64,000 nt of DNA, from positions 310,001-374,000 of the forward strand of contig NZ_LN999832.1 in NCBI RefSeq assembly GCF_900048035.1, in the 5' to 3' direction. The stretch's first letter is position 1; each line of letters starts with the position of its first letter. The notes beneath the pieces were generated by a model. It made no database searches. It was not told the DNA's origin and saw only the letters and a list, made by a program, of their open reading frames with translations. Both the position numbers and the translations under genes were made by a program. This DNA comes from Candidatus Gullanella endobia (GTDB taxonomy: Bacteria > Pseudomonadota > Gammaproteobacteria > Enterobacterales > Enterobacteriaceae). Shown in pieces: positions 1 to 64,000 of this stretch.

Positions 1-1661
1 GCGAAGCGCAGGTACGCCAGTCATCGAAACCTCAGTTTGGCGATTATCAAGTTAATGCTATTATGGCGATTTCTAAACAGCTCAATCTACCGCCCCGTAA
101 GTTGGCTGAAATTGTCGTTAGTTTATTAAAGTTAGATGATATCGCTCATAAAATCGAAATTGTAGATCCCGGTTTTATCAATATTTTTCTTAAGCCAAGT
201 TGGTTGGCAAACCAACTTGTTTTAGCCCTTTCTTCTCCGCGATTAGGTATTGAAAGTGTTACGCCACAAACCATTGTAGTAGATTACTCTGCACCAAATA
301 TAGCCAAAGAAATGCATGTAGGTCATGTACGTTCAACTATCATCGGCGATGCTTCGGTACGTACTCTTTTATTTTTTGGTCATAATGTTATTCGAGCTAA
401 TCATGTTGGTGATTGGGGAACACAATTTGGTATGTTGATTGCTTTTTTAGAAAAAATACAGGATAACAATGAAATAAAAATAGAGTTATCAAATTTAGAA
501 AATTTCTATCGCGATGCTAAAAAATATTATGATGAAGATCCAGAGTTTTCAGAGCGTGCTCGTGATTACGTAGTGAAATTACAGAATGGAGACGAATATT
601 GTCGGTATATGTGGAAAAAACTGGTAGATATAACTATGACACAGAATCAAAAAATTTACGACCGACTTAATGTGACATTAACAAGTGCGGACGTAATGGG
701 AGAAAGCTTGTATAATGAGATGCTACCAGGAATTGTGTCAGATTTAAAAGCAAAGGGGCTAGCGGTAGAGAGTGAAGGTGCAATTGTAGTGTTTCTTGAT
801 GAATTTAAAAAAAAAGAAGGTAAACCTATAGGTGTAATCATCCAGAAAAAAGATGGTGCTTTTCTATATACTACAACTGATATCGCCTGTGCTAAATATC
901 GTTATGAAACATTGAAAGCTGATCGAATTATTTACTATATCGATTCACGTCAACATCAGCATTTGATGCAAGCATGGGCTATCGTGCGAAAGGCTGCTTA
1001 TGTTCCTGTATCAGTTTCACTCGAACATCACATGTTTGGTATGATATTAGGTAAAGATGGTAAACCATTTAAAACACGTTCCGGCAACACAATAAAACTC
1101 AATGAACTTCTTAATGAAGCTTTAGAACGTGCACGTCGCCTTGTTTCCAATAAAAATCCTAAAATGGATACTAAAACACTGGAAAGATTATCACAGGTAA
1201 TAAGTATCGGAGCGATAAAATATGCTGTTTTGTCAAAAAACCGTATTACGGATTACATTTTTGATTGGGATAATATGTTGAGTTTTGAAGGAAACACTGC
1301 ACCCTATATGCAATATGCCTATACTCGCATCTCTTCAATACTGAAGCGCAGTAACCAAAATAGATACCAGTTTACCAATGATATTTTCCTGGAAAAAGAA
1401 CAAGAAATTCGACTAGCAGTTCGCTTGTTACAGTTGGAAGAAATCATTACGATTGTAGCACGAGACGGCACACCGCATGTACTCTGTGCTTATCTATATG
1501 ATTTAGCTGTTTTGTTTTCTACTTTTTATGAACATTGTTCTATTCTTAATGCTGAGAATGTAATATTGCGTCAAAGCCGTCTGAAATTGACACTACTTAC
1601 AGGACGTACTCTAAAATTCGGTTTAGATCTGCTTGGTATTGAAACTGTGGAAAAGATGTAG
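1..1661 (+). CDS. argS: Arginyl-tRNA synthetase (5'-partial)
   Basis: ArgRS charges tRNA-Arg in the cytoplasm. The reading frame is open from base 3, upstream of the first ATG at 63. The upstream codons ([19 protein letters not shown]) match E. coli ArgS from about residue 25, so the ATG at 63 is internal and about 24 N-terminal codons lie outside the window. The class I signature is seen as [13 protein letters not shown], followed by the Arg-specific [13 protein letters not shown] block, [12 protein letters not shown] and the anticodon-binding region with [14 protein letters not shown]. The C-terminus LGIETVEKM ends as in E. coli. No domain is missing in the visible part. It stands alone, with only about 150 bp to the convergent murJ. 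Identity is very secure. Confidence 0.97.
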
Positions 1662-1815
1662 CTACTAATATTTAGTATAAAAACGTTCATCTATTATCAG
1701 AATCTTAAAGATTTTATAATGTTTATATGATTTAAATATATTACAGTTTTTTAGCATACCTAAATACTAATATATTCCAAGGTGAATTATCTTAGATATA
1801 TTAGGAGTAATATGT

Positions 1816-3348
1816 CTACACGGAACGTGAGAAGTGATGTAATCTGAATCCTATCAACCAAAGCGTAGAAAAATAAACTATTCCACCTACTGTAACTACA
1901 GTCATAAGCCTCAGAAGCCGCCATGGCATACTACCCTTCGACCAATCAGGCATTATTAGCAGAAATCCGATAAGTGTTACTCCCATAATAATAACTGCTA
2001 ACAATAACCGAAAGAAAAAATAAAACCATCCGGGTTGTGGTACAAATAGTTTTTTTCGACGTAATTGCCAATATAAAAGCGAAGCGTTGAGACAAGCACC
2101 TAGTCCGATAGACAGAGATAAACCTACATGTTTTAGTGAACTAATAAATATCAAGTTCATTAATTGTGTTATAAGAAGTGTAATTATCGCTATATATACA
2201 GGTGTTTTGATATCCTGACGAGCATAAAATCCAGGAGCAAGTACTTTTACTAAAATTAAACCAACAAGACCAACTGAATAAGCTATTAGTGCCTGTTGTG
2301 TCATTAAAGCGTCAAAAGCTGAAAACTTACCGTATTGAAATAGTGCTACAGTTAATGGATGCGCTAAAATTCCTAGTGCTACAGAGCTAGGAAGTGCTAG
2401 AATAAGCGATAGGCGCAATCCCCAATCCAATAAACGGGAATATTCATCGTAATTACTACTGGTAAAGCTATTTGATAAAGAAGGTAACAAAATAGTCCCT
2501 ATTGCTACACCAAGTACTCCAGAAGGAAATTCCATTAATCGGTCGGCATAATACATCCATGAAACTGAGCCAGAGATAAGAAAAGAGGCAAAAATAGTAT
2601 TCATGATAATAGAAATTTGAGTAACAGAAACGCCAATAATAGCCGTTCCTATTTGTCGTAATACACGCGAAATACCTGTATCGTGAAGCTGTATTTTTGG
2701 TAATATTAACATACCGATTTTTTTTAAATGTGGTAGCTGATAACTAAGTTGCAGAATACCACCGACTACTACACCCCAAGCTAATGCCATAATAGGTGGA
2801 TGAAACAATGGTGTAGCTATTAGCGTAAAACCTATCATACTAATATTGAGCAAAGTTGGTGAAAATGCTGTTACCGAGAATCGGTTCCATGTATTAAGGA
2901 TTGCACCTAGTAACGAAGTAAGAGAAATAAACAAAATGTAAGAAAATGTGATGCGTAATAGTGATGTGCTCAGTAAAAATCTCTCCGGTGTATTAGTAAA
3001 TCCTGGTGCTATTATCATAACAATCCAGGATGCAGATACTGTACCGATTACAGTAACTAATATTAATACCAATGTAAGCAAACCTTCAATATAAGCAATA
3101 AATAAACGTGTTTCTAAATATCCTTTCTGACTCTTATATTCTGCAAGAATAGGAACAAATGCTTGTGAAAAAGCCCCTTCAGCAAAGATACGTCGCAATA
3201 AATTAGGAATTTTAAAAGCAATGAAAAAAGCATCGCTTGTCATACCGGTACCAAATACCAGCGCGACGATGATATCGCGAGCAAATCCAAAAATACGAGA
3301 AAAAAATGTCATTAAGCTAACAGTTACTAGTGATTTCAATAAATTCAT
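1816..3348 (-). CDS. murJ: Lipid II flippase MurJ
   Basis: MurJ is an inner-membrane MOP-family transporter that flips lipid II to the periplasm for peptidoglycan synthesis. The 510 residues match the family length (511 in E. coli) and are almost wholly hydrophobic, as expected for 14 membrane helices. The functionally important charged residues all align: R18, R24, D25, D39, K46, R52 and E57 in the first helices, and the D-R pair of [15 protein letters not shown]. The start ATG matches the E. coli N-terminus (MNLLKSL). It is convergent with argS. Together with the tRNA-Ser gene it looks like an inverted copy of the E. coli serX-murJ neighbourhood. Retention implies the bacterium still makes lipid II. 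Confidence 0.97.
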
Positions 3349-4414
3349 TATATTAATTTTTTCTGTTCCATTTTAAAGCTTACCATCTATGTATAAATAG
3401 TAAGCAATCCGTAAATAATAACCCTTTGTAAGAGTCCTTAATCTACCTTACCAAAAATTTTTATTGTTTATTATAATATATAGATCCTAATATCTATATA
3501 TGAAGATCATAGTATTTTGTTCTATCAATTGCTTTTTAGCACAAACATACCAATAGTATTAGTGATATCTATATACTTATTTTTATTATTTTTAATATCA
3601 CGCTATACTAAAGAACAAATTTGATTATTAATTACTATGTACTACTTTTATTACTCTTAATTAAATTTGTTTCTATTATAAATAGAACTATTGTTTTATT
3701 TACTGTATAGTAACTAGTAATCTATGGTTTTTAACTGTTTATTATCTCTTTATATATATTAATTATTATTTATCTAATCATCGATTGTAATGTATTAAAA
3801 ATATCATAAAATATACCTATAGTTTATATAGGGAAAGATAATTTATTATCTGATTCTATCTAATAGTGTATAATTATTACAATAAACTAGATTTTTATCT
3901 TGTTATAATTAGTGTTTGTTTTTTTAATATTTTTAAATTTTAATTATCTATATTATTTATTAAAATAATGATTAAATTTAATTTAATTTATTAAAATATA
4001 ATAATACTTTTATAAAATTTTTAATAAATTGCATGAACCATTATATGGTATATATATTATTTATTAATATAATGTTCTATTATATTTTATATAGGTTTAA
4101 TAACTAAATAATTTATTGATAATCAAGTTAAAATATGCTATTTATTAGTATAAATCTCTATTGCTTTAATTAATTTTTATTCCTAATTCTATCTTTGCTA
4201 ATTTTTAAATAAAATTAATTTAATTCTAGTTTATAACGATAACATCAAATATAAAATATCTTGATGAGTTTAATTTAATTTCAACTATATGATTTTTAAA
4301 AATCATTTTTTATCTTTATGTACTGATTTTTATATCAAATTATTCTTGACTGAAAAAGAGAAAATTAAGATAATAAATATCTGCTCATTTAAAATTAATG
4401 AGAGTAATGAAACT
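3349..4414. other. Eroded intergenic DNA, no gene seen
   Basis: About 1.07 kb of very AT-rich sequence between the murJ start and tRNA-Ser. Stops are dense in all frames and I recognise no gene. E. coli has mviM and neighbours upstream of murJ, but I could not align any remnant of them. Confidence 0.6.
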
Positions 4415-4501
4415 GGTGAGGTGTCCGAGTGGCTGAAGGAGCACGCTTGGAAAGTGTGTATATGCGAAAGCATATCGAGGGTTCGAATCCCTTCCTCACC
4501 G
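4415..4501 (+). tRNA. tRNA-Ser(GGA)
   Basis: Class II tRNA. The acceptor GGTGAGG pairs with CCTCACC and the discriminator is G4501. The anticodon GGA lies at 4449-4451 in loop TTGGAAA. The long variable arm TATATGC-GAAA-GCATAT is intact and the T loop is GTTCGAATC. It is nearly identical to E. coli serX/serW. No CCA is encoded; TTATAA follows directly. A 72-codon open frame across this locus is only a shadow. Confidence 0.97.
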
Positions 4502-7315
4502 TTATAATTTAATAAAAATTTTATTAATATCTAGGGTTTTTCATATCATAGTCGCACTATTAGTTAGTGTTCCATTGAATCCTTTTTAAAAAAGTATTGA
4601 TATTTTGCTACGTGGTAAATCATATTTCTATGTATTACTACTAATAAACTTGAAATCTTTTATAAACTATAATTAGAAAATATTTGTTTTTTATTAATCA
4701 TTAATTTTTGTATTTTTTCTCAATATTGGTAAATAATAACAACTATATTTGAAATTATATTACTTATATATAGGAAAACATAAGTAATTTTAAGCTTTAA
4801 TAATTATTAAATATAAAATATTTATGTATATTTATATAATATATTTTTGTTATTTGTTTTTTATACTTCTATAGTTATATAGTATATTTTTTAATTTATA
4901 TATGTAATAAAGAACATAATTAAATTATATTTAAATTACAAATAATAATTTAGATAAATTAAACAATTTTGACAATTAGAACCCAATTCTTTATGTAATT
5001 GTATTACATTAAAGTACTATATAATAGTATAAATTTACTATTTAATTGTAACTATCTCGTGCTGTAGATAATTAAGTTGATGTATTTTTATTTGTTCTGC
5101 AATGTGCAGATAGAATCTAATCTACTTTTAGGCTTAAAAGATATAAATTTGATAAATATTAGTTAATACTAAAAAATTATATTTTATAGACATAAAGATA
5201 ACTTATTCATATAATGTTTACATATTAGAAATACTACAATAATTAATTGTAAGATTGAACAAAATCTATGCAAATTTATGGTATTTAAAATACCAATAAT
5301 ATCTTTAAGTATAAAATATTTACTAGTGTTATTTTATAATAAAGCGAATAGATGTTTAAGTTTCCTTTATTTAATACCAATATTTAATACCAATTAAGCT
5401 AACTTTTTAATATGTTTCATTTATATTATATTTAAAAATAATTAAATTCTTTATTATTTATGAATAAATAAGAACTATTTATTATTACAATAAAATTAAA
5501 CAATTTATGATAAATAATAAGTTTTACTAACACTATATACAATATTTCTCTAATATCTTATCAGTAAATTTTAATATAAAATATTATTTTATTAATGAAC
5601 AAAAATAAAAATTAGTAAAAATTAGATAATTTACATATCATTTATTTTTTTAATCTGATGTTTATTAATTCATTAAAAAATAATTGAAAAATTCAATATA
5701 ACATCACTTTAAATTATTTTTAATACTCATAATAAAGATAAATTTTTACGAAAAATATTTAAGAAAATTAACTCAACTAAACTAAAATTAATAGTTTTTC
5801 TATTATGAATAGATATCAACAATATCCTAATTATCATTTTCATGATAAATAAAATTCTAAAATAGAAGTATAATAGATCGCTGTTTTGTAAAAATAGCGC
5901 GGAATATAATTTCCACATATTAACTAATAATAAATATTAATTCTTACACTGAATATTAGCTGATAATAATATAAGTATTAATAAAAAATAATATTGTAAA
6001 TAGCTTGATTATTAATTAGAAAAATAAGAAATAAAACTATCTATATAATATATTCACAATTTATGATAGATATTTATTAATTATTAAATTGCATAAAAAT
6101 GAAAAATTATTTAGTCATAAAAGCTTTCTTAAGCTACCTTATAAAGTCTATATAACAATTTTTTAATGCATTTAAATAAGAAAATAAAGGGAATGTTTAA
6201 GTATTGCTGTTTAATATTTAAAACTATATTAGTTATTATATTGATAATATATAATAGATCAAAATAAAATGGAATAGAATAAATTTTAGCTTAAAAATAT
6301 TTAAATCTTAATAAGATATAATCTACATATTAGATTAGCTACGTATAATTTATAAATTAAGATTTAATCAATAACTAATAAATACTATTTAGGATAAATT
6401 GATAATTATTTTAATTATAATATTTATTATAATTTTTTAAAAAATAATATCTCTTTAACCTATGCTATTATAGGGATTCTTATAAATTATAGATATAGCC
6501 TTCGTAAGCTGAAATTACTATAGATCATAATAAAGTAAGAGATAAAAGATATTAGAAAAAAATAAAGAAATAGATTTGAAATAAATTTTTATCTAATTGT
6601 AATAAACTCAGATTATAAAATCAAAACGACAATTTATTCATCAATGCTATTAATCTAATAGAAACGAAGTACTACTATTATAGTAATAATTATTGTTAAT
6701 AGAACTTAATAAATTCTATAGCTTTTATATCATAAAACCATTAGTATCAATGCAACCATTTTATGGTATATATCTTTTGTTCTAGGAATTAAATCAAATT
6801 AAATCATAGCATAAGAAAAATAGGAATAAAATTTATATTTAATATAAAATAATCTAATAAACAATAGTATGTATATTTTAAGAATCGAGTAGAATCTTTA
6901 TAGAAACTTTGCTAGTTTTTTTATAATTATATATCATTAAAATCTATAATATTAAATAATTTTCAAAATCAAAGATAAATATTTCGACTGCTATTGATTT
7001 TAGTTCTTTTAATTGATATAGTTGTATTAGTAATGAGATAAAAAAATTTAATCAGTAATTAATAAAAACAGCATTCATATATTATATAAATGATTAGTAA
7101 TATCTCTATTATATTTACCTTATAAATATAAATAATAAGATCATAAATTCAACTAAATGTAAAATCTTTCAGTTTTAATTTAAAATTATATTAAATGATA
7201 TCTTATAATAAGTCAAAATTTTAATTATCATTCATGCTAAACAGTTTGCTCTTTATTGAAAAGAGAAACTTGAATAAAAATAAAATAGTATATAATATTT
7301 GTTTGTTTTTATTTT

Positions 7316-7344
7316 ATACCGAAATACTATTAGTATTTCGGTAT
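7316..7344. repeat. Perfect 13-bp hairpin
   Basis: Arms ATACCGAAATACT and AGTATTTCGGTAT are exact reverse complements around an ATT loop. It lies in the desert with no gene nearby on either strand and no clean T-tract, so terminator function is doubtful. Confidence 0.75.
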
Positions 7345-7722
7345 TTGTATAAATAAAAGAACAAAAATATAATCTATTAGAAATAATATATTTTATTTTC
7401 TTAGGTAAATTATATAATATTTCTCATTAAATATTAATAAATTGAAATTAGTTAATAACAGATCTTTATAATTTAAATTATACTTAATTTATAGTAAATT
7501 AAAAACTCAATAAGAAAACAAATTTCTTTATATTTTATTAAGATCTTTAATAATCTTTATTATCTATAATCTTATTATTATGTTTATATCAACTATTAAC
7601 ATTAGTTTATTTATAAATAAAAGAAATAATTATATAATTAATGCTATATTGAATTTATTCCATTATCTTTTCTGCTTATTTATTTTATTATACAGTTGCT
7701 TGAACGATGCAGACTATTACTG

Positions 7723-7788
7723 AAAAAATATTTCTATAAAAATCCGATAATTTTGCTTAGTTATCAGATTTTTATAGAAATATTTTTT
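7723..7788. terminator. Very long hairpin (28-bp arms, 1 mismatch)
   Basis: Arm 7723-7750 and arm 7761-7788 are reverse complements over 28 bp with a single C/A mismatch, around a 10-nt loop. The arms begin with A6 and end with T6, so the structure resembles a bidirectional intrinsic terminator. It is far longer than usual and the closest gene (gutQ, minus strand) ends about 460 bp away. The structure is directly visible; terminator function is inference. Confidence 0.55.
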
Positions 7789-7830
7789 AAACTAATAACT
7801 AATATAAACAATGTAGAAGATTATTCTAAA

Positions 7831-7849
7831 ATAGCGTGCTGCACGCTAT
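7831..7849. repeat. GC-rich hairpin in AT-rich desert
   Basis: ATAGCGTG and CACGCTAT arms around CTG; the GC-rich stem stands out from its surroundings. No linked gene. Confidence 0.5.
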
Positions 7850-7960
7850 AAATTATATTATAGTACTCAAAACTCTAGTTATTTATAATGGGATGCAATT
7901 CTGATTACTAGTTTATATACTAATATAAAATTTGTTATCGATTCCAACTAGAGTCTTTAA

Positions 7961-7990
7961 TATCTTTCTAGTAGAAATACTAGAAAGATA
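7961..7990. repeat. Perfect 13-bp hairpin with GAAA loop
   Basis: TATCTTTCTAGTA and TACTAGAAAGATA are exact reverse complements closed by a GAAA (GNRA-type) tetraloop. No T-tract follows on either strand. It is about 260 bp downstream of the gutQ stop. Confidence 0.7.
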
Positions 7991-8246
7991 GTAGAACATC
8001 ACAGATGTATTATATATTATTATATTATAATTATTTATTACTAGTATAAGAAAAATTGAGATCTAGTCTGTATATTTCAGACTAGAACAGTAATAAATAT
8101 TTAATTTAAAAAAATAACATTCAAAAGCAGACTACTAATATTTCATTATTAGTATAGAGAATAAGGTTAATATGCATGGACTAAACTATTATTTAACTTA
8201 TTCAGATTAATGTCGAAGTATCATTCTATATGGTTTTCGTAAATAT

Positions 8247-9215
8247 TCATTCAAGACCTGCTTGATGCAAATCATGCATATTAATAGCTCCAATCAAATT
8301 ACCTTTAAGATTAATTACCGGTGCAGAGGTAATTTTCTGCTGATGCATTGCTTCTAGCGCAGCGCTAGCGCGCCAATCTGGCAGAAAACGATAGCCAGGA
8401 ATAGTCATCGCTTCAATAATTGGTGCAGTTAATTCTAGTCCTTTTACCAACCATCGGCGGAGATCACCATCGGTAAATACACCAATTACGCAGTCTGTAG
8501 GACTACAAACTGCTGTAAGCCCAAGTCCAGTTCGGCTAAGCTCGAACATTGCATCCATTACTGTCCCATTAATTGTAATACGAGGAATCTGATTACCACG
8601 GCGCATCACATGATATACACGATTAAGTAATTTAATACCAAGATTACCGGCAGGATGAGAACGAGCGAATTGCTCGGGTCCAAAGCCACGCTGTCGCATT
8701 AATGTCATCGTCAACGCATCGCCCATCATCAGTGTATTCACTGCACTAGATGTTGGTACTAACCCCATTGGGCAGGCTTCACGTTCAACACAAATATTAA
8801 GAACACAAGAGGCAGCTTTAGCTAGCGGTGAAGACAAATTACCAGTTAGTGCAATTACTGGGATTTGACTCTCTCCAAGTAATGGTAAAAGTATATCTAG
8901 TTCACGTGCATGACCAGAATAGGAGATAAATACTACCACATCATGAGTATCAATCATACCTAAATCCCCATGCAACGCTTCTGTCGGATGAACAAAAAAC
9001 GCTGGTGTACCAGTACTAGCTAGCGATGCAGCAATTTTTTTACCGATATGACCTGATTTTCCAATACCGGCGACAATCACTTTCCCTTTGCAAGCTAATA
9101 TTAAATAACATGCAGTAGCAATACTGCCATCTAGACGATCTCGCATCCGATGCGCTTCACTAATTTCAATATCTAATGTTTCACGTGCAAAGGATAGTAA
9201 CTCTTCATTATTCAT
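8247..9215 (-). CDS. gutQ: Arabinose-5-phosphate isomerase, GutQ type
   Basis: Converts ribulose 5-phosphate to arabinose 5-phosphate, the first committed step to Kdo for LPS inner core. 322 residues. An N-terminal SIS sugar-isomerase domain (about 30-180) contains GIGKSGHIGKKIA, STGTPAFFVHP, LHGDLGM and EREACPMGLVPTSS. Two C-terminal CBS repeats (about 205-320) contain GVFTDGDLRRWL. In E. coli this activity is shared by KdsD and GutQ. The details here (YSGHARELD, VMDAMFELSRTGLGL, HVMRRG, GAINMHDLHQAGLE) follow GutQ, not KdsD. It therefore looks like the glucitol-operon paralogue kept as the housekeeping enzyme. No gut/srl genes surround it. The ATG has a weak upstream AATAAAG. A 40-nt palindrome sits 42 bp upstream of the start. 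Confidence 0.85.
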   Translation of the reverse strand: MNNEELLSFARETLDIEISEAHRMRDRLDGSIATACYLILACKGKVIVAGIGKSGHIGKKIAASLASTGTPAFFVHPTEALHGDLGMIDTHDVVVFISYSGHARELDILLPLLGESQIPVIALTGNLSSPLAKAASCVLNICVEREACPMGLVPTSSAVNTLMMGDALTMTLMRQRGFGPEQFARSHPAGNLGIKLLNRVYHVMRRGNQIPRITINGTVMDAMFELSRTGLGLTAVCSPTDCVIGVFTDGDLRRWLVKGLELTAPIIEAMTIPGYRFLPDWRASAALEAMHQQKITSAPVINLKGNLIGAINMHDLHQAGLE

Positions 9216-9256
9216 CTTTATTACTCATTTTTATAATCCATTACATTGACATTAAT

Positions 9257-9296
9257 ATTTCTATTAAGACTCTCTATAGAGAGTCTTAATAGAAAT
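9257..9296. repeat. Perfect 40-nt palindrome upstream of gutQ
   Basis: The 20-nt left half, beginning ATTTCTATTAAGACTC, is the exact reverse complement of the right half, with no spacer (centre TATA). On the plus strand TTTTG follows. It could be a terminator, a cruciform-forming site or an operator-like element in front of gutQ; the sequence does not decide. Confidence 0.8.
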
Positions 9297-10204
9297 TTTG
9301 CTATCTTATTTCAAAATGTAAACCATATGAAATGTAAAAACATTAATATCTTATGTCAAAATTTTTAAAATCTAATAGTATAAACATACTATTACTTTAA
9401 ATAGAGTAATTCTATGAAAATTTTAAATAGATAATAGCAGAAATGATATTAAAAATACTTAATATGATTTTTAATTTGATTGCTAATGATAAGGTTGTTT
9501 AATATGCCTGTTTTTAAATTAACTTATTACGCATTTCATTTCGACTTTAAAATGCTAACATAATTAAATTACCTAAAAATAAAATATAAAATTATAGTTA
9601 GTAACTAATACAATATATCCAAATCAGTTAAAATTATGATAATGTCTAATTTAAATATTACATATCTTAAAAATCCGTTAGCAATCTGGTTTAGTAAAAT
9701 AAATATAATTAAAAGATTAAATTAATTTTCTTTTTCCTTATCAAGATTTTTATATATGTTTAGAGGTAAAATATTAAAGTCGATACTTACTACTGCAGTA
9801 TAGTAAACTTATTATCGATCATTATCATAATGCTAATATTATTAGGTTATTAGTTAAATCTCTTATAAATTATCTTACCATTTAATTATATCATAATGAT
9901 ATACTACTTAATAGTATAATACTTCATATTAAAGAGCAAATTAAATTACTTCAATATTAATTGAGATAAAAATTTAAATAACGTTAAATAGATAATTAAA
10001 TTTTTTTAATTAATAATTATTAATTAATACTTATTAATATAATATAAACCACTATTAGCTTAATACAGATTGAAGTATTAATAGATAATTTCGTTATAAA
10101 TTTATATATTTATGATATTATAAATATCAATCATAATTTCAGTATATATATTTATAATATTAACAATAAGTTTTATAAAAAAATACTAAAAGCTAAAATA
10201 TCAA
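9297..10204. other. Eroded intergenic DNA
   Basis: AT-rich with no open frame of note. In E. coli dacD lies next to sbcB on this side, but I could not recognise any dacD sequence. Confidence 0.5.
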
Positions 10205-11375
10205 TTTTATTTTAAAATTCTTGATTATAAGACAATATGATATATCGATTTAAGCAAGAAACAAATTTATATAACTAACTCAATGCGAAGATATATATCA
10301 AATTATTTATATAATAGATATTACAAAAATGACCAACTAAAATTTCTAGAATTCTATTAGAAATAAAACATAATAGCGAAGTTCACAAGAACATATACTG
10401 ATAGTTATATTTAATATCTTAAGCAAACCTAAAATTTTTTGTCGTTTTAAAATATAGTGTTATATGGTTTATGAATAATAATAGAATTTTTAGTTTTCGA
10501 TTTAAACATTTCGTTAAGGTTAATAGGATTTAATATACCAATATGCATAATATTATGTCTGATGTTTATGCTATTCTGACAATAGCTAAATTAATACGTC
10601 AAATACAGTTGAAGTTATTAAGTTATTTATATCGTTACTGTGGTAAACAACAAATGAAAAAATTTCTTATTGACACTGCTAAAATGAAATTACTAGTGTA
10701 TATTTTAGTTATGCTTATTTCTGTCTAGAGTAATATTATCTGGATTACACGGCTTACCTACATCCGATAATTCTAAATATGCTCATTATGTGTGAGCTTA
10801 GTAGAAATATAAAGGTTATAACGGATTTAGATAGCAATATTCTACGTAGCATGTCTGTATCGGCGCAATAATCAGGGGGTATAATGTACTTCCTGAAAAA
10901 TTAGTTCACTTAAAATATCCTTTTATATTAGTACTTGCTAATATGATAAAACAAATAGATGCTAAATGAATTGGAATTCAGCATTAGTATTGTCTGAATA
11001 ATATATTTTTATCTACGTACACGATCGGAACTACATGAGAAAACGGCAATATTATTTGTTGAATAATAAAATTATATCTTTTTTTCAATAAAAATCACGC
11101 CGTAATAGAAATTATTCTAGCTACCGTACTAGAAAATCTGCTAGACTTAAATATCGATATTTATTGATCCGAACTTAAAGACATTGTTATTCTTTATCGC
11201 ATATGTAATTTCTGACATAAACTTAACTACAATGAATAATTATACTAACTTGAACATTGTAAAATTTGTTTCATTAGGTTGCGACTAGATATTTATTTAC
11301 AGAAATTAGAGAGGCTATTTCTAATATATAAAAACAAATATAAATGTGGTTATTTCGTACGCTATCAAAGTGTTT
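10205..11375 (+). pseudogene. sbcB: Decayed exonuclease I (sbcB)
   Basis: Ordered matches to E. coli SbcB can be read through frameshifts and stops. They are: LDYKTI near 10222 (HDYETF); SFRFKHFVKVNRI then TNMHNIMSDVYAI at 10490-10580 (SFRLEHLTKANGI...DAMADVYATI); AKMKLLVY (PQMKPLVH); PEKLVHLKYPFILVLANM near 10890 (VKLVHINKCPVLAQANT); IGIQH-YCLNN (GINRQHCLDN); LHEKTAILFVE (VREKVVAIFAE). Near 11300, YLQKLERLFLIYKNK follows the spacing of YADELQMLVQQYADDK. A 61-codon open frame at 10543-10728 is a surviving piece, not a separate gene. The N-terminal DEDD exonuclease domain carries a large deletion. The position (sbcB before gnd) agrees with E. coli order. Ends are approximate. The gene cannot give functional ExoI. 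Confidence 0.87.
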
Positions 11376-11587
11376 AAACATATTTTTAGTAAATATGTTT
11401 ATTATTGATAATTTTATTATAAAATTAATATAAAATTTACAAATATTTATTAATATAAAATTGTTTCAATATTGTGAATTAAAAAATAAACAGACTAAAT
11501 ACTATTATTGTTATAGTTTTAAACTAGTATATCGATATTATTTCTATAATAAGTAAATAAATATAAATGATATTGGATAAGAAATAT

Positions 11588-11622
11588 TATCAGATCAATA
11601 ATATAAAATTATTGATCTGATA
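11588..11622. repeat. Perfect 15-bp hairpin
   Basis: TATCAGATCAATAAT and ATTATTGATCTGATA are exact reverse complements around a 5-nt ATAAA loop. It lies about 200 bp after the end of the sbcB remnant. Confidence 0.7.
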
Positions 11623-12167
11623 GTGTCTAATACTTTTTATATTACTATAGTTAACAAGGTTTTTAACCTAGTTTGCAGTTTATTAAAAAATACAATACTA
11701 ATTCAATTAGTATTTTGATAAGACTACTATTATTAATACTTTATTAAATATATAAACCTTTGTTATTATCGATATCTAAACTAATCTAATATTTATTAAT
11801 TTTTGCTATCTATCAAAAACTTAACATAACTCTAGATTAATAGCAATTCTATTTAACTTTAATAAAAATTAAAATATAATAAATAATTTTAAAATTAAAT
11901 ATAAGTGTTAGTTAATAGCAGCTTAATTATTTCTTTTTATTTCTCTGAATAAGTTACTATCACTGATTACTACGATACTTAAAATTTAATGATCAAAATA
12001 TGTAATATGGATTATCTAATAAAAATATTACTAATTTTTTAATAATTAAGATATGATTGGTATAAGTTCTTATTCTAAGCTAGGAATATCAAATCTATAA
12101 AATAGATAGATAACGATTTAATAACTAATAATATCTATCTATCAGAGCTTTGTTCCGATAATTTAAT

Positions 12168-12210
12168 ATTTAATAAAATAATCACTAGAACTACAATTAT
12201 TTTATTAAAT
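12168..12210. repeat. Perfect 15-bp hairpin, 13-nt loop
   Basis: ATTTAATAAAATAAT and ATTATTTTATTAAAT arms. AT-only, so chance is more likely than for the mixed-sequence hairpins. Confidence 0.5.
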
Positions 12211-12979
12211 AAAACTAAATTTAATTATCATTAGGCATTTATTTTATGATTTTATCTTAGAACTTAATTACTATATATATTACTATTAATAAATATTAAG
12301 ACTAGAAATACTGTATTGATGTTTTTGTTTTGAATAAAATAAAGTATTATTATTTTCTTTATAATACCTAACTGAATATTATTTTTATTATATTACAGTA
12401 ATATTTAGTATTCTGAAATAGATATTTGTATATTTTTGTAACAGATCTAATACTTTTAAAAACATATTTGCTATAAAATATTAATTATATTGATGAGACA
12501 TAGCTAAGTAAAGATCTATCATTAACTTTTTGCTTAATAATTTTACATTATATCGATTTATTAATAATAATCTTAATTTTTGATATTTATATAATAGTTA
12601 GAATTTCATTTTTTTAAATTAATCTAATCAAACTAAATTAATCTGTATAATACAGAGTTTTATTTTTATTTTGATAGGCAAATTAAAATCTTTATCTTCG
12701 TTTATCTCCCTACAAGAAATAGGACGTAATATACACATATATATCTATTACATAGTAAATAAGAAATTTATATAATTTCTTTTAGTTTAATTATTTTTTA
12801 AAAAACCTAGAACATATAGGTATAGCTAAAAAAATGTAAATAAAGTCTTTTTTTTTAATTTTGTTATCACCAGTAAGATAACAAAATTTAGCCATTCACC
12901 TTATTTGCTTGTATGTAATATAAAATAATTTTTTTAAATTTCTTTTAATTCTTATTTTTACTTATATAACATAGAGTTA

Positions 12980-14386
12980 TTACTCTAACCACTTCGTATG
13001 GAAAACTCCTTCTTTATCAATACGCTTATAAGTATGGGCACCAAAAAAGTCGCGTTGAGCTTGAATTAGATTAGCTGGTAAAACAGCAGAACGATAACTA
13101 TCATAGTAAGCAATAGCTGCAGAGAAAGTCGGTGTCGGAATACCATGCTGAACGGCATATGTCACTATATCACGTAATGCCTGCTGATAGTTATCAGCGA
13201 TTTTTTTGAAGTACGGTATTAATAGTAGGTTATCGATTACTACATTCTCAATATAAGCATCAATAATTTTCTGAATAAACTGAGCGCGAATAATACAACC
13301 AGCACGAAAGAGTTTTGCTATCTTACTGTAATTTAAATTCCACTGATTTTCTTTGGAAGCGGCTGTTAGTTGAGAAAAGCCCTGAGCATAGGAAATAATT
13401 TTTCCTAAATAAAGCGCACGACGCACTTTTTCAATGAAAATTTCTTTATTACCGTTAAATGGTTCGTATTGCGGGCCAGTAAGTACTTTTGAAGCTGCTA
13501 CGCGCTGTTGTTTAAGTGACGATAGATAGCGAGCAAATACCGATTCAGTAATTAAATTTAGTGGCTCACCTAAATCTAAAGAGCTTTGAGAGGTCCACTT
13601 ACCAGTACCTTTGTTAGTTGCCTCATCTAAAATAACATCGATAATATAGTTACCTTGCTCATCTTTTTTAGTAAAGATGTATTTTGTAATTTCAATTAAA
13701 TAACTCTTTATTTCTCCTTTATTCCATTCATTAAAGGTATTAGCTAATTGCTCATTATTTAGACATAGAACACTTTTTAAAAGTGCATAAGCTTCTGAAA
13801 TTAATTGCATATCACCGTATTCGATACCATTATGCACCATCTTAACATAATGACCAGCTCCATCCGGACCAATGTAGGTTACACAAGCTTCACCTTCGAT
13901 ACTCGCAGCGATTTTTTTTAGAATAGGCTCTACTAGCTCATAGGCATTTTTCTGTCCACCAGGCATAATTGAAGGTCCTTTCAATGCTCCTTCTTCGCCA
14001 CCAGATATGCCAGTACCAATAAAGTTTAATCCTTCTTTTGATAGTTCGTGGTTTCGGCGGATAGTATCTTTATAAAAGCTATTGCCGCCATCAATAAGAA
14101 TATCACCTTTTTCTAAAAAAGGTTTTAACGAATCAATGGTTTTATCTGTACCTTCACCTGCTTTGAGCATTAATAGAATGAATCTTGGTTTTTCCAGCGA
14201 GTTGATAAACTCTTTCATATTATAATAAGGTACTAATTTTTTTCCTGGATTTTCCGCAATCACTTCATCGGTCTTTTTTCTCGACCGATTAAGGATAGAT
14301 ACGCTATAATTACGACTTTCAATATTAAGCGCTAAATTTCGACCCATTATCGCCATACCAATAACACCTATTTGTTGTATAGACAT
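12980..14386 (-). CDS. gnd: 6-phosphogluconate dehydrogenase
   Basis: Oxidatively decarboxylates 6-phosphogluconate to ribulose 5-phosphate, giving NADPH; its product feeds both nucleotide synthesis and the GutQ/Kdo branch. Full length at 468 residues (E. coli 468). The N-terminal Rossmann fold shows [12 protein letters not shown] and [10 protein letters not shown] for NADP. Substrate site [21 protein letters not shown] is followed by the catalytic Lys and Glu in [19 protein letters not shown]. The C-terminal tail [17 protein letters not shown] is complete. The start ATG has an upstream AGGAATT. Its location after sbcB agrees with E. coli. zwf and pgl are not in this window. Confidence 0.98.
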
Positions 14387-16749
14387 TAAGTAATTCCTAT
14401 AATCCTATAATATAGATGAATACTATACTATCACTTATCTAATACAGATATATATTAGATATTAATCTAAATAAGTATTTTATTAGTAGTAATTGATACA
14501 ATAGAAACTCTATCTTTAATTTATAAAAATCCGATAAAATATATCTTATCACATTTTAACTTAACACTATGTTTTTAACTTAACATCATCATCTTTAACA
14601 AAAGTATTAATTAGATGTTCTTCAAATCTATTATGAATTGCTAGAATTATTTACATGCTTTTCTATAAAGATGATAAATGCACTTTTAAAATAAAATTAT
14701 TGATATATTTAAATTAATATCCTATTTATTGGCATATAATTGATTAAAGATAATAATACGATAGAAAGTATCGATAAATAAACTATAAATATATTATGAT
14801 AATACATTCATAATAAATTATATCTTGTATTCAGCGTTAAATATATATGATATAATTTACTTTTTATTTATTATGTAATTTAAAATCTTAAAGTTTTTAT
14901 TTAAAGGTTTTTCAAATAATAACTAAAAATCCTATTTTTATATAGAGTACTAAGACTACATGATAAACATCATTAATATATTTTTATGTTATAACTTTAA
15001 ATATTATAAAATTGAACTTTTATAGAAAAATAAAAATTCCGTATTTAAAATTCTAATATGTACTACTACTGTAGTAATTTTTATAATTGTTTAATAATAT
15101 AAGATAAAAACTTAAAGTACTTATAATAGGAGCTGTTTTATTTTTATAAATTTATAATTTTTATTATAAATAGTAAATCACATAAATTTTTGCAAAATTT
15201 ATAAAAATAAATTTGCTATAGTATAGTTTTAATTATTTTATAATTATAAAATATTATCTAATAATAAAGTTATTTCAAAAAAATAATAACATAATTATAT
15301 AACTTAAAATTATTATATTTTCATAAATAAATAACTAAATATTTGCATAAATTTTATTTCTTCATTTTATATTTATTATAATAGTTATTATGTTAGTTTG
15401 TTTATAATTAGATCTAGCAAAATAATAATTTTAATTTAATAAGCATTATTGTGTTATTTTTCTTTATTATAAAGTTGTACACAATTTTATAATAAAAATT
15501 ATAAATTTTGATTAGAATCTATTTTATTTATTAATTTTTTCTCTCTATTTATTATAGAGTAATACTTTTAAGTTAATATTAAAAGAAAAATATTAACTAG
15601 CGAATGTTATCCATTCTAATAATAGAAATTATATCCAGTGATACTATAATATTATAATGAACATCTTAATTATAAAGATTTCATCATTTTTTAAAAATTG
15701 TATTAATACTACAATTTTTATTTTTATAAAAATAATTTTTATGTTATTAATTTACTATTTTTAATCAAATTAAAAGTTAATATTAAAAATATTTAATTGG
15801 GAAAAATTAAATATTTTTTATTTTTAAATCTGTACATGTTTAATTAAATTATTTCTTAACTTAATATTTTTATAAATTTTCACAGAAGCTAATCTAAACT
15901 ATATTAGTAATTTAACGTATACTAATAAGGATTTAATAAAAATTGAACATCAATAGCAAATTTGCTAAACTTTAGAATAAATTATTTGAAGTTATCTATC
16001 TATAGAAATTTTTATATCTTAACCGATAGATTAATTATCTGTAGATTTTAATAAATAATTTTTATAAAACTATGATAATTTTATCACTGAATTTTAGTTT
16101 CAAAATCAAAAAATCTAACAATCTATACCTTTGATCTTATCTATTTTAAATCTAACTTTTAGTTATTTATAAATTTATTTATTTTGATAATTTTAAATTT
16201 TTGCATATCACTTTTATTATGTTGATTGATTTTCTTTTATATGAGTTTTATATAAAAATAAATTTTTTAAAAAACATATTTTTTACTAAATACAAATTAA
16301 ATATATCTAAAATTCTAATTTAATTATATTTTAAAAATCTGATTATAATTTATATCTTTTCTAGTGTATTTATAATTTTAGATATAATATAAATTTAATA
16401 TATCATTGATATCAACAATAACCTTAGTATCATGTATAAATATAATATTGAGAAAATATGATATTTATCATGTATACTACAATTATTTAACGATGCAATA
16501 GGATTATAAAATAATTATAATAGGTTATATCAATTTATAATAACAATTAAAATAAAAATTCAGAATAATAAAATGCCTGTAATAATTAAAATAGAAAATA
16601 GAAATTTGCTATACTGTGATTTTCAGTTAACTTTAAATACTATTAACTAAGGTTACTTTATTTTTTTCTGAAACAGCATATATAAGAATAAAAATCGGAT
16701 TAATACTATAAATTTATCCTTATACTGAGTATGTATATCTTTGATTGCT
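14387..16749. other. 2.4 kb eroded intergenic DNA
   Basis: Among the most AT-rich parts of the window, with no coding frame or remnant that I can recognise. It holds a terminator-like hairpin at 15785-15819. No sign of the missing metG C-terminal domain could be made out directly downstream of metG. Confidence 0.55.
15785..15819. terminator. Terminator-like 14-bp hairpin
   Basis: AAAAATATTTAATT and AATTAAATATTTTT arms around GGGAAA, with a T6 tract ending the right arm and T-rich sequence beyond. It could work in both directions. The nearest upstream gene on the minus strand is metG, about 0.9 kb away, so its client is unclear. Confidence 0.4.
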
Positions 16750-18423
16750 TTAATTGAAGTTTTGTTTACCCTCAACTCTCAATTGAGATTCTTTAATCAT
16801 AGATTCTATTTGTTTTACATTAATACGATTAAAAAGTGTCTCAAAAGGACGAATACGATGCGATAGTAATGGAAATAATAGATCATCCCAGTTAAGTGAG
16901 GTAGCGAGAAAAACTTCAGTCCGTTTTGTTAGTGACGGTAGAATGGGTTTCAAGTAAGTCATCAAGACTCGGAACAGTTGGATACCCATTGAACAAATGG
17001 TCTGTAAATTTGTTTTATAGCCTTCTTTTTTCGCTACAATCCATGGTGCTTGTTGATCAATATAACGATTAGCTAAATCTGCTAAAGCTATAATTTTGCG
17101 GATTGCGTGGCTAGTTTCACGATTATTAAATGCTTCGCTTATTGACATTGCGGCATTGATAAAATGGTTATATAACGCTGGATCAGCTACCGTTGCTGCT
17201 AATTGACCATCGAAGTATTTATTAATAAATCCGGCGTTTCGTGAAGCTAGATTCACAATTTTATTAACAATGTCAGTATTGAAACGCTGAATAAAATCTT
17301 CTAGATTAAGATCAATATCATTAATATTCGATGATAGTTTAGTGGCATAGTAATAACGTAGACAGTCTGAATCTAGGTATTTTAGATAAGTACTAGCCTT
17401 AATAAAAGTGCCTCTAGATTTGGACATTTTAGTACCATTGAGGGTTACGTATCCATGTACAAACAGATTTGTTGGTTTACGGAAATAACTACCTTCAAGT
17501 ATAGCTGGCCAAAATAAGCTATGAAAATAAATGATATCTTTACCGATAAAATGATAAAGATCTGTTTTGGAATCCATATTCCAAAATTCTTCAAAGTGGA
17601 GGTCGCTACGTTTTTGACATAGATTTTTAAAAGTCCCCATATAACCGATTGGGGCATCTAACCAAACATAGAAGTATTTACCTGGTGCATCTGGCACTTC
17701 AAAACCGAAATAAGGTGAATCGCGAGAAATATCCCACTCTTGTAATCCAGACTTAAACCATTCCTGAATCTTATTTACTACTTCTTCTTGTAGAGCGCCG
17801 GAACGTGTCCAGGAACATAACATTTTACTAAATGCGGGTAAATCAAAAAAAAAGTGTTCTGATTCTTGCATAATAGGTGTAGTACCTGAAAGTACAGATT
17901 TCGGATTGATAAGCTCCATTGAGCTGTAGGTAGCACTACAAACTTCGCAGTTATCACCATATTGATCAGGTGAGTAACATTTCGGACAGTTACCTTTTAA
18001 AAAACGATCAGGTAAAAACATGCCTTTTTCAGAATCAAATAGCTGAGAAATAATTCGAGATTTTATGAATCCATTTTCTTTTAAACGCTGATAAACTAAG
18101 TTTAAAAGTTGACGACTTTCCTCACTGTGGGTTAAGTAATAATTATCATAGCTTATATTAAAGTTATAAAAATCAGTTTGATGTTCTAAATTAATTTTAG
18201 AGATCATTTCTTCTGGATTAACACCTAATCGCTGCGCTTTAAGCATAATTGGTGTACCGTGAGAATCATCAGCACAGATAAAGTAAACCTTATGGCCGCG
18301 CATTCGTTGATAACGAACCCAGATATCTGCCTGAATATGTTCGAGCATATGACCAAGATGAATAGAACCGTTAGCATAAGGTAATGCACAAGTTACTAAC
18401 ATTTTTTTCTTGATTTGAATCAT
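16750..18423 (-). CDS. metG: Methionyl-tRNA synthetase, lacking C-terminal domain
   Basis: Charges initiator and elongator tRNA-Met. The class I HIGH motif is HLGH in [18 protein letters not shown], and KMSKS is exact in [13 protein letters not shown]. The zinc-binding knuckle is present as [17 protein letters not shown]. The anticodon-binding helical domain ends near residue 540. The protein stops at 557 (E. coli 677), so the C-terminal EMAPII-like tRNA-binding/dimerisation domain is wholly absent. In E. coli, versions cut near this point are active monomers, so this one is probably functional. The start aligns with E. coli. On the other side of its start lies a divergent mrp remnant, as in E. 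coli but with the pair inverted. Confidence 0.97.
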
Positions 18424-18862
18424 AGTAAGGTAAAACTTTTATTAAGTGTTATTATAAATAATAATAACTTATATCGATGCTTCATGTATATAATTATGTA
18501 TATTTTTATGCTCTATACTAAAAATACAATTAAATTAATTTATCATAAAGTAAACCCTATACTATATATTTTAAAAATTATGTTAAATATAATTAGATAC
18601 TATTGAAAATAATACATAGTGAAGCTTTATTCAAAGACAAATTATCCGATACATGGTAATTAAAAGTAACATTGTGGTTTAGTTCTACATTAATTAAAGC
18701 TGTATTTAAATTTATTATAAATGCACTATAATCTTAACTATATTATCTGGCATTACATATAGTTATAAACATTAGTACATTCTGTATTCTAATACAGAAT
18801 GTACTGTTAACATATCTATTAATAATTACGACTTTACGAGAAATTCACTCTAATGGATAAAA
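18424..18862. other. metG-mrp divergent region, eroded
   Basis: AT-rich; the 63-codon open frame at 18415-18606 is low-complexity and overlaps the metG start. A perfect hairpin is present at 18774-18805. The N-terminal two-thirds of mrp should have been here but cannot be read. Confidence 0.5.
18774..18805. repeat. Perfect 15-bp hairpin
   Basis: AGTACATTCTGTATT and AATACAGAATGTACT are exact reverse complements separated by CT. Mixed composition makes chance unlikely. It sits just ahead of the readable mrp remnant. Confidence 0.75.
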
Positions 18863-19085
18863 CATATTATTATGATCTTTTTTCAGATCAAAAATCGAAA
18901 CTTAGTGTATTATAAAATGCAAGCAACGCACATTTTATTTATTAAAACTATTTTAAATAACCTTTCAACAGGATCAGCCGAAAAAGATTATAAATCAGTA
19001 CCAGTATATTCTAATGAGATAATTTTCTTTTTGTATCAATTGATATAATATCTAGACTGCAGTTAGTCTACTAAGACAATTCTGA
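18863..19085 (+). pseudogene. mrp: Remnant of mrp/apbC P-loop ATPase (C-terminal part)
   Basis: One frame contains ATHI...LSTGSAEK, matching SVHI...FGTGGAEK of E. coli Mrp (ApbC), a Fe-S cluster carrier. Exactly 22 codons later comes LDCS, where E. coli has LDKG at the same distance; in-frame stops follow. It is divergent from metG and directly next to it, the same arrangement as mrp/metG in E. coli. Sequence identity is low and my alignment is from memory of the family, so position carries much of the weight. The P-loop part is gone, so no function remains. Confidence 0.55.
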
Positions 19086-22000
19086 ATACAAATCTACAAA
19101 AAAGCAAATCTACAGAATTATTATCTATTAACTAGTAATGAATAATAATTCAGAAAGCTGTTACTTATAAGATAGTTAGAATAATTTTGATATTAATTCA
19201 AAATAATTTTTCCTTATCTCTTATTTTTATATCTTATCAAAGATAAGAGTAATCTAGATTAGCACAGATGTAAATTTAGTTATAAAAAACCATGATGCTA
19301 GACACTATCCTGTATATTTTGTTTAGTACCTTTTAATCTACATAAACAATAGTAATAGAAAGAAAAGAACAGGCATTATTATAATTTAGTCATTTATTAG
19401 AAAATAAAGATGGATATTCTATCTAAACTGAATCAGTATAAAAGATATACTTATTAAGTTATACTTTAAGTAATCTACTGTTAGTATTCAGGCAAGATTT
19501 AATAAAATAAATACATCAAATTTTAATTTTAAAACTAATCTCTAATACAAGAAGATACTCTGTTTACTAGTGTAGTATGCTAGTAAATAACGTTAAAATA
19601 AAAATCATTTAGATATTGTTATAAAAACATAGAATAATCAAGTTTATCTACTAAATGCTATAATATTAATTATAGAATAATATTCTTAAAATAACTAGAA
19701 AAACTATTATAAGTTACAAAAACTCTTTTATGAGACTAGCGTTATTATGATTAATGATAGAATATATTTCATTTTATTCTGTAATTTTAATATAATTAAA
19801 AGATATATTTCTGCTATGTCAATAGCGAATTTTTCAATAACTTAGTGATAATAAAAAATTAAATAAATTTTTCGAATAAATATTACTTAAACTCAATGCA
19901 GTTAAAAAACTTTTAAAAATTATTCATTTAGGCTCATTATTTAATATAAAAATCACTAAGTTAATATAATGTTTATTATCAAAGTATCATATTACTGATA
20001 TTCAGATTTATACTAACTAAGAAATAAATTATTAAAAATAGTAATTAATCTATAGGAAATTTAATGGTTAATATTAATATATTAAATAATAAAAAATATT
20101 ATATATAACACTTATATATTTAGATTAGATTTAAAATAAAGAAAAAAAATGAAATATAAATTATTATTTTTAATAGATATTATTAATATATCTTATTGAT
20201 TTTATTTTTTAAGCAAATTATTACTACGATAATAAAAAACAAAAATCGATATATTATAATATAATACTAGAAGTTAATTGACTATAACTCAATAATATTT
20301 TGATCAATTATCATATCCTTTTATTAATCACAAAGTAGTGATACTAACGAAATAAAACATTCATATAACATTTACTTGATTTTTAACAATAAATAGTTAA
20401 TAACAGTACTGTTTTTATCTATCTTACAACTAAATTAAAACTTCATTTTATAGATCGTTAAAAAGACCATTTTAATATAGAATAAGTTAAGATGATTTTA
20501 AAGAGATAATAAGAAAGCAGTAATTAAAAGATAAACAATAGATTTATGTAGCTAATAGCATAAACTAGAAAAAATCATTTAAAAATCTTATTATAGGAGT
20601 GTTAAATATACAGGAATAAATCTTATATAATTTTTATATCTTTATTTATAAAGATCTTATTTTTATCGCTTGATAAAGCAACTTTAGGTATATATAAGAC
20701 TATAAATCTTTGATTGAATAGAATTTTTCTATCCTAATTACTTACATAAACTACATTTAAATTTCAACATAACTAAGATTCGAGATTATTTCTTTAATAA
20801 AAATTTCAGTAAAATAGTGCTCTATGTTTGTTCTTTTGATAATCGAAAATGCAATAATATTTGTAAAAAGAATATCTAAGATGTTTATCTTACTTATACA
20901 ATTTAAAAATCTCAATACGATATCTTATGAGTATTCTATGATCTTTTAAATAACATTAGTTATGTTATAATTAAAAGTTAATCAGAAACTGACTGTTATG
21001 ATGTATAGTAATATGAAAAATTCTAGCGAGAATTTTATTAGATTTAAATAGTCTTCTAAACGAGGTAGAAGATGATGTAATACTACTAGTATCGCAAATA
21101 ATACTTATTTTGATACAAATTAGTAAAAATTATTTCATCAATCGCTCTTGTATTTGCAATCACTGAGCAAAAAAAAACTGAACAATATGATTGGTTTTCA
21201 ATAATATGATGACGTAATATTTAAATATCTAAGATATAGATACATTGCTGTCGATTACCTTAATATTATTTCTAATAATATTAATTATGGGAAATTAGCC
21301 TAATATAGGCTAGAAAAAATTAATTTTTAAATACATCTAAATGATACAGTGTTATCTTTGTAAAAAGACCGTCATCTATCAAATCAAAAATAAGCAATCT
21401 CATAATTTTATTATATTGCTTAACAATATGATATTTTTGCTTTTTATTAGCCAATACTTTGTTTAGTAAACAGTGTTTTTATATTTACGGATTAGTAAAG
21501 TATTACATACTTTTAATACTTTTTTGTCAGCTCACCATGTTGATTATTTTCCAGAAGAAAAAGCAATTTGATTTTTTTAACTATAGAATGAATAATGTTC
21601 TTATAGACTTAAACCAATGGAAAAAAGTTAAAAAATAGTAGATATGACATTGCCTCGATAAGTTAATTTATAACATTATTATTTTTACTTACCATGTTAA
21701 TATCGAGTTTAATTTTACACTGTAAATATCGTTAATAAAACTAATATAGCATCACTATGACTAACTAGGTGCTAATCCTAATACGGTAATAGAAATAAAA
21801 TAATCACATTCTGCACATGATTTATAATATCAGTAACGCTTTCGTTATATTATTATAACTTAATTTGTTCTAATTTAATTTTGAAGTTATGAATACATTA
21901 CTAATACTACAATACGCTTTATATGATAATGCGTAATTTATAAACTTAATATCAGATCTTTTAAAAAAGATCATCATTGATATCTATGGTATTATAATCA

Positions 22001-22913
22001 ACAACAACCATATTTCAACATCTTGTTCTTTTTATCTATAACAAAACATTCATCATGATATTATACATCAGTGATGGTCTATAAGATCGCTCTACTTCGA
22101 AAGTACTTACTATATGATGTTAAAAACTTTTAACACAATAGTCTAAAAACATAAATTAGTTATTATTAGCTGCTGAGATCAACCTAATTTGATATAAAAG
22201 CATAGTGCTAATTAATTTTATTATCATTAACCGATTGTTGTATCTGTAAAAAGATTCAGAACGCAGAGATTATAATTAGTTATTTATTGTTATGAAAGTA
22301 GATATTATACTAGACTTTCTAAGTATAAAGTGTTATTAATATAATCCTAAAATTTTTATTCTGGAAAAACTGATTTATGTCAGATTATACTTACCAATCG
22401 AGTATATTTTAAAGTATTATTATTATTTTGATCACCTTTTATAAACCTGTTAGGCAGCTACTATAAAACAGTAAATTATAACGAAAATATTTGCTTACAG
22501 TTATTACTAAACAAATCACAATAATATTGCTCATTACTTTATGAAAGTAGTACAGTTTATTTTTTAACTTGTAATAGAAAATTAATTAAAATATAAATTC
22601 TTCATTGTCATAGTGTTTGATGTTACTGATTATATATTAATATATTATTTTACATTGATTAGCATAATAATCAGAGTCGATTTCAGTAAATATAATTGTT
22701 TATATACATCGGATATAAATTTCAACAATGTATCTTACTTTTATTAGTTTTAACGAAAAATTTGAGTATACTTATAAAGTACTAAGTAACTGGATCTTAT
22801 TTATTCTACTTGATTAATTTTTATAAAGTTTTATTTATTTATTTTTATCTTAAGCATGATATCTAGCCTTCTGCTAGATTAAACTTTAATTTTTTGGATT
22901 TTTAATAGAAATT
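19086..22913. other. 3.8 kb gene desert
   Basis: No intact gene. The stretch from about 21.0 to 22.6 kb is a little less AT-rich than the rest and probably contains decayed coding sequence. I could not align it to radD (yejH), rsuA or other genes expected left of rplY. Confidence 0.5.
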
Positions 22914-23201
22914 ATGTTAACTATCAATGCGAAAATCCGTAAAGATCAGGGAAAAAGCGCAAATCGCCGACTGCGTCTTGCAAATAAATTTCCGGCTATC
23001 GTATATGGTGGCACCGAAGAAATTCCAATTTCTATTGAGTTGGATCAGGATATCATTTTGAATACCCAAGAAAAAAAGGGTTTTTACACTGATATTTTAG
23101 CTCTGGTAATTAATGGCAAAGAAAGAAAAGTAAAGGTAAAAGCAATACAACGTCATCCTTTCAAGCCAAAACTGATCCATATCGATTTTTTTCGAGTCTA
23201 A
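22914..23201 (+). CDS. rplY: 50S ribosomal protein L25 (single-domain)
   Basis: Binds 5S rRNA in the central protuberance of the large subunit. 95 residues, the short enterobacterial form (94 in E. coli) without the CTC-type C-terminal domain. Visible landmarks are [30 protein letters not shown] at the 5S-binding start, and [16 protein letters not shown] at the end. The start ATG matches the E. coli N-terminus; the SD is weak. It stands alone between two long eroded regions, which shows selection on even a small gene. Confidence 0.96.
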
Positions 23202-24110
23202 TAATGTAATATAGAACAGAATAGTGTACCTTATAATTTTATTATACGAATCTTAAATCTATCATCCATTTAATAGGCAAATTTTATTAATGTAATTATA
23301 TTTTATAAATTATCTGTGCATATTTAATTATTTTAGTAGTTCTTATATTTTTGATATGTAAAATCAGTATAGTATTAATATCGCTTTTCGGCACTAAATA
23401 AGAAAAAAAGTAAAACACTTATACTACCAACTCTATAGTATTTGCTCATTATGCTCAATTTTTAATATAAAGAATCACTAAATTATATACTTCAGTATAC
23501 TACTATTTTAGTAATACTTCTTACTTGAAATTACAGAAATTGTGCAATTTTAATCACTGTAATATTAGCAAACATACACTGTTTTTAGCAAACTATGGTC
23601 TGCTAATGCTTAATTTTTTAATCCTTAATTAGCTCAGTAATAAAATTAAAAGAAAAGTATTAGAATATTCACTTAAATTAAGCAACGATTTAAACTTAAA
23701 TTATACTATATAATAATAAAATTGACTAGCGTATCTCATATTTTAAGTACTTATTAAAAATATAACACATATTTTTAATATTACAGTGCTAATAATTTCT
23801 ATAGCGTTTACATTTCTATATTAAGAGGATCTTGGTTATGCAAAAATATTTAATGCTGTTATAAACTCTGAATAAATAGAGGGATTACATTAGGTTTGTT
23901 TTCTTTTGATAGTTTTAGATATACTAGGTGATAGTAGTTGATTTTTAGGTTATTAAAGTCTATTAAAAAATAAATATATAAACTATTATGTAATAATAGC
24001 AATTACTATTACTTTAATATTAAAGAACTAAAAAACTAAAATCAAAGTAATTATTCGAATTAACTATTGCATTCATAGGAAGAATAGGTAACATAAATAT
24101 CTATAAATTT
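23202..24110. other. Eroded intergenic DNA
   Basis: 0.9 kb between rplY and tRNA-Pro. E. coli has yejK, yejL and yejM here; no remnant could be identified with confidence. Confidence 0.5.
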
Positions 24111-24184
24111 CGGCATGTAGCGCAGTTTGGTAGCGCACCGTCACGGGGTGTCGGGGGTCGGAGGTTCGAATCCTCTCATGCCGA
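24111..24184 (+). tRNA. tRNA-Pro(GGG)
   Basis: Acceptor CGGCATG pairs with CATGCCG; discriminator A24184; no CCA (TTGAAT follows). D arm, variable loop and T arm (GGAGGTTCGAATCCTCT) are intact and close to E. coli proL, and the location matches. The anticodon loop is ACGGGGT between stems CCGTC and GTCGG, giving anticodon GGG. Position 33 is then C, where nearly all tRNAs have U. Confidence 0.93.
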
Positions 24185-24628
24185 TTGAATTCATACTTTA
24201 TTTAACTTAGTATATGATTTGCTATTTAAAAATAATTTAATATAGCAAATAGATATTAAAGTATCATAAATTATTATAAGATTACTATCTTATAATAAAG
24301 TCTAAAGTAAAATTATTATTTTTACTAGGAAACAGAACAGGAAATATAAAAAGTTAATCAGGATTTAATCCAATAAAATAATTGCAAACTAATTCAAGTG
24401 AAGTATCTTTCAAGGAAAAATTCAGAAAAATGATATTTTCATTAATTATTTTATATTAATAAGATATCTTCTCTTTTAAAGGGAAGATAGAGCAAATAAA
24501 AAATTAATCTTCCATAACGATTAGCTGTTCTTTTCTTACGCTAAGCGAAGTAGTATATTATACTTCAACTATTAATTTAAATCTCTAATAATTATTGAAA
24601 ATAATGATATTCTATTTAAATAGATATA
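24185..24628. other. tRNA-Pro to porin intergenic
   Basis: AT-rich, no gene. It contains a hairpin (24465-24489) downstream of the porin gene. Confidence 0.5.
24465..24489 (-). terminator. Candidate porin-gene terminator
   Basis: TATCTTCTCTTT and AAAGGGAAGATA pair over 12 bp with one wobble. It lies 140 bp downstream of the porin stop in its reading direction. The following minus-strand sequence is only moderately T-rich, so confidence is low. Confidence 0.35.
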
Positions 24629-25747
24629 TTAGAACATGTAAGTCATACCCATCGCTAAAATATTTTCTGTAGAAATATGTATATCACGAGTGAAATTATT
24701 CTTAGGAAGAAGATTAATTCGATAATCAACAAATGTCATCATGTTCTTGTTCTTTTTAAATGTATAACTAGCGCCTAAATCAAGGTATTTCTTGATAGTT
24801 TGACGTTGTCCTTGACAATCGCTATCAATACGCGATTGTAGATAGCCGATAGAAGGACGTAGCATGCTAAAATCAAGGGAATATTGTGCGACTAATTCAA
24901 TATTTTTAGTTTTGTCAGAAAAATTCTGTTTTGTTTTTGGTGAGGAATGACCATAGGGTGTCATATTGCGAGTTTCACTGTATAGTGCTGCTAAATAAAG
25001 GTTGTTTGCGTCATATTTTAAACCTAAAGAATAAGCTTCAGCTATTTTGTTCTTATTGTACGTACTGTGATTTGAGATACGCTGAGCCAAAGTTCGCTTA
25101 CTGTTAGTATAAGCAACACCGGTAGAAACACCGTTACCTAATTTATAAGTTACTGATAGACCATAGCCATCACCGTTTGCTTCATTTAATCCGCGGCTAA
25201 TTTTTTTCTCTTTGTTATCATTTTTACCTTGATATTGTAAAGCAAAGTTCAGACCATCGATATTGCCAAAGAAATTGGTATTACGATAAGTAAAAACACT
25301 ATTAGCGCGTCCTGTCATAAAGTTATCGGTGATACTAGTATCACCGCCGAATCCTGACATTATATTAGTCCAAGCACCAATATCATATAGCACTCCATAA
25401 TTACGGCCATAATCAATACTACCAGTATCAGCAAATTTAATACCAGCGAAACCAAGGCGAGTAAAGTTACTTTTTGAGTATTCGCTTTCAGCTTGGCTCA
25501 ATCCAACTTCTTGCTCAAAGGTAGCAAAACCGGTAATTTTTTCATTAAGCTGAGCTTCTCCATTGAAACCATAATGAATAAAAGAACGATCACCATTTTT
25601 TACATTATCTCTAGAGATATAACGCATACCGTTAAGTCTACCAAACAGATCTAGTTTATTTCCATTTTTATTATAAACTTCAACTGCTCCAGCACTGCTA
25701 ACCATCACCATAACCGAAACAAGTATAGAAAGATACTTTAGTTTCAT
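24629..25747 (-). CDS. ompC: OmpC/OmpF-type general porin
   Basis: Trimeric 16-strand outer-membrane channel for small hydrophilic solutes. The true start is the ATG at 25747, preceded by AGAGGGTTTC; an upstream in-frame extension has no signal. This yields 372 residues with a clear signal peptide (MKLKYLSILVSVMVMVSSAGA) and mature start VEVYNKNGNKLDLFGRL. Family landmarks are GSIDYGRNYGVLYDIGAWT, the constriction-loop region SGFGGDTSITDNFM, FFGNIDGLNFALQYQGKND, YDANNLYLAALY and the C-terminal GMTYMF with terminal Phe for BAM recognition. The site between tRNA-Pro and gyrA, minus strand, matches E. coli ompC, so I favour ompC over ompF. No micF-like RNA was seen upstream. Confidence 0.93.
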   Translation of the reverse strand: MKLKYLSILVSVMVMVSSAGAVEVYNKNGNKLDLFGRLNGMRYISRDNVKNGDRSFIHYGFNGEAQLNEKITGFATFEQEVGLSQAESEYSKSNFTRLGFAGIKFADTGSIDYGRNYGVLYDIGAWTNIMSGFGGDTSITDNFMTGRANSVFTYRNTNFFGNIDGLNFALQYQGKNDNKEKKISRGLNEANGDGYGLSVTYKLGNGVSTGVAYTNSKRTLAQRISNHSTYNKNKIAEAYSLGLKYDANNLYLAALYSETRNMTPYGHSSPKTKQNFSDKTKNIELVAQYSLDFSMLRPSIGYLQSRIDSDCQGQRQTIKKYLDLGASYTFKKNKNMMTFVDYRINLLPKNNFTRDIHISTENILAMGMTYMF

Positions 25748-27030
25748 TTTGAAACCCTCTATATTTATTATATTATTTTCAATAATGATTTGATATCCGG
25801 AAAGGCTAAAATAAAAATAAGCATTCAACAGATCTTAATATCACTAATAAATCAGATATTGAGTTAATATCAGAATCATACTTAATATATTTTTACCTTT
25901 CAAGCTATTGCGTGGTAATAATGCAAGAAAGGCATGCATCATAATTATTTAAATAATTATATAATAATAATTTTATTAAAAGACTAATTGATAGTATCAA
26001 TGATAAATAAAAACTATTAAAAAATAGTAAAATAATTTTTTAGAAATCTTCTATAAAAATCCCAATAAAATTTGTTTATGATATGAAGGTTTCCTATCTA
26101 TATATACCATGCATCACTATTTTTTTAGGAAAAATATAAAAGATATTAAACAATAAAATAACAAAAAAATACTAATTAAATAAAAACTAAAAAATAAAAT
26201 CTTATTTAAAATAAGAGTGCACAACATAATAAATATTATAAACGATTTCTTTTTTTATTTTTTAAAGATCATCTTATTTTTAATATTTAGTATAAGATTC
26301 AATCTTTTTCTTATCTTATTTTTCTATTTCTTCATATCATTTTTTCCCTAATATACCAATAAAAGTAAACATATAAAATAGACTGTTGATTATATTAATA
26401 TTTTGTAGTCTCTGTTATACTAACTATTGTATTATAATCTCTTTATAGATCTCTATTAAGTTTTTGTTTCAAAATCTAAAAGGTAATTACATTTTAGGTA
26501 TCTAATACGTTGTTATATATAAATGATAGTTTGAATTTTAAATTCTAAACAAATCAATAGCACTTTGTATATCTTAAAAACATAATTATCTATTATAATT
26601 TATACAAAAGATAGTAGCTATGGTATACATTGCTACTTTATCGAAAGTCAGACTGATTATTAGAGGGAAAATTTATCTAATAAGTTATTACTATTGAAGC
26701 CAAGTATTTGTTAAAATCTATATCTTTTACTAAAATACCGTATTAAATAGTGCTATCAAGGTATAGTAATATAAATAATTTCAAATCATACAGTAGTTCT
26801 TTTTAAGAAAATTAAAATTTATATAAAACATTTAATAGCAGTACTAAAATTAACAATTTTTTATAAAACTACTAGTATTGCTAGTGCTGTAAAAATCTCT
26901 TATCTCTCTAATTTAAGAAGTGAAAAAATAAAAAAGATAACAACACGCTGAAATCAAAAAACTTATGCTCTGTTTGAATTTTGAGTATCATTCCTATTTA
27001 TTTCTATCATCGATATTTTTATCTTTATTA
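25748..27030. other. Porin-gyrA intergenic, eroded
   Basis: 1.3 kb AT-rich. A perfect 20-nt AT palindrome lies at 25941-25960. E. coli has micF and rcsDBC between these genes; none is recognisable. Confidence 0.5.
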
Positions 27031-29622
27031 TCAAGAATTTTCGTCTATCTTATCAGCGTTGTTTACTACTAAATCTAAATTATCGTTATTTATCGGTTCA
27101 ACGAGACGTTGCAACCCTACTACATTCTCATTATGTGCAGTTCGGATCAGTGTAACACCCTGTGTGTTACGGCCAACAATACTTACTTCAGAGACTCGTG
27201 TGCGAACTAGCGTACCGGCATCTGTTATCATCATAATTTGATCGTAATCACCTACCTGTACAGCTCCGATAACTTTACCATTACGTTCGTTTATTTTAAT
27301 AGAAATAACCCCATGGGTAGCACGAGACTTTGTTGGATATTCTACTTGCGCAGTACGTTTTCCATAACCATGTTGTGTCACTGTTAGTATCGGTTTTTCT
27401 CCACGTGGAACAATAAGAGATACTACTCGATCGCCTTCGATTAGATTGATACCGCGCACACCTGTTGCGGTTCGTCCCATTCTGCGAACCTGTTTTTCTG
27501 AAAAACGTACAACTTTACCATAAGCAGAAAACAACATAATCTCATTACTGCCATCGGTCAAATCTACACCAATCAGTTCGTCACCATCATTAAGATTAAC
27601 GACAATGATACCAGTACTACGTGGACGGTTAAACTCAATAAGAGACGTTTTTTTCACAGTACCACTAGCAGTTGCCATAAAGACGTAGCTTCTTTCTTCA
27701 TACTTATGTACTGGTAAAATTGCAGTAATGCGTTCATTTGATTCAAGTGGTAATAAGTTGACTATTGGTCGTCCACGAGAAACTCGACTAGCTTCTGGCA
27801 AATGATAGACCTTCATCCAATACATTCTTCCTCGATTAGAAAATAGTAAGATAGTATCATGAGTATTTGCTACTAGTAATCTTTCTATAAAATCTTCTTC
27901 TTTAATACTAGCTGCTGACTTTCCTTTACCTCCGCGACGCTGAGCTTCATAATCAGTTAATGGCTGATATTTTACATATCCTTGATGAGATAAAGTCACA
28001 ACAATATCTTCTTGATTAATCATATCTTCAATATTAATATCTGAGATATTAGCAGTAATCTCGGTTCGACGTAGATCATTGTATTGCTCCTTTATTGTTA
28101 CTAGTTCTTTATGAATTACCCTCATCAAGTGGTTTGGTTTCTTTAGAATATGAGTAAGCTCTGCTATTTTTATAAGAAGTTCTTTATATTCATCTATTAG
28201 TTTTTCATGCTCCAGACTAGTCAATTTTTGAAGGCGCAAATCTAAAATCGCCTGAGCTTGTTGTTCAGTCATATAATATCTACCATTATGAATGCCGTAT
28301 TTTAATTCTAACCATGCCGGCTGTGCTGTATTATCACTGGCTTTTTTCAGTATATCTGAGATTGTATCTATCGTCCATGAAGATGCAATAAGATTAGCCT
28401 TTGCTTTTACTGGCGTTGACGACTGTTGAATTAGTTCAATAATTGGCTTGATATTCACTAAAGCTACTGAAAGCGCTTCTAGAATGTGCGCGCGCTCACG
28501 AGCTTTGCATAATTCAAAAATTGTACGACGGGTCACTACTTCACGGCGATGACAAATAAAAGCAGATAAAATATCCTTAAGTGAAAGGACTTTCGGCTGT
28601 CCCTGATGCAGTGCTACCATATTAATACAAAACGATACTTGAAGTTGAGTTAAGGAATAGAGGTTATTGAGTACTACTCCCCCTACAGCATCACTTTTTA
28701 TCTCAATAACAATACGCATACCGTCTTTATCGGATTCATCACGTAGACCACTAATACCTTCAATACGTTTTTCTTTTACTAGTTCGGCAATTTTCTCAAT
28801 CAGACGTGCTTTATTTACCTGGTATGGAATTTCATACACAATGATACTTTCTCGATTAGACTTGCTATTAGTTTCTATCTCAGCTCGTGCACGAAGATAG
28901 ATTTTGCCACGTCCAGTGCGATAGGCTTCTTTTATACCTTGTTGACTATTAATAATAATAGCAGCAGTTGGAAAATCAGGCCCTGGAATATATTCCATTA
29001 AACCTTCAACGCTGATGTTCTTGTTATCAATATAAGCTAAGCAGCCATCAATAACTTCTGAAAGATTATGAGGAGGTATATTAGTAGCCATTCCAACTGC
29101 GATACCGGAAGAACCATTGATTAATAGGTTTGGAATTCTAGTCGGTAAGACATCAGGAATTCGCTCAGTACCATCATAATTAGGTACATAATCGACAGTT
29201 TCTTTTTCTAGATCTGCTAGTAATTCGTGGGCAATTTTAACCATACGTACTTCGGTGTAACGCATTGCTGCAGCAGAATCGCCATCAACAGAACCAAAGT
29301 TACCTTGACCATCTACTAGCATATAACGTAACGAAAACGGTTGTGCCATGCGTACGATAGTATCGTATACTGCAGTATCCCCATGGGGGTGATATTTACC
29401 GATAACATCACCAACAATGCGTGCTGATTTTTTATAAGGCTTATTCCAGTCATTACCAAGTACACTCATTGCGAATAGTACACGACGATGAACAGGCTTA
29501 AGCCCATCACGTACATCTGGTAATGCACGTCCAACAATGACAGACATGGCGTAATCTAGATAAGAACGTTTTAGTTCTTCTTCGATATTAACTACTGTAA
29601 TTTCTCTGGCAAGACTACTCAT
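27031..29622 (-). CDS. gyrA: DNA gyrase subunit A
   Basis: Breakage-reunion subunit of gyrase, working with GyrB to add negative supercoils. 863 residues (E. coli 875). The N-terminus [26 protein letters not shown] is followed by [18 protein letters not shown]. Catalytic Tyr122 is in [11 protein letters not shown]. The GyrA-box of the wrapping domain is QRRGGKG in [15 protein letters not shown]. The residue corresponding to E. coli Ser83 is Thr, with Asp87 retained. The end ([18 protein letters not shown]...) is 12 residues shorter than E. coli and much less acidic. The start ATG aligns exactly with E. coli; GAGGATAG lies upstream. gyrB is outside the window. Confidence 0.98.
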
Positions 29623-32600
29623 GGAGCTACTATCCTCTACTAAATAAAGCTTTACAGAGATTTAAAAAACCTTTTTTAATTATATCATATTTTATTAATG
29701 ATAAATGTACTTCAACTTTTTAAAAGTGAAATGAATTATGCTTTGTTTGCAAAAATGTCTTGAATGTTAACGATACTATAAATTTTTACTTTTTTTGAGA
29801 AAAGTAGCTTTTATAAAAGCATAGTTATACATATATTTAGCTTTTAATTAATAAAACTCTTCAGTAACTATTAAAGTGAAAAAAATAAATAGAGAAACTG
29901 ATTTTAATTTGCTAGAAAAGAATTAATTATCACGAAATCATTAATTTAATACTATTTCATCTGTTAGTATGATCTTAAATAAAAGTTCAACTCATTTTGC
30001 TTGAATTGTATTCGTAATACATTATAACGGATTTTTGGTAAATACATAATAAATGCGGGTTGATAAAGTAGCTCTTTATCAGAAAATAGTACAAAAAAGA
30101 AATAATTTTTACCAGAAAAGGTGTAAGTGAAAACTATGTCTTATCTCTCATTTTAACACATTCAAAAGTAGCATACTACTAGGGTAGTAGTAACAGATTA
30201 TTAAAGAAAAAAAATCTAATATGTATCTCAGTACTTGAGATGTCATAATTTATATAAAATACTAGAACTTATATTAGATTAAGAGTTAATTTTTCTAGTT
30301 TATACTCATTAGGCAAAATTTAACGAAGAAATATTTTTATCAATATCAAATTGTAACTCAATAACCTAGCTGTTAATTATTATTAGTTATGGATTTATGC
30401 TAAATATAGTATCATAAAGATGTATAATATTACGAAATTTGCTAATTACCTAAATTAATAAGATAATTAGTTATACTTTACTGTGCTAGTAATATACTAT
30501 CGAACTAGATTACAATTTGTTGATAAATTATTTTTATTCTAACATTAATATTAGTGTTAATTATATTGCAAATTTAGAGTCACGCGTAATATTGATCACT
30601 GATATGATCACGCTAGTAACGATTACTGTTATTAGCACTTAATTTTGCTATTTTATACCTGTTATTACAACAGCTATAATCTTTTATTAAAAACTAATAT
30701 TCTATTTTTTACTCTACATTTATGCCATTTTATTCACATCCTAATTATTAATACATTTAATTTTTCAGTAAGTAATGAGCATATTGCTTTAAAAATTTTG
30801 TTCTTCTTCAATTAACAAAAAAAGCATAAACACAATAACGTATTACTCATTTAATTTTTATTTTTATAAATAAATAACTAAAAAGTAAACAAGTTACTCA
30901 TTTGCATTATGCAAGTTTTATTATTATATTCTATTTATAAAAATCGTATGGTTAGTTTAGTCGCTAAAACTTTGTAATTATATATTTCAATTATTTAGTA
31001 TAAGAAATATAACAAACACGTGCTTACCGATTATATTAATAAAGAATTTTAAAAGATAATGATTGATCGATTATTAAGATGATATAAATTTTTTATTACG
31101 CTGTCGTCAGCTAATTACAAGGTAAGAATCCGACATGAAACCGAATTACTGGAAAATTTACGAGAGTACTAAATTTTATATGCTAGTTTTAGTTTGTATG
31201 TTTTTTGATTTTTCATGAAAATGCATATAGATTATAATTAAGAGGTTTATATTACTATCTCGACATTTAAGATATTACTATCTATTATTACTATCTATAG
31301 TAAATAGTAATATGATGATAGTCATAATTCTAATTAATTTTACATTTAACACTATTACAAAATATATATTTTCAATATCCTATGATAGGAATCAATACTA
31401 CTTGAATTCACGAGATCTAGAGTTCAATTTTCGATAGTGAAGATTTTCATATTAAATATATTTGTTCTATAAACATCTCTAAACCATAATTAAATCTATG
31501 ATCCATAGCCTAGGTATATAGCGGCGTAAAATATTATTCTATCTTATGCAGTCAGTACACAGTAGTAGAAAAATATTTTTCTGCTAAAAATTGTAGAATA
31601 AAATCAATCGAGTAAGAAACATGATTACATGTATACGTCTTAATTAGGTAATGTATTAAAACTTTGTTAATGAAAGAGCATAATTCTGTTTAATCTTACC
31701 CATGATATGCCTAGGATTTGTGATATTTTATATATAATTAGAATAAATTCGAAAAATTTTATATCCTATATAAGTAGGATAGTAATATTTATCAACGATG
31801 TATTAAGTTAGTGAAGCTATTCTTATTGATAATGTAGAAGCATGTTTTAATTAGTTTTATTTATGTTTAAATATTAATTATTTAATATCTATAATCCATT
31901 TGATCTAACAATAATGCTGATTTATCAATCCAACTTGTGTCAAGAAATTATTCCACTTACTAAAAATTAGTCGATATAAATGATGACAATAGTAAGATTA
32001 TCTTATATATCTTATCAGTTTTTTAACTTCGAAAGTTTATAACTTAGATAATATAAACAAATAACAATACTTGCAGTATTTATGCTTAATGTCTTATATA
32101 GGTTATTAAGATTATTTGATTTTAAATGCTAAATTCAGTGATATTAACTGTTATATATTTGGTATTAGTATAATTAATTTTTGTGTATTATTTAACAAAA
32201 CATAGTATATATCACTCTAATATAGTAGTAAGTTAATAATTTTTATTTATTGCACACTTTAAATTATTCAATAAAAATTTTATTAAATTTTTTAAAGTAC
32301 TCTTAAAAAGAGTACATAGAAAAATCATACGATAGAATATAATTAATACTAATTGTAAAATATAATGATTTCTAGTAAAATTAGAACATCTATTTTAAAT
32401 AATAAATTTGACTATTATTAATTGATTTATTTTATTTTAAAAAATATGAAAATTTATTTATTACAAATAAAACTATTTATATTACTTAAATAATATTACT
32501 TGATCTTATTTATATTTTATAATATTAAATTAATTAAAAATAAATTAATAAAATTAAAAACTATTTATTAAAAAATTTATAATATAAACTGCTAGCTTAA

Positions 32601-34873
32601 AAAGCTTAATATAATAAGATTTTTTAAAACTAACTATTTATATTAAAAGTAGAAATAAAATAGAACTATCAAAAAATAAATATATTATCTTTATTTGCAA
32701 TAGAAATTAGATTAAACAAAGTGTAAAAAATAACAAGATATTTAGATTTTAAAAAAATAAAATGAATAAATAAAATTCTAATTAAATAGATAAAGCAAAG
32801 TAAAACAGTAGCATATAAAGTAAGATAATGTAAAGATAAATAAAAATTTAAAAAAATCAGCTATACATATACATCTAAATACATCATTGTCTTTTTACTG
32901 ACTACTGGTAATTATTTTAAGGTAATTATAAGGCAAATAAAGATATATAGAATATTTTGATAGTATTACCAGCGATAAGTGAAAAAATTAACTATCCTGT
33001 ATAGTCATTTTTAGTATAATTATTGCCAATAAAACAAACAATAATATTATTAGTTTTATAATAGAACATAACAGATAAAATATTTGATATTCTCATATAA
33101 GTACTATGATAAACATACATACTATTTATAAAAAATTTAAAATAGAGAATAACTAAAAATACTTATTAGTATCAGTTATTAGTAATATTAGTTTCATCGA
33201 AATATCGTCATATAACCCCTAATTAATGAAGCATACTAAAGTTTTGATATAAGTATTCAATATAGTAGCTATTTATATTTTTATTTAGTTTCTAATTGAT
33301 TAAAGAGAATGAAGCACATTTTAATTTAATGAATTCGTTAAATTAAATTAATCTAGAATAGTATTACTACGTATACCAAAAAATTAAAATATTCATTTTT
33401 TAAAGTTTTATTAAGTTTCTAAAGTATTTAGAAGATAATATTTATTATTAACTAGCTAATGAATGATACAGCACGTATCACTACTAACTAATTTTTATTA
33501 AAAAGCTGATAATAGCGAAATTAGCTGCTATTAATAAAAACTGTTAGGTCCCATAGGTAAATGGTGATATTATAGTAGCTATAACAGTGGTTATCTTTAA
33601 TGGAAAAAGATATTAGTAACTTCTAGTACTAATTAATCTAGAAATGAAGTTTCATAAAAACTTTCTATAAACTATTTTGTTAACTCCAGAAACAGTTAAA
33701 TTGCACTAACTGCACTAACATATATAGTGATTCTAACATAATCAAAGGTAATTATAATAACTATTATTTATACTAACTCAGTAGGAAATAAAAGTATCAT
33801 ATTCACTGTAGTATAAAACACACTCTCAAATTAGCTAGATATAAATAGTTAAAAGTCTGCTTGCTAGTAGAATACAGAAATATCATATAGCAAAATATGC
33901 TAACTATCATTCTAAAAATATTAAGCATGGTAGCATCATGACATCTGCTTTATTTTGAAATTTATTAAAAAGAAAAAATTAGCTAGACAATATCTATTAT
34001 AAAATTATCTTCATAATTACCATCGGAATAAGCATATTACTATATGATAAATTTAAAAATAGAAAAATAGACTTATACAAATATAATCTCTACTAAGTTC
34101 GAAAATAAAACTTTTATTTTCGCATATTTAGAATTTATATTCTATGTATTCACTAATAATCACCTTTCGGTGTCTACCTTTATGCTAAAAGGTATTAAAC
34201 TTTCAGCGATATACTACTAAAAATAGAGATTTACTAACTAGTAAAACATTTTTCTATTAAGAATTACTATATATAAAGTCTATATTTAACTAAAAGATAT
34301 TAAGATAATTTTACAGCAAAATTAATTAGTATAGTACTGGAAATATTATATAAATATTTCTTTATGTTTATCTATGAATGATATTATTCCCTTTTAAATA
34401 GAGAAAATATCATCAGATATAATAGCATTATTATATTCACTTAAATATTGGAGTAAATTTCTATTAGCAGTGCTGAATTTATCCTATTTATATTGCTTAT
34501 AGTTAAATAATTAATGAATAACAAAATACCTAAAAAACAGTACTGTATTATCTCTATCAGGCATTAATTTATTTTAAGCTTTAAGCTATCTCTAAAAATT
34601 AATTAAGATTAAGCAATACAATTTCACTGACCTGAAATATATCTCTGCTTTATTTATGCTACTAGTCACTTCTAGATTAGAAATAAATAGTATCTCGCTA
34701 CAATTTAGAATACTAAAAAATCTTCAACATCAATAAATAACATGATGATATATAAAAATTGTTGAATTTGTAGTAAATAAATCTAATCAGAAAACTATCG
34801 GCCTAGATTATTAAAAGTTTTCTAAAAATGATTAATGCGATATTCATAATCATACTGTAATAGATATAACAAT

Positions 34874-34897
34874 ATATCGCTATATCGCTATATCGCT
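34874..34897 (+). repeat. 8-bp tandem repeat, three units
   Basis: ATATCGCT occurs three times in exact tandem inside the desert. Probably replication slippage. Confidence 0.8.
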
Positions 34898-36348
34898 TAA
34901 CGTATAAGTGTTATCTAACACAATAAATGCAATCAAGACCGAAATAGCCATATTGAAAATAACCACATTATCCTGAATTAAGATAAATGCCATTAAAGTA
35001 TTACAAAACTAACATTATATTCAAATAATCGAATTCATAATTCAATAACAATATCGGTATTGCTATTAACAATAGCATCAAAAAATTAATCTTTTTTGTT
35101 AAAATTTTGCTCTAAGTACACAAATGATTTAAAAAATAATATATGCAGCTCAATATTATTATATTTCTATGCTAGGTAGTCATTACCAAAAACGTAACAC
35201 AGATACGTATTAGCTAAACAACAACTTGAAATAGCATAATTTCTATCTTAACTACAGTTTACAGAAAAACTTGTTTTTAAATAATTAGTAGTGTTAACTC
35301 TATAAATTTATCTAAATACATAAAAGCATAAGCAATTGAAAGAAAATTAGCGATAATAATCACTCAAAGTACTAAGGTAGTTTTAGATATGATAGATAAT
35401 TGAGCTCACTCAATAGCCCGTTAGTACTTCAAACAACACAGTTAATTTAAATTTTCTAACTTTAGAATACTTTAACACATATTCATGTTTAATGATCTGT
35501 TTATTTTATAAAATATAAAACAGTAAGAAAAGTAATAGTTTATTTTGCATATTAAAAATTTAATATTTTTACTTCTAGCAGATTATGACAAGATATATAA
35601 TTTAGGGTAATTCATAACTAGAATTAATTTATCAAACAGTTTGAAAGCACCTTTAATAAGGTTAGCGAATATCTGATATATAATATTCATTTAAGCGATA
35701 ATAAAATATAATTACTTAATTAATCTTTTTCTACACTTTTATTACACATTATAAAACTGGGTTAGCAAAGAAGAGTAATGATTTGTTTAAGTCTTAATTA
35801 AAATATTTCAATATATGAATTAATAAGTTTTAGTAAAATATATCATTTACTTACCATCAAAGTAAGCTGTTATATAAGATAAGTTTTCAGGATTAAAAAA
35901 TTAATATCAATAGTACAAAGCAGATAAAGAAATAGGATAACGCAATTAATATTAGATAAAATCTATAACAAACTTTTATAATCTTATCCGAGTAAGAATA
36001 TTTTGTATTAACCTTCTGAATAGAAATATAACGTTTGCGTAATTAATAAAACTGCATAAAAGAGCAATTAAAAATTTCGTATAAATCTACTATATATTTT
36101 ATAATCATTAAATATATTTTGTCTTTAACGCACTTTTCATTGTCTTGATTATATATATTATAACACTATGGGGTTGCTTATGTACTGTCACCTATATTCT
36201 ATTTTACTATAATAACTAAAGAGCATAAATCACCTAAAATTAATAGTTATAGTTACATAAGTGTATTACTAATATCATAATTATTCAATTTCTGTATTCA
36301 TTACAGTAATAATATGTTATTGACGTAATGTGCTATTATGTATTCTTT

Positions 36349-36374
36349 TTGACAAATTATTAACTATGTATAAT
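36349..36374 (+). promoter_or_regulatory. Possible ackA promoter
   Basis: Exact TTGACA (36349-36354) and TATAAT (36369-36374) hexamers just upstream of ackA. The spacer is only 14 bp, shorter than the usual 16-18, so this may be a coincidence of AT-rich sequence. Confidence 0.3.
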
Positions 36375-36388
36375 AAGTAGGTACTTAC

Positions 36389-37591
36389 ATGTCGAATAAG
36401 TTAATACTTGTTCTTAATTGTGGTAGTTCATCTTTAAAATTCGCCATTATAGATGGCGTTAAAGGTAAAGAGTATATCTCTGGTCTTGCTGAATGCTTTT
36501 ATTTACCAGAAACACGTATCAAATGGAAAATAGAAGGTAAAAAGCAAGAAGCAATGTTAAGTAGTGGTAGTTCACACTGTGAAGCACTGCACTTCATTGT
36601 TAATACAGTTTTTGCACAAAGACCGGAACTATTAACACAATTAACTGCTATAGGACACCGCATCGTACATGGCGGTGAGCGCTTTACACAGTCTACTATT
36701 ATTGATGATCATGTAATTAAAGGTATTCAGGATTCTATCCCATTTGCACCGCTGCATAATCCCGCTCATCTTATCGGTATTCGTGAAGCATTGAAAGAAT
36801 TCCCGCAGCTAGCGAAAAAAAATGTAGCAGTTTTTGATACCGCTTTTCATCAAACAATGCCAGAAGAATCATATCTTTATGCTCTTCCTTATTCTTTATA
36901 TAAAGACCATGCTATTCGCCGTTACGGCGCACACGGTACCAGTCATTATTATGTTAGCCGTGAAGCGGCAAAAATTCTTGATAAACCGCTTAATCAGCTT
37001 AATGTCATTACTTGCCATTTAGGTAATGGTAGTTCTGTTGCCGCTATACGAAATGGTCAATGTGTAGATACCTCTATGGGAATGACACCGTTGGAAGGTC
37101 TTGTTATGGGTACTCGCAGTGGTGATATTGATCCAGCTGTTATTTTTTATTTGCATGATGTTTTAGGTATGTTTGTCTCCCAAATTAATATATTGTTGAC
37201 AAAAGAATCTGGTCTTTTAGGCCTAAGTGGTGTAACTAGCGATTGTCGCTATATCGAAGATCATTATCATGAAAAATCCGATGCTCGACGTGCTATGAAT
37301 GTATATTGCCATCGCCTAGCTAAATATATTGGTTCTTATAGCGCATTAATGGAAGGTCGTCTGGACGCGGTGATTTTTACTGGTGGTATCGGAGAAAATG
37401 CTGCTATGGTACGCGAACTTTCATTAAAAAAATTAACTTTGCTAGGTTTTGAGGTAGATCATGAACGTAATTTAGCTGCTCGTTTTGGCTGTGGTGGAGT
37501 GATAACCACTAATGCTAGCCGCCCAGCTATTGTAATTTCAACCAATGAGGAGTTGGTCATCGCTCAGGATACTGCACGTCTTACAGCGTAA
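36389..37591 (+). CDS. ackA: Acetate kinase
   Basis: Interconverts acetyl phosphate plus ADP and acetate plus ATP; with Pta it gives substrate-level ATP from acetyl-CoA. 400 residues, as in E. coli. Landmarks are [13 protein letters not shown] at the N-terminus, the [11 protein letters not shown] substrate loop, [49 protein letters not shown] for phosphate binding, and [14 protein letters not shown] near the adenosine site. The ATG is preceded by GTAGGT. It is followed after 73 bp by pta, the standard operon. Retention suggests fermentative or overflow ATP formation, and acetyl phosphate supply. Confidence 0.98.
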
Positions 37592-37664
37592 TGCTTTCCC
37601 TACTCGATAGCTTTTTCCGATTGGGTTTTTTGACTAACAAGAAAATATTGAAAGAGGTTTAACC

Positions 37665-39785
37665 TTGTCCCGTACAATCATGTTAATCCCTTCCGGTACT
37701 AATATTGGTTTGACTAGCGTCAGCCTTGGTATTATCCATGCCTTTAAGAAAAAAGGTATAAGCTTTAGTGTGTTTAAACCTATTACTCAATCTCAATATA
37801 ATAAAAATACTCTTAGTAGTTTTATTACTCCTTTTGTTGAACCGCTATCTATAAACTATGTTGAATCATTACTTACCTCTAATCAGAAAAACGTGTTGAT
37901 GGAAGAAATTATCTCTCGATATTATACTAATACTAAAAAGGTAGAAGTAGTTCTAGTAGAAGGCCTATTTTTTACTTATAAACATCAATTCGCTACTGCA
38001 TTAAATTATGAAATAGCCCAAATGCTCAATGCAGAGATTATTTTTGTATTATCGCTAGGTAGCGATTCATATGAGCAGTTGATAAAACGTATTAACTTAA
38101 TGTGCTTTAGCTTTGGTAGCAAAAAAAATAAAAATATTACCGGTGTCATTATTAATAAATTAAACGAACCAGTGGATGAAAAAGGTTTTACTTACCACAG
38201 TTTATTAAAGATTTTTGATGATAACAATAAGAGTAGTTTTGCTAATATCGATACAAATCTTTTATTTGAAAAAAGCCCATTACCAGTTCTAGGTTGCATT
38301 CCCTGGAATAGCGATCTTATTGCTACGCGCGCTATCGATATAGCACGCCATCTTAGCGCAAAAATTATCAATGAAGGAGAAATTAAAACTCGTCGTATAA
38401 CGTCTATTATATTTTGTTCAAAAAATCTGCCGAATATTTTGGATTATTTTCGTCCTGGATCATTATTAGTCATCTCTGCTAATCGCTTAGATGTACTTTT
38501 TTCTGCTTACCTTGCAGCAATAAACAATATAAAAATCAGTGCAATATTACTAACTAATAATTATGAAATCGATCCACGTACTAAAAAATTATGCAAACGC
38601 ATTTTCCAAACTGGCTTGCCGATATTTACTGTAAAATTCAATACTCAGAAAACTTTAATTAACCTACAAAATTTTAATTTGAAAATACCGGCTGATGATC
38701 ATAACCGGATAGAAAAATTGAAAGATCATATTGCAAGTCATATTAATCATACCTGGCTTGAATCACTACTAGTTAGCCAAGAACGTTTTTATCGCCTATC
38801 ACCACCAGAGTTCCGTTATCAGCTAACTGAACTGGCACGTCGAGCTAATAAACGTATTGTTTTGCCAGAGGGTGATGAACCACGTACTATAAAAGCAGCG
38901 TCTATCTGCGCTGATAGGAGTATTGCTCATTGTATTTTGCTTGGTAATCCTGATGAAATTCGACGTGTCGCTATGGTACAGGGTGTCATACTTAGAGATG
39001 GTATCGAAGTTATAGATCCGAAAGTGGTTCGGGAGAGGTATGTCGCTCGTCTAATTGAACTTCGAAAGAGCAAAGGTATGACTGAAGTGGTAGCCCGCGA
39101 ACAACTAAAAGATAATGTAGTTCTTGGTACGTTGATGTTAGAGAAGGACGAAGTAGATGGGCTAGTATCAGGTGCAGTACATACCACTGCCAATACTATT
39201 CGTACGCCACTACAAATTATTAAAACTAAGCCAGGTAATTCTTTGGTATCCTCAGTATTCTTTATGCTATTGCCTGAACAAGTGTTAGTATACGGCGATT
39301 GCGCTATTAATCCAGATCCGAGTTCAGAGCAACTAGCAGAAATTGCTATCCAATCAGCTGATTCTGCTGCTACCTTCGGTATTGAACCGCGCGTAGCAAT
39401 GATTTCGTACTCAACAGGTAACTCTGGTGCTGGTAGAGATGTCGAAAAAGTTCGTGAAGCTACTCGTTTAGCACAAAAAAAACGTCCAGATCTTCTAATT
39501 GATGGTCCATTACAGTATGATGCTGCTATTATTGCTGACGTTGCATTATCAAAAGCACCTAACTCGCTAGTAGCTGGTCAAGCGACAGTATTTATTTTTC
39601 CAGATCTGAACACTGGTAACACAACTTATAAAGCAGTACAGCGTTCAGCAAATTTAATTTCAATTGGCCCAATATTGCAAGGAATACGAAAACCAGTTAA
39701 TGACCTTTCACGTGGCTCATTAGTTGATGATATAGTTTATACCGTCGCTGTAACTGCTATTCAGTCAAAACGAACAAAAAGCTAG
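37665..39785 (+). CDS. pta: Phosphate acetyltransferase
   Basis: Converts acetyl-CoA and phosphate to acetyl phosphate, the substrate of AckA. 706 residues, the long enterobacterial form (E. coli 714). The N-terminal P-loop-like domain ([18 protein letters not shown]) and a central DRTGG-like region are followed from about residue 385 by the catalytic PTA domain with [54 protein letters not shown] and [17 protein letters not shown]. The start is TTG at 37665, supported by AAAGAGGT at 37651-37658 and by alignment with E. coli (SRxIMLIP). The N-terminal half is more diverged and Asn/Lys-rich than the catalytic half. Confidence 0.98.
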
Positions 39786-42330
39786 TTTTTAAATTATTAG
39801 CATCAAAATAAGTAGATTAGCATCTATTGAATAGTATCTTTGCTTAACTCTATCATAAAAAGCTTATTGTGTTCTTTATAATATTATTCTTAACTTTTAT
39901 TAGTTAGATTAAGATCGAGATTTTTTGATTGCTAACGAGATATTTTTTACATAAACGTATTATATTTTCTTATATGAAAAAATATCTTTCTTATACAAGG
40001 ATATTCTCTATTATCTTCTTCATATGAAAACTATTTCAGTCTGTTAATACAGTAGTGCAATATCTTCCATTTAATATTTATTTTTTTAAAGTTATTTATT
40101 AAAGTTAAATAATTATACTAAAGTTTATATTATATTTTATATTACAGTTATATAACTTTATAAATTAAAATATTATAATATTTATTATTAGTTGATTATA
40201 TATAAACTACAACTATTTTAATAAACAATTATAGTTAGCTATCATAGTTTTAAACTATATAAATATTTTCATCATTTGATAATACTTATTATATTTTCGA
40301 TATAAATTTTATGCGTATTAAACAATACGTATTAATATTTATTGGCTACTGTAGAATTTTATACAAATCTTGGACATGAAATTTAATTTATAATATGCGC
40401 ATATTTATTTTTGAATATGCTAGTTATTCTTCTTATTCTTCACAAAGAAAATAAGTTAGCATAACGACACAGTAAGTCTAAATAACGTAAAAACATAAAA
40501 TATATTCAGAAATAAAATATTTAACATCTAGTAGATCGTGCTTACTTTTCACTATGAGAAATTGTAAGATAATGTTATATCTATGATTATTATTTAGAAT
40601 ATTATAAATTCTTATATCTCTAGCGAGAACTGGCGATTAAGTTAATATAATTTAATTCATAATTTTTAATTATTAGTAATATACTATTATTTATATAATA
40701 TATATTATAATATAATATATATGTTAATATGTTTATATAAATAAATTTTTTTTGTACATATTAATTAATATATCTTTAACTTAATTACTACAAATTAATA
40801 GAGAAAATCCTTGTTGAAGTGTTAAGTTAAATTGATATGGTATCTAATTAATTATTTGATTAAAAACATAATTTAGTCATCAAAGAAATATTAAAATATA
40901 AGCATTGATAATAGATATCCTCTTAATAAGAGGAGTCTTATTTATTTAAAAAATCAAAAAATTATAATTGATAATCACATTAATCTATAAGATAGACACT
41001 ATAAATTTATTAAATAAGTTATCATATTTTTAATAAAATAATACCTATTTTCAGTAGAAAATTTGAAAAATAATCTAGATTAATATAAAAATATTTGTTA
41101 AAAATTTATTAATTTTAGGTAGCATTAGGAGAATACTATTCTTTAAAAAATTTTTTAAAAATATTGAATATTAATCAGATTATCATCTTTAGATAAATTA
41201 ATATCGAAAGGAGTGATTTATAATAGGTTCTTATTTAAGAGATTAAAAATTAATAGGTTATTATTAGATAGAAAATTTTTAAAAACACTGAATATGAAAA
41301 GTATAAAATTATATTTATTAAATATAATTCCTTTATATTTAACTAATACTGTTATAGTAAATCTGCTAATAAATTATTATCAATATTATTAATGATAAGT
41401 ACAATAACTGTCATTGACATTAACAGTATATCAATAATAATTCTGTTACAGAATATCTGCTATTCGAAAAAGAAAAAAGCATGCAATGAGATTATTAAAA
41501 TCATGATTGGTGACAAAATATCTCTAGATCTAGATTATTAAAGATAAAAAGATCATATAACAAACTTATGAAGTGTAATTACTAAAAATATAAAAATAAT
41601 GTCAATAATAACATAATTCATCTAAATTATGGACACATCCATTAATCATTTATTTAATAAGTTATCTTGATAATTTTACATTTATTCTAAAAACATATTT
41701 ACATGAGAGATATATTACTAAATTTAATAAACAATAGAAAATTAAGAATTGTACTATCTATGATAAGATAGTGTATTCCAATATACTAAGATTCTTATGG
41801 TATTAAGGAGATGTATTTTAGTTTTAATATGCGTCTAAGAAAAGAGTAATTAAATTAAAATAGTGTAATCTAATTTAAGAAAAAGTTTAACATGTCTATC
41901 TCAAGATAGAATTTTACGTTAAAATTACTTAGTTATTTAAATTTATCAATCGCATTTTGTAGTTTATTTCTAGATTTATTTGAATAAATAAAAAATAAAG
42001 TTAACCTGTTCTTACACTACTACTATTAGTAGTATCGAAAATAGCATAAATCTAATAATTAGACAACTAATATTTATATTTTACTATCAACGCCTATTTA
42101 GTAATTTTATCATCTCGATATAAAATATTTAAGTATTATAGGTGATTTTTTTATTTCTAATAAAGTGGAATTAAGTTTATTATTGCGCTAAAATTCGATA
42201 AAGGAGATATAACAAAGAAATTTATCCCAGTGGTTATTTTGCTATGTTAGAAATCATATTAAACATGATAGAAGTAAAATAATAATAGTTAAACGTGGTT
42301 TCAACGGATAAATAATTTTACAATTTATTT
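39786..42330. other. 2.5 kb gene desert
   Basis: AT-rich with no credible frame. E. coli has ubiX, purF, cvpA and dedD leading to folC; I could not read any remnant of them. Confidence 0.55.
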
Positions 42331-43587
42331 TTATAATATTTTCTTCTTTTCAGCTAATAACATAACTGTTGCTACAATATTGAAAGAGCCAAATACTAAA
42401 ATACAATCCTCAGATTCGGCGTCTGCTATTGCCTGATACCAAGCACTTGAGACATCTATAAACTGTTTTACATTACCATCGAGGTATGCTGCTAATTGTT
42501 TAGCATTAGTGGCACGTGGTCCGTTGAGTGATGCGCAATACCAAATATCTACTTTTTCTTTCAGGCAATTAAGTATACCAGGAATATCTTTATCCGCTAG
42601 TATTCCGACTACTGCTCGGATCTTACCAGTATATGGTAATGATGGTAAGGTCCGAGCTAAATAACTAGCAGCATGCGGATTATGTGCTACATCTAAAACT
42701 ATTAATGGTGATAAGCTAATACATTGAAAACGTCCAATAAGTGAAGCTTTACGTAGTCCTTGATGTATTGCTGTTTTTGTTATTGAGAATGGAAGACATG
42801 TAATAGAAGCTAGTGCTGTAGCCGCATTTTCTAATGGAATAGCCGGAATTGGTAATGCAGTAAACTCAAATAAATTATTCCACCAACACCAATGCTTCCC
42901 ATCACATCGCCACCACCAATTTTGATTTAGAGCATATAATTTTGCGCCATAGTCGGCAGCAGCAGTATTAAGACTAACCTGTTGATCACATTCACCGACA
43001 ACAGCTGGTTTGCCGTGACGGAAAATACCAGCTTTTTCTAGTAAAATATTGATACAATCTGATCCTAAATAATTAGTATGATCAAGACCAATAGAAGTTA
43101 TTACAGCAACGTCAGAATCTACGATATTAGTTGCATCTAACCGTCCACCAAGTCCGACCTCAAGGATTACTACATCTAGTAGTGCTTGCCGGAAAAGCAG
43201 CAATGCTGCCAGCGTACCGAATTCAAAATAGCTTAACGATATATCACCACGGCCAGCCTCGATACTTGCCATTGCTTCACTATGAGCAGACTCTAATAAT
43301 TCACAACCCTGAATTCGTACACGTTCAGTATAGTTCAATAAATGTGGGGAGTTATAGACACCAACACGCATACCACTTGCTAGTAAAATAGTCTCTATTA
43401 GTCGACAGGTAGTACCTTTTCCATTGGTACCACCAACAGTAATAATCCAATTAGTTGGACGAAGTAAGTTCAAATTAGTCGCTACGTAACGTATCCGTTC
43501 TAGGCCTAAATCGATGGTTTTTTCATGCATATGCTCAAGATAATAAAGCCACTCAACTAGTGATGATCTAGTTTTTGGAATAAACAT
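42331..43587 (-). CDS. folC: Dihydrofolate synthase / folylpolyglutamate synthase
   Basis: Mur-ligase-family enzyme that adds glutamate to dihydropteroate and then to reduced folates. 418 residues (E. coli 422). The ATP P-loop is VGGTNGKGTTCRLIE. Further landmarks are YNSPHLLNYTERVRIQG, EVGLGGRLDATNIVDSDVAVITSIGLDHTNYLG with the metal-binding Asp/His region, GRFQCI, and VLDVAHNPHAASYLA of the C-terminal domain. The ATG aligns near the E. coli start. Its stop side faces a desert where dedD, cvpA and purF would be, so the original operon is now cut down to accD-folC, 133 bp apart. Retention points to folate synthesis or at least polyglutamylation. Confidence 0.97.
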   Translation of the reverse strand: MFIPKTRSSLVEWLYYLEHMHEKTIDLGLERIRYVATNLNLLRPTNWIITVGGTNGKGTTCRLIETILLASGMRVGVYNSPHLLNYTERVRIQGCELLESAHSEAMASIEAGRGDISLSYFEFGTLAALLLFRQALLDVVILEVGLGGRLDATNIVDSDVAVITSIGLDHTNYLGSDCINILLEKAGIFRHGKPAVVGECDQQVSLNTAAADYGAKLYALNQNWWWRCDGKHWCWWNNLFEFTALPIPAIPLENAATALASITCLPFSITKTAIHQGLRKASLIGRFQCISLSPLIVLDVAHNPHAASYLARTLPSLPYTGKIRAVVGILADKDIPGILNCLKEKVDIWYCASLNGPRATNAKQLAAYLDGNVKQFIDVSSAWYQAIADAESEDCILVFGSFNIVATVMLLAEKKKIL

Positions 43588-43743
43588 ATTTTTATATATC
43601 CATTCATTAATTTGTAATTAGTTATTACTAATCTATTTTTAATTACTTCAATTTATGGAAAGATTTTTATACGAATTTATAGTGCAATGCTATGTTTCTA
43701 TGCTTTATTGTAATGATCCTTTTGATCTTCATTATTTATACAG

Positions 43744-44610
43744 TTATGGATCTTTTGGTTGCGGTTGATTGCTGAGCTTTGCTAATAATCTGGCTAGACG
43801 AAGACGCATTTCTGGACGGCGCACAATGAGATCGATAGCACCTTTCTCTAGTAGAAATTCACTGCGTTGAAAACCAATCGGTAGTTTTTCACGTACCGTT
43901 TGTTCTATTACTCGTGGACCAGCAAAACCAATCAGTGATTTTGGTTCAGCAATATTTAAATCACCTAACATTGCTAAACTAGCTGAAACTCCACCCATGG
44001 TAGGATTGGTCAAAACAGAAATATAGGGAAATCGCTTTTCTCTAAGCCGTGCTAGCGCAGCGCTGGTTTTAGCCATTTGCATTAACGACATTAATGCTTC
44101 TTGCATTCGGGCACCACCACTGGCAGAAAAACATACTAGAGGACAATTATCTGCTAGCGCTTGCTCAACTGCACGAACAAAACGTGCACCGACTACTGAG
44201 GACATTGATCCCCCAATAAAGGCGAATTCGAATGATGCTACTACGATTGGCATGCTATATAATTTTCCTTTCATCACTACCAATGCATCTTTTTCGTTGG
44301 TTGCTTTTTGTGCTTCTGTTAAGCGATCCTTATAATTTTTTGAGTCTTTAAATTTTAGGATATCTTTTGGTTCTAAATCATTACCAAGCTCAAATTCGCT
44401 TCCTTTATCTAAGAAAGTAAGTAGACGCGTACGAGCAGTCATACGCATATGGTGATCGCATTTCGGGCATACTTCTAAATTACGTTCTAGTTCTGCACGA
44501 TAGAGCACTTGATTACAACTATCACACTTAGTCCATAGACCTTTAGGAATGTTTGCTCTGTGTGATGGGGTAATAGTCCGTTTATTAAGAATTCGTTCAA
44601 TCCAGCTCAT
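43744..44610 (-). CDS. accD: Acetyl-CoA carboxylase carboxyltransferase subunit beta
   Basis: With AccA it transfers carboxyl from biotin to acetyl-CoA, the first step of fatty-acid synthesis. The start is ATG at 44610 (MSWIERI as in E. coli), with AAAGG upstream; the TTG one codon earlier is unlikely. 288 residues versus 304 in E. coli, lacking the Pro/Glu-rich tail. The N-terminal zinc ribbon is intact as CDSC...CPKC (residues about 26-50). The crotonase-like core has [40 protein letters not shown] and [20 protein letters not shown]-richer open leader fragment touches its start codon. In E. coli dedA lies between truA and accD; here it is gone. Confidence 0.97.
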
Positions 44611-45322
44611 CAATAACCTTTCTGTATAAACCTAGTATTTACCAGTTCGCTATCTTTACTTAATTTTTGACCACGACCAAAGCCGCCTGATTTCAGAATT
44701 TCTTAAAAGGAAAACATAATAAATATTATTTATTAATATCATAGTAACAAGTAGCTTAGCAGAAAAAATTCTATGTTTTTACATTTTCTAGCTAATCGTA
44801 GCTTATTTTAACATTGTAAATTATTCAAGAAATGATTTTTATATTTCAATAGAAATTGATTAATTATAACAGAAACATAATCTCAATTATAAATTATTTA
44901 TATTTTGATGCACTATTTTAGTATTAAAAATAATTAGTGTAGTTGATAATAATACTAAAATAGTCAAATCTGCTATATTTTAGAATAAAATAGTAATAAT
45001 ACGCATGTTTATTCTAAACAGAAAAAACTAAGATTTGAATAATTAGCGCTAAATATATCAGCATGATAATTTTATTACTGTGACGGATAAGAGAGAAACT
45101 TATAGTACTATAAAATAGCAAAAGAGAAGAAATTTTAAATTTAGATTACTAAATAGATTTTTAAAATAAAGACGTAATCAATCACATAATTGACTTAATT
45201 GCCTAGCTATTACAATTAGCACTATAATATGTACATCATGCGTATTATGCATTGTCTTACAACATTATTAATACATAAAAACATTAAGTCACTCAAAAAC
45301 AAATCAAAAAAAAGATTAATAA
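44611..45322. other. accD leader and eroded dedA interval
   Basis: The part next to accD (44613-44702, minus) is open for 30 codons and GC-richer, ending in a TGA that overlaps the accD ATG. The remainder is AT-rich, with a 14-bp inverted repeat (44912-44925 / 44951-44964). No DedA motif could be found. Confidence 0.5.
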
Positions 45323-46108
45323 TTAATCCGAAAGAAATAATGGTCCCGGAGATAACACAGGCAGATGAAAACAAGGCGGGTAATCTACTCCTACTAAATA
45401 TAATCCTCCTGCACGGGCAGTACTACCGGCCTGTTTTCGATCACGGCACGTTAATAGATCAGCTATCCAGTTTTCCGGTTTATTTCCACATCCAACTTCT
45501 AGCAGACTACCTACAATATTACGAACCATATGATGAACAAAAGCATTAGCTTTAATATCAATTATAACATAGTGTCCTTGACGCGTAATCTGAAGATGGT
45601 GTACATTTCGCCAAGAACTATGCGATTGGCATTGTACAGCCCGAAAAGATGTGAAATCATTTTCACCTAATAAACATTTACTAGCACGTGCCATTGAAGC
45701 TACATCTAGCGGATAATAATATTGTGTTAATCCTCGTCTTAATACTGCTGGACGTAGGTGATGATTATAAATAATATAACGATATCGCCTAGCAGTTGCA
45801 CTAAAACGTGCATGAAAATTATCACTTAATGTTGCTACCCAGCGTACGCTAATATCATCTGGTAAGTTAGTATTAACACCAAGTGTCCAGGCTGTATGCG
45901 GTCTTCTCGATCGAGTATTAAAATGAATAACCTGTCCTGTAGCATGTACACCAGCGTCGGTACGACCAGCGCAATAAACTGTAATAGTTTCATCAGCGAC
46001 TATTGAAAGTGCAAGCTCAAGACATGCTTGTATACTTATTACTTTCTGTTGACGTTGCCAGCCGTAATAAGAACTACCATCATATTCAATACCGAGCACT
46101 AGTTTCAT
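45323..46108 (-). CDS. truA: tRNA pseudouridine38-40 synthase
   Basis: Makes pseudouridine at positions 38-40 in the anticodon stem of many tRNAs. The best start is ATG at 46108, giving 261 residues (E. coli 270); an in-frame TTG at 46147 would add 13 residues without similarity. The signature [15 protein letters not shown] is followed by the catalytic Asp in [18 protein letters not shown]. Also present are [34 protein letters not shown], the histidine motif [19 protein letters not shown], and YLVGVDYP near the end. It lies between pdxB and accD on the same strand as in E. coli, with usg and dedA lost on its two sides. Confidence 0.97.
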
Positions 46109-46418
46109 GTTTCTATTAGATAGAACACTAAAATTGTTATAGATCAAAATTATTGTGAGATAAAAATCTCAATAAACAGAAATTAATATTTTATACTTTA
46201 AGATAACACCATGTATAGTTGTGCTTATCTTTATTAAAGATAATAATATTACAACATCAGATGTTATTTATCTTCTATTTTTTTTGAAATGCTGTATTAT
46301 ACTTACAGCATTAATCGATCCAATACCATAAATATTATCTTCCTATCCTACTAGCTCTATACCCTATAGCAAAGACAAGAATGAATATCAAAATAACTAG
46401 TATTAACGTTATTGAGTA

Positions 46419-47552
46419 TTATTCTGAGAATAATCTAGCTTTAAATCCAAGTTTCTGCAATAAAGCTAAACTAATATCATCATCGGTTTCTACGCATAGA
46501 GAAGACCACTCTCTGCGATGATAATAATTTTTTCGTAAGAGATCAAATTCAGTTGGTAGTCCGGTAGTGTGACGCAATCGTGCATCATCTCTACGAACAT
46601 CATAGACTAGATGTATTAATAGACGCAACATCTCTTCATCAATATTGCCATTTAGACGGATACACCTCACCGTTGGTAACGGTAACAATTCTATCAGATT
46701 TGCGCGTTCATTACTACCAATATAAGCACTGTAAGCATCAAAAATTTGTGTTGTACCACGCGCTTTTCCTTCCAGAGTATAACCAGCAATATGAGCAGTA
46801 CCAATATCGATATGATCTAAGAGTGGTAATAATATTTTTGGCTCCGTCTCCCAAACGTCTAGAACAACACTTAGTGATTTACCACCCTCTAGCACTCGTA
46901 GTAGAGCTGCGTTATCCACTACCGCTCCACGGCAAGTATTGATGATAATACGACCAGCAGGTAACGCTGATAATAATGTTTCGTCTACCTGATGCCAGGT
47001 AGCATGTCGACCAATAAAAGTAAGAGGTGTATGGAATGTTAGTATATCTGCTTTAGCCACAAGTGTTTCTAAAGACTGCCAATCACCTGGAACACCAGCT
47101 TCTGCCAATGGTGGATCACATAATAAAGTAGAAACACCAAAGGCATTGAGCCGGCGTTGAAGACGACTACCAATATTCCCTACACCAATAATACCGAGAG
47201 TCTTATCGCGTAATGCAAAACCATCTCGTTGTGCTAACCATAATAATGCAGAAAAAACATACTCCACTACAGCAATTGCATTGCAACCGGGAGCTGAAGA
47301 GAAAGAAATTCCTGCTTGTGACAGCCAATCTATATCGACATGATCAGTACCAGAGGTAGCGGTACCAACAAATTTTACTCGACTTCTATTGAGCAAAGCA
47401 CCGTCAATACGAGTTATCGATCGTACCATCAGAGCATCAGCTTTCAATAGTGCTGATACAGAAATTTCTCTACCCACTAAAGTCTGCACATTACCTAAAC
47501 GCTTAAATAATATTTCAGCATAAGGCATGTTTTCATCTACCAAAATTTTCAT
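46419..47552 (-). CDS. pdxB: Erythronate-4-phosphate dehydrogenase
   Basis: Second step of the deoxyxylulose-5-phosphate-dependent route to pyridoxal phosphate. The start is ATG at 47552 ([13 protein letters not shown], as E. coli); a GTG three codons upstream is unlikely. 377 residues (E. coli 378). The NAD fold is seen as [17 protein letters not shown]. Catalytic residues of the D-2-hydroxyacid dehydrogenase family lie in [11 protein letters not shown] (Arg), VWETEPK (Glu) and [16 protein letters not shown] (His). The C-terminal PdxB dimerisation domain with [13 protein letters not shown] and [14 protein letters not shown] is complete. Neighbour usg has been lost. Suggests B6 synthesis, which may matter to the host; the other pdx genes are outside the window. 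Confidence 0.97.
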
Positions 47553-48657
47553 ATTACACACTGATAGTGTAGTGCTATAAAGACATTAAAGGAATATCCT
47601 TCCGCTTTATGCGTAATAATTTTAATTATATTATACTTTATTTTATTTTATCTTCAACAAAGTTAGATGATATTATAACTGTAGGATTTGCCTACCTTGT
47701 ATGTTTAAAACATTATCTTTAAGCTTAATGCTACTGATATTAACATGGATTATGATATTGCTATCTCATGGTAGTGTAGTACATCTTAGTAAAATAATTA
47801 TTTTTGCTATTTGCTTATTATAACATAAATTATCGTACTATAAAATTAGTTATGTATCTAGATGTACTGATACAAAAATTGGATATTACGAGTATCTAAA
47901 TCAAATTAATCTATAATTTTCGCTAAATAAACAAAATTTGAACAACTAACTAGTTATGTTATTTTCTAAGCTATAAAAATTAGTAAAAATTTTCATTATC
48001 TTCATAAATGTCACCGAAAACTTTAAAAAAAGACAGTACCTGTTAATATGAAAAGAAATTAACTACTTAAATTATAGTGCTTAGAAAAGAATCATTTTTT
48101 ACATAAATAGAATTAAAATTTAACAATTATAACTCCGATTAGTTATTGCTTATATTGACTACATGAATAATTTAATTCTAACGTAGAATTCATCCTAAAA
48201 AATTTGATTTTTTATCTAATTTCTAAAGTAGTAATAGTATAACATATCTGTACTGATGTCTATTTCACAGTTTTTCACTTCTATTAATAGGGAAATATTT
48301 ATGAATAGTTAACTATGATTATTCTGCATATCCAGTAATAGCAAAACGCACTATTTCAGTACTATACTTAGTAAGCAAATTAAATTTGTTATCAAACATA
48401 GCATTATTTAATTTAATAAGTCCTAACTTGTAATAGATATAAAGATATGAACGCGCTTCTATAAATTAACATTAAAGATAGAGAAAAAACTAGTACTATT
48501 CTTTTTTGCTCTCTTCAGTTATTTTTTAGCTCTTTATAACGGTAAAAAGAACACTACTATTAATTATAATAAATATTTATTCTAATACTAGATATAATAG
48601 AAAGTTCCGGCGCTATATCCGACTAGGAAAAATAAAAATAACCAAATTTAAGATGAT
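47553..48657. other. pdxB-fabB intergenic, eroded
   Basis: 1.1 kb AT-rich, no gene recognised. E. coli has flk and yfcJ here. Confidence 0.5.
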
Positions 48658-49869
48658 TTAGACATATTTACGCATTACAAGCGTTGCATTTGTACCGCCA
48701 AAACCAAAGCTATTACTCATTACAGTTGTTAATGCACGCTGAGTTGGTTTAACAATAACGTTCATACCTTCCGCTTGTGGATCAAGTTGTTCGATATTGA
48801 TGCTTGGAGCAATAAATCCATGTTCTAACATTAATAATGTAAAGATAGTTTCATGTACTCCGGCAGCACCTAGTGAATGACCTGTCATTGCCTTAGTAGA
48901 AGAAAACGCTGGATGTTGATTTCCGAAGGTTTCGCGGATAGCCCATAATTCTTTGACATCACCAACCGGTGTAGAAGTTCCATGGACATTCAAGTAGTCT
49001 ACTGGGGTATCTACATCTTTTAATGCCATCTTCATGCAACGGATAGCACCTTCACCAGAAGGAACTACCATTTCTGCACCATCAGAAGTCGCGCCATAAC
49101 CAATAATTTCTGCATAAATATGAGCATCTCGGGCTAGGGCATGTTCCAGTTCTTCTACTACTATAATACCACCACCGCCAGCGATAACAAATCCATCACG
49201 GTTAATATCATAAGTGCGTGAAGCTTTTGTCGGTGTTTCATTATAATGAGTAGAGAGTGCACCCATTGCATCGAATTCACAGGCCATTTCCCAACATAGC
49301 TCTTCGCCGCCACCAGCGAATACTATATCTTGTTTACCGAGCTGAATCATTTCCACTACATTACCGATACAATGTGCAGAAGTTGAACAGGCAGAACTGA
49401 TAGAGTAGTTGACCCCGCGGATTTTAAAAGGAGTAGCTAGACATGCTGATACGCCAGAGGCCATCGCTTTTGTAACCATATAGGGTCCCACGCCTCTTAG
49501 GCCACGAGCGCGCATACCGTCTGATCCAGCAACTTGATTACGAGGCGAGCCACCGCCAGATCCGACGATAAGTCCAGTGCGATCATTAGAAATCATATTT
49601 GGCGTTAATCTAGAGTCTGCAATTGCTTGTTCCATAGATAAAAAAGCGTAGATAGAAGCATCACTCATAAAGCGCGCTATTTTGCGATCAATTAGTCCAG
49701 TAGTATCGAGTTTTATATTACCCCAGATATGGCTTCGCATACCAGAATTTTTTAATTCTTTAGAAAAAGTAATTCCAGAGCGACCTTCTTGCAACGAGGC
49801 TAGAACTTCTTTTTGGTTGTTACCGATACTTGATACAATCCCTAGGCCAGTAATCACAGCACGTTTCAT
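48658..49869 (-). CDS. fabB: 3-oxoacyl-ACP synthase I (KAS I)
   Basis: Condenses malonyl-ACP with acyl-ACP in fatty-acid elongation and is needed for unsaturated fatty acids. 403 residues (E. coli 406). The thiolase fold carries the nucleophile Cys in [16 protein letters not shown], the first His in [12 protein letters not shown], Lys in [16 protein letters not shown] with the second His, and the terminal [16 protein letters not shown]. The ATG at 49869 has a strong AAGAGGT upstream. The minus-strand gene stands alone, with mnmC, expected divergent to it, missing. Together with accD it shows that fatty-acid synthesis is retained. Confidence 0.98.
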
Positions 49870-50612
49870 TTAATACCTCTTGTAATAATATTTACATTTT
49901 AGTTATGTATTTCAGTTTAAAAACATAAGATAAACAAGTCTGATTATAAAATTTTAGCAAAATTTTCATTAGAAAACCTGTATAGTTATAATTGTTCTAT
50001 TTTCTAATATTTTAGAGTATGCACATTAGATTGTTAATTCTTTCAATATCACATGCTTTAAATAAGCGCTGCTACTAGTAGTAGCAGTTAATGATAAATG
50101 TGAAAAAATTATATTTTTATCTGGTTGGTTAAACATCAAATAAATAACAGTTAGTATAACTAAATTGTTAACGTAATATTTTTAATCTAGCTGAACATCT
50201 AATAAATACCTGCTTTCAACAACAGCGAATAGTATAGATATTAAGATAAGGTGGGTTTTTAAGGAAAAGATACGCAGTTGATCTTTTAACTACTAATCTA
50301 AAAAAAAATTACTACTAACATAATTGTTTTAGAAATCCTTTAAGATAATTTCACTATAGATTTTTGACATAATAAAAAATTAATATCAATTAAGTCTAAA
50401 GATTTTCTAGTTTGAGAATTAGAGCATCTATTTACCTATAAGTAGTTGATATAAAATTAAAAATAGATTTTATCTTACTTAAATTTAATAATTAAATTTA
50501 AGTAAGGTCATCGTATGGAAAATTATTTAATACTATTTCAAAATGCCAGTATTTCTTAATAAAATTTAATAGAAGATATAAACTTATGTCTCAATGAACT
50601 TAATCTAATGTT
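49870..50612. other. fabB-prmB intergenic; aroC region lost
   Basis: 0.74 kb AT-rich. In E. coli, mnmC, mepA and aroC lie between fabB and prmB; none is visible. It contains a GC-containing hairpin at 50069-50087 (CTGCTACT/AGTAGCAG) and a perfect 15-bp hairpin, listed separately. Confidence 0.5.
50474..50506. repeat. Perfect 15-bp hairpin downstream of prmB
   Basis: CTTACTTAAATTTAA and TTAAATTTAAGTAAG are exact reverse complements around TAA. It is 107 bp beyond the prmB stop in the direction of transcription. A terminator role is possible, though no T-tract follows. Confidence 0.6.
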
Positions 50613-51551
50613 TTAATTACGATACAACTTAAAATAATCACTGCAGGCAATCAATTGTAAATATGTTAGCATGAAAACACCATCACCGCCTTGAGAAAAT
50701 TCAATCCAATGGAATGGTACCATCGGATATTGTGCTGCTAAATTCATCATATTATTACCTACTTCGCAAATTAGTACACCATCTTCACTAAGATAGTGAG
50801 GTGCGCAGGCAAGAATACGTCGTATTAATTTAAGACCATCAATACCGGCGACTAGACCGAGTAATGGCTCAGCGTAAAATTCATCTGGCAAATCTTTCAT
50901 ATCTTCTTCGCTAACATATGGCGGATTAGCAATAATTACGTCATAGGCTAGCATCGGTAAGTTATGAAATAAATCTGAGCAAATTAGAGTTACCGACTTC
51001 TCAACATCATGCGCTTGTATATTACACTCTGCTACTTCTAAGACACTAGAAGAAATATCTACCGCATCTATTTTAACTTCCGGATAAGCATAAATACAGG
51101 CTACAGCAATACAGCCACTACCAGTACACATATCAAGCATATGTTTCGGTGAATGCGGTAGAAAATCTCGAAAACGTTCCCCAATTAGTTCACCAATTGG
51201 GGAACGTGGAATTAACACTCGTTCATCGACATAAAATTCAAGACCGCAAAACCAAGCCTTATTGGTCAAATAAGATACAGGGATACGTTTATTGACCCGA
51301 AGAATAACGCGCTCAAAAATACGTGCACGCTCAGTAGATGTGAGGCAAGCGCTATACATTTCTGGTGGTAAATCCAGTGGTAGAAATAAGCTTGGTAATA
51401 CTAGCTTTAACGCTTCGTCCCAAGGATTATTAGTACCGTGTCCGTAATAGATCTGTGAGGCATTGAAACAACTGATAGTCCAACGCACCATATCCTGAAT
51501 AGTATGCATTTCTACTATTGCTTCATCTGTAAAAATTCTATCCAAACTCAA
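50613..51551 (-). CDS. prmB: 50S ribosomal protein L3 glutamine methyltransferase
   Basis: SAM-dependent N5-methylation of a glutamine in ribosomal protein L3. The Rossmann methyltransferase core has [20 protein letters not shown] (SAM motif I) and the glutamine-recognising NPPY motif in [14 protein letters not shown]. The N-terminal helical domain with [15 protein letters not shown] and [30 protein letters not shown] is complete. The start is TTG. TTG at 51551 has AGGAAGA at good spacing; TTG at 51545 would give exactly the E. coli N-terminus and length (310). The stop of a 71-codon upstream frame overlaps the first TTG. The downstream neighbour aroC is missing. Confidence 0.96.
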
Positions 51552-51763
51552 ACTATCTTCCTGCTGCTTTCTATTTTATAAATATGTACTAGTATTCCAT
51601 AAAGCAATGAAAGAAACAGTAAATTTTTACCTAAAAGTTCACGATATAATATTTCACTATGAGCAATAATAAACGTTATAATAAGCAAAATTATAATAGT
51701 GACTTTTATAATAAAATAAACACAGGAATATTTTCCTATATCAGGATAAACTGTATCAATCAC
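51548..51763 (-). CDS. Doubtful 71-residue hydrophobic ORF
   Basis: The open frame lies between sixA and prmB on their strand. It contains one strongly hydrophobic stretch (about residues 17-35, [20 protein letters not shown]) and a second weaker one, so it would be a small membrane protein. Its TGA overlaps the prmB TTG, as in translationally coupled genes, and only 9 bp separate it from sixA. Against this, composition is fully AT-driven, E. coli has the unrelated smrB here on the other strand, and I recognise no family. Probably spurious, but its tight fit between two real genes deserves a note. Confidence 0.2.
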
Positions 51764-51772
51764 TTAGATTTT

Positions 51773-52249
51773 CTATGACAGTAATTGGATTGGTTCGATC
51801 TGCCAGAGTAGCTTATTATTACCACTAACAGTATCTATATCAATATTAGCTACAGAAGAAGTAGAAAAAATTAGAGGCTGTTCTACTTGACATAAATCTA
51901 CTAATAGAGAACATATCAATGGCAGATGGGAGATAAGCAGTATTTGCTTTAATCCCTCTTTAGACAATGACTTTAAGTAGCAATTTACTATACTGGAATC
52001 TCCACTCGGTATTAATTCCGGAAGAACTTTATAACTCTCTGGCAATACTAGATACTCCTGTAAGATATTAAACGTCTGACGAGCACGCAGATAAGGACTG
52101 ACTAATACAAAATTGATTTCTTTAACCTTATAGCTAAGCCAACGCGCAATTATGCTAGATTCATTACGACCACGATCGGTTAGACTTCTTTCTGAATCAC
52201 TTTTAGCTTTAGAAAAAGCATTTCCATGCCGCATAATTAACACTTGCAT
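51773..52249 (-). CDS. sixA: Phosphohistidine phosphatase SixA
   Basis: Removes phosphate from histidine in phosphotransfer proteins (ArcB HPt domain; also reported to act on NPr of the nitrogen PTS). 158 residues (E. coli 161). The RHG signature is VLIMRHGNAFSKAKSD at the N-terminus. A second arginine lies in VLVSPYLRARQTFNIL, and the second active-site histidine in LLISHLPLICSLL. The start ATG aligns with E. coli (MQVxIMRHG). It is an unexpected survivor in a reduced genome, unless its PTS or Arc partners are also kept; neither is in the window. It lies immediately upstream of the doubtful ORF and prmB. Confidence 0.96.
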   Translation of the reverse strand: MQVLIMRHGNAFSKAKSDSERSLTDRGRNESSIIARWLSYKVKEINFVLVSPYLRARQTFNILQEYLVLPESYKVLPELIPSGDSSIVNCYLKSLSKEGLKQILLISHLPLICSLLVDLCQVEQPLIFSTSSVANIDIDTVSGNNKLLWQIEPIQLLS

Positions 52250-52828
52250 AATGTACCATTATTTTTATATAGAACTATGTAAAGTTTATTATAGCAAATT
52301 TTTCAAATTTGAAATGTAAAAACTAATATATTCTATTTATGATAACTAAATTAAGATCATGATAGAAGAATCATTTCATCTGACGAAACACTACTCTTAT
52401 AATCAAAATAACATCTTTTTTTCATATGCTAACTAAAGAGATAATATTATGTGTAATATATATGGAAATATTCGCATAAATGATATCCAATTATAAAGTA
52501 TACTATGAATACGATAACTATCGAGTTATAGTAATGTATTTTCTTAATAATACTAAAATCGTTAAATTATTATTATGCAAGAAAATAATATCTTTATTAT
52601 AATATATGGATGACCTAAAACATGATTAAACGATATATTTAACACCAAGCTATACAAGTATCAGTTCCTATTACAAATTTTTATAAATTATATAAGTTTA
52701 ACAGTACAAATTATAGGTTTGATATGGAAAATATAGCCTTGATTTATTTCGCATTCATCAAATTAAAATTGCTTCAAATTAATTTAGAATTTGGATTTTC
52801 ATATAGAGTTAACATGCTGACACTAGCT
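52250..52828. other. Eroded intergenic DNA
   Basis: AT-rich. E. coli has fadJ, fadI, yfcZ and fadL between sixA and mlaA; no remnant is readable. Confidence 0.5.
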
Positions 52829-53376
52829 AGAAAATCACACTATTAAAATAAACGGCATATACTATAGTATGATGATTTTAAGATTTTTTAACAAAATATC
52901 TGAATTTAGCAGTTGCACACAAGTTTATGCGCTTTTCAGTAGTAATTGACCTACGAACATATTCTAAAAAGATAGCTTAGGAGTAAGTAAAATTACCATA
53001 GTTAAGGATCTATAGATAAGGATTATAAATGATATTATAATTTACTAAGAGTACTGCCGAAACCTCTCGATTTTTCTTTGGCTAATTTTGGATTTATCAT
53101 CGATGCTATATTAATAAACTTTCTCATCCTGGTAAAGTCTTTAGGAAAATATAGTTAAAATGAACCATAGCTTTGTAAGATTTACATTCTCAAAAAATAA
53201 TTGATCATAGTAGTGGGGCCTTCTACATTTTTAAAAAATTATTAAGCTATTTATGCTAATTTCAAAATATCATCTTGTTAGTTTATTTCTACCGGATGAA
53301 TTAGATAAAGATCTAATGTTTTTTAGTTAAAGTTAAATATGCTATGTTTTAAACTTTCTATAGGATTAAAAGACAT
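52829..53376 (-). pseudogene. mlaA: Decayed mlaA (vacJ) outer-membrane lipoprotein gene
   Basis: Ordered matches to E. coli MlaA are readable on the minus strand, broken by stops and frameshifts. FNPIESLKHSIFNFN (DPLEGFNRTMYNFN) is followed by LDLYLIHPVEIN (LDPYIVRPVAVAW), then NVEGPTTMINYFL (NLEEPAVMVNYFL). Next come FINIASMINPKL...GFGSTL (FIDVAGMANPKL...RFGSTL), LNYGNFT (LPFYGSFT) and IVYAVYFNSVIF (IMVREAYFQRHDF). At least four internal stops are present, and the lipoprotein signal is gone. MlaA belongs to the Mla pathway, which removes phospholipid from the outer leaflet of the outer membrane. The location between sixA and tRNA-Arg is the E. coli location. Ends are approximate. Confidence 0.87.
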
Positions 53377-54167
53377 CTATCTATCTTTTTTTATAAACAG
53401 TATATCCTAAAAGGAAGATATTAACAAACGTTAAATCTGATAGAAGAAAACTTATTATAAAACCTCGTTATATGTTCTTGTTATTGTCGTTAAATAGGTT
53501 ATTGATTAATCTTAACTAAAACTCTGTCATTATTAGTAATAACTCGCCATACTTTTATAAAGTAGTAATTATGATTAGATTTTACAGTGTAATCGTGAGA
53601 TATTTATATTTTAATTTTTATCTAACTCCATTTAGTAATCAAATATTTATGGATATTATTAATTTGTTTACGACAAATAAAATAGGATAATAACTTACTG
53701 TTTTTCTAGTTAACATATTGATTGGTAGTTAATGCAAAGGTATCTAATAAAAATAAATATTAGAGCTTAACGTTAAAAAAGCAAGTCTAGATATTATTTT
53801 TCTAATTTTTATTGATAGTTATAAAATCTAGCACCTAGAGTAAAATTATAACACTTTTTAGAAAAAATGATTTGTATTTACTCTCAGAATTAGCATAATT
53901 ATTAATTACAAAGAGTTACGTTGTTATAGGTTCTATATGCACATATACTCCAAGCTATAGTTCTAGTTGAAAACTACATAAATGATTATTATTATTTTAT
54001 TTTAATAAACGAGTTTTATTTATTTATAAAAAGAAATAAATAGCTAGATTTTGCTATAATATTTTTTACAATCGACGAATTGTATATTAGATTAGCTAGA
54101 TCACTGTGAAATAATTACTCATAATGATATTCAAATTCTTCTTAGCCAGCGCCTAAGAAAATAGAGA

Positions 54168-54220
54168 AAATTAATTAACCACCTATTCCTGATAGAAATA
54201 AGTGGTTAATTAATTTTTAT
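54168..54220 (+). terminator. Strong intrinsic-terminator-like hairpin, no obvious gene
   Basis: AAATTAATTAACCAC and GTGGTTAATTAATTT pair over 15 bp. A mismatch follows, then 4 more pairs, a short loop, and finally TTTTTAT. It has the classic intrinsic terminator form on the plus strand. No plus-strand gene precedes it for more than 10 kb, so it either ended a lost gene or ends an unrecognised RNA. Confidence 0.6.
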
Positions 54221-54920
54221 ATCTTATCTTACTGTACTACAAGTAAAGTAAGATTAATTCTTAGCAGAAAGAAAATATAAATAATAAATTGATTAAAGAT
54301 ATTTCTGTTATTTATGCACTAGTAGTATATACTGAATACTAATATTAGTATGATCTGCCGTTAGCAAAATATTTTTCTCTATAAGCAAATTTTATGGTAA
54401 AATTTATCTTATTACACGTGATACATCTGGTTAATTCTCAGTAAATACGTGTAATTAAAATTAATTTTTTACCTTATCTTGATTGAGTTTTAGATTAAAT
54501 TTTTAGTAAATAAAATAAGATAATTAGTATTGACGATTTTCGATCTTATTATGTATAATAATATAATTCTATAAGACTAAGATGAGACAGTTTTAGCTTA
54601 GATTAAAGCTGCTTACCTCATGTTATTATATCACTAATATAGTTATATAGTATAAATCTAGTTATCGATACATAATAGTAAAAATAGCTAATACTAGTGT
54701 CATCGCTGCTTCTAAATCAGTTATTATCAGCCAATAAAATTGGATTTTAATTGATATAAAAAATAAGCAATACATTAATTCACATTTAGTGATGTATTCT
54801 AATTAACCTTATTTAATTAAATAACTTTATACAAAAATTATTAATTATAGTTAACATAATAAACATCTCTATTTGAGAGAAGTCTTGATAACTATTTTAT
54901 TATTTTATAATATGATTTCA

Positions 54921-54958
54921 GTTAATAGCCTAATTTTACGCTATTAACAGCCTTTTTA
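54921..54958 (+). terminator. Terminator-like hairpin with T-tract
   Basis: GTTAATAGC and GCTATTAAC pair around a 10-nt loop and AGCCTTTTTATT follows. It is on the plus strand, 150 bp upstream of tRNA-Arg. Confidence 0.5.
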
Positions 54959-54962
54959 TTTA

Positions 54963-54993
54963 ATTACATATAAGAACTGTTCTTGTATGTAAT
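54963..54993. repeat. 15-bp hairpin (one wobble)
   Basis: ATTACATATAAGAAC pairs with GTTCTTGTATGTAAT apart from one T.G, with a single T between the arms. It directly follows the preceding hairpin. Confidence 0.65.
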
Positions 54994-54998
54994 CTTAG

Positions 54999-55018
54999 TT
55001 CTCTCTTATAAGAGAGAA
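54999..55018. repeat. Perfect 20-nt palindrome
   Basis: TTCTCTCTTATAAGAGAGAA equals its own reverse complement. It is the third inverted repeat in a row ahead of tRNA-Arg. Confidence 0.75.
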
Positions 55019-55105
55019 GAGTTCTACTTGATTAAGAATTAAGCAAAACGTTTATAGGGACTTAATTTTAAGTTTATATAATATACAACAATTAGTATGT
55101 GATAC

Positions 55106-55177
55106 GTCTCCGTAGTTAAATGGATATAATAAGCCCCTCCTAAGGGCTAGTTACAGGTTCAATTCCTGTCGGGGATA
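55106..55177 (+). tRNA. tRNA-Arg(CCU)
   Basis: Acceptor GTCTCCG pairs with CGGGGAT (two G.U-type pairs); discriminator A55177; no CCA (CTA follows). The anticodon stem AGCCC/GGGCT encloses loop CTCCTAA with anticodon CCT at 55139-55141. It matches E. coli argW in sequence and in place; argW is a classic integrase attachment site, but no integrase or prophage trace is seen here. Confidence 0.95.
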
Positions 55178-55967
55178 CTACTTTTCTTATTAATCTTTCT
55201 ATTTTTTAATAGAAGTTAGCAAAGATAATAATACGGTATTTTTGTCTATTTTAATTTAAGTATTTTATTAGCTTTTAGTTAGTAATAGAACAAACTTCGT
55301 AGTATAATTATCTATTTTTTACCTTAAAACTGCTAAGCCAATTAAACATATTTTATCATATTTTTATAAAATATGATAAAAATCAAGAAGAGATTAGAGC
55401 TAATATACTTAGTAGCTTAATATTACATTAAGAAATTAATTTTTTTAAAAAATTATTATTATGATAATAATTTTCAATTTTTATTAGAAAAAATTAAAAT
55501 TCCTTACCAAAGGCTATACTAACGAATAAAGATATGCGATTTTTTATCAATTTTATTAGTTGAATTAGCAAAATTTTACCCGAGAACTAATAATCTTCCT
55601 TTTGAGTAGCATCTACTTCAGTACTAGAAAATCATAGAATAATTTCAGTACTATCGAGTATTATTTTTATAAAGTTACTAATAAGCTAAATCAAGCTTAT
55701 AAAGGTTTTGTTGATATTTAATCATACTTGTTAATTTCAATTTTGTAAACACTACTTTATAGTTCTATTAAAGACTTAAACCAGCACTTGGTAATATTTT
55801 ACTAATAAAACCTGAGAGTATTATATAAAATTGCCCATTGCTATTAGTGGACTAATAATTGATAAATTACTTCTTAAGTATTATAATTTAATAGATTAAA
55901 TCTAACCTACTAATAAAAAATTAATCGACTCACTAGGAATTAATTTAATTTATTGGTAATAGTGATT
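55178..55967. other. tRNA-Arg to tRNA-Ala intergenic
   Basis: 0.8 kb AT-rich with no gene. It contains a perfect 14-bp hairpin at 55351-55381. Confidence 0.5.
55351..55381. repeat. Perfect 14-bp hairpin
   Basis: TTTTATCATATTTT and AAAATATGATAAAA around TAT, about 175 bp after tRNA-Arg. It could act as a weak terminator; composition is AT-rich. Confidence 0.5.
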
Positions 55968-56040
55968 TGGAGCTAAGCGGGATCGAACCGCTAACCTCTT
56001 ACATGCCATGCAAGTGCTCTCCCAGTTGAGCTATAGCCCC
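55968..56040 (-). tRNA. tRNA-Ala(GGC)
   Basis: Reading the minus strand, acceptor GGGGCTA pairs with TAGCTCC; discriminator A; no CCA (AATCA follows). The anticodon loop ATGGCAT holds GGC. The T arm GCGGTTCGATCCCGC is intact. It matches E. coli alaW/alaX, which likewise sit beside gltX; here only one copy remains. Confidence 0.96.
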
Positions 56041-56147
56041 ATAGTATTTATACAGTCTTTCCAGATATAAGAAATATGGTATAAATTGTAAAAAACTCTG
56101 TCAATAGCTAAATTTACTAAATAATTATAATATTAAAAATTAGTAAA

Positions 56148-57575
56148 TTACTGTTGATCATTACTTTTCTGTGTTCTATAAGTAATAAAATCTAATGCTT
56201 TAGCAATACGTGTTAAACAACGAGATTGACCTATAGCATGCATAGTAATACCAATAGCAGGAGACTTGATAGTACCAGTAACTGCAACTCGTAATGGCAT
56301 ACAAACCTTACTTATACTAACTTGTAACTCTTCAGCTGTTTTTTTAATACTTTCGTGCACTATGGCTGGTGTCCAATCACTAAGCGCTGACAATTTAATA
56401 CCCATAATTTTCAATGCTGGAGCTGTTAATGAGTGTAAATGATTTTTAGCTGCATTAGTATCAAATTCGCTAAAATCTTCATAGAAATAACGGCAGCTAG
56501 CTGCCATTTCTTTTAATGTTTTGCAACGATCGCTTAGCAGCTTTACTATCGTTGTCAACTTCGGACCAGTACTAGTATCAATTCTCTGCTGATTAATATG
56601 CCAAACAAGATGCGTAGCAACGTACTCAGCCGGTAGATGATTAATATAATAATGATTAAGCCAAAGTAGTTTTTCAGTATTGAAAGTGCTAGCAGACTTA
56701 CTAATCGATTTAAGACTAAAGAACTTTTTCATCTCATTGAGACTAAAAATCTCTTGATTACCATAGGACCATCCTAAACGTACTAAATAATTTAACAACG
56801 CTTCTGGTAAGAAGCCATCATCACGGTATTGCATAATCCCTACTGCACCATGACGCTTAGAAAGCTTTTTGCCATCCTTGCCAAGAATCATTGAGACATG
56901 AGCATATTTCGGTATAGGTGCGCCTAATGATTTTAGGATATTAATTTGGCGTGGTGTATTGTTAATATGTTCTTCCCCGCGGATAACATGAGTTATCGCC
57001 ATATCATAATCATCAACTACAACGCAGAAATTATAAGTGGGTGAACCATCGGTGCGACGAATTATAAGATCATCTAATTCTTGATTATTAAATTTAATAG
57101 GACCACGAATGAGGTCATTAAACACTACGAAGCCATTTTTTGGATTACGAAAACGCACTACACAAGGTTTATTTTTTTTATGATATACATGGCTTTCGTA
57201 ACAACGGCCATCATAGTGTGGTTTTTCACCTCGAGCTATTTGTGCTTTACGTAAAGTGTCTAATCGTTCTTTAGAACAATAACAGTAATAGGCAATACTT
57301 TTGGATAACATATCATTAATAATCGCATTATAGCGTTTGAAACGTTTCGTCTGAAAATAAGTTTCTTCATCCCAATCTAGATTAAGCCAATTCATAGAAT
57401 CTATAATAATATCAATCGCAGACTGTGTTGATCGTTTAAAATCTGTATCTTCTATACGCAATATAAATTTTCCTCCTAGATTACGAGCTAATAACCACGA
57501 ATATAGCGCAGTACGAATACCACCGATATGTAAATATCCAGTTGGACTAGGTGAAAAACGGGTTTTAATTTTCAT
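56148..57575 (-). CDS. gltX: Glutamyl-tRNA synthetase
   Basis: Charges tRNA-Glu. 475 residues (E. coli 471). The class I signature is [22 protein letters not shown], and KMSKS appears as [20 protein letters not shown]. The Glu-specific LRIEDTD and [20 protein letters not shown] blocks are exact. The C-terminal anticodon-binding domain with ERCKTLKEM-like [19 protein letters not shown] is complete. The zinc site of the E. coli enzyme (C98, C100, C125, H127) is C98, C100, C125 here, but residue 127 is Glu, with a His at 129. The ATG start aligns with E. coli. It is flanked by tRNA-Ala and by divergent tRNA-Val/tRNA-Lys as in E. coli. Confidence 0.98.
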
Positions 57576-57815
57576 AAATTATGTTGCCTTGATAATTATG
57601 GAGCAAAAACTAGAATATAGCTTCTATCTACAGTAAAAATTGAAAACAATCTATCAATTAAGCTTAAATTATAAATGCTTTTTATAATCTGGAAGATTTT
57701 TATTGAGTCTAAGAAAAACTGCCTTTAATGATTATATTAAATATAAATATAAAATTTACTGGAAAAATAGTTGACTTATTTTGATAGCTTTCTAAAATAT
57801 AAAGTTATATAGAGT

Positions 57816-57888
57816 GGGTGATTAGCTCAGCTGGGAGAGCACCTCCCTTACAAGGAGGGGGTCGGCGGTTCGATCCCGTCATCACCCA
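57816..57888 (+). tRNA. tRNA-Val(UAC)
   Basis: Acceptor GGGTGAT pairs with ATCACCC; discriminator A57888; no CCA (TAATTT follows). Loop CTTACAA gives anticodon TAC at 57849-57851. The body is essentially E. coli valU. E. coli has three copies (valU, valX, valY) here; one remains. Confidence 0.97.
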
Positions 57889-57909
57889 TAATTTTATAAT
57901 CTTTGAGGT

Positions 57910-57982
57910 GGGTCGTTAGCTCAGTTGGTAGAGCAGTTGACTTTTAATCAATTGGTCGCAGGTTCGAGTCCTGTACGACCCA
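57910..57982 (+). tRNA. tRNA-Lys(UUU)
   Basis: Acceptor GGGTCGT pairs with ACGACCC; discriminator A57982; no CCA (TTTTATTTT follows). Loop CTTTTAA gives anticodon TTT at 57943-57945. It is 21 bp after tRNA-Val, the same pair as valU-lysV in E. coli, and probably cotranscribed. Confidence 0.97.
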
Positions 57983-58611
57983 TTTTATTTTTTCTTTTTA
58001 TCGACTGTATAAAAAATTTATTAGGATCATTAACCTTATATTTCTATTAGAATTATAGAATTGAGATTAAATCATCCACTGAGAGTTCATAAAAAACTCA
58101 TTAATAATAATGTTTTTTCCGATGAAAAAACAATTTAAATTTATTGTAGTATTTATGTTAATTTAGATGTATCTATTAGCTTTTAATAAAAAAACTAATA
58201 GATAAAAAATCTATTTATAATAAACTAGAGTAAGAAAATAAATATTTTATTAGAAACTGAATATTTAATAATATTGAAAATACCATATGTTTATTGAGAA
58301 TTTTTCTGAATTAACTCTGACTTTATAATACGATTGTATCGCTTGAACTTAAGTTCCCTATCAACTGTATGATATAAATAATATCATCATATTATAACTC
58401 TTATTTTAAATAAGAGTTATAATAAATGTTCAATTTTAGAACAATATTAATGCGATGTCAATACTACTGGAATAAAATAGAATGTAAATTCTAATAATAA
58501 ATAAGGGTTAGATAGATAATCTAAAATGTTATTGTAATTTGATAAATTATATTACAATATTCCTATTTGTATAAGATCATTTCATCTTTGATAATAAGAG
58601 AAAACACTGTG
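57983..58611. other. tRNA-Lys to pssA intergenic with hairpins
   Basis: AT-rich, no gene. Inverted repeats at 58111-58132 (TGTTTTTTC/GAAAAAACA), 58171-58203 (ATCTATTAG/CTAATAGAT) and 58390-58424 (listed). The first is the best placed to end the tRNA transcript. Confidence 0.5.
58390..58424. repeat. Perfect 16-bp hairpin upstream of pssA
   Basis: TATTATAACTCTTATT and AATAAGAGTTATAATA are exact reverse complements around TTA. It lies about 190 bp before the pssA start. Confidence 0.75.
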
Positions 58612-59967
58612 GTGCTATTAACTTTTAAACACAGTAAACATCAACGACACCTTGCACAATTACCAAAAATTCCTCAAACAGTTACAGATATTAAAATACT
58701 TTATAGTCCTGAAGATTTCTATTACGCACTCATACAAGCTATCGCTGTTGCCAAACAGCGAATCTATCTAGTTGCACTGTATCTAGAACAGGATCAAGGT
58801 GGTCAACGCATTCTTGAAGCTGTTTATAATGCAAAACGTAACGATTCATCGTTAGATATAGCGATTCTAGTTGATTGGCACCGAGCACAACGTAATCGTA
58901 TCGGTGCTGCTTTTTCTTATACGAATGCTGACTGGTATTGCCATATGGCTCAAGCGAATCCTGGTGTAGAAGTACCTGTCTACGGCGTACCAGTTAATAC
59001 TCGAGAAATTCTTGGTGTTTTACATTTAAAGGGTTTTATTATCGATACTAAAGTGATTTACAGCGGTGCTAATTTAAATAATGTTTATTTACATCAACAG
59101 GATAAATATCGCTATGATCGTTATCGGATTATTCATAATCGTCTTCTTGCCGATACATTACTTACCTATATCAAACAACATATACTTACAGCGCCAGCAG
59201 TAAATCGATTGGATAATATCGCTAGACCAAAAAGCCTTAAAATAAAAAATGATACTCGTTTATTTCGTCAAACTTTACGTGAAGCTGATTATTTCTATCA
59301 AGGTGAAGCAGGTCCAAATGAATTAGCTATTACACCGTTAGTAGGTTTAGGTAAACAAAGTTTACTGAATAAAACAATTCATCATTTGTTTTGTTCTACC
59401 CGTGATACTTTAACGCTTTGTACACCCTATTTCAATTTACCAGCGCTTTTAGTACGAGATTTAATTAACATATTACGTTTAGGTAGACAAGTGGAAATCA
59501 TCGTTGGTAATAAGATTGCTAACGATTTTTATATTCCTGAAGATCAGCCATTTAAGATTATTGGCCTTCTACCGTATTTGTATGAAATTAATTTACGACG
59601 TTTTTTTTGCCGATTACAACAATATGTGGATAATGGTCAATTAGTACTACGTTTATGGAAAGATAACGGCAATAGTTACCACTTAAAAGGAGTATGGGTA
59701 GATAAAGAGTGGCAATTACTAACCGGTAATAATCTTAATCCACGTGCATGGCGACTTGATTTAGAAAATGCGCTTCTTATACACGATCCCACACTGGCAT
59801 TAAATTTACAACATGAAAAAGAGCTTAACCGGATCCGAACTCATACTCAGATACTTCGGCATTTTACTGAACTGGAGAATATTGTCGATTATCCATTTAA
59901 AGTTCGTAAGCTTATCCGTCGATTACGTCGGATCCGTATTGATCTTTTAATTAGCCGGATTCTCTAA
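58612..59967 (+). CDS. pssA: Phosphatidylserine synthase
   Basis: Makes phosphatidylserine from CDP-diacylglycerol and serine, leading to phosphatidylethanolamine. Phospholipase-D-superfamily type with two HKD half-sites: HLKGFIIDTKVIYSGANLNN and YHLKGVWVDKEWQLLTGNN-LNPRAW. The C-terminus VRKLIRRLRRIRIDLLISRIL is basic and amphipathic, as in E. coli. The start is probably GTG at 58612, which aligns with residue 1 of E. coli PssA and gives 452 residues (E. coli 451). An adjacent GTG at 58609 is better spaced from AAGAG. A TTG at 58567 would add residues without similarity. The stop lies inside a 10-bp inverted repeat (58958 bases into no other gene), a likely 3' stabiliser. It stands alone between tRNA-Lys and clpB. 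Confidence 0.97.
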   Translation: MLLTFKHSKHQRHLAQLPKIPQTVTDIKILYSPEDFYYALIQAIAVAKQRIYLVALYLEQDQGGQRILEAVYNAKRNDSSLDIAILVDWHRAQRNRIGAAFSYTNADWYCHMAQANPGVEVPVYGVPVNTREILGVLHLKGFIIDTKVIYSGANLNNVYLHQQDKYRYDRYRIIHNRLLADTLLTYIKQHILTAPAVNRLDNIARPKSLKIKNDTRLFRQTLREADYFYQGEAGPNELAITPLVGLGKQSLLNKTIHHLFCSTRDTLTLCTPYFNLPALLVRDLINILRLGRQVEIIVGNKIANDFYIPEDQPFKIIGLLPYLYEINLRRFFCRLQQYVDNGQLVLRLWKDNGNSYHLKGVWVDKEWQLLTGNNLNPRAWRLDLENALLIHDPTLALNLQHEKELNRIRTHTQILRHFTELENIVDYPFKVRKLIRRLRRIRIDLLISRIL

Positions 59968-59979
59968 AGTTAGAGAATC
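59958..59979 (+). terminator. Hairpin overlapping the pssA stop
   Basis: GATTCTCTAA and TTAGAGAATC pair around AG; the left arm includes the pssA TAA. T-rich sequence (AAAGCTTTTTAAATTTTTT) begins about 18 bp later, so it may be a terminator or an mRNA 3'-end stabiliser. Confidence 0.45.
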
Positions 59980-60135
59980 TATGGAAGATTGGATAAAAGC
60001 TTTTTAAATTTTTTAATGTTATCCTAGTTATAAATGAAATTAAATAATAACTACTCTTTTCGTTTTATATTATCATAAGGCTATACTGTAAATATAGTAC
60101 GCAAACTGGGATAGTTTTTTAACCAATAAAATTGG

Positions 60136-62712
60136 TTACTGGACAGCAATAATATGATTTCCTTGTATATCCAATCTGATTGGTTTACCAGGTAAAAATT
60201 GACCAGATAAAATTTTTTGTGATAATGGATTTTCGATTTCTTGTTGAATAGTACGTTTCAGAGGACGTGCACCATAGATTGGATCAAAGCCAGATTTTCC
60301 TAATAGTGCTAAAGCTTCTTCGCTTATAGTCATAATATAACCACGCTCTTCTAACCGCTGATATAGATGCTGTAGTTGAATTTTGGCAATCTTAGTAATA
60401 TGTTCCAGTTTTAAAGGATGGAAAACAACAATCTCATCTATACGGTTTATAAATTCAGGCCGGAAACGATTTCTTAATACATCAAATATAGTATCTTTCA
60501 TTTCCTGATACTTAATCTGAGTAAAACGATCTTGAATAATATCCGATCCTAGATTCGATGTCATGATAACAACGGTATTACAAAAATCTACTGTACGTCC
60601 CTGACCATCAGTTAAACGTCCATCATCTAGTAATTGTAATAGAATATTAAAAATATCGGAATGTGCTTTTTCGATTTCATCTAGAAGGATAACTGAATAA
60701 GGACGGCGGCGCACCGCTTCGGTCAGATATCCTCCTGCTTCATAACCAACATATCCAGGAGGAGCACCAACTAAGCGAGATACTGAATGTTTTTCCATAA
60801 ATTCAGACATATCGATACGCACCATAGCTTGTTGACTATCGAACAAGAATTCAGCTAGTGCTTTACACAGCTCTGTTTTACCTACCCCAGTTGGTCCAAG
60901 AAATATGAAAGAGCCAATAGGTTTGTTTGGATCTGAAAAGCCAGCACGACTTCGACGGATAGCATTAGAAACTGCTTCCACTGCTTCATTTTGTCCAATG
61001 ATTCGCTGATGTAAATCCTGCTCCATGCGTAGTAATTTTACCCGTTCACTTTCTAGCATTCGAGAAACAGGAATTCCTGTCCAGCGAGCTAATATTTCAG
61101 CAATCTCAATATCGGTTACACGATTACGCAGTAATCGCATAATTTTTCCTTCAGTATGCGAGATCGCTGCTAGCTGTTTTTCTAGTTCAGGAATTTTCCC
61201 ATATTGCAATTCTGACATCCGTGCAAGATCTCCGACACGTCTTGCCTTTTCGATCGAAATCTTCGCTTGTTCTAATTCTGTCTTTAAGCGTTGGGTATCT
61301 AACAAAGAGACTTTTTCTGCTTTCCATTCTTCTTCAAGTTCAAAGTAATCGCGTTCTTTTTTTGAAAGTTCATCATTAAGGACTGCTAATCGTTTAATAC
61401 TAGCATCATCCGATTCTTTTTTTAGAGCTTGTTGTTCCAATTTTAATTGGATAATACGGCGATCTAACCGATCAAGCTCTTCTGGTTTTGAATCCATCTG
61501 AATACGAATACTAGATGCAGCTTCATCAATAAGATCAATAGCTTTATCAGGTAATTGTCTATCAGTAATATACCGATGTGATAATGTTGCAGCAGAAACA
61601 ATGGCTGGATCAGTAATTTGTACATGGTGATGAAGTTCATAACGTTCTTTCAAACCACGCAGAATAGCAATAGTATCCTCTACATTTGGCTCAGTAATAA
61701 ATACTTTTTGGAATCGCCGTTCTAGCGCAGCATCTTTTTCAATAAATTTGCAATATTCATCAAGTGTTGTTGCGCCAACACAATGTAGCTCACCACGGGC
61801 TAATGCAGGCTTTAGCATATTACTAGCATCCATTGCACCATCAACCTTTCCAGCTCCTACCATGATATGTAGTTCATCGATAAATAAGATAATATTACCT
61901 TCTTGCTTAGAAAGATCGCTTAAAACACCTTTTAGTCGTTCTTCAAATTCACCACGGTACTTCGCACCTGCTACAAGTGAACCCATATCAAGCGATAATA
62001 CCCGATTATTCTTAAGACCTTCTGGTACTTCACAATTGACAATACGCTGTGCTAATCCTTCAACAATAGCAGTCTTACCAACTCCTGGTTCACCAATGAG
62101 AACAGGATTATTTTTAGTGCGCCTCTGAAGTACCTGAATAGTACGACGAATCTCTTCATCACGCCCAATGACTGGATCAAGTTTACCCTGTTCAGCACGC
62201 TCAGTTAGATCAATAGTAAATCTTTTTAATGTTAACCTCTGATCTTCTGCGCCTTGATCATTAATCTGCTTACCTCCGCGAATTTGTTCAATAGCCTGAG
62301 TAACAGATATTATTGTAACACCTGCTGACTTCAGTAAGTCTGATAAAGTGTCTCGCGACTCAAGCGATGCAATAACAAAGAGCTCAGAAGAAATAAAGTT
62401 ATCGTCGCGTTTTTTCGCTAACTTGTCACATAAATTTAGTACTCGTATTAAATTTTGAGAAGGCTGTACTTCATTTTCCCTAATACCTTCTACCTGTGGC
62501 AAATTTTCACAGGCTTGTTCTATCGAACTGACAAATGAAATAATGTTAACCCCTACAGATTGCAGCAGAGAACGAACGGTACTACTTTCCTGTTTTAACA
62601 GGACGAGCATCACATGTAATGGTTCGATAAATTGATTATCTCGCCTAAGAGCTAAAGACTGAGCATCAACAAGGGCAAGCTGGAATTTATTAGTAAAACG
62701 ATCCAGATGCAT
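60136..62712 (-). CDS. clpB: Disaggregase chaperone ClpB
   Basis: Hexameric AAA+ Hsp104-family ATPase that, with DnaK, rescues aggregated proteins. Full length at 858 residues (E. coli 857). The order is an N-terminal ClpN domain (1-145), then NBD1 with Walker A GEPGVGKT and Walker [10 protein letters not shown] long coiled-coil middle domain (about 400-525) follows, then NBD2 with [29 protein letters not shown] and sensor region [20 protein letters not shown] start with GGAG at good spacing. A sigma32-like promoter lies 39 bp upstream. The residue at which E. coli uses an internal GTG start for its shorter form is Ile (ATT, 62263-62265), so that form is probably lost. Confidence 0.99.
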
Positions 62713-62750
62713 AACTTCTCCAATTTTAATAAAATTACTATTAAAAGTAG

Positions 62751-62778
62751 AAATAAGGTCGTTTATTTAAAATTCAAG
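62751..62778 (-). promoter_or_regulatory. Sigma32 (heat-shock) promoter of clpB
   Basis: On the minus strand, CTTGAA (62773-62778) is followed after 14 bp by CCTTATTT (62751-62758), close to the sigma32 consensus CTTGAA-N13-15-CCCCATNT. It is placed correctly, about 39 bp before the clpB ATG. It suggests that heat-shock control by RpoH still operates. Confidence 0.7.
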
Positions 62779-63011
62779 AACATTATTGTTAATAACTTAA
62801 AAAGTAATCACTCTTCCATACATCTTAGATAGGCTTGAAAAGCGATAATGTTATAAAATATAAGTTTTATATACTAAGTGATAATTATTTTTTAATAAAA
62901 GAAAAAACATAGAGTCTTTTTCTTCACCCTATCATTCCTGCTATAACATAGGGTAAACTAACTATTTAAAGTTATAAACACTGTAGTTCATTTAAAGCTT
63001 GGTAAGATATC

Positions 63012-63035
63012 GCCTTATCCTTCTAAGGATAAGGC
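63012..63035. repeat. Hairpin between rluD and clpB
   Basis: GCCTTATCC and GGATAAGGC arms (extendable to 11 bp) around TTCTAA. It lies downstream of rluD in its reading direction, beyond the tandem repeat. There is no T-tract on the minus strand, so a role as rluD terminator is uncertain. Confidence 0.55.
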
Positions 63036-63057
63036 TTCAATTATACTACGATCAGGC

Positions 63058-63339
63058 AAAGAAAAAATGTTTTTAACTTTAGATAAATTAATAATGATAA
63101 TTAACAACGATTTCTCGCTACGAGATCGAAATATTTACTAAAGGCCTGTATAAAGAAAAAATGTTTTTAACTTTAGATAAATTAATAATGATAATTAACA
63201 ACGATTTCTCGCTACGAGATCGAAATATTTACTAAAGGCCTGTATAAAGAAAAAATGTTTTTAACTTTAGATAAATTAATAATGATAATTAACAACGATT
63301 TCTCGCTACGAGATCGAAATATTTACTAAAGGCCTGTAT
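63058..63339. repeat. 94-bp tandem repeat, three identical copies
   Basis: Units 63058-63151, 63152-63245 and 63246-63339 are identical at every base by my reading. Each starts AAAGAAAAAATG and ends GGCCTGTAT, and each holds an inverted repeat TCTCG-CTA-CGAGA near its middle. No unit codes for a protein on its own. The absence of any mismatch in fast-evolving DNA means a very recent duplication, gene conversion, or an assembly effect. Confidence 0.97.
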
Positions 63340-63414
63340 TAAGCAAATATTAAAGTAAGCAATAATAAATTATTTTTTAGTTTATAACTTAAAAAATTAT
63401 TATAGTTAGTCGAT

Positions 63415-64000
63415 TTACATACTAATCTTAGTATCTCCAAATAAATTTTTATCTTCCTTTAATGCTGATATTAGCTCTATGATATCTTTCGGTAGTGGTG
63501 CGTTCCATTCCATTTCAATGAAAGTAATTGGATGATGCAAACGTAGAAAGGTGGCATGCAACGCTTGGCGATTAAAATTACATAACACTTTGTTAAGGGT
63601 ATTAGAAGTCTTATTTTGTAATCTAGAAAAACCGCCGTAGAGTGGATCACCTACCAGTGGATGATTAATATGTGCCATATGTACACGGATCTGATGTGTT
63701 CGCCCAGTTTCTAGACGCAATCGTAGACGAGTATGGTTACGAAAATTCTCTATTACACGATAATGGGTTACCGCTGGCTTACCCATCGAGCATACTGCCA
63801 TATGTGTCCGTTTAATGGCATGACGTGCGATTGCCTGTTGTATAGTACCACAAGCAGTTATGCTACCAATAGCGATCGCTTCATATTCACGAGTAATTTC
63901 TCGTGCTTGAAGCGACTTCACTAGACAAGTTTGCGCTGATAGAGTTTTAGCTACTACCATCAGACCAGTCGTGTTTTTGTCAAGACGATGCACTATTCCT
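63415..64000 (-). CDS. rluD: 23S rRNA pseudouridine synthase RluD (5'-partial)
   Basis: Makes pseudouridines 1911, 1915 and 1917 in helix 69 of 23S rRNA, important for subunit joining. The gene runs off the right edge. The frame continues upstream of the GTG at 63993 as GIVHRLD, so that codon is internal. The catalytic Asp is in HRLDKNTTGLMVVAKT, followed by REITREYEAIAIG, THMAVCSMGKPAVTHYRV, RLETGRTHQIRVHMAHINHPLVGDPLYGG and RQALHATFLRLHHPIT. The 195 visible codons cover most of the catalytic domain; the N-terminal S4-like domain lies outside the window. The C-terminus is somewhat shorter than in E. coli. Neighbour yfiH has been lost, leaving the tandem repeat between it and clpB. Confidence 0.97.
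   Translation of the reverse strand, partial: GIVHRLDKNTTGLMVVAKTLSAQTCLVKSLQAREITREYEAIAIGSITACGTIQQAIARHAIKRTHMAVCSMGKPAVTHYRVIENFRNHTRLRLRLETGRTHQIRVHMAHINHPLVGDPLYGGFSRLQNKTSNTLNKVLCNFNRQALHATFLRLHHPITFIEMEWNAPLPKDIIELISALKEDKNLFGDTKISM

Follow-up and report, generated by a model that had tools for sequence, protein, structure and literature searches.

The spacer between clpB and rluD in Candidatus Gullanella endobia carries three identical 94-bp units arranged head to tail, and this array is most probably the product of a recent tandem amplification, without selective effect, in non-coding DNA that has decayed. The window analysed was a stretch of 64,000 nucleotides, in which the three copies occupy 282 bp (63058-63339) with 0 mismatches. 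TRF called the array at 63058-63347 with period 94, 3.1 copies and a score of 566, the highest among 16 TRF rows in the window (the runner-up scored 104). The repeat finder placed the copy starts at 63058, 63152 and 63246, with spacings of 94 and 94, and a lag-94 exact-match scan gave 188 identical positions in a row, spanning 63058-63339. The three identical tandem copies described in the initial annotation were thus borne out by TRF, the repeat finder and the lag-94 scan. Given the base composition of the spacer, the per-position match probability at lag 94 is 0.319 and for the 188-position run log10 p is about -93, uncorrected for multiple testing; a chance origin of the identity is therefore out of the question. 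The 0 differences in 188 compared positions place divergence between copies below about 1.6% at 95%.

Table 1. Features of the clpB-rluD region (window coordinates).
Feature	Position	Strand	Evidence
clpB, intact, 858 aa	60136-62712	-	
Spacer clpB-rluD; relatives carry yfiH (pgeF) there	62713-63414	.	
28-bp block upstream of clpB, unchanged in relative G004	62751-62778	-	
Copy 1 of 94-bp unit	63058-63151	.	sequence, repeat finder, lag-94 scan
Copy 2 of 94-bp unit, identical	63152-63245	.	sequence, repeat finder, lag-94 scan
Copy 3 of 94-bp unit, identical	63246-63339	.	sequence, repeat finder, lag-94 scan
Imperfect echo (8/11) of unit start, right edge	63340-63350	.	
rluD, cut by window end	63415-63999	-	

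The ends of the array had been described as abrupt. The period is indeed broken on both sides, with C preceding copy 1 and T following copy 3; however, the 11 nt on the 3' side of copy 3 match the unit start at 8 of 11 positions. Agreement of this degree occurs in 0.6% of the spacer's 11-nt pairs. The junction carries this imperfect echo, without exact microhomology. GC content of the unit (0.245) was close to that of the remaining spacer (0.238); that of clpB was 0.380. Close to the array, at 63012-63035, lies an inverted repeat whose 11-bp arms pair perfectly around a 2-nt loop; it is single in the genome when up to three mismatches are allowed.

An assembly artefact, i.e., a true genome with one, two or more than three units whose number was misset by the assembler, is improbable. 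A perfect array of 282 bp can outrun a short read; however, the genome is a single, whole contig (938,041 bp, 99.93% complete), and assemblers collapse perfect tandem copies more often than they invent them.

We surveyed repeats in 264 kb, comprising the window and ten 20-kb stretches (about 28% of the genome). The array was the sole direct exact repeat of at least 24 bp; the remaining exact repeats of that length were four self-complementary palindromes, and no further perfect tandem array of period >16 was found in the 264 kb. The earlier remark that preserved repeats are otherwise lacking held within these 264 kb, and the tandem arrays that TRF listed elsewhere were shorter or less perfect. 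Within the 264 kb examined, the array is one isolated event. A perfect 40-bp palindrome lies at 9257-9296, upstream of the ORF at 8247-9215, and perfect palindromes like it were present in L123, L125 and L132. At 34873-34897, TRF detected a perfect short tandem repeat with unit TATATCGC and 3.1 copies.

The genome retains intact recA, mutS and dnaQ. In contrast to recA, recB is decayed: it is present as four pieces (G000:C1:87859-90081, outside the window), three of which contain stops and none of which scores above the family cut-off. Because mutS and dnaQ are intact and no comparable array occurs in the 264 kb, the array is accounted for neither by a general repair defect nor by a general repeat expansion.

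The non-coding position of the array and its neighbours clpB and rluD were as first annotated. To place the spacer among relatives, we compared ClpB loci (the best 80 of 590, to which a second search added those of 29 further genomes and the genome's own). With the own genome left out, rluD adjoins clpB in 78 of 107 loci with clpB; in 2 of the others rluD lies elsewhere, and for 27 no rluD match above the cut was found in the stretch. Two pairs among the 78 intervals are the same DNA twice, leaving 76 distinct rluD-clpB intervals. Of these 76 comparable intervals, 72 contain a yfiH (pgeF) gene between rluD and clpB, and a yfiH match is absent in four (L106, L116, L117 and L118). The whole genome that carries the array gave no yfiH family match in a search whose control was positive in 8 of 14 genomes, including E. 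coli. Since yfiH occupies the gap in most relatives but is missing from the present genome by this search, the spacer is the former place of yfiH. It now consists of 514 bp of AT-rich DNA when the array is counted once. TRF found arrays in 4 of the 78 relatives' rluD-clpB intervals, all of them short and imperfect, with periods of 17 to 24.

The spacer was searched against 40 genomes, the own included, and gave matches in 11 others. The best was the 28-bp block, which in G004 is identical and lies 39-66 bp before clpB; this block is probably the clpB promoter. The other matches covered 24-58 aligned query bases at scattered places. A sub-threshold Rfam match to Ysr155_RyfD (18.7 bits against a cut-off of 42, E 0.36) was noted at 62693-62837 on the minus strand; RyfD adjoins clpB in enterobacteria, so the place of the match fits.

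In its own 938,041-bp genome, the 94-bp unit occurs at one site, the array. Matches to the unit at E <= 0.001 were obtained in 63 of 392 family genomes (the own included; two candidates were scored per genome). Own copies aside, the matches listed were 19-53 bp long and fell within unit positions 1-56, and none of those listed for the 392 genomes was a relative of the whole unit. We take these short matches to reflect AT-rich composition. Phages and plasmids gave no unit match at 1e-5, and one exact 33-nt piece had 0 matches in viral contigs.

We also considered whether sequence likeness points to an origin of the unit in yfiH, and rejected the likeness as evidence. By tblastn (E 2.1), 16 residues encoded in the unit are similar to YfiH residues 51-66 and lie at a fitting place, and in 40 shuffles a likeness as good was seen in 0 (width 16) and 3 (width 10). 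This was not upheld with 500 shuffles over eight widths, in which the best case with position restriction, a 16-residue match, was equalled by 38 of 500, and the best case without it by 53 of 500. In the restricted test, the opposite strand scored above the yfiH strand at five of the eight widths (8, 10, 20, 30 and 40). A YfiH profile search of the spacer gave E 0.94 or worse, with the best match on the wrong strand. Local DNA alignment of the spacer with the G004 region gave a score equalled by 92 of 500 shuffles, and for six other relatives the score was equalled by 40 to 200 of 200 shuffles. None of these similarities of the spacer to yfiH is significant, and the one argument for descent of the unit from yfiH is its position, which fits.

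A regulatory or replication role had also been proposed for the array, and a hairpin had been noted in the unit. The hairpin is present, but the unit as a whole shows unremarkable folding (z -1.05 on the plus strand and -0.38 on the minus strand). Promoter-like sites in the region numbered 5, against 5.7 expected in shuffles, and 3 of these are one site repeated in each unit. When matches as poor as E 5 were admitted, Rfam gave two in 62600-63500, both outside the array. The distance from the array to the conserved block before clpB is 280 bp.

A terminator-like 5-bp stem occurs once per unit on the rluD-sense strand (3 against 0.3 expected in shuffles), 75 bp beyond the rluD stop. Such stems would suit an improvised, reiterated terminator, in which weak hairpins that appeared after loss of yfiH end rluD transcripts and insulate clpB, the copies being kept by selection. 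However, the three stems are a single sequence counted thrice; the stem has 5 pairs and a tail without a clean T-run, and the folding score on the rluD-sense strand is the ordinary one given above. We consider this explanation very unlikely. An iteron-like or DnaA-box-like array that binds protein or serves replication is less credible still: the copies are phased and identical, but no match to the DnaA-box consensus TTATNCACA with up to one mismatch was found in 63058-63339, the neighbours are clpB and rluD, and nothing similar was found among plasmids or phages. With ordinary folding, chance-level promoter-like sites, a weak terminator-like stem, no DnaA box and a distance of 280 bp to the clpB block, neither the proposed role nor any other function of the array is supported.

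In bacterial intergenic minisatellite or VNTR loci, near-identical units, each tens of bases long, follow one another head to tail in non-coding DNA, and a VNTR is defined by copy-number differences between isolates. The array is likewise head-to-tail in non-coding DNA, and its 3 x 94 bp fall within the minisatellite-type range of units of about 10-100 bp; it is a real, ordinary minisatellite-type array, known from one genome. No congeners were found among the genomes searched with the spacer (40) and with the unit (392 family genomes). Other classes were rejected. A CRISPR array needs unlike spacers, and here the whole 94-bp period is identical; a REP/BIME/ERIC-type element needs many dispersed copies, and the unit is at one place only. 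An iteron origin or DnaA-box cluster was set aside for lack of a DnaA box with up to one mismatch and of a replication gene, the neighbours being clpB and rluD. A structured RNA of known family was discarded on the absence of an Rfam match in the array and on the two folding scores.

Tandem repeats are also on record for other insect symbionts. The table in PMC7821994 gives 111 tandem repeats for Portiera of Bemisia tabaci and 10, 31 and 3 for its other three Portiera, and the authors link missing dnaQ to extended intergenic regions (PMC7821994, PMC5322561). As far as these accounts go, B. tabaci Portiera resembles the present case in having tandem repeats and enlarged intergenic DNA in a reduced insect symbiont (PMC7821994, PMC5322561); in contrast to its 111 repeats (PMC7821994), the 264 kb examined here contain a single long perfect array, and dnaQ is intact. 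In Blochmannia, tolA is described as containing tandem units of 81-102 bp in 4.4-6.5 copies, within a coding gene and in five of six species (PMC4389277). The present unit falls in that size range and likewise belongs to an insect symbiont; unlike the tolA repeats as described there (PMC4389277), the array is non-coding and was seen in one genome.

The array probably arose in four steps. The first, shown by the comparison with relatives, is the loss of yfiH between rluD and clpB, which left an AT-rich spacer. A 94-bp stretch would then have been duplicated at the imperfect short repeats on its two edges; replication slippage and illegitimate recombination are both possible sources of this first duplication. 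Once 94 bp of perfect homology stood in tandem, either further slippage or an unequal exchange that depends on RecA may have added the third copy. The copies would be identical because the event was recent or because gain and loss of copies keeps them alike. An intact recA and a decayed recB fit such a two-step route of duplication and unequal pairing. Concerted evolution had been suggested for the array; among dispersed copies it is excluded, because the unit occurs at one site only, whereas homogenisation within the array is as compatible with the copy identity as a recent event is. Copy-number variation, also raised in the initial annotation, is plausible.

By itself, the array has little significance and gives no evidence of a new mechanism. 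It offers a clean single case of a young tandem duplication in a reduced genome that retains recA and mutS. If its copy number varies, the array would be usable as a PCR length marker for symbiont strains between hosts.
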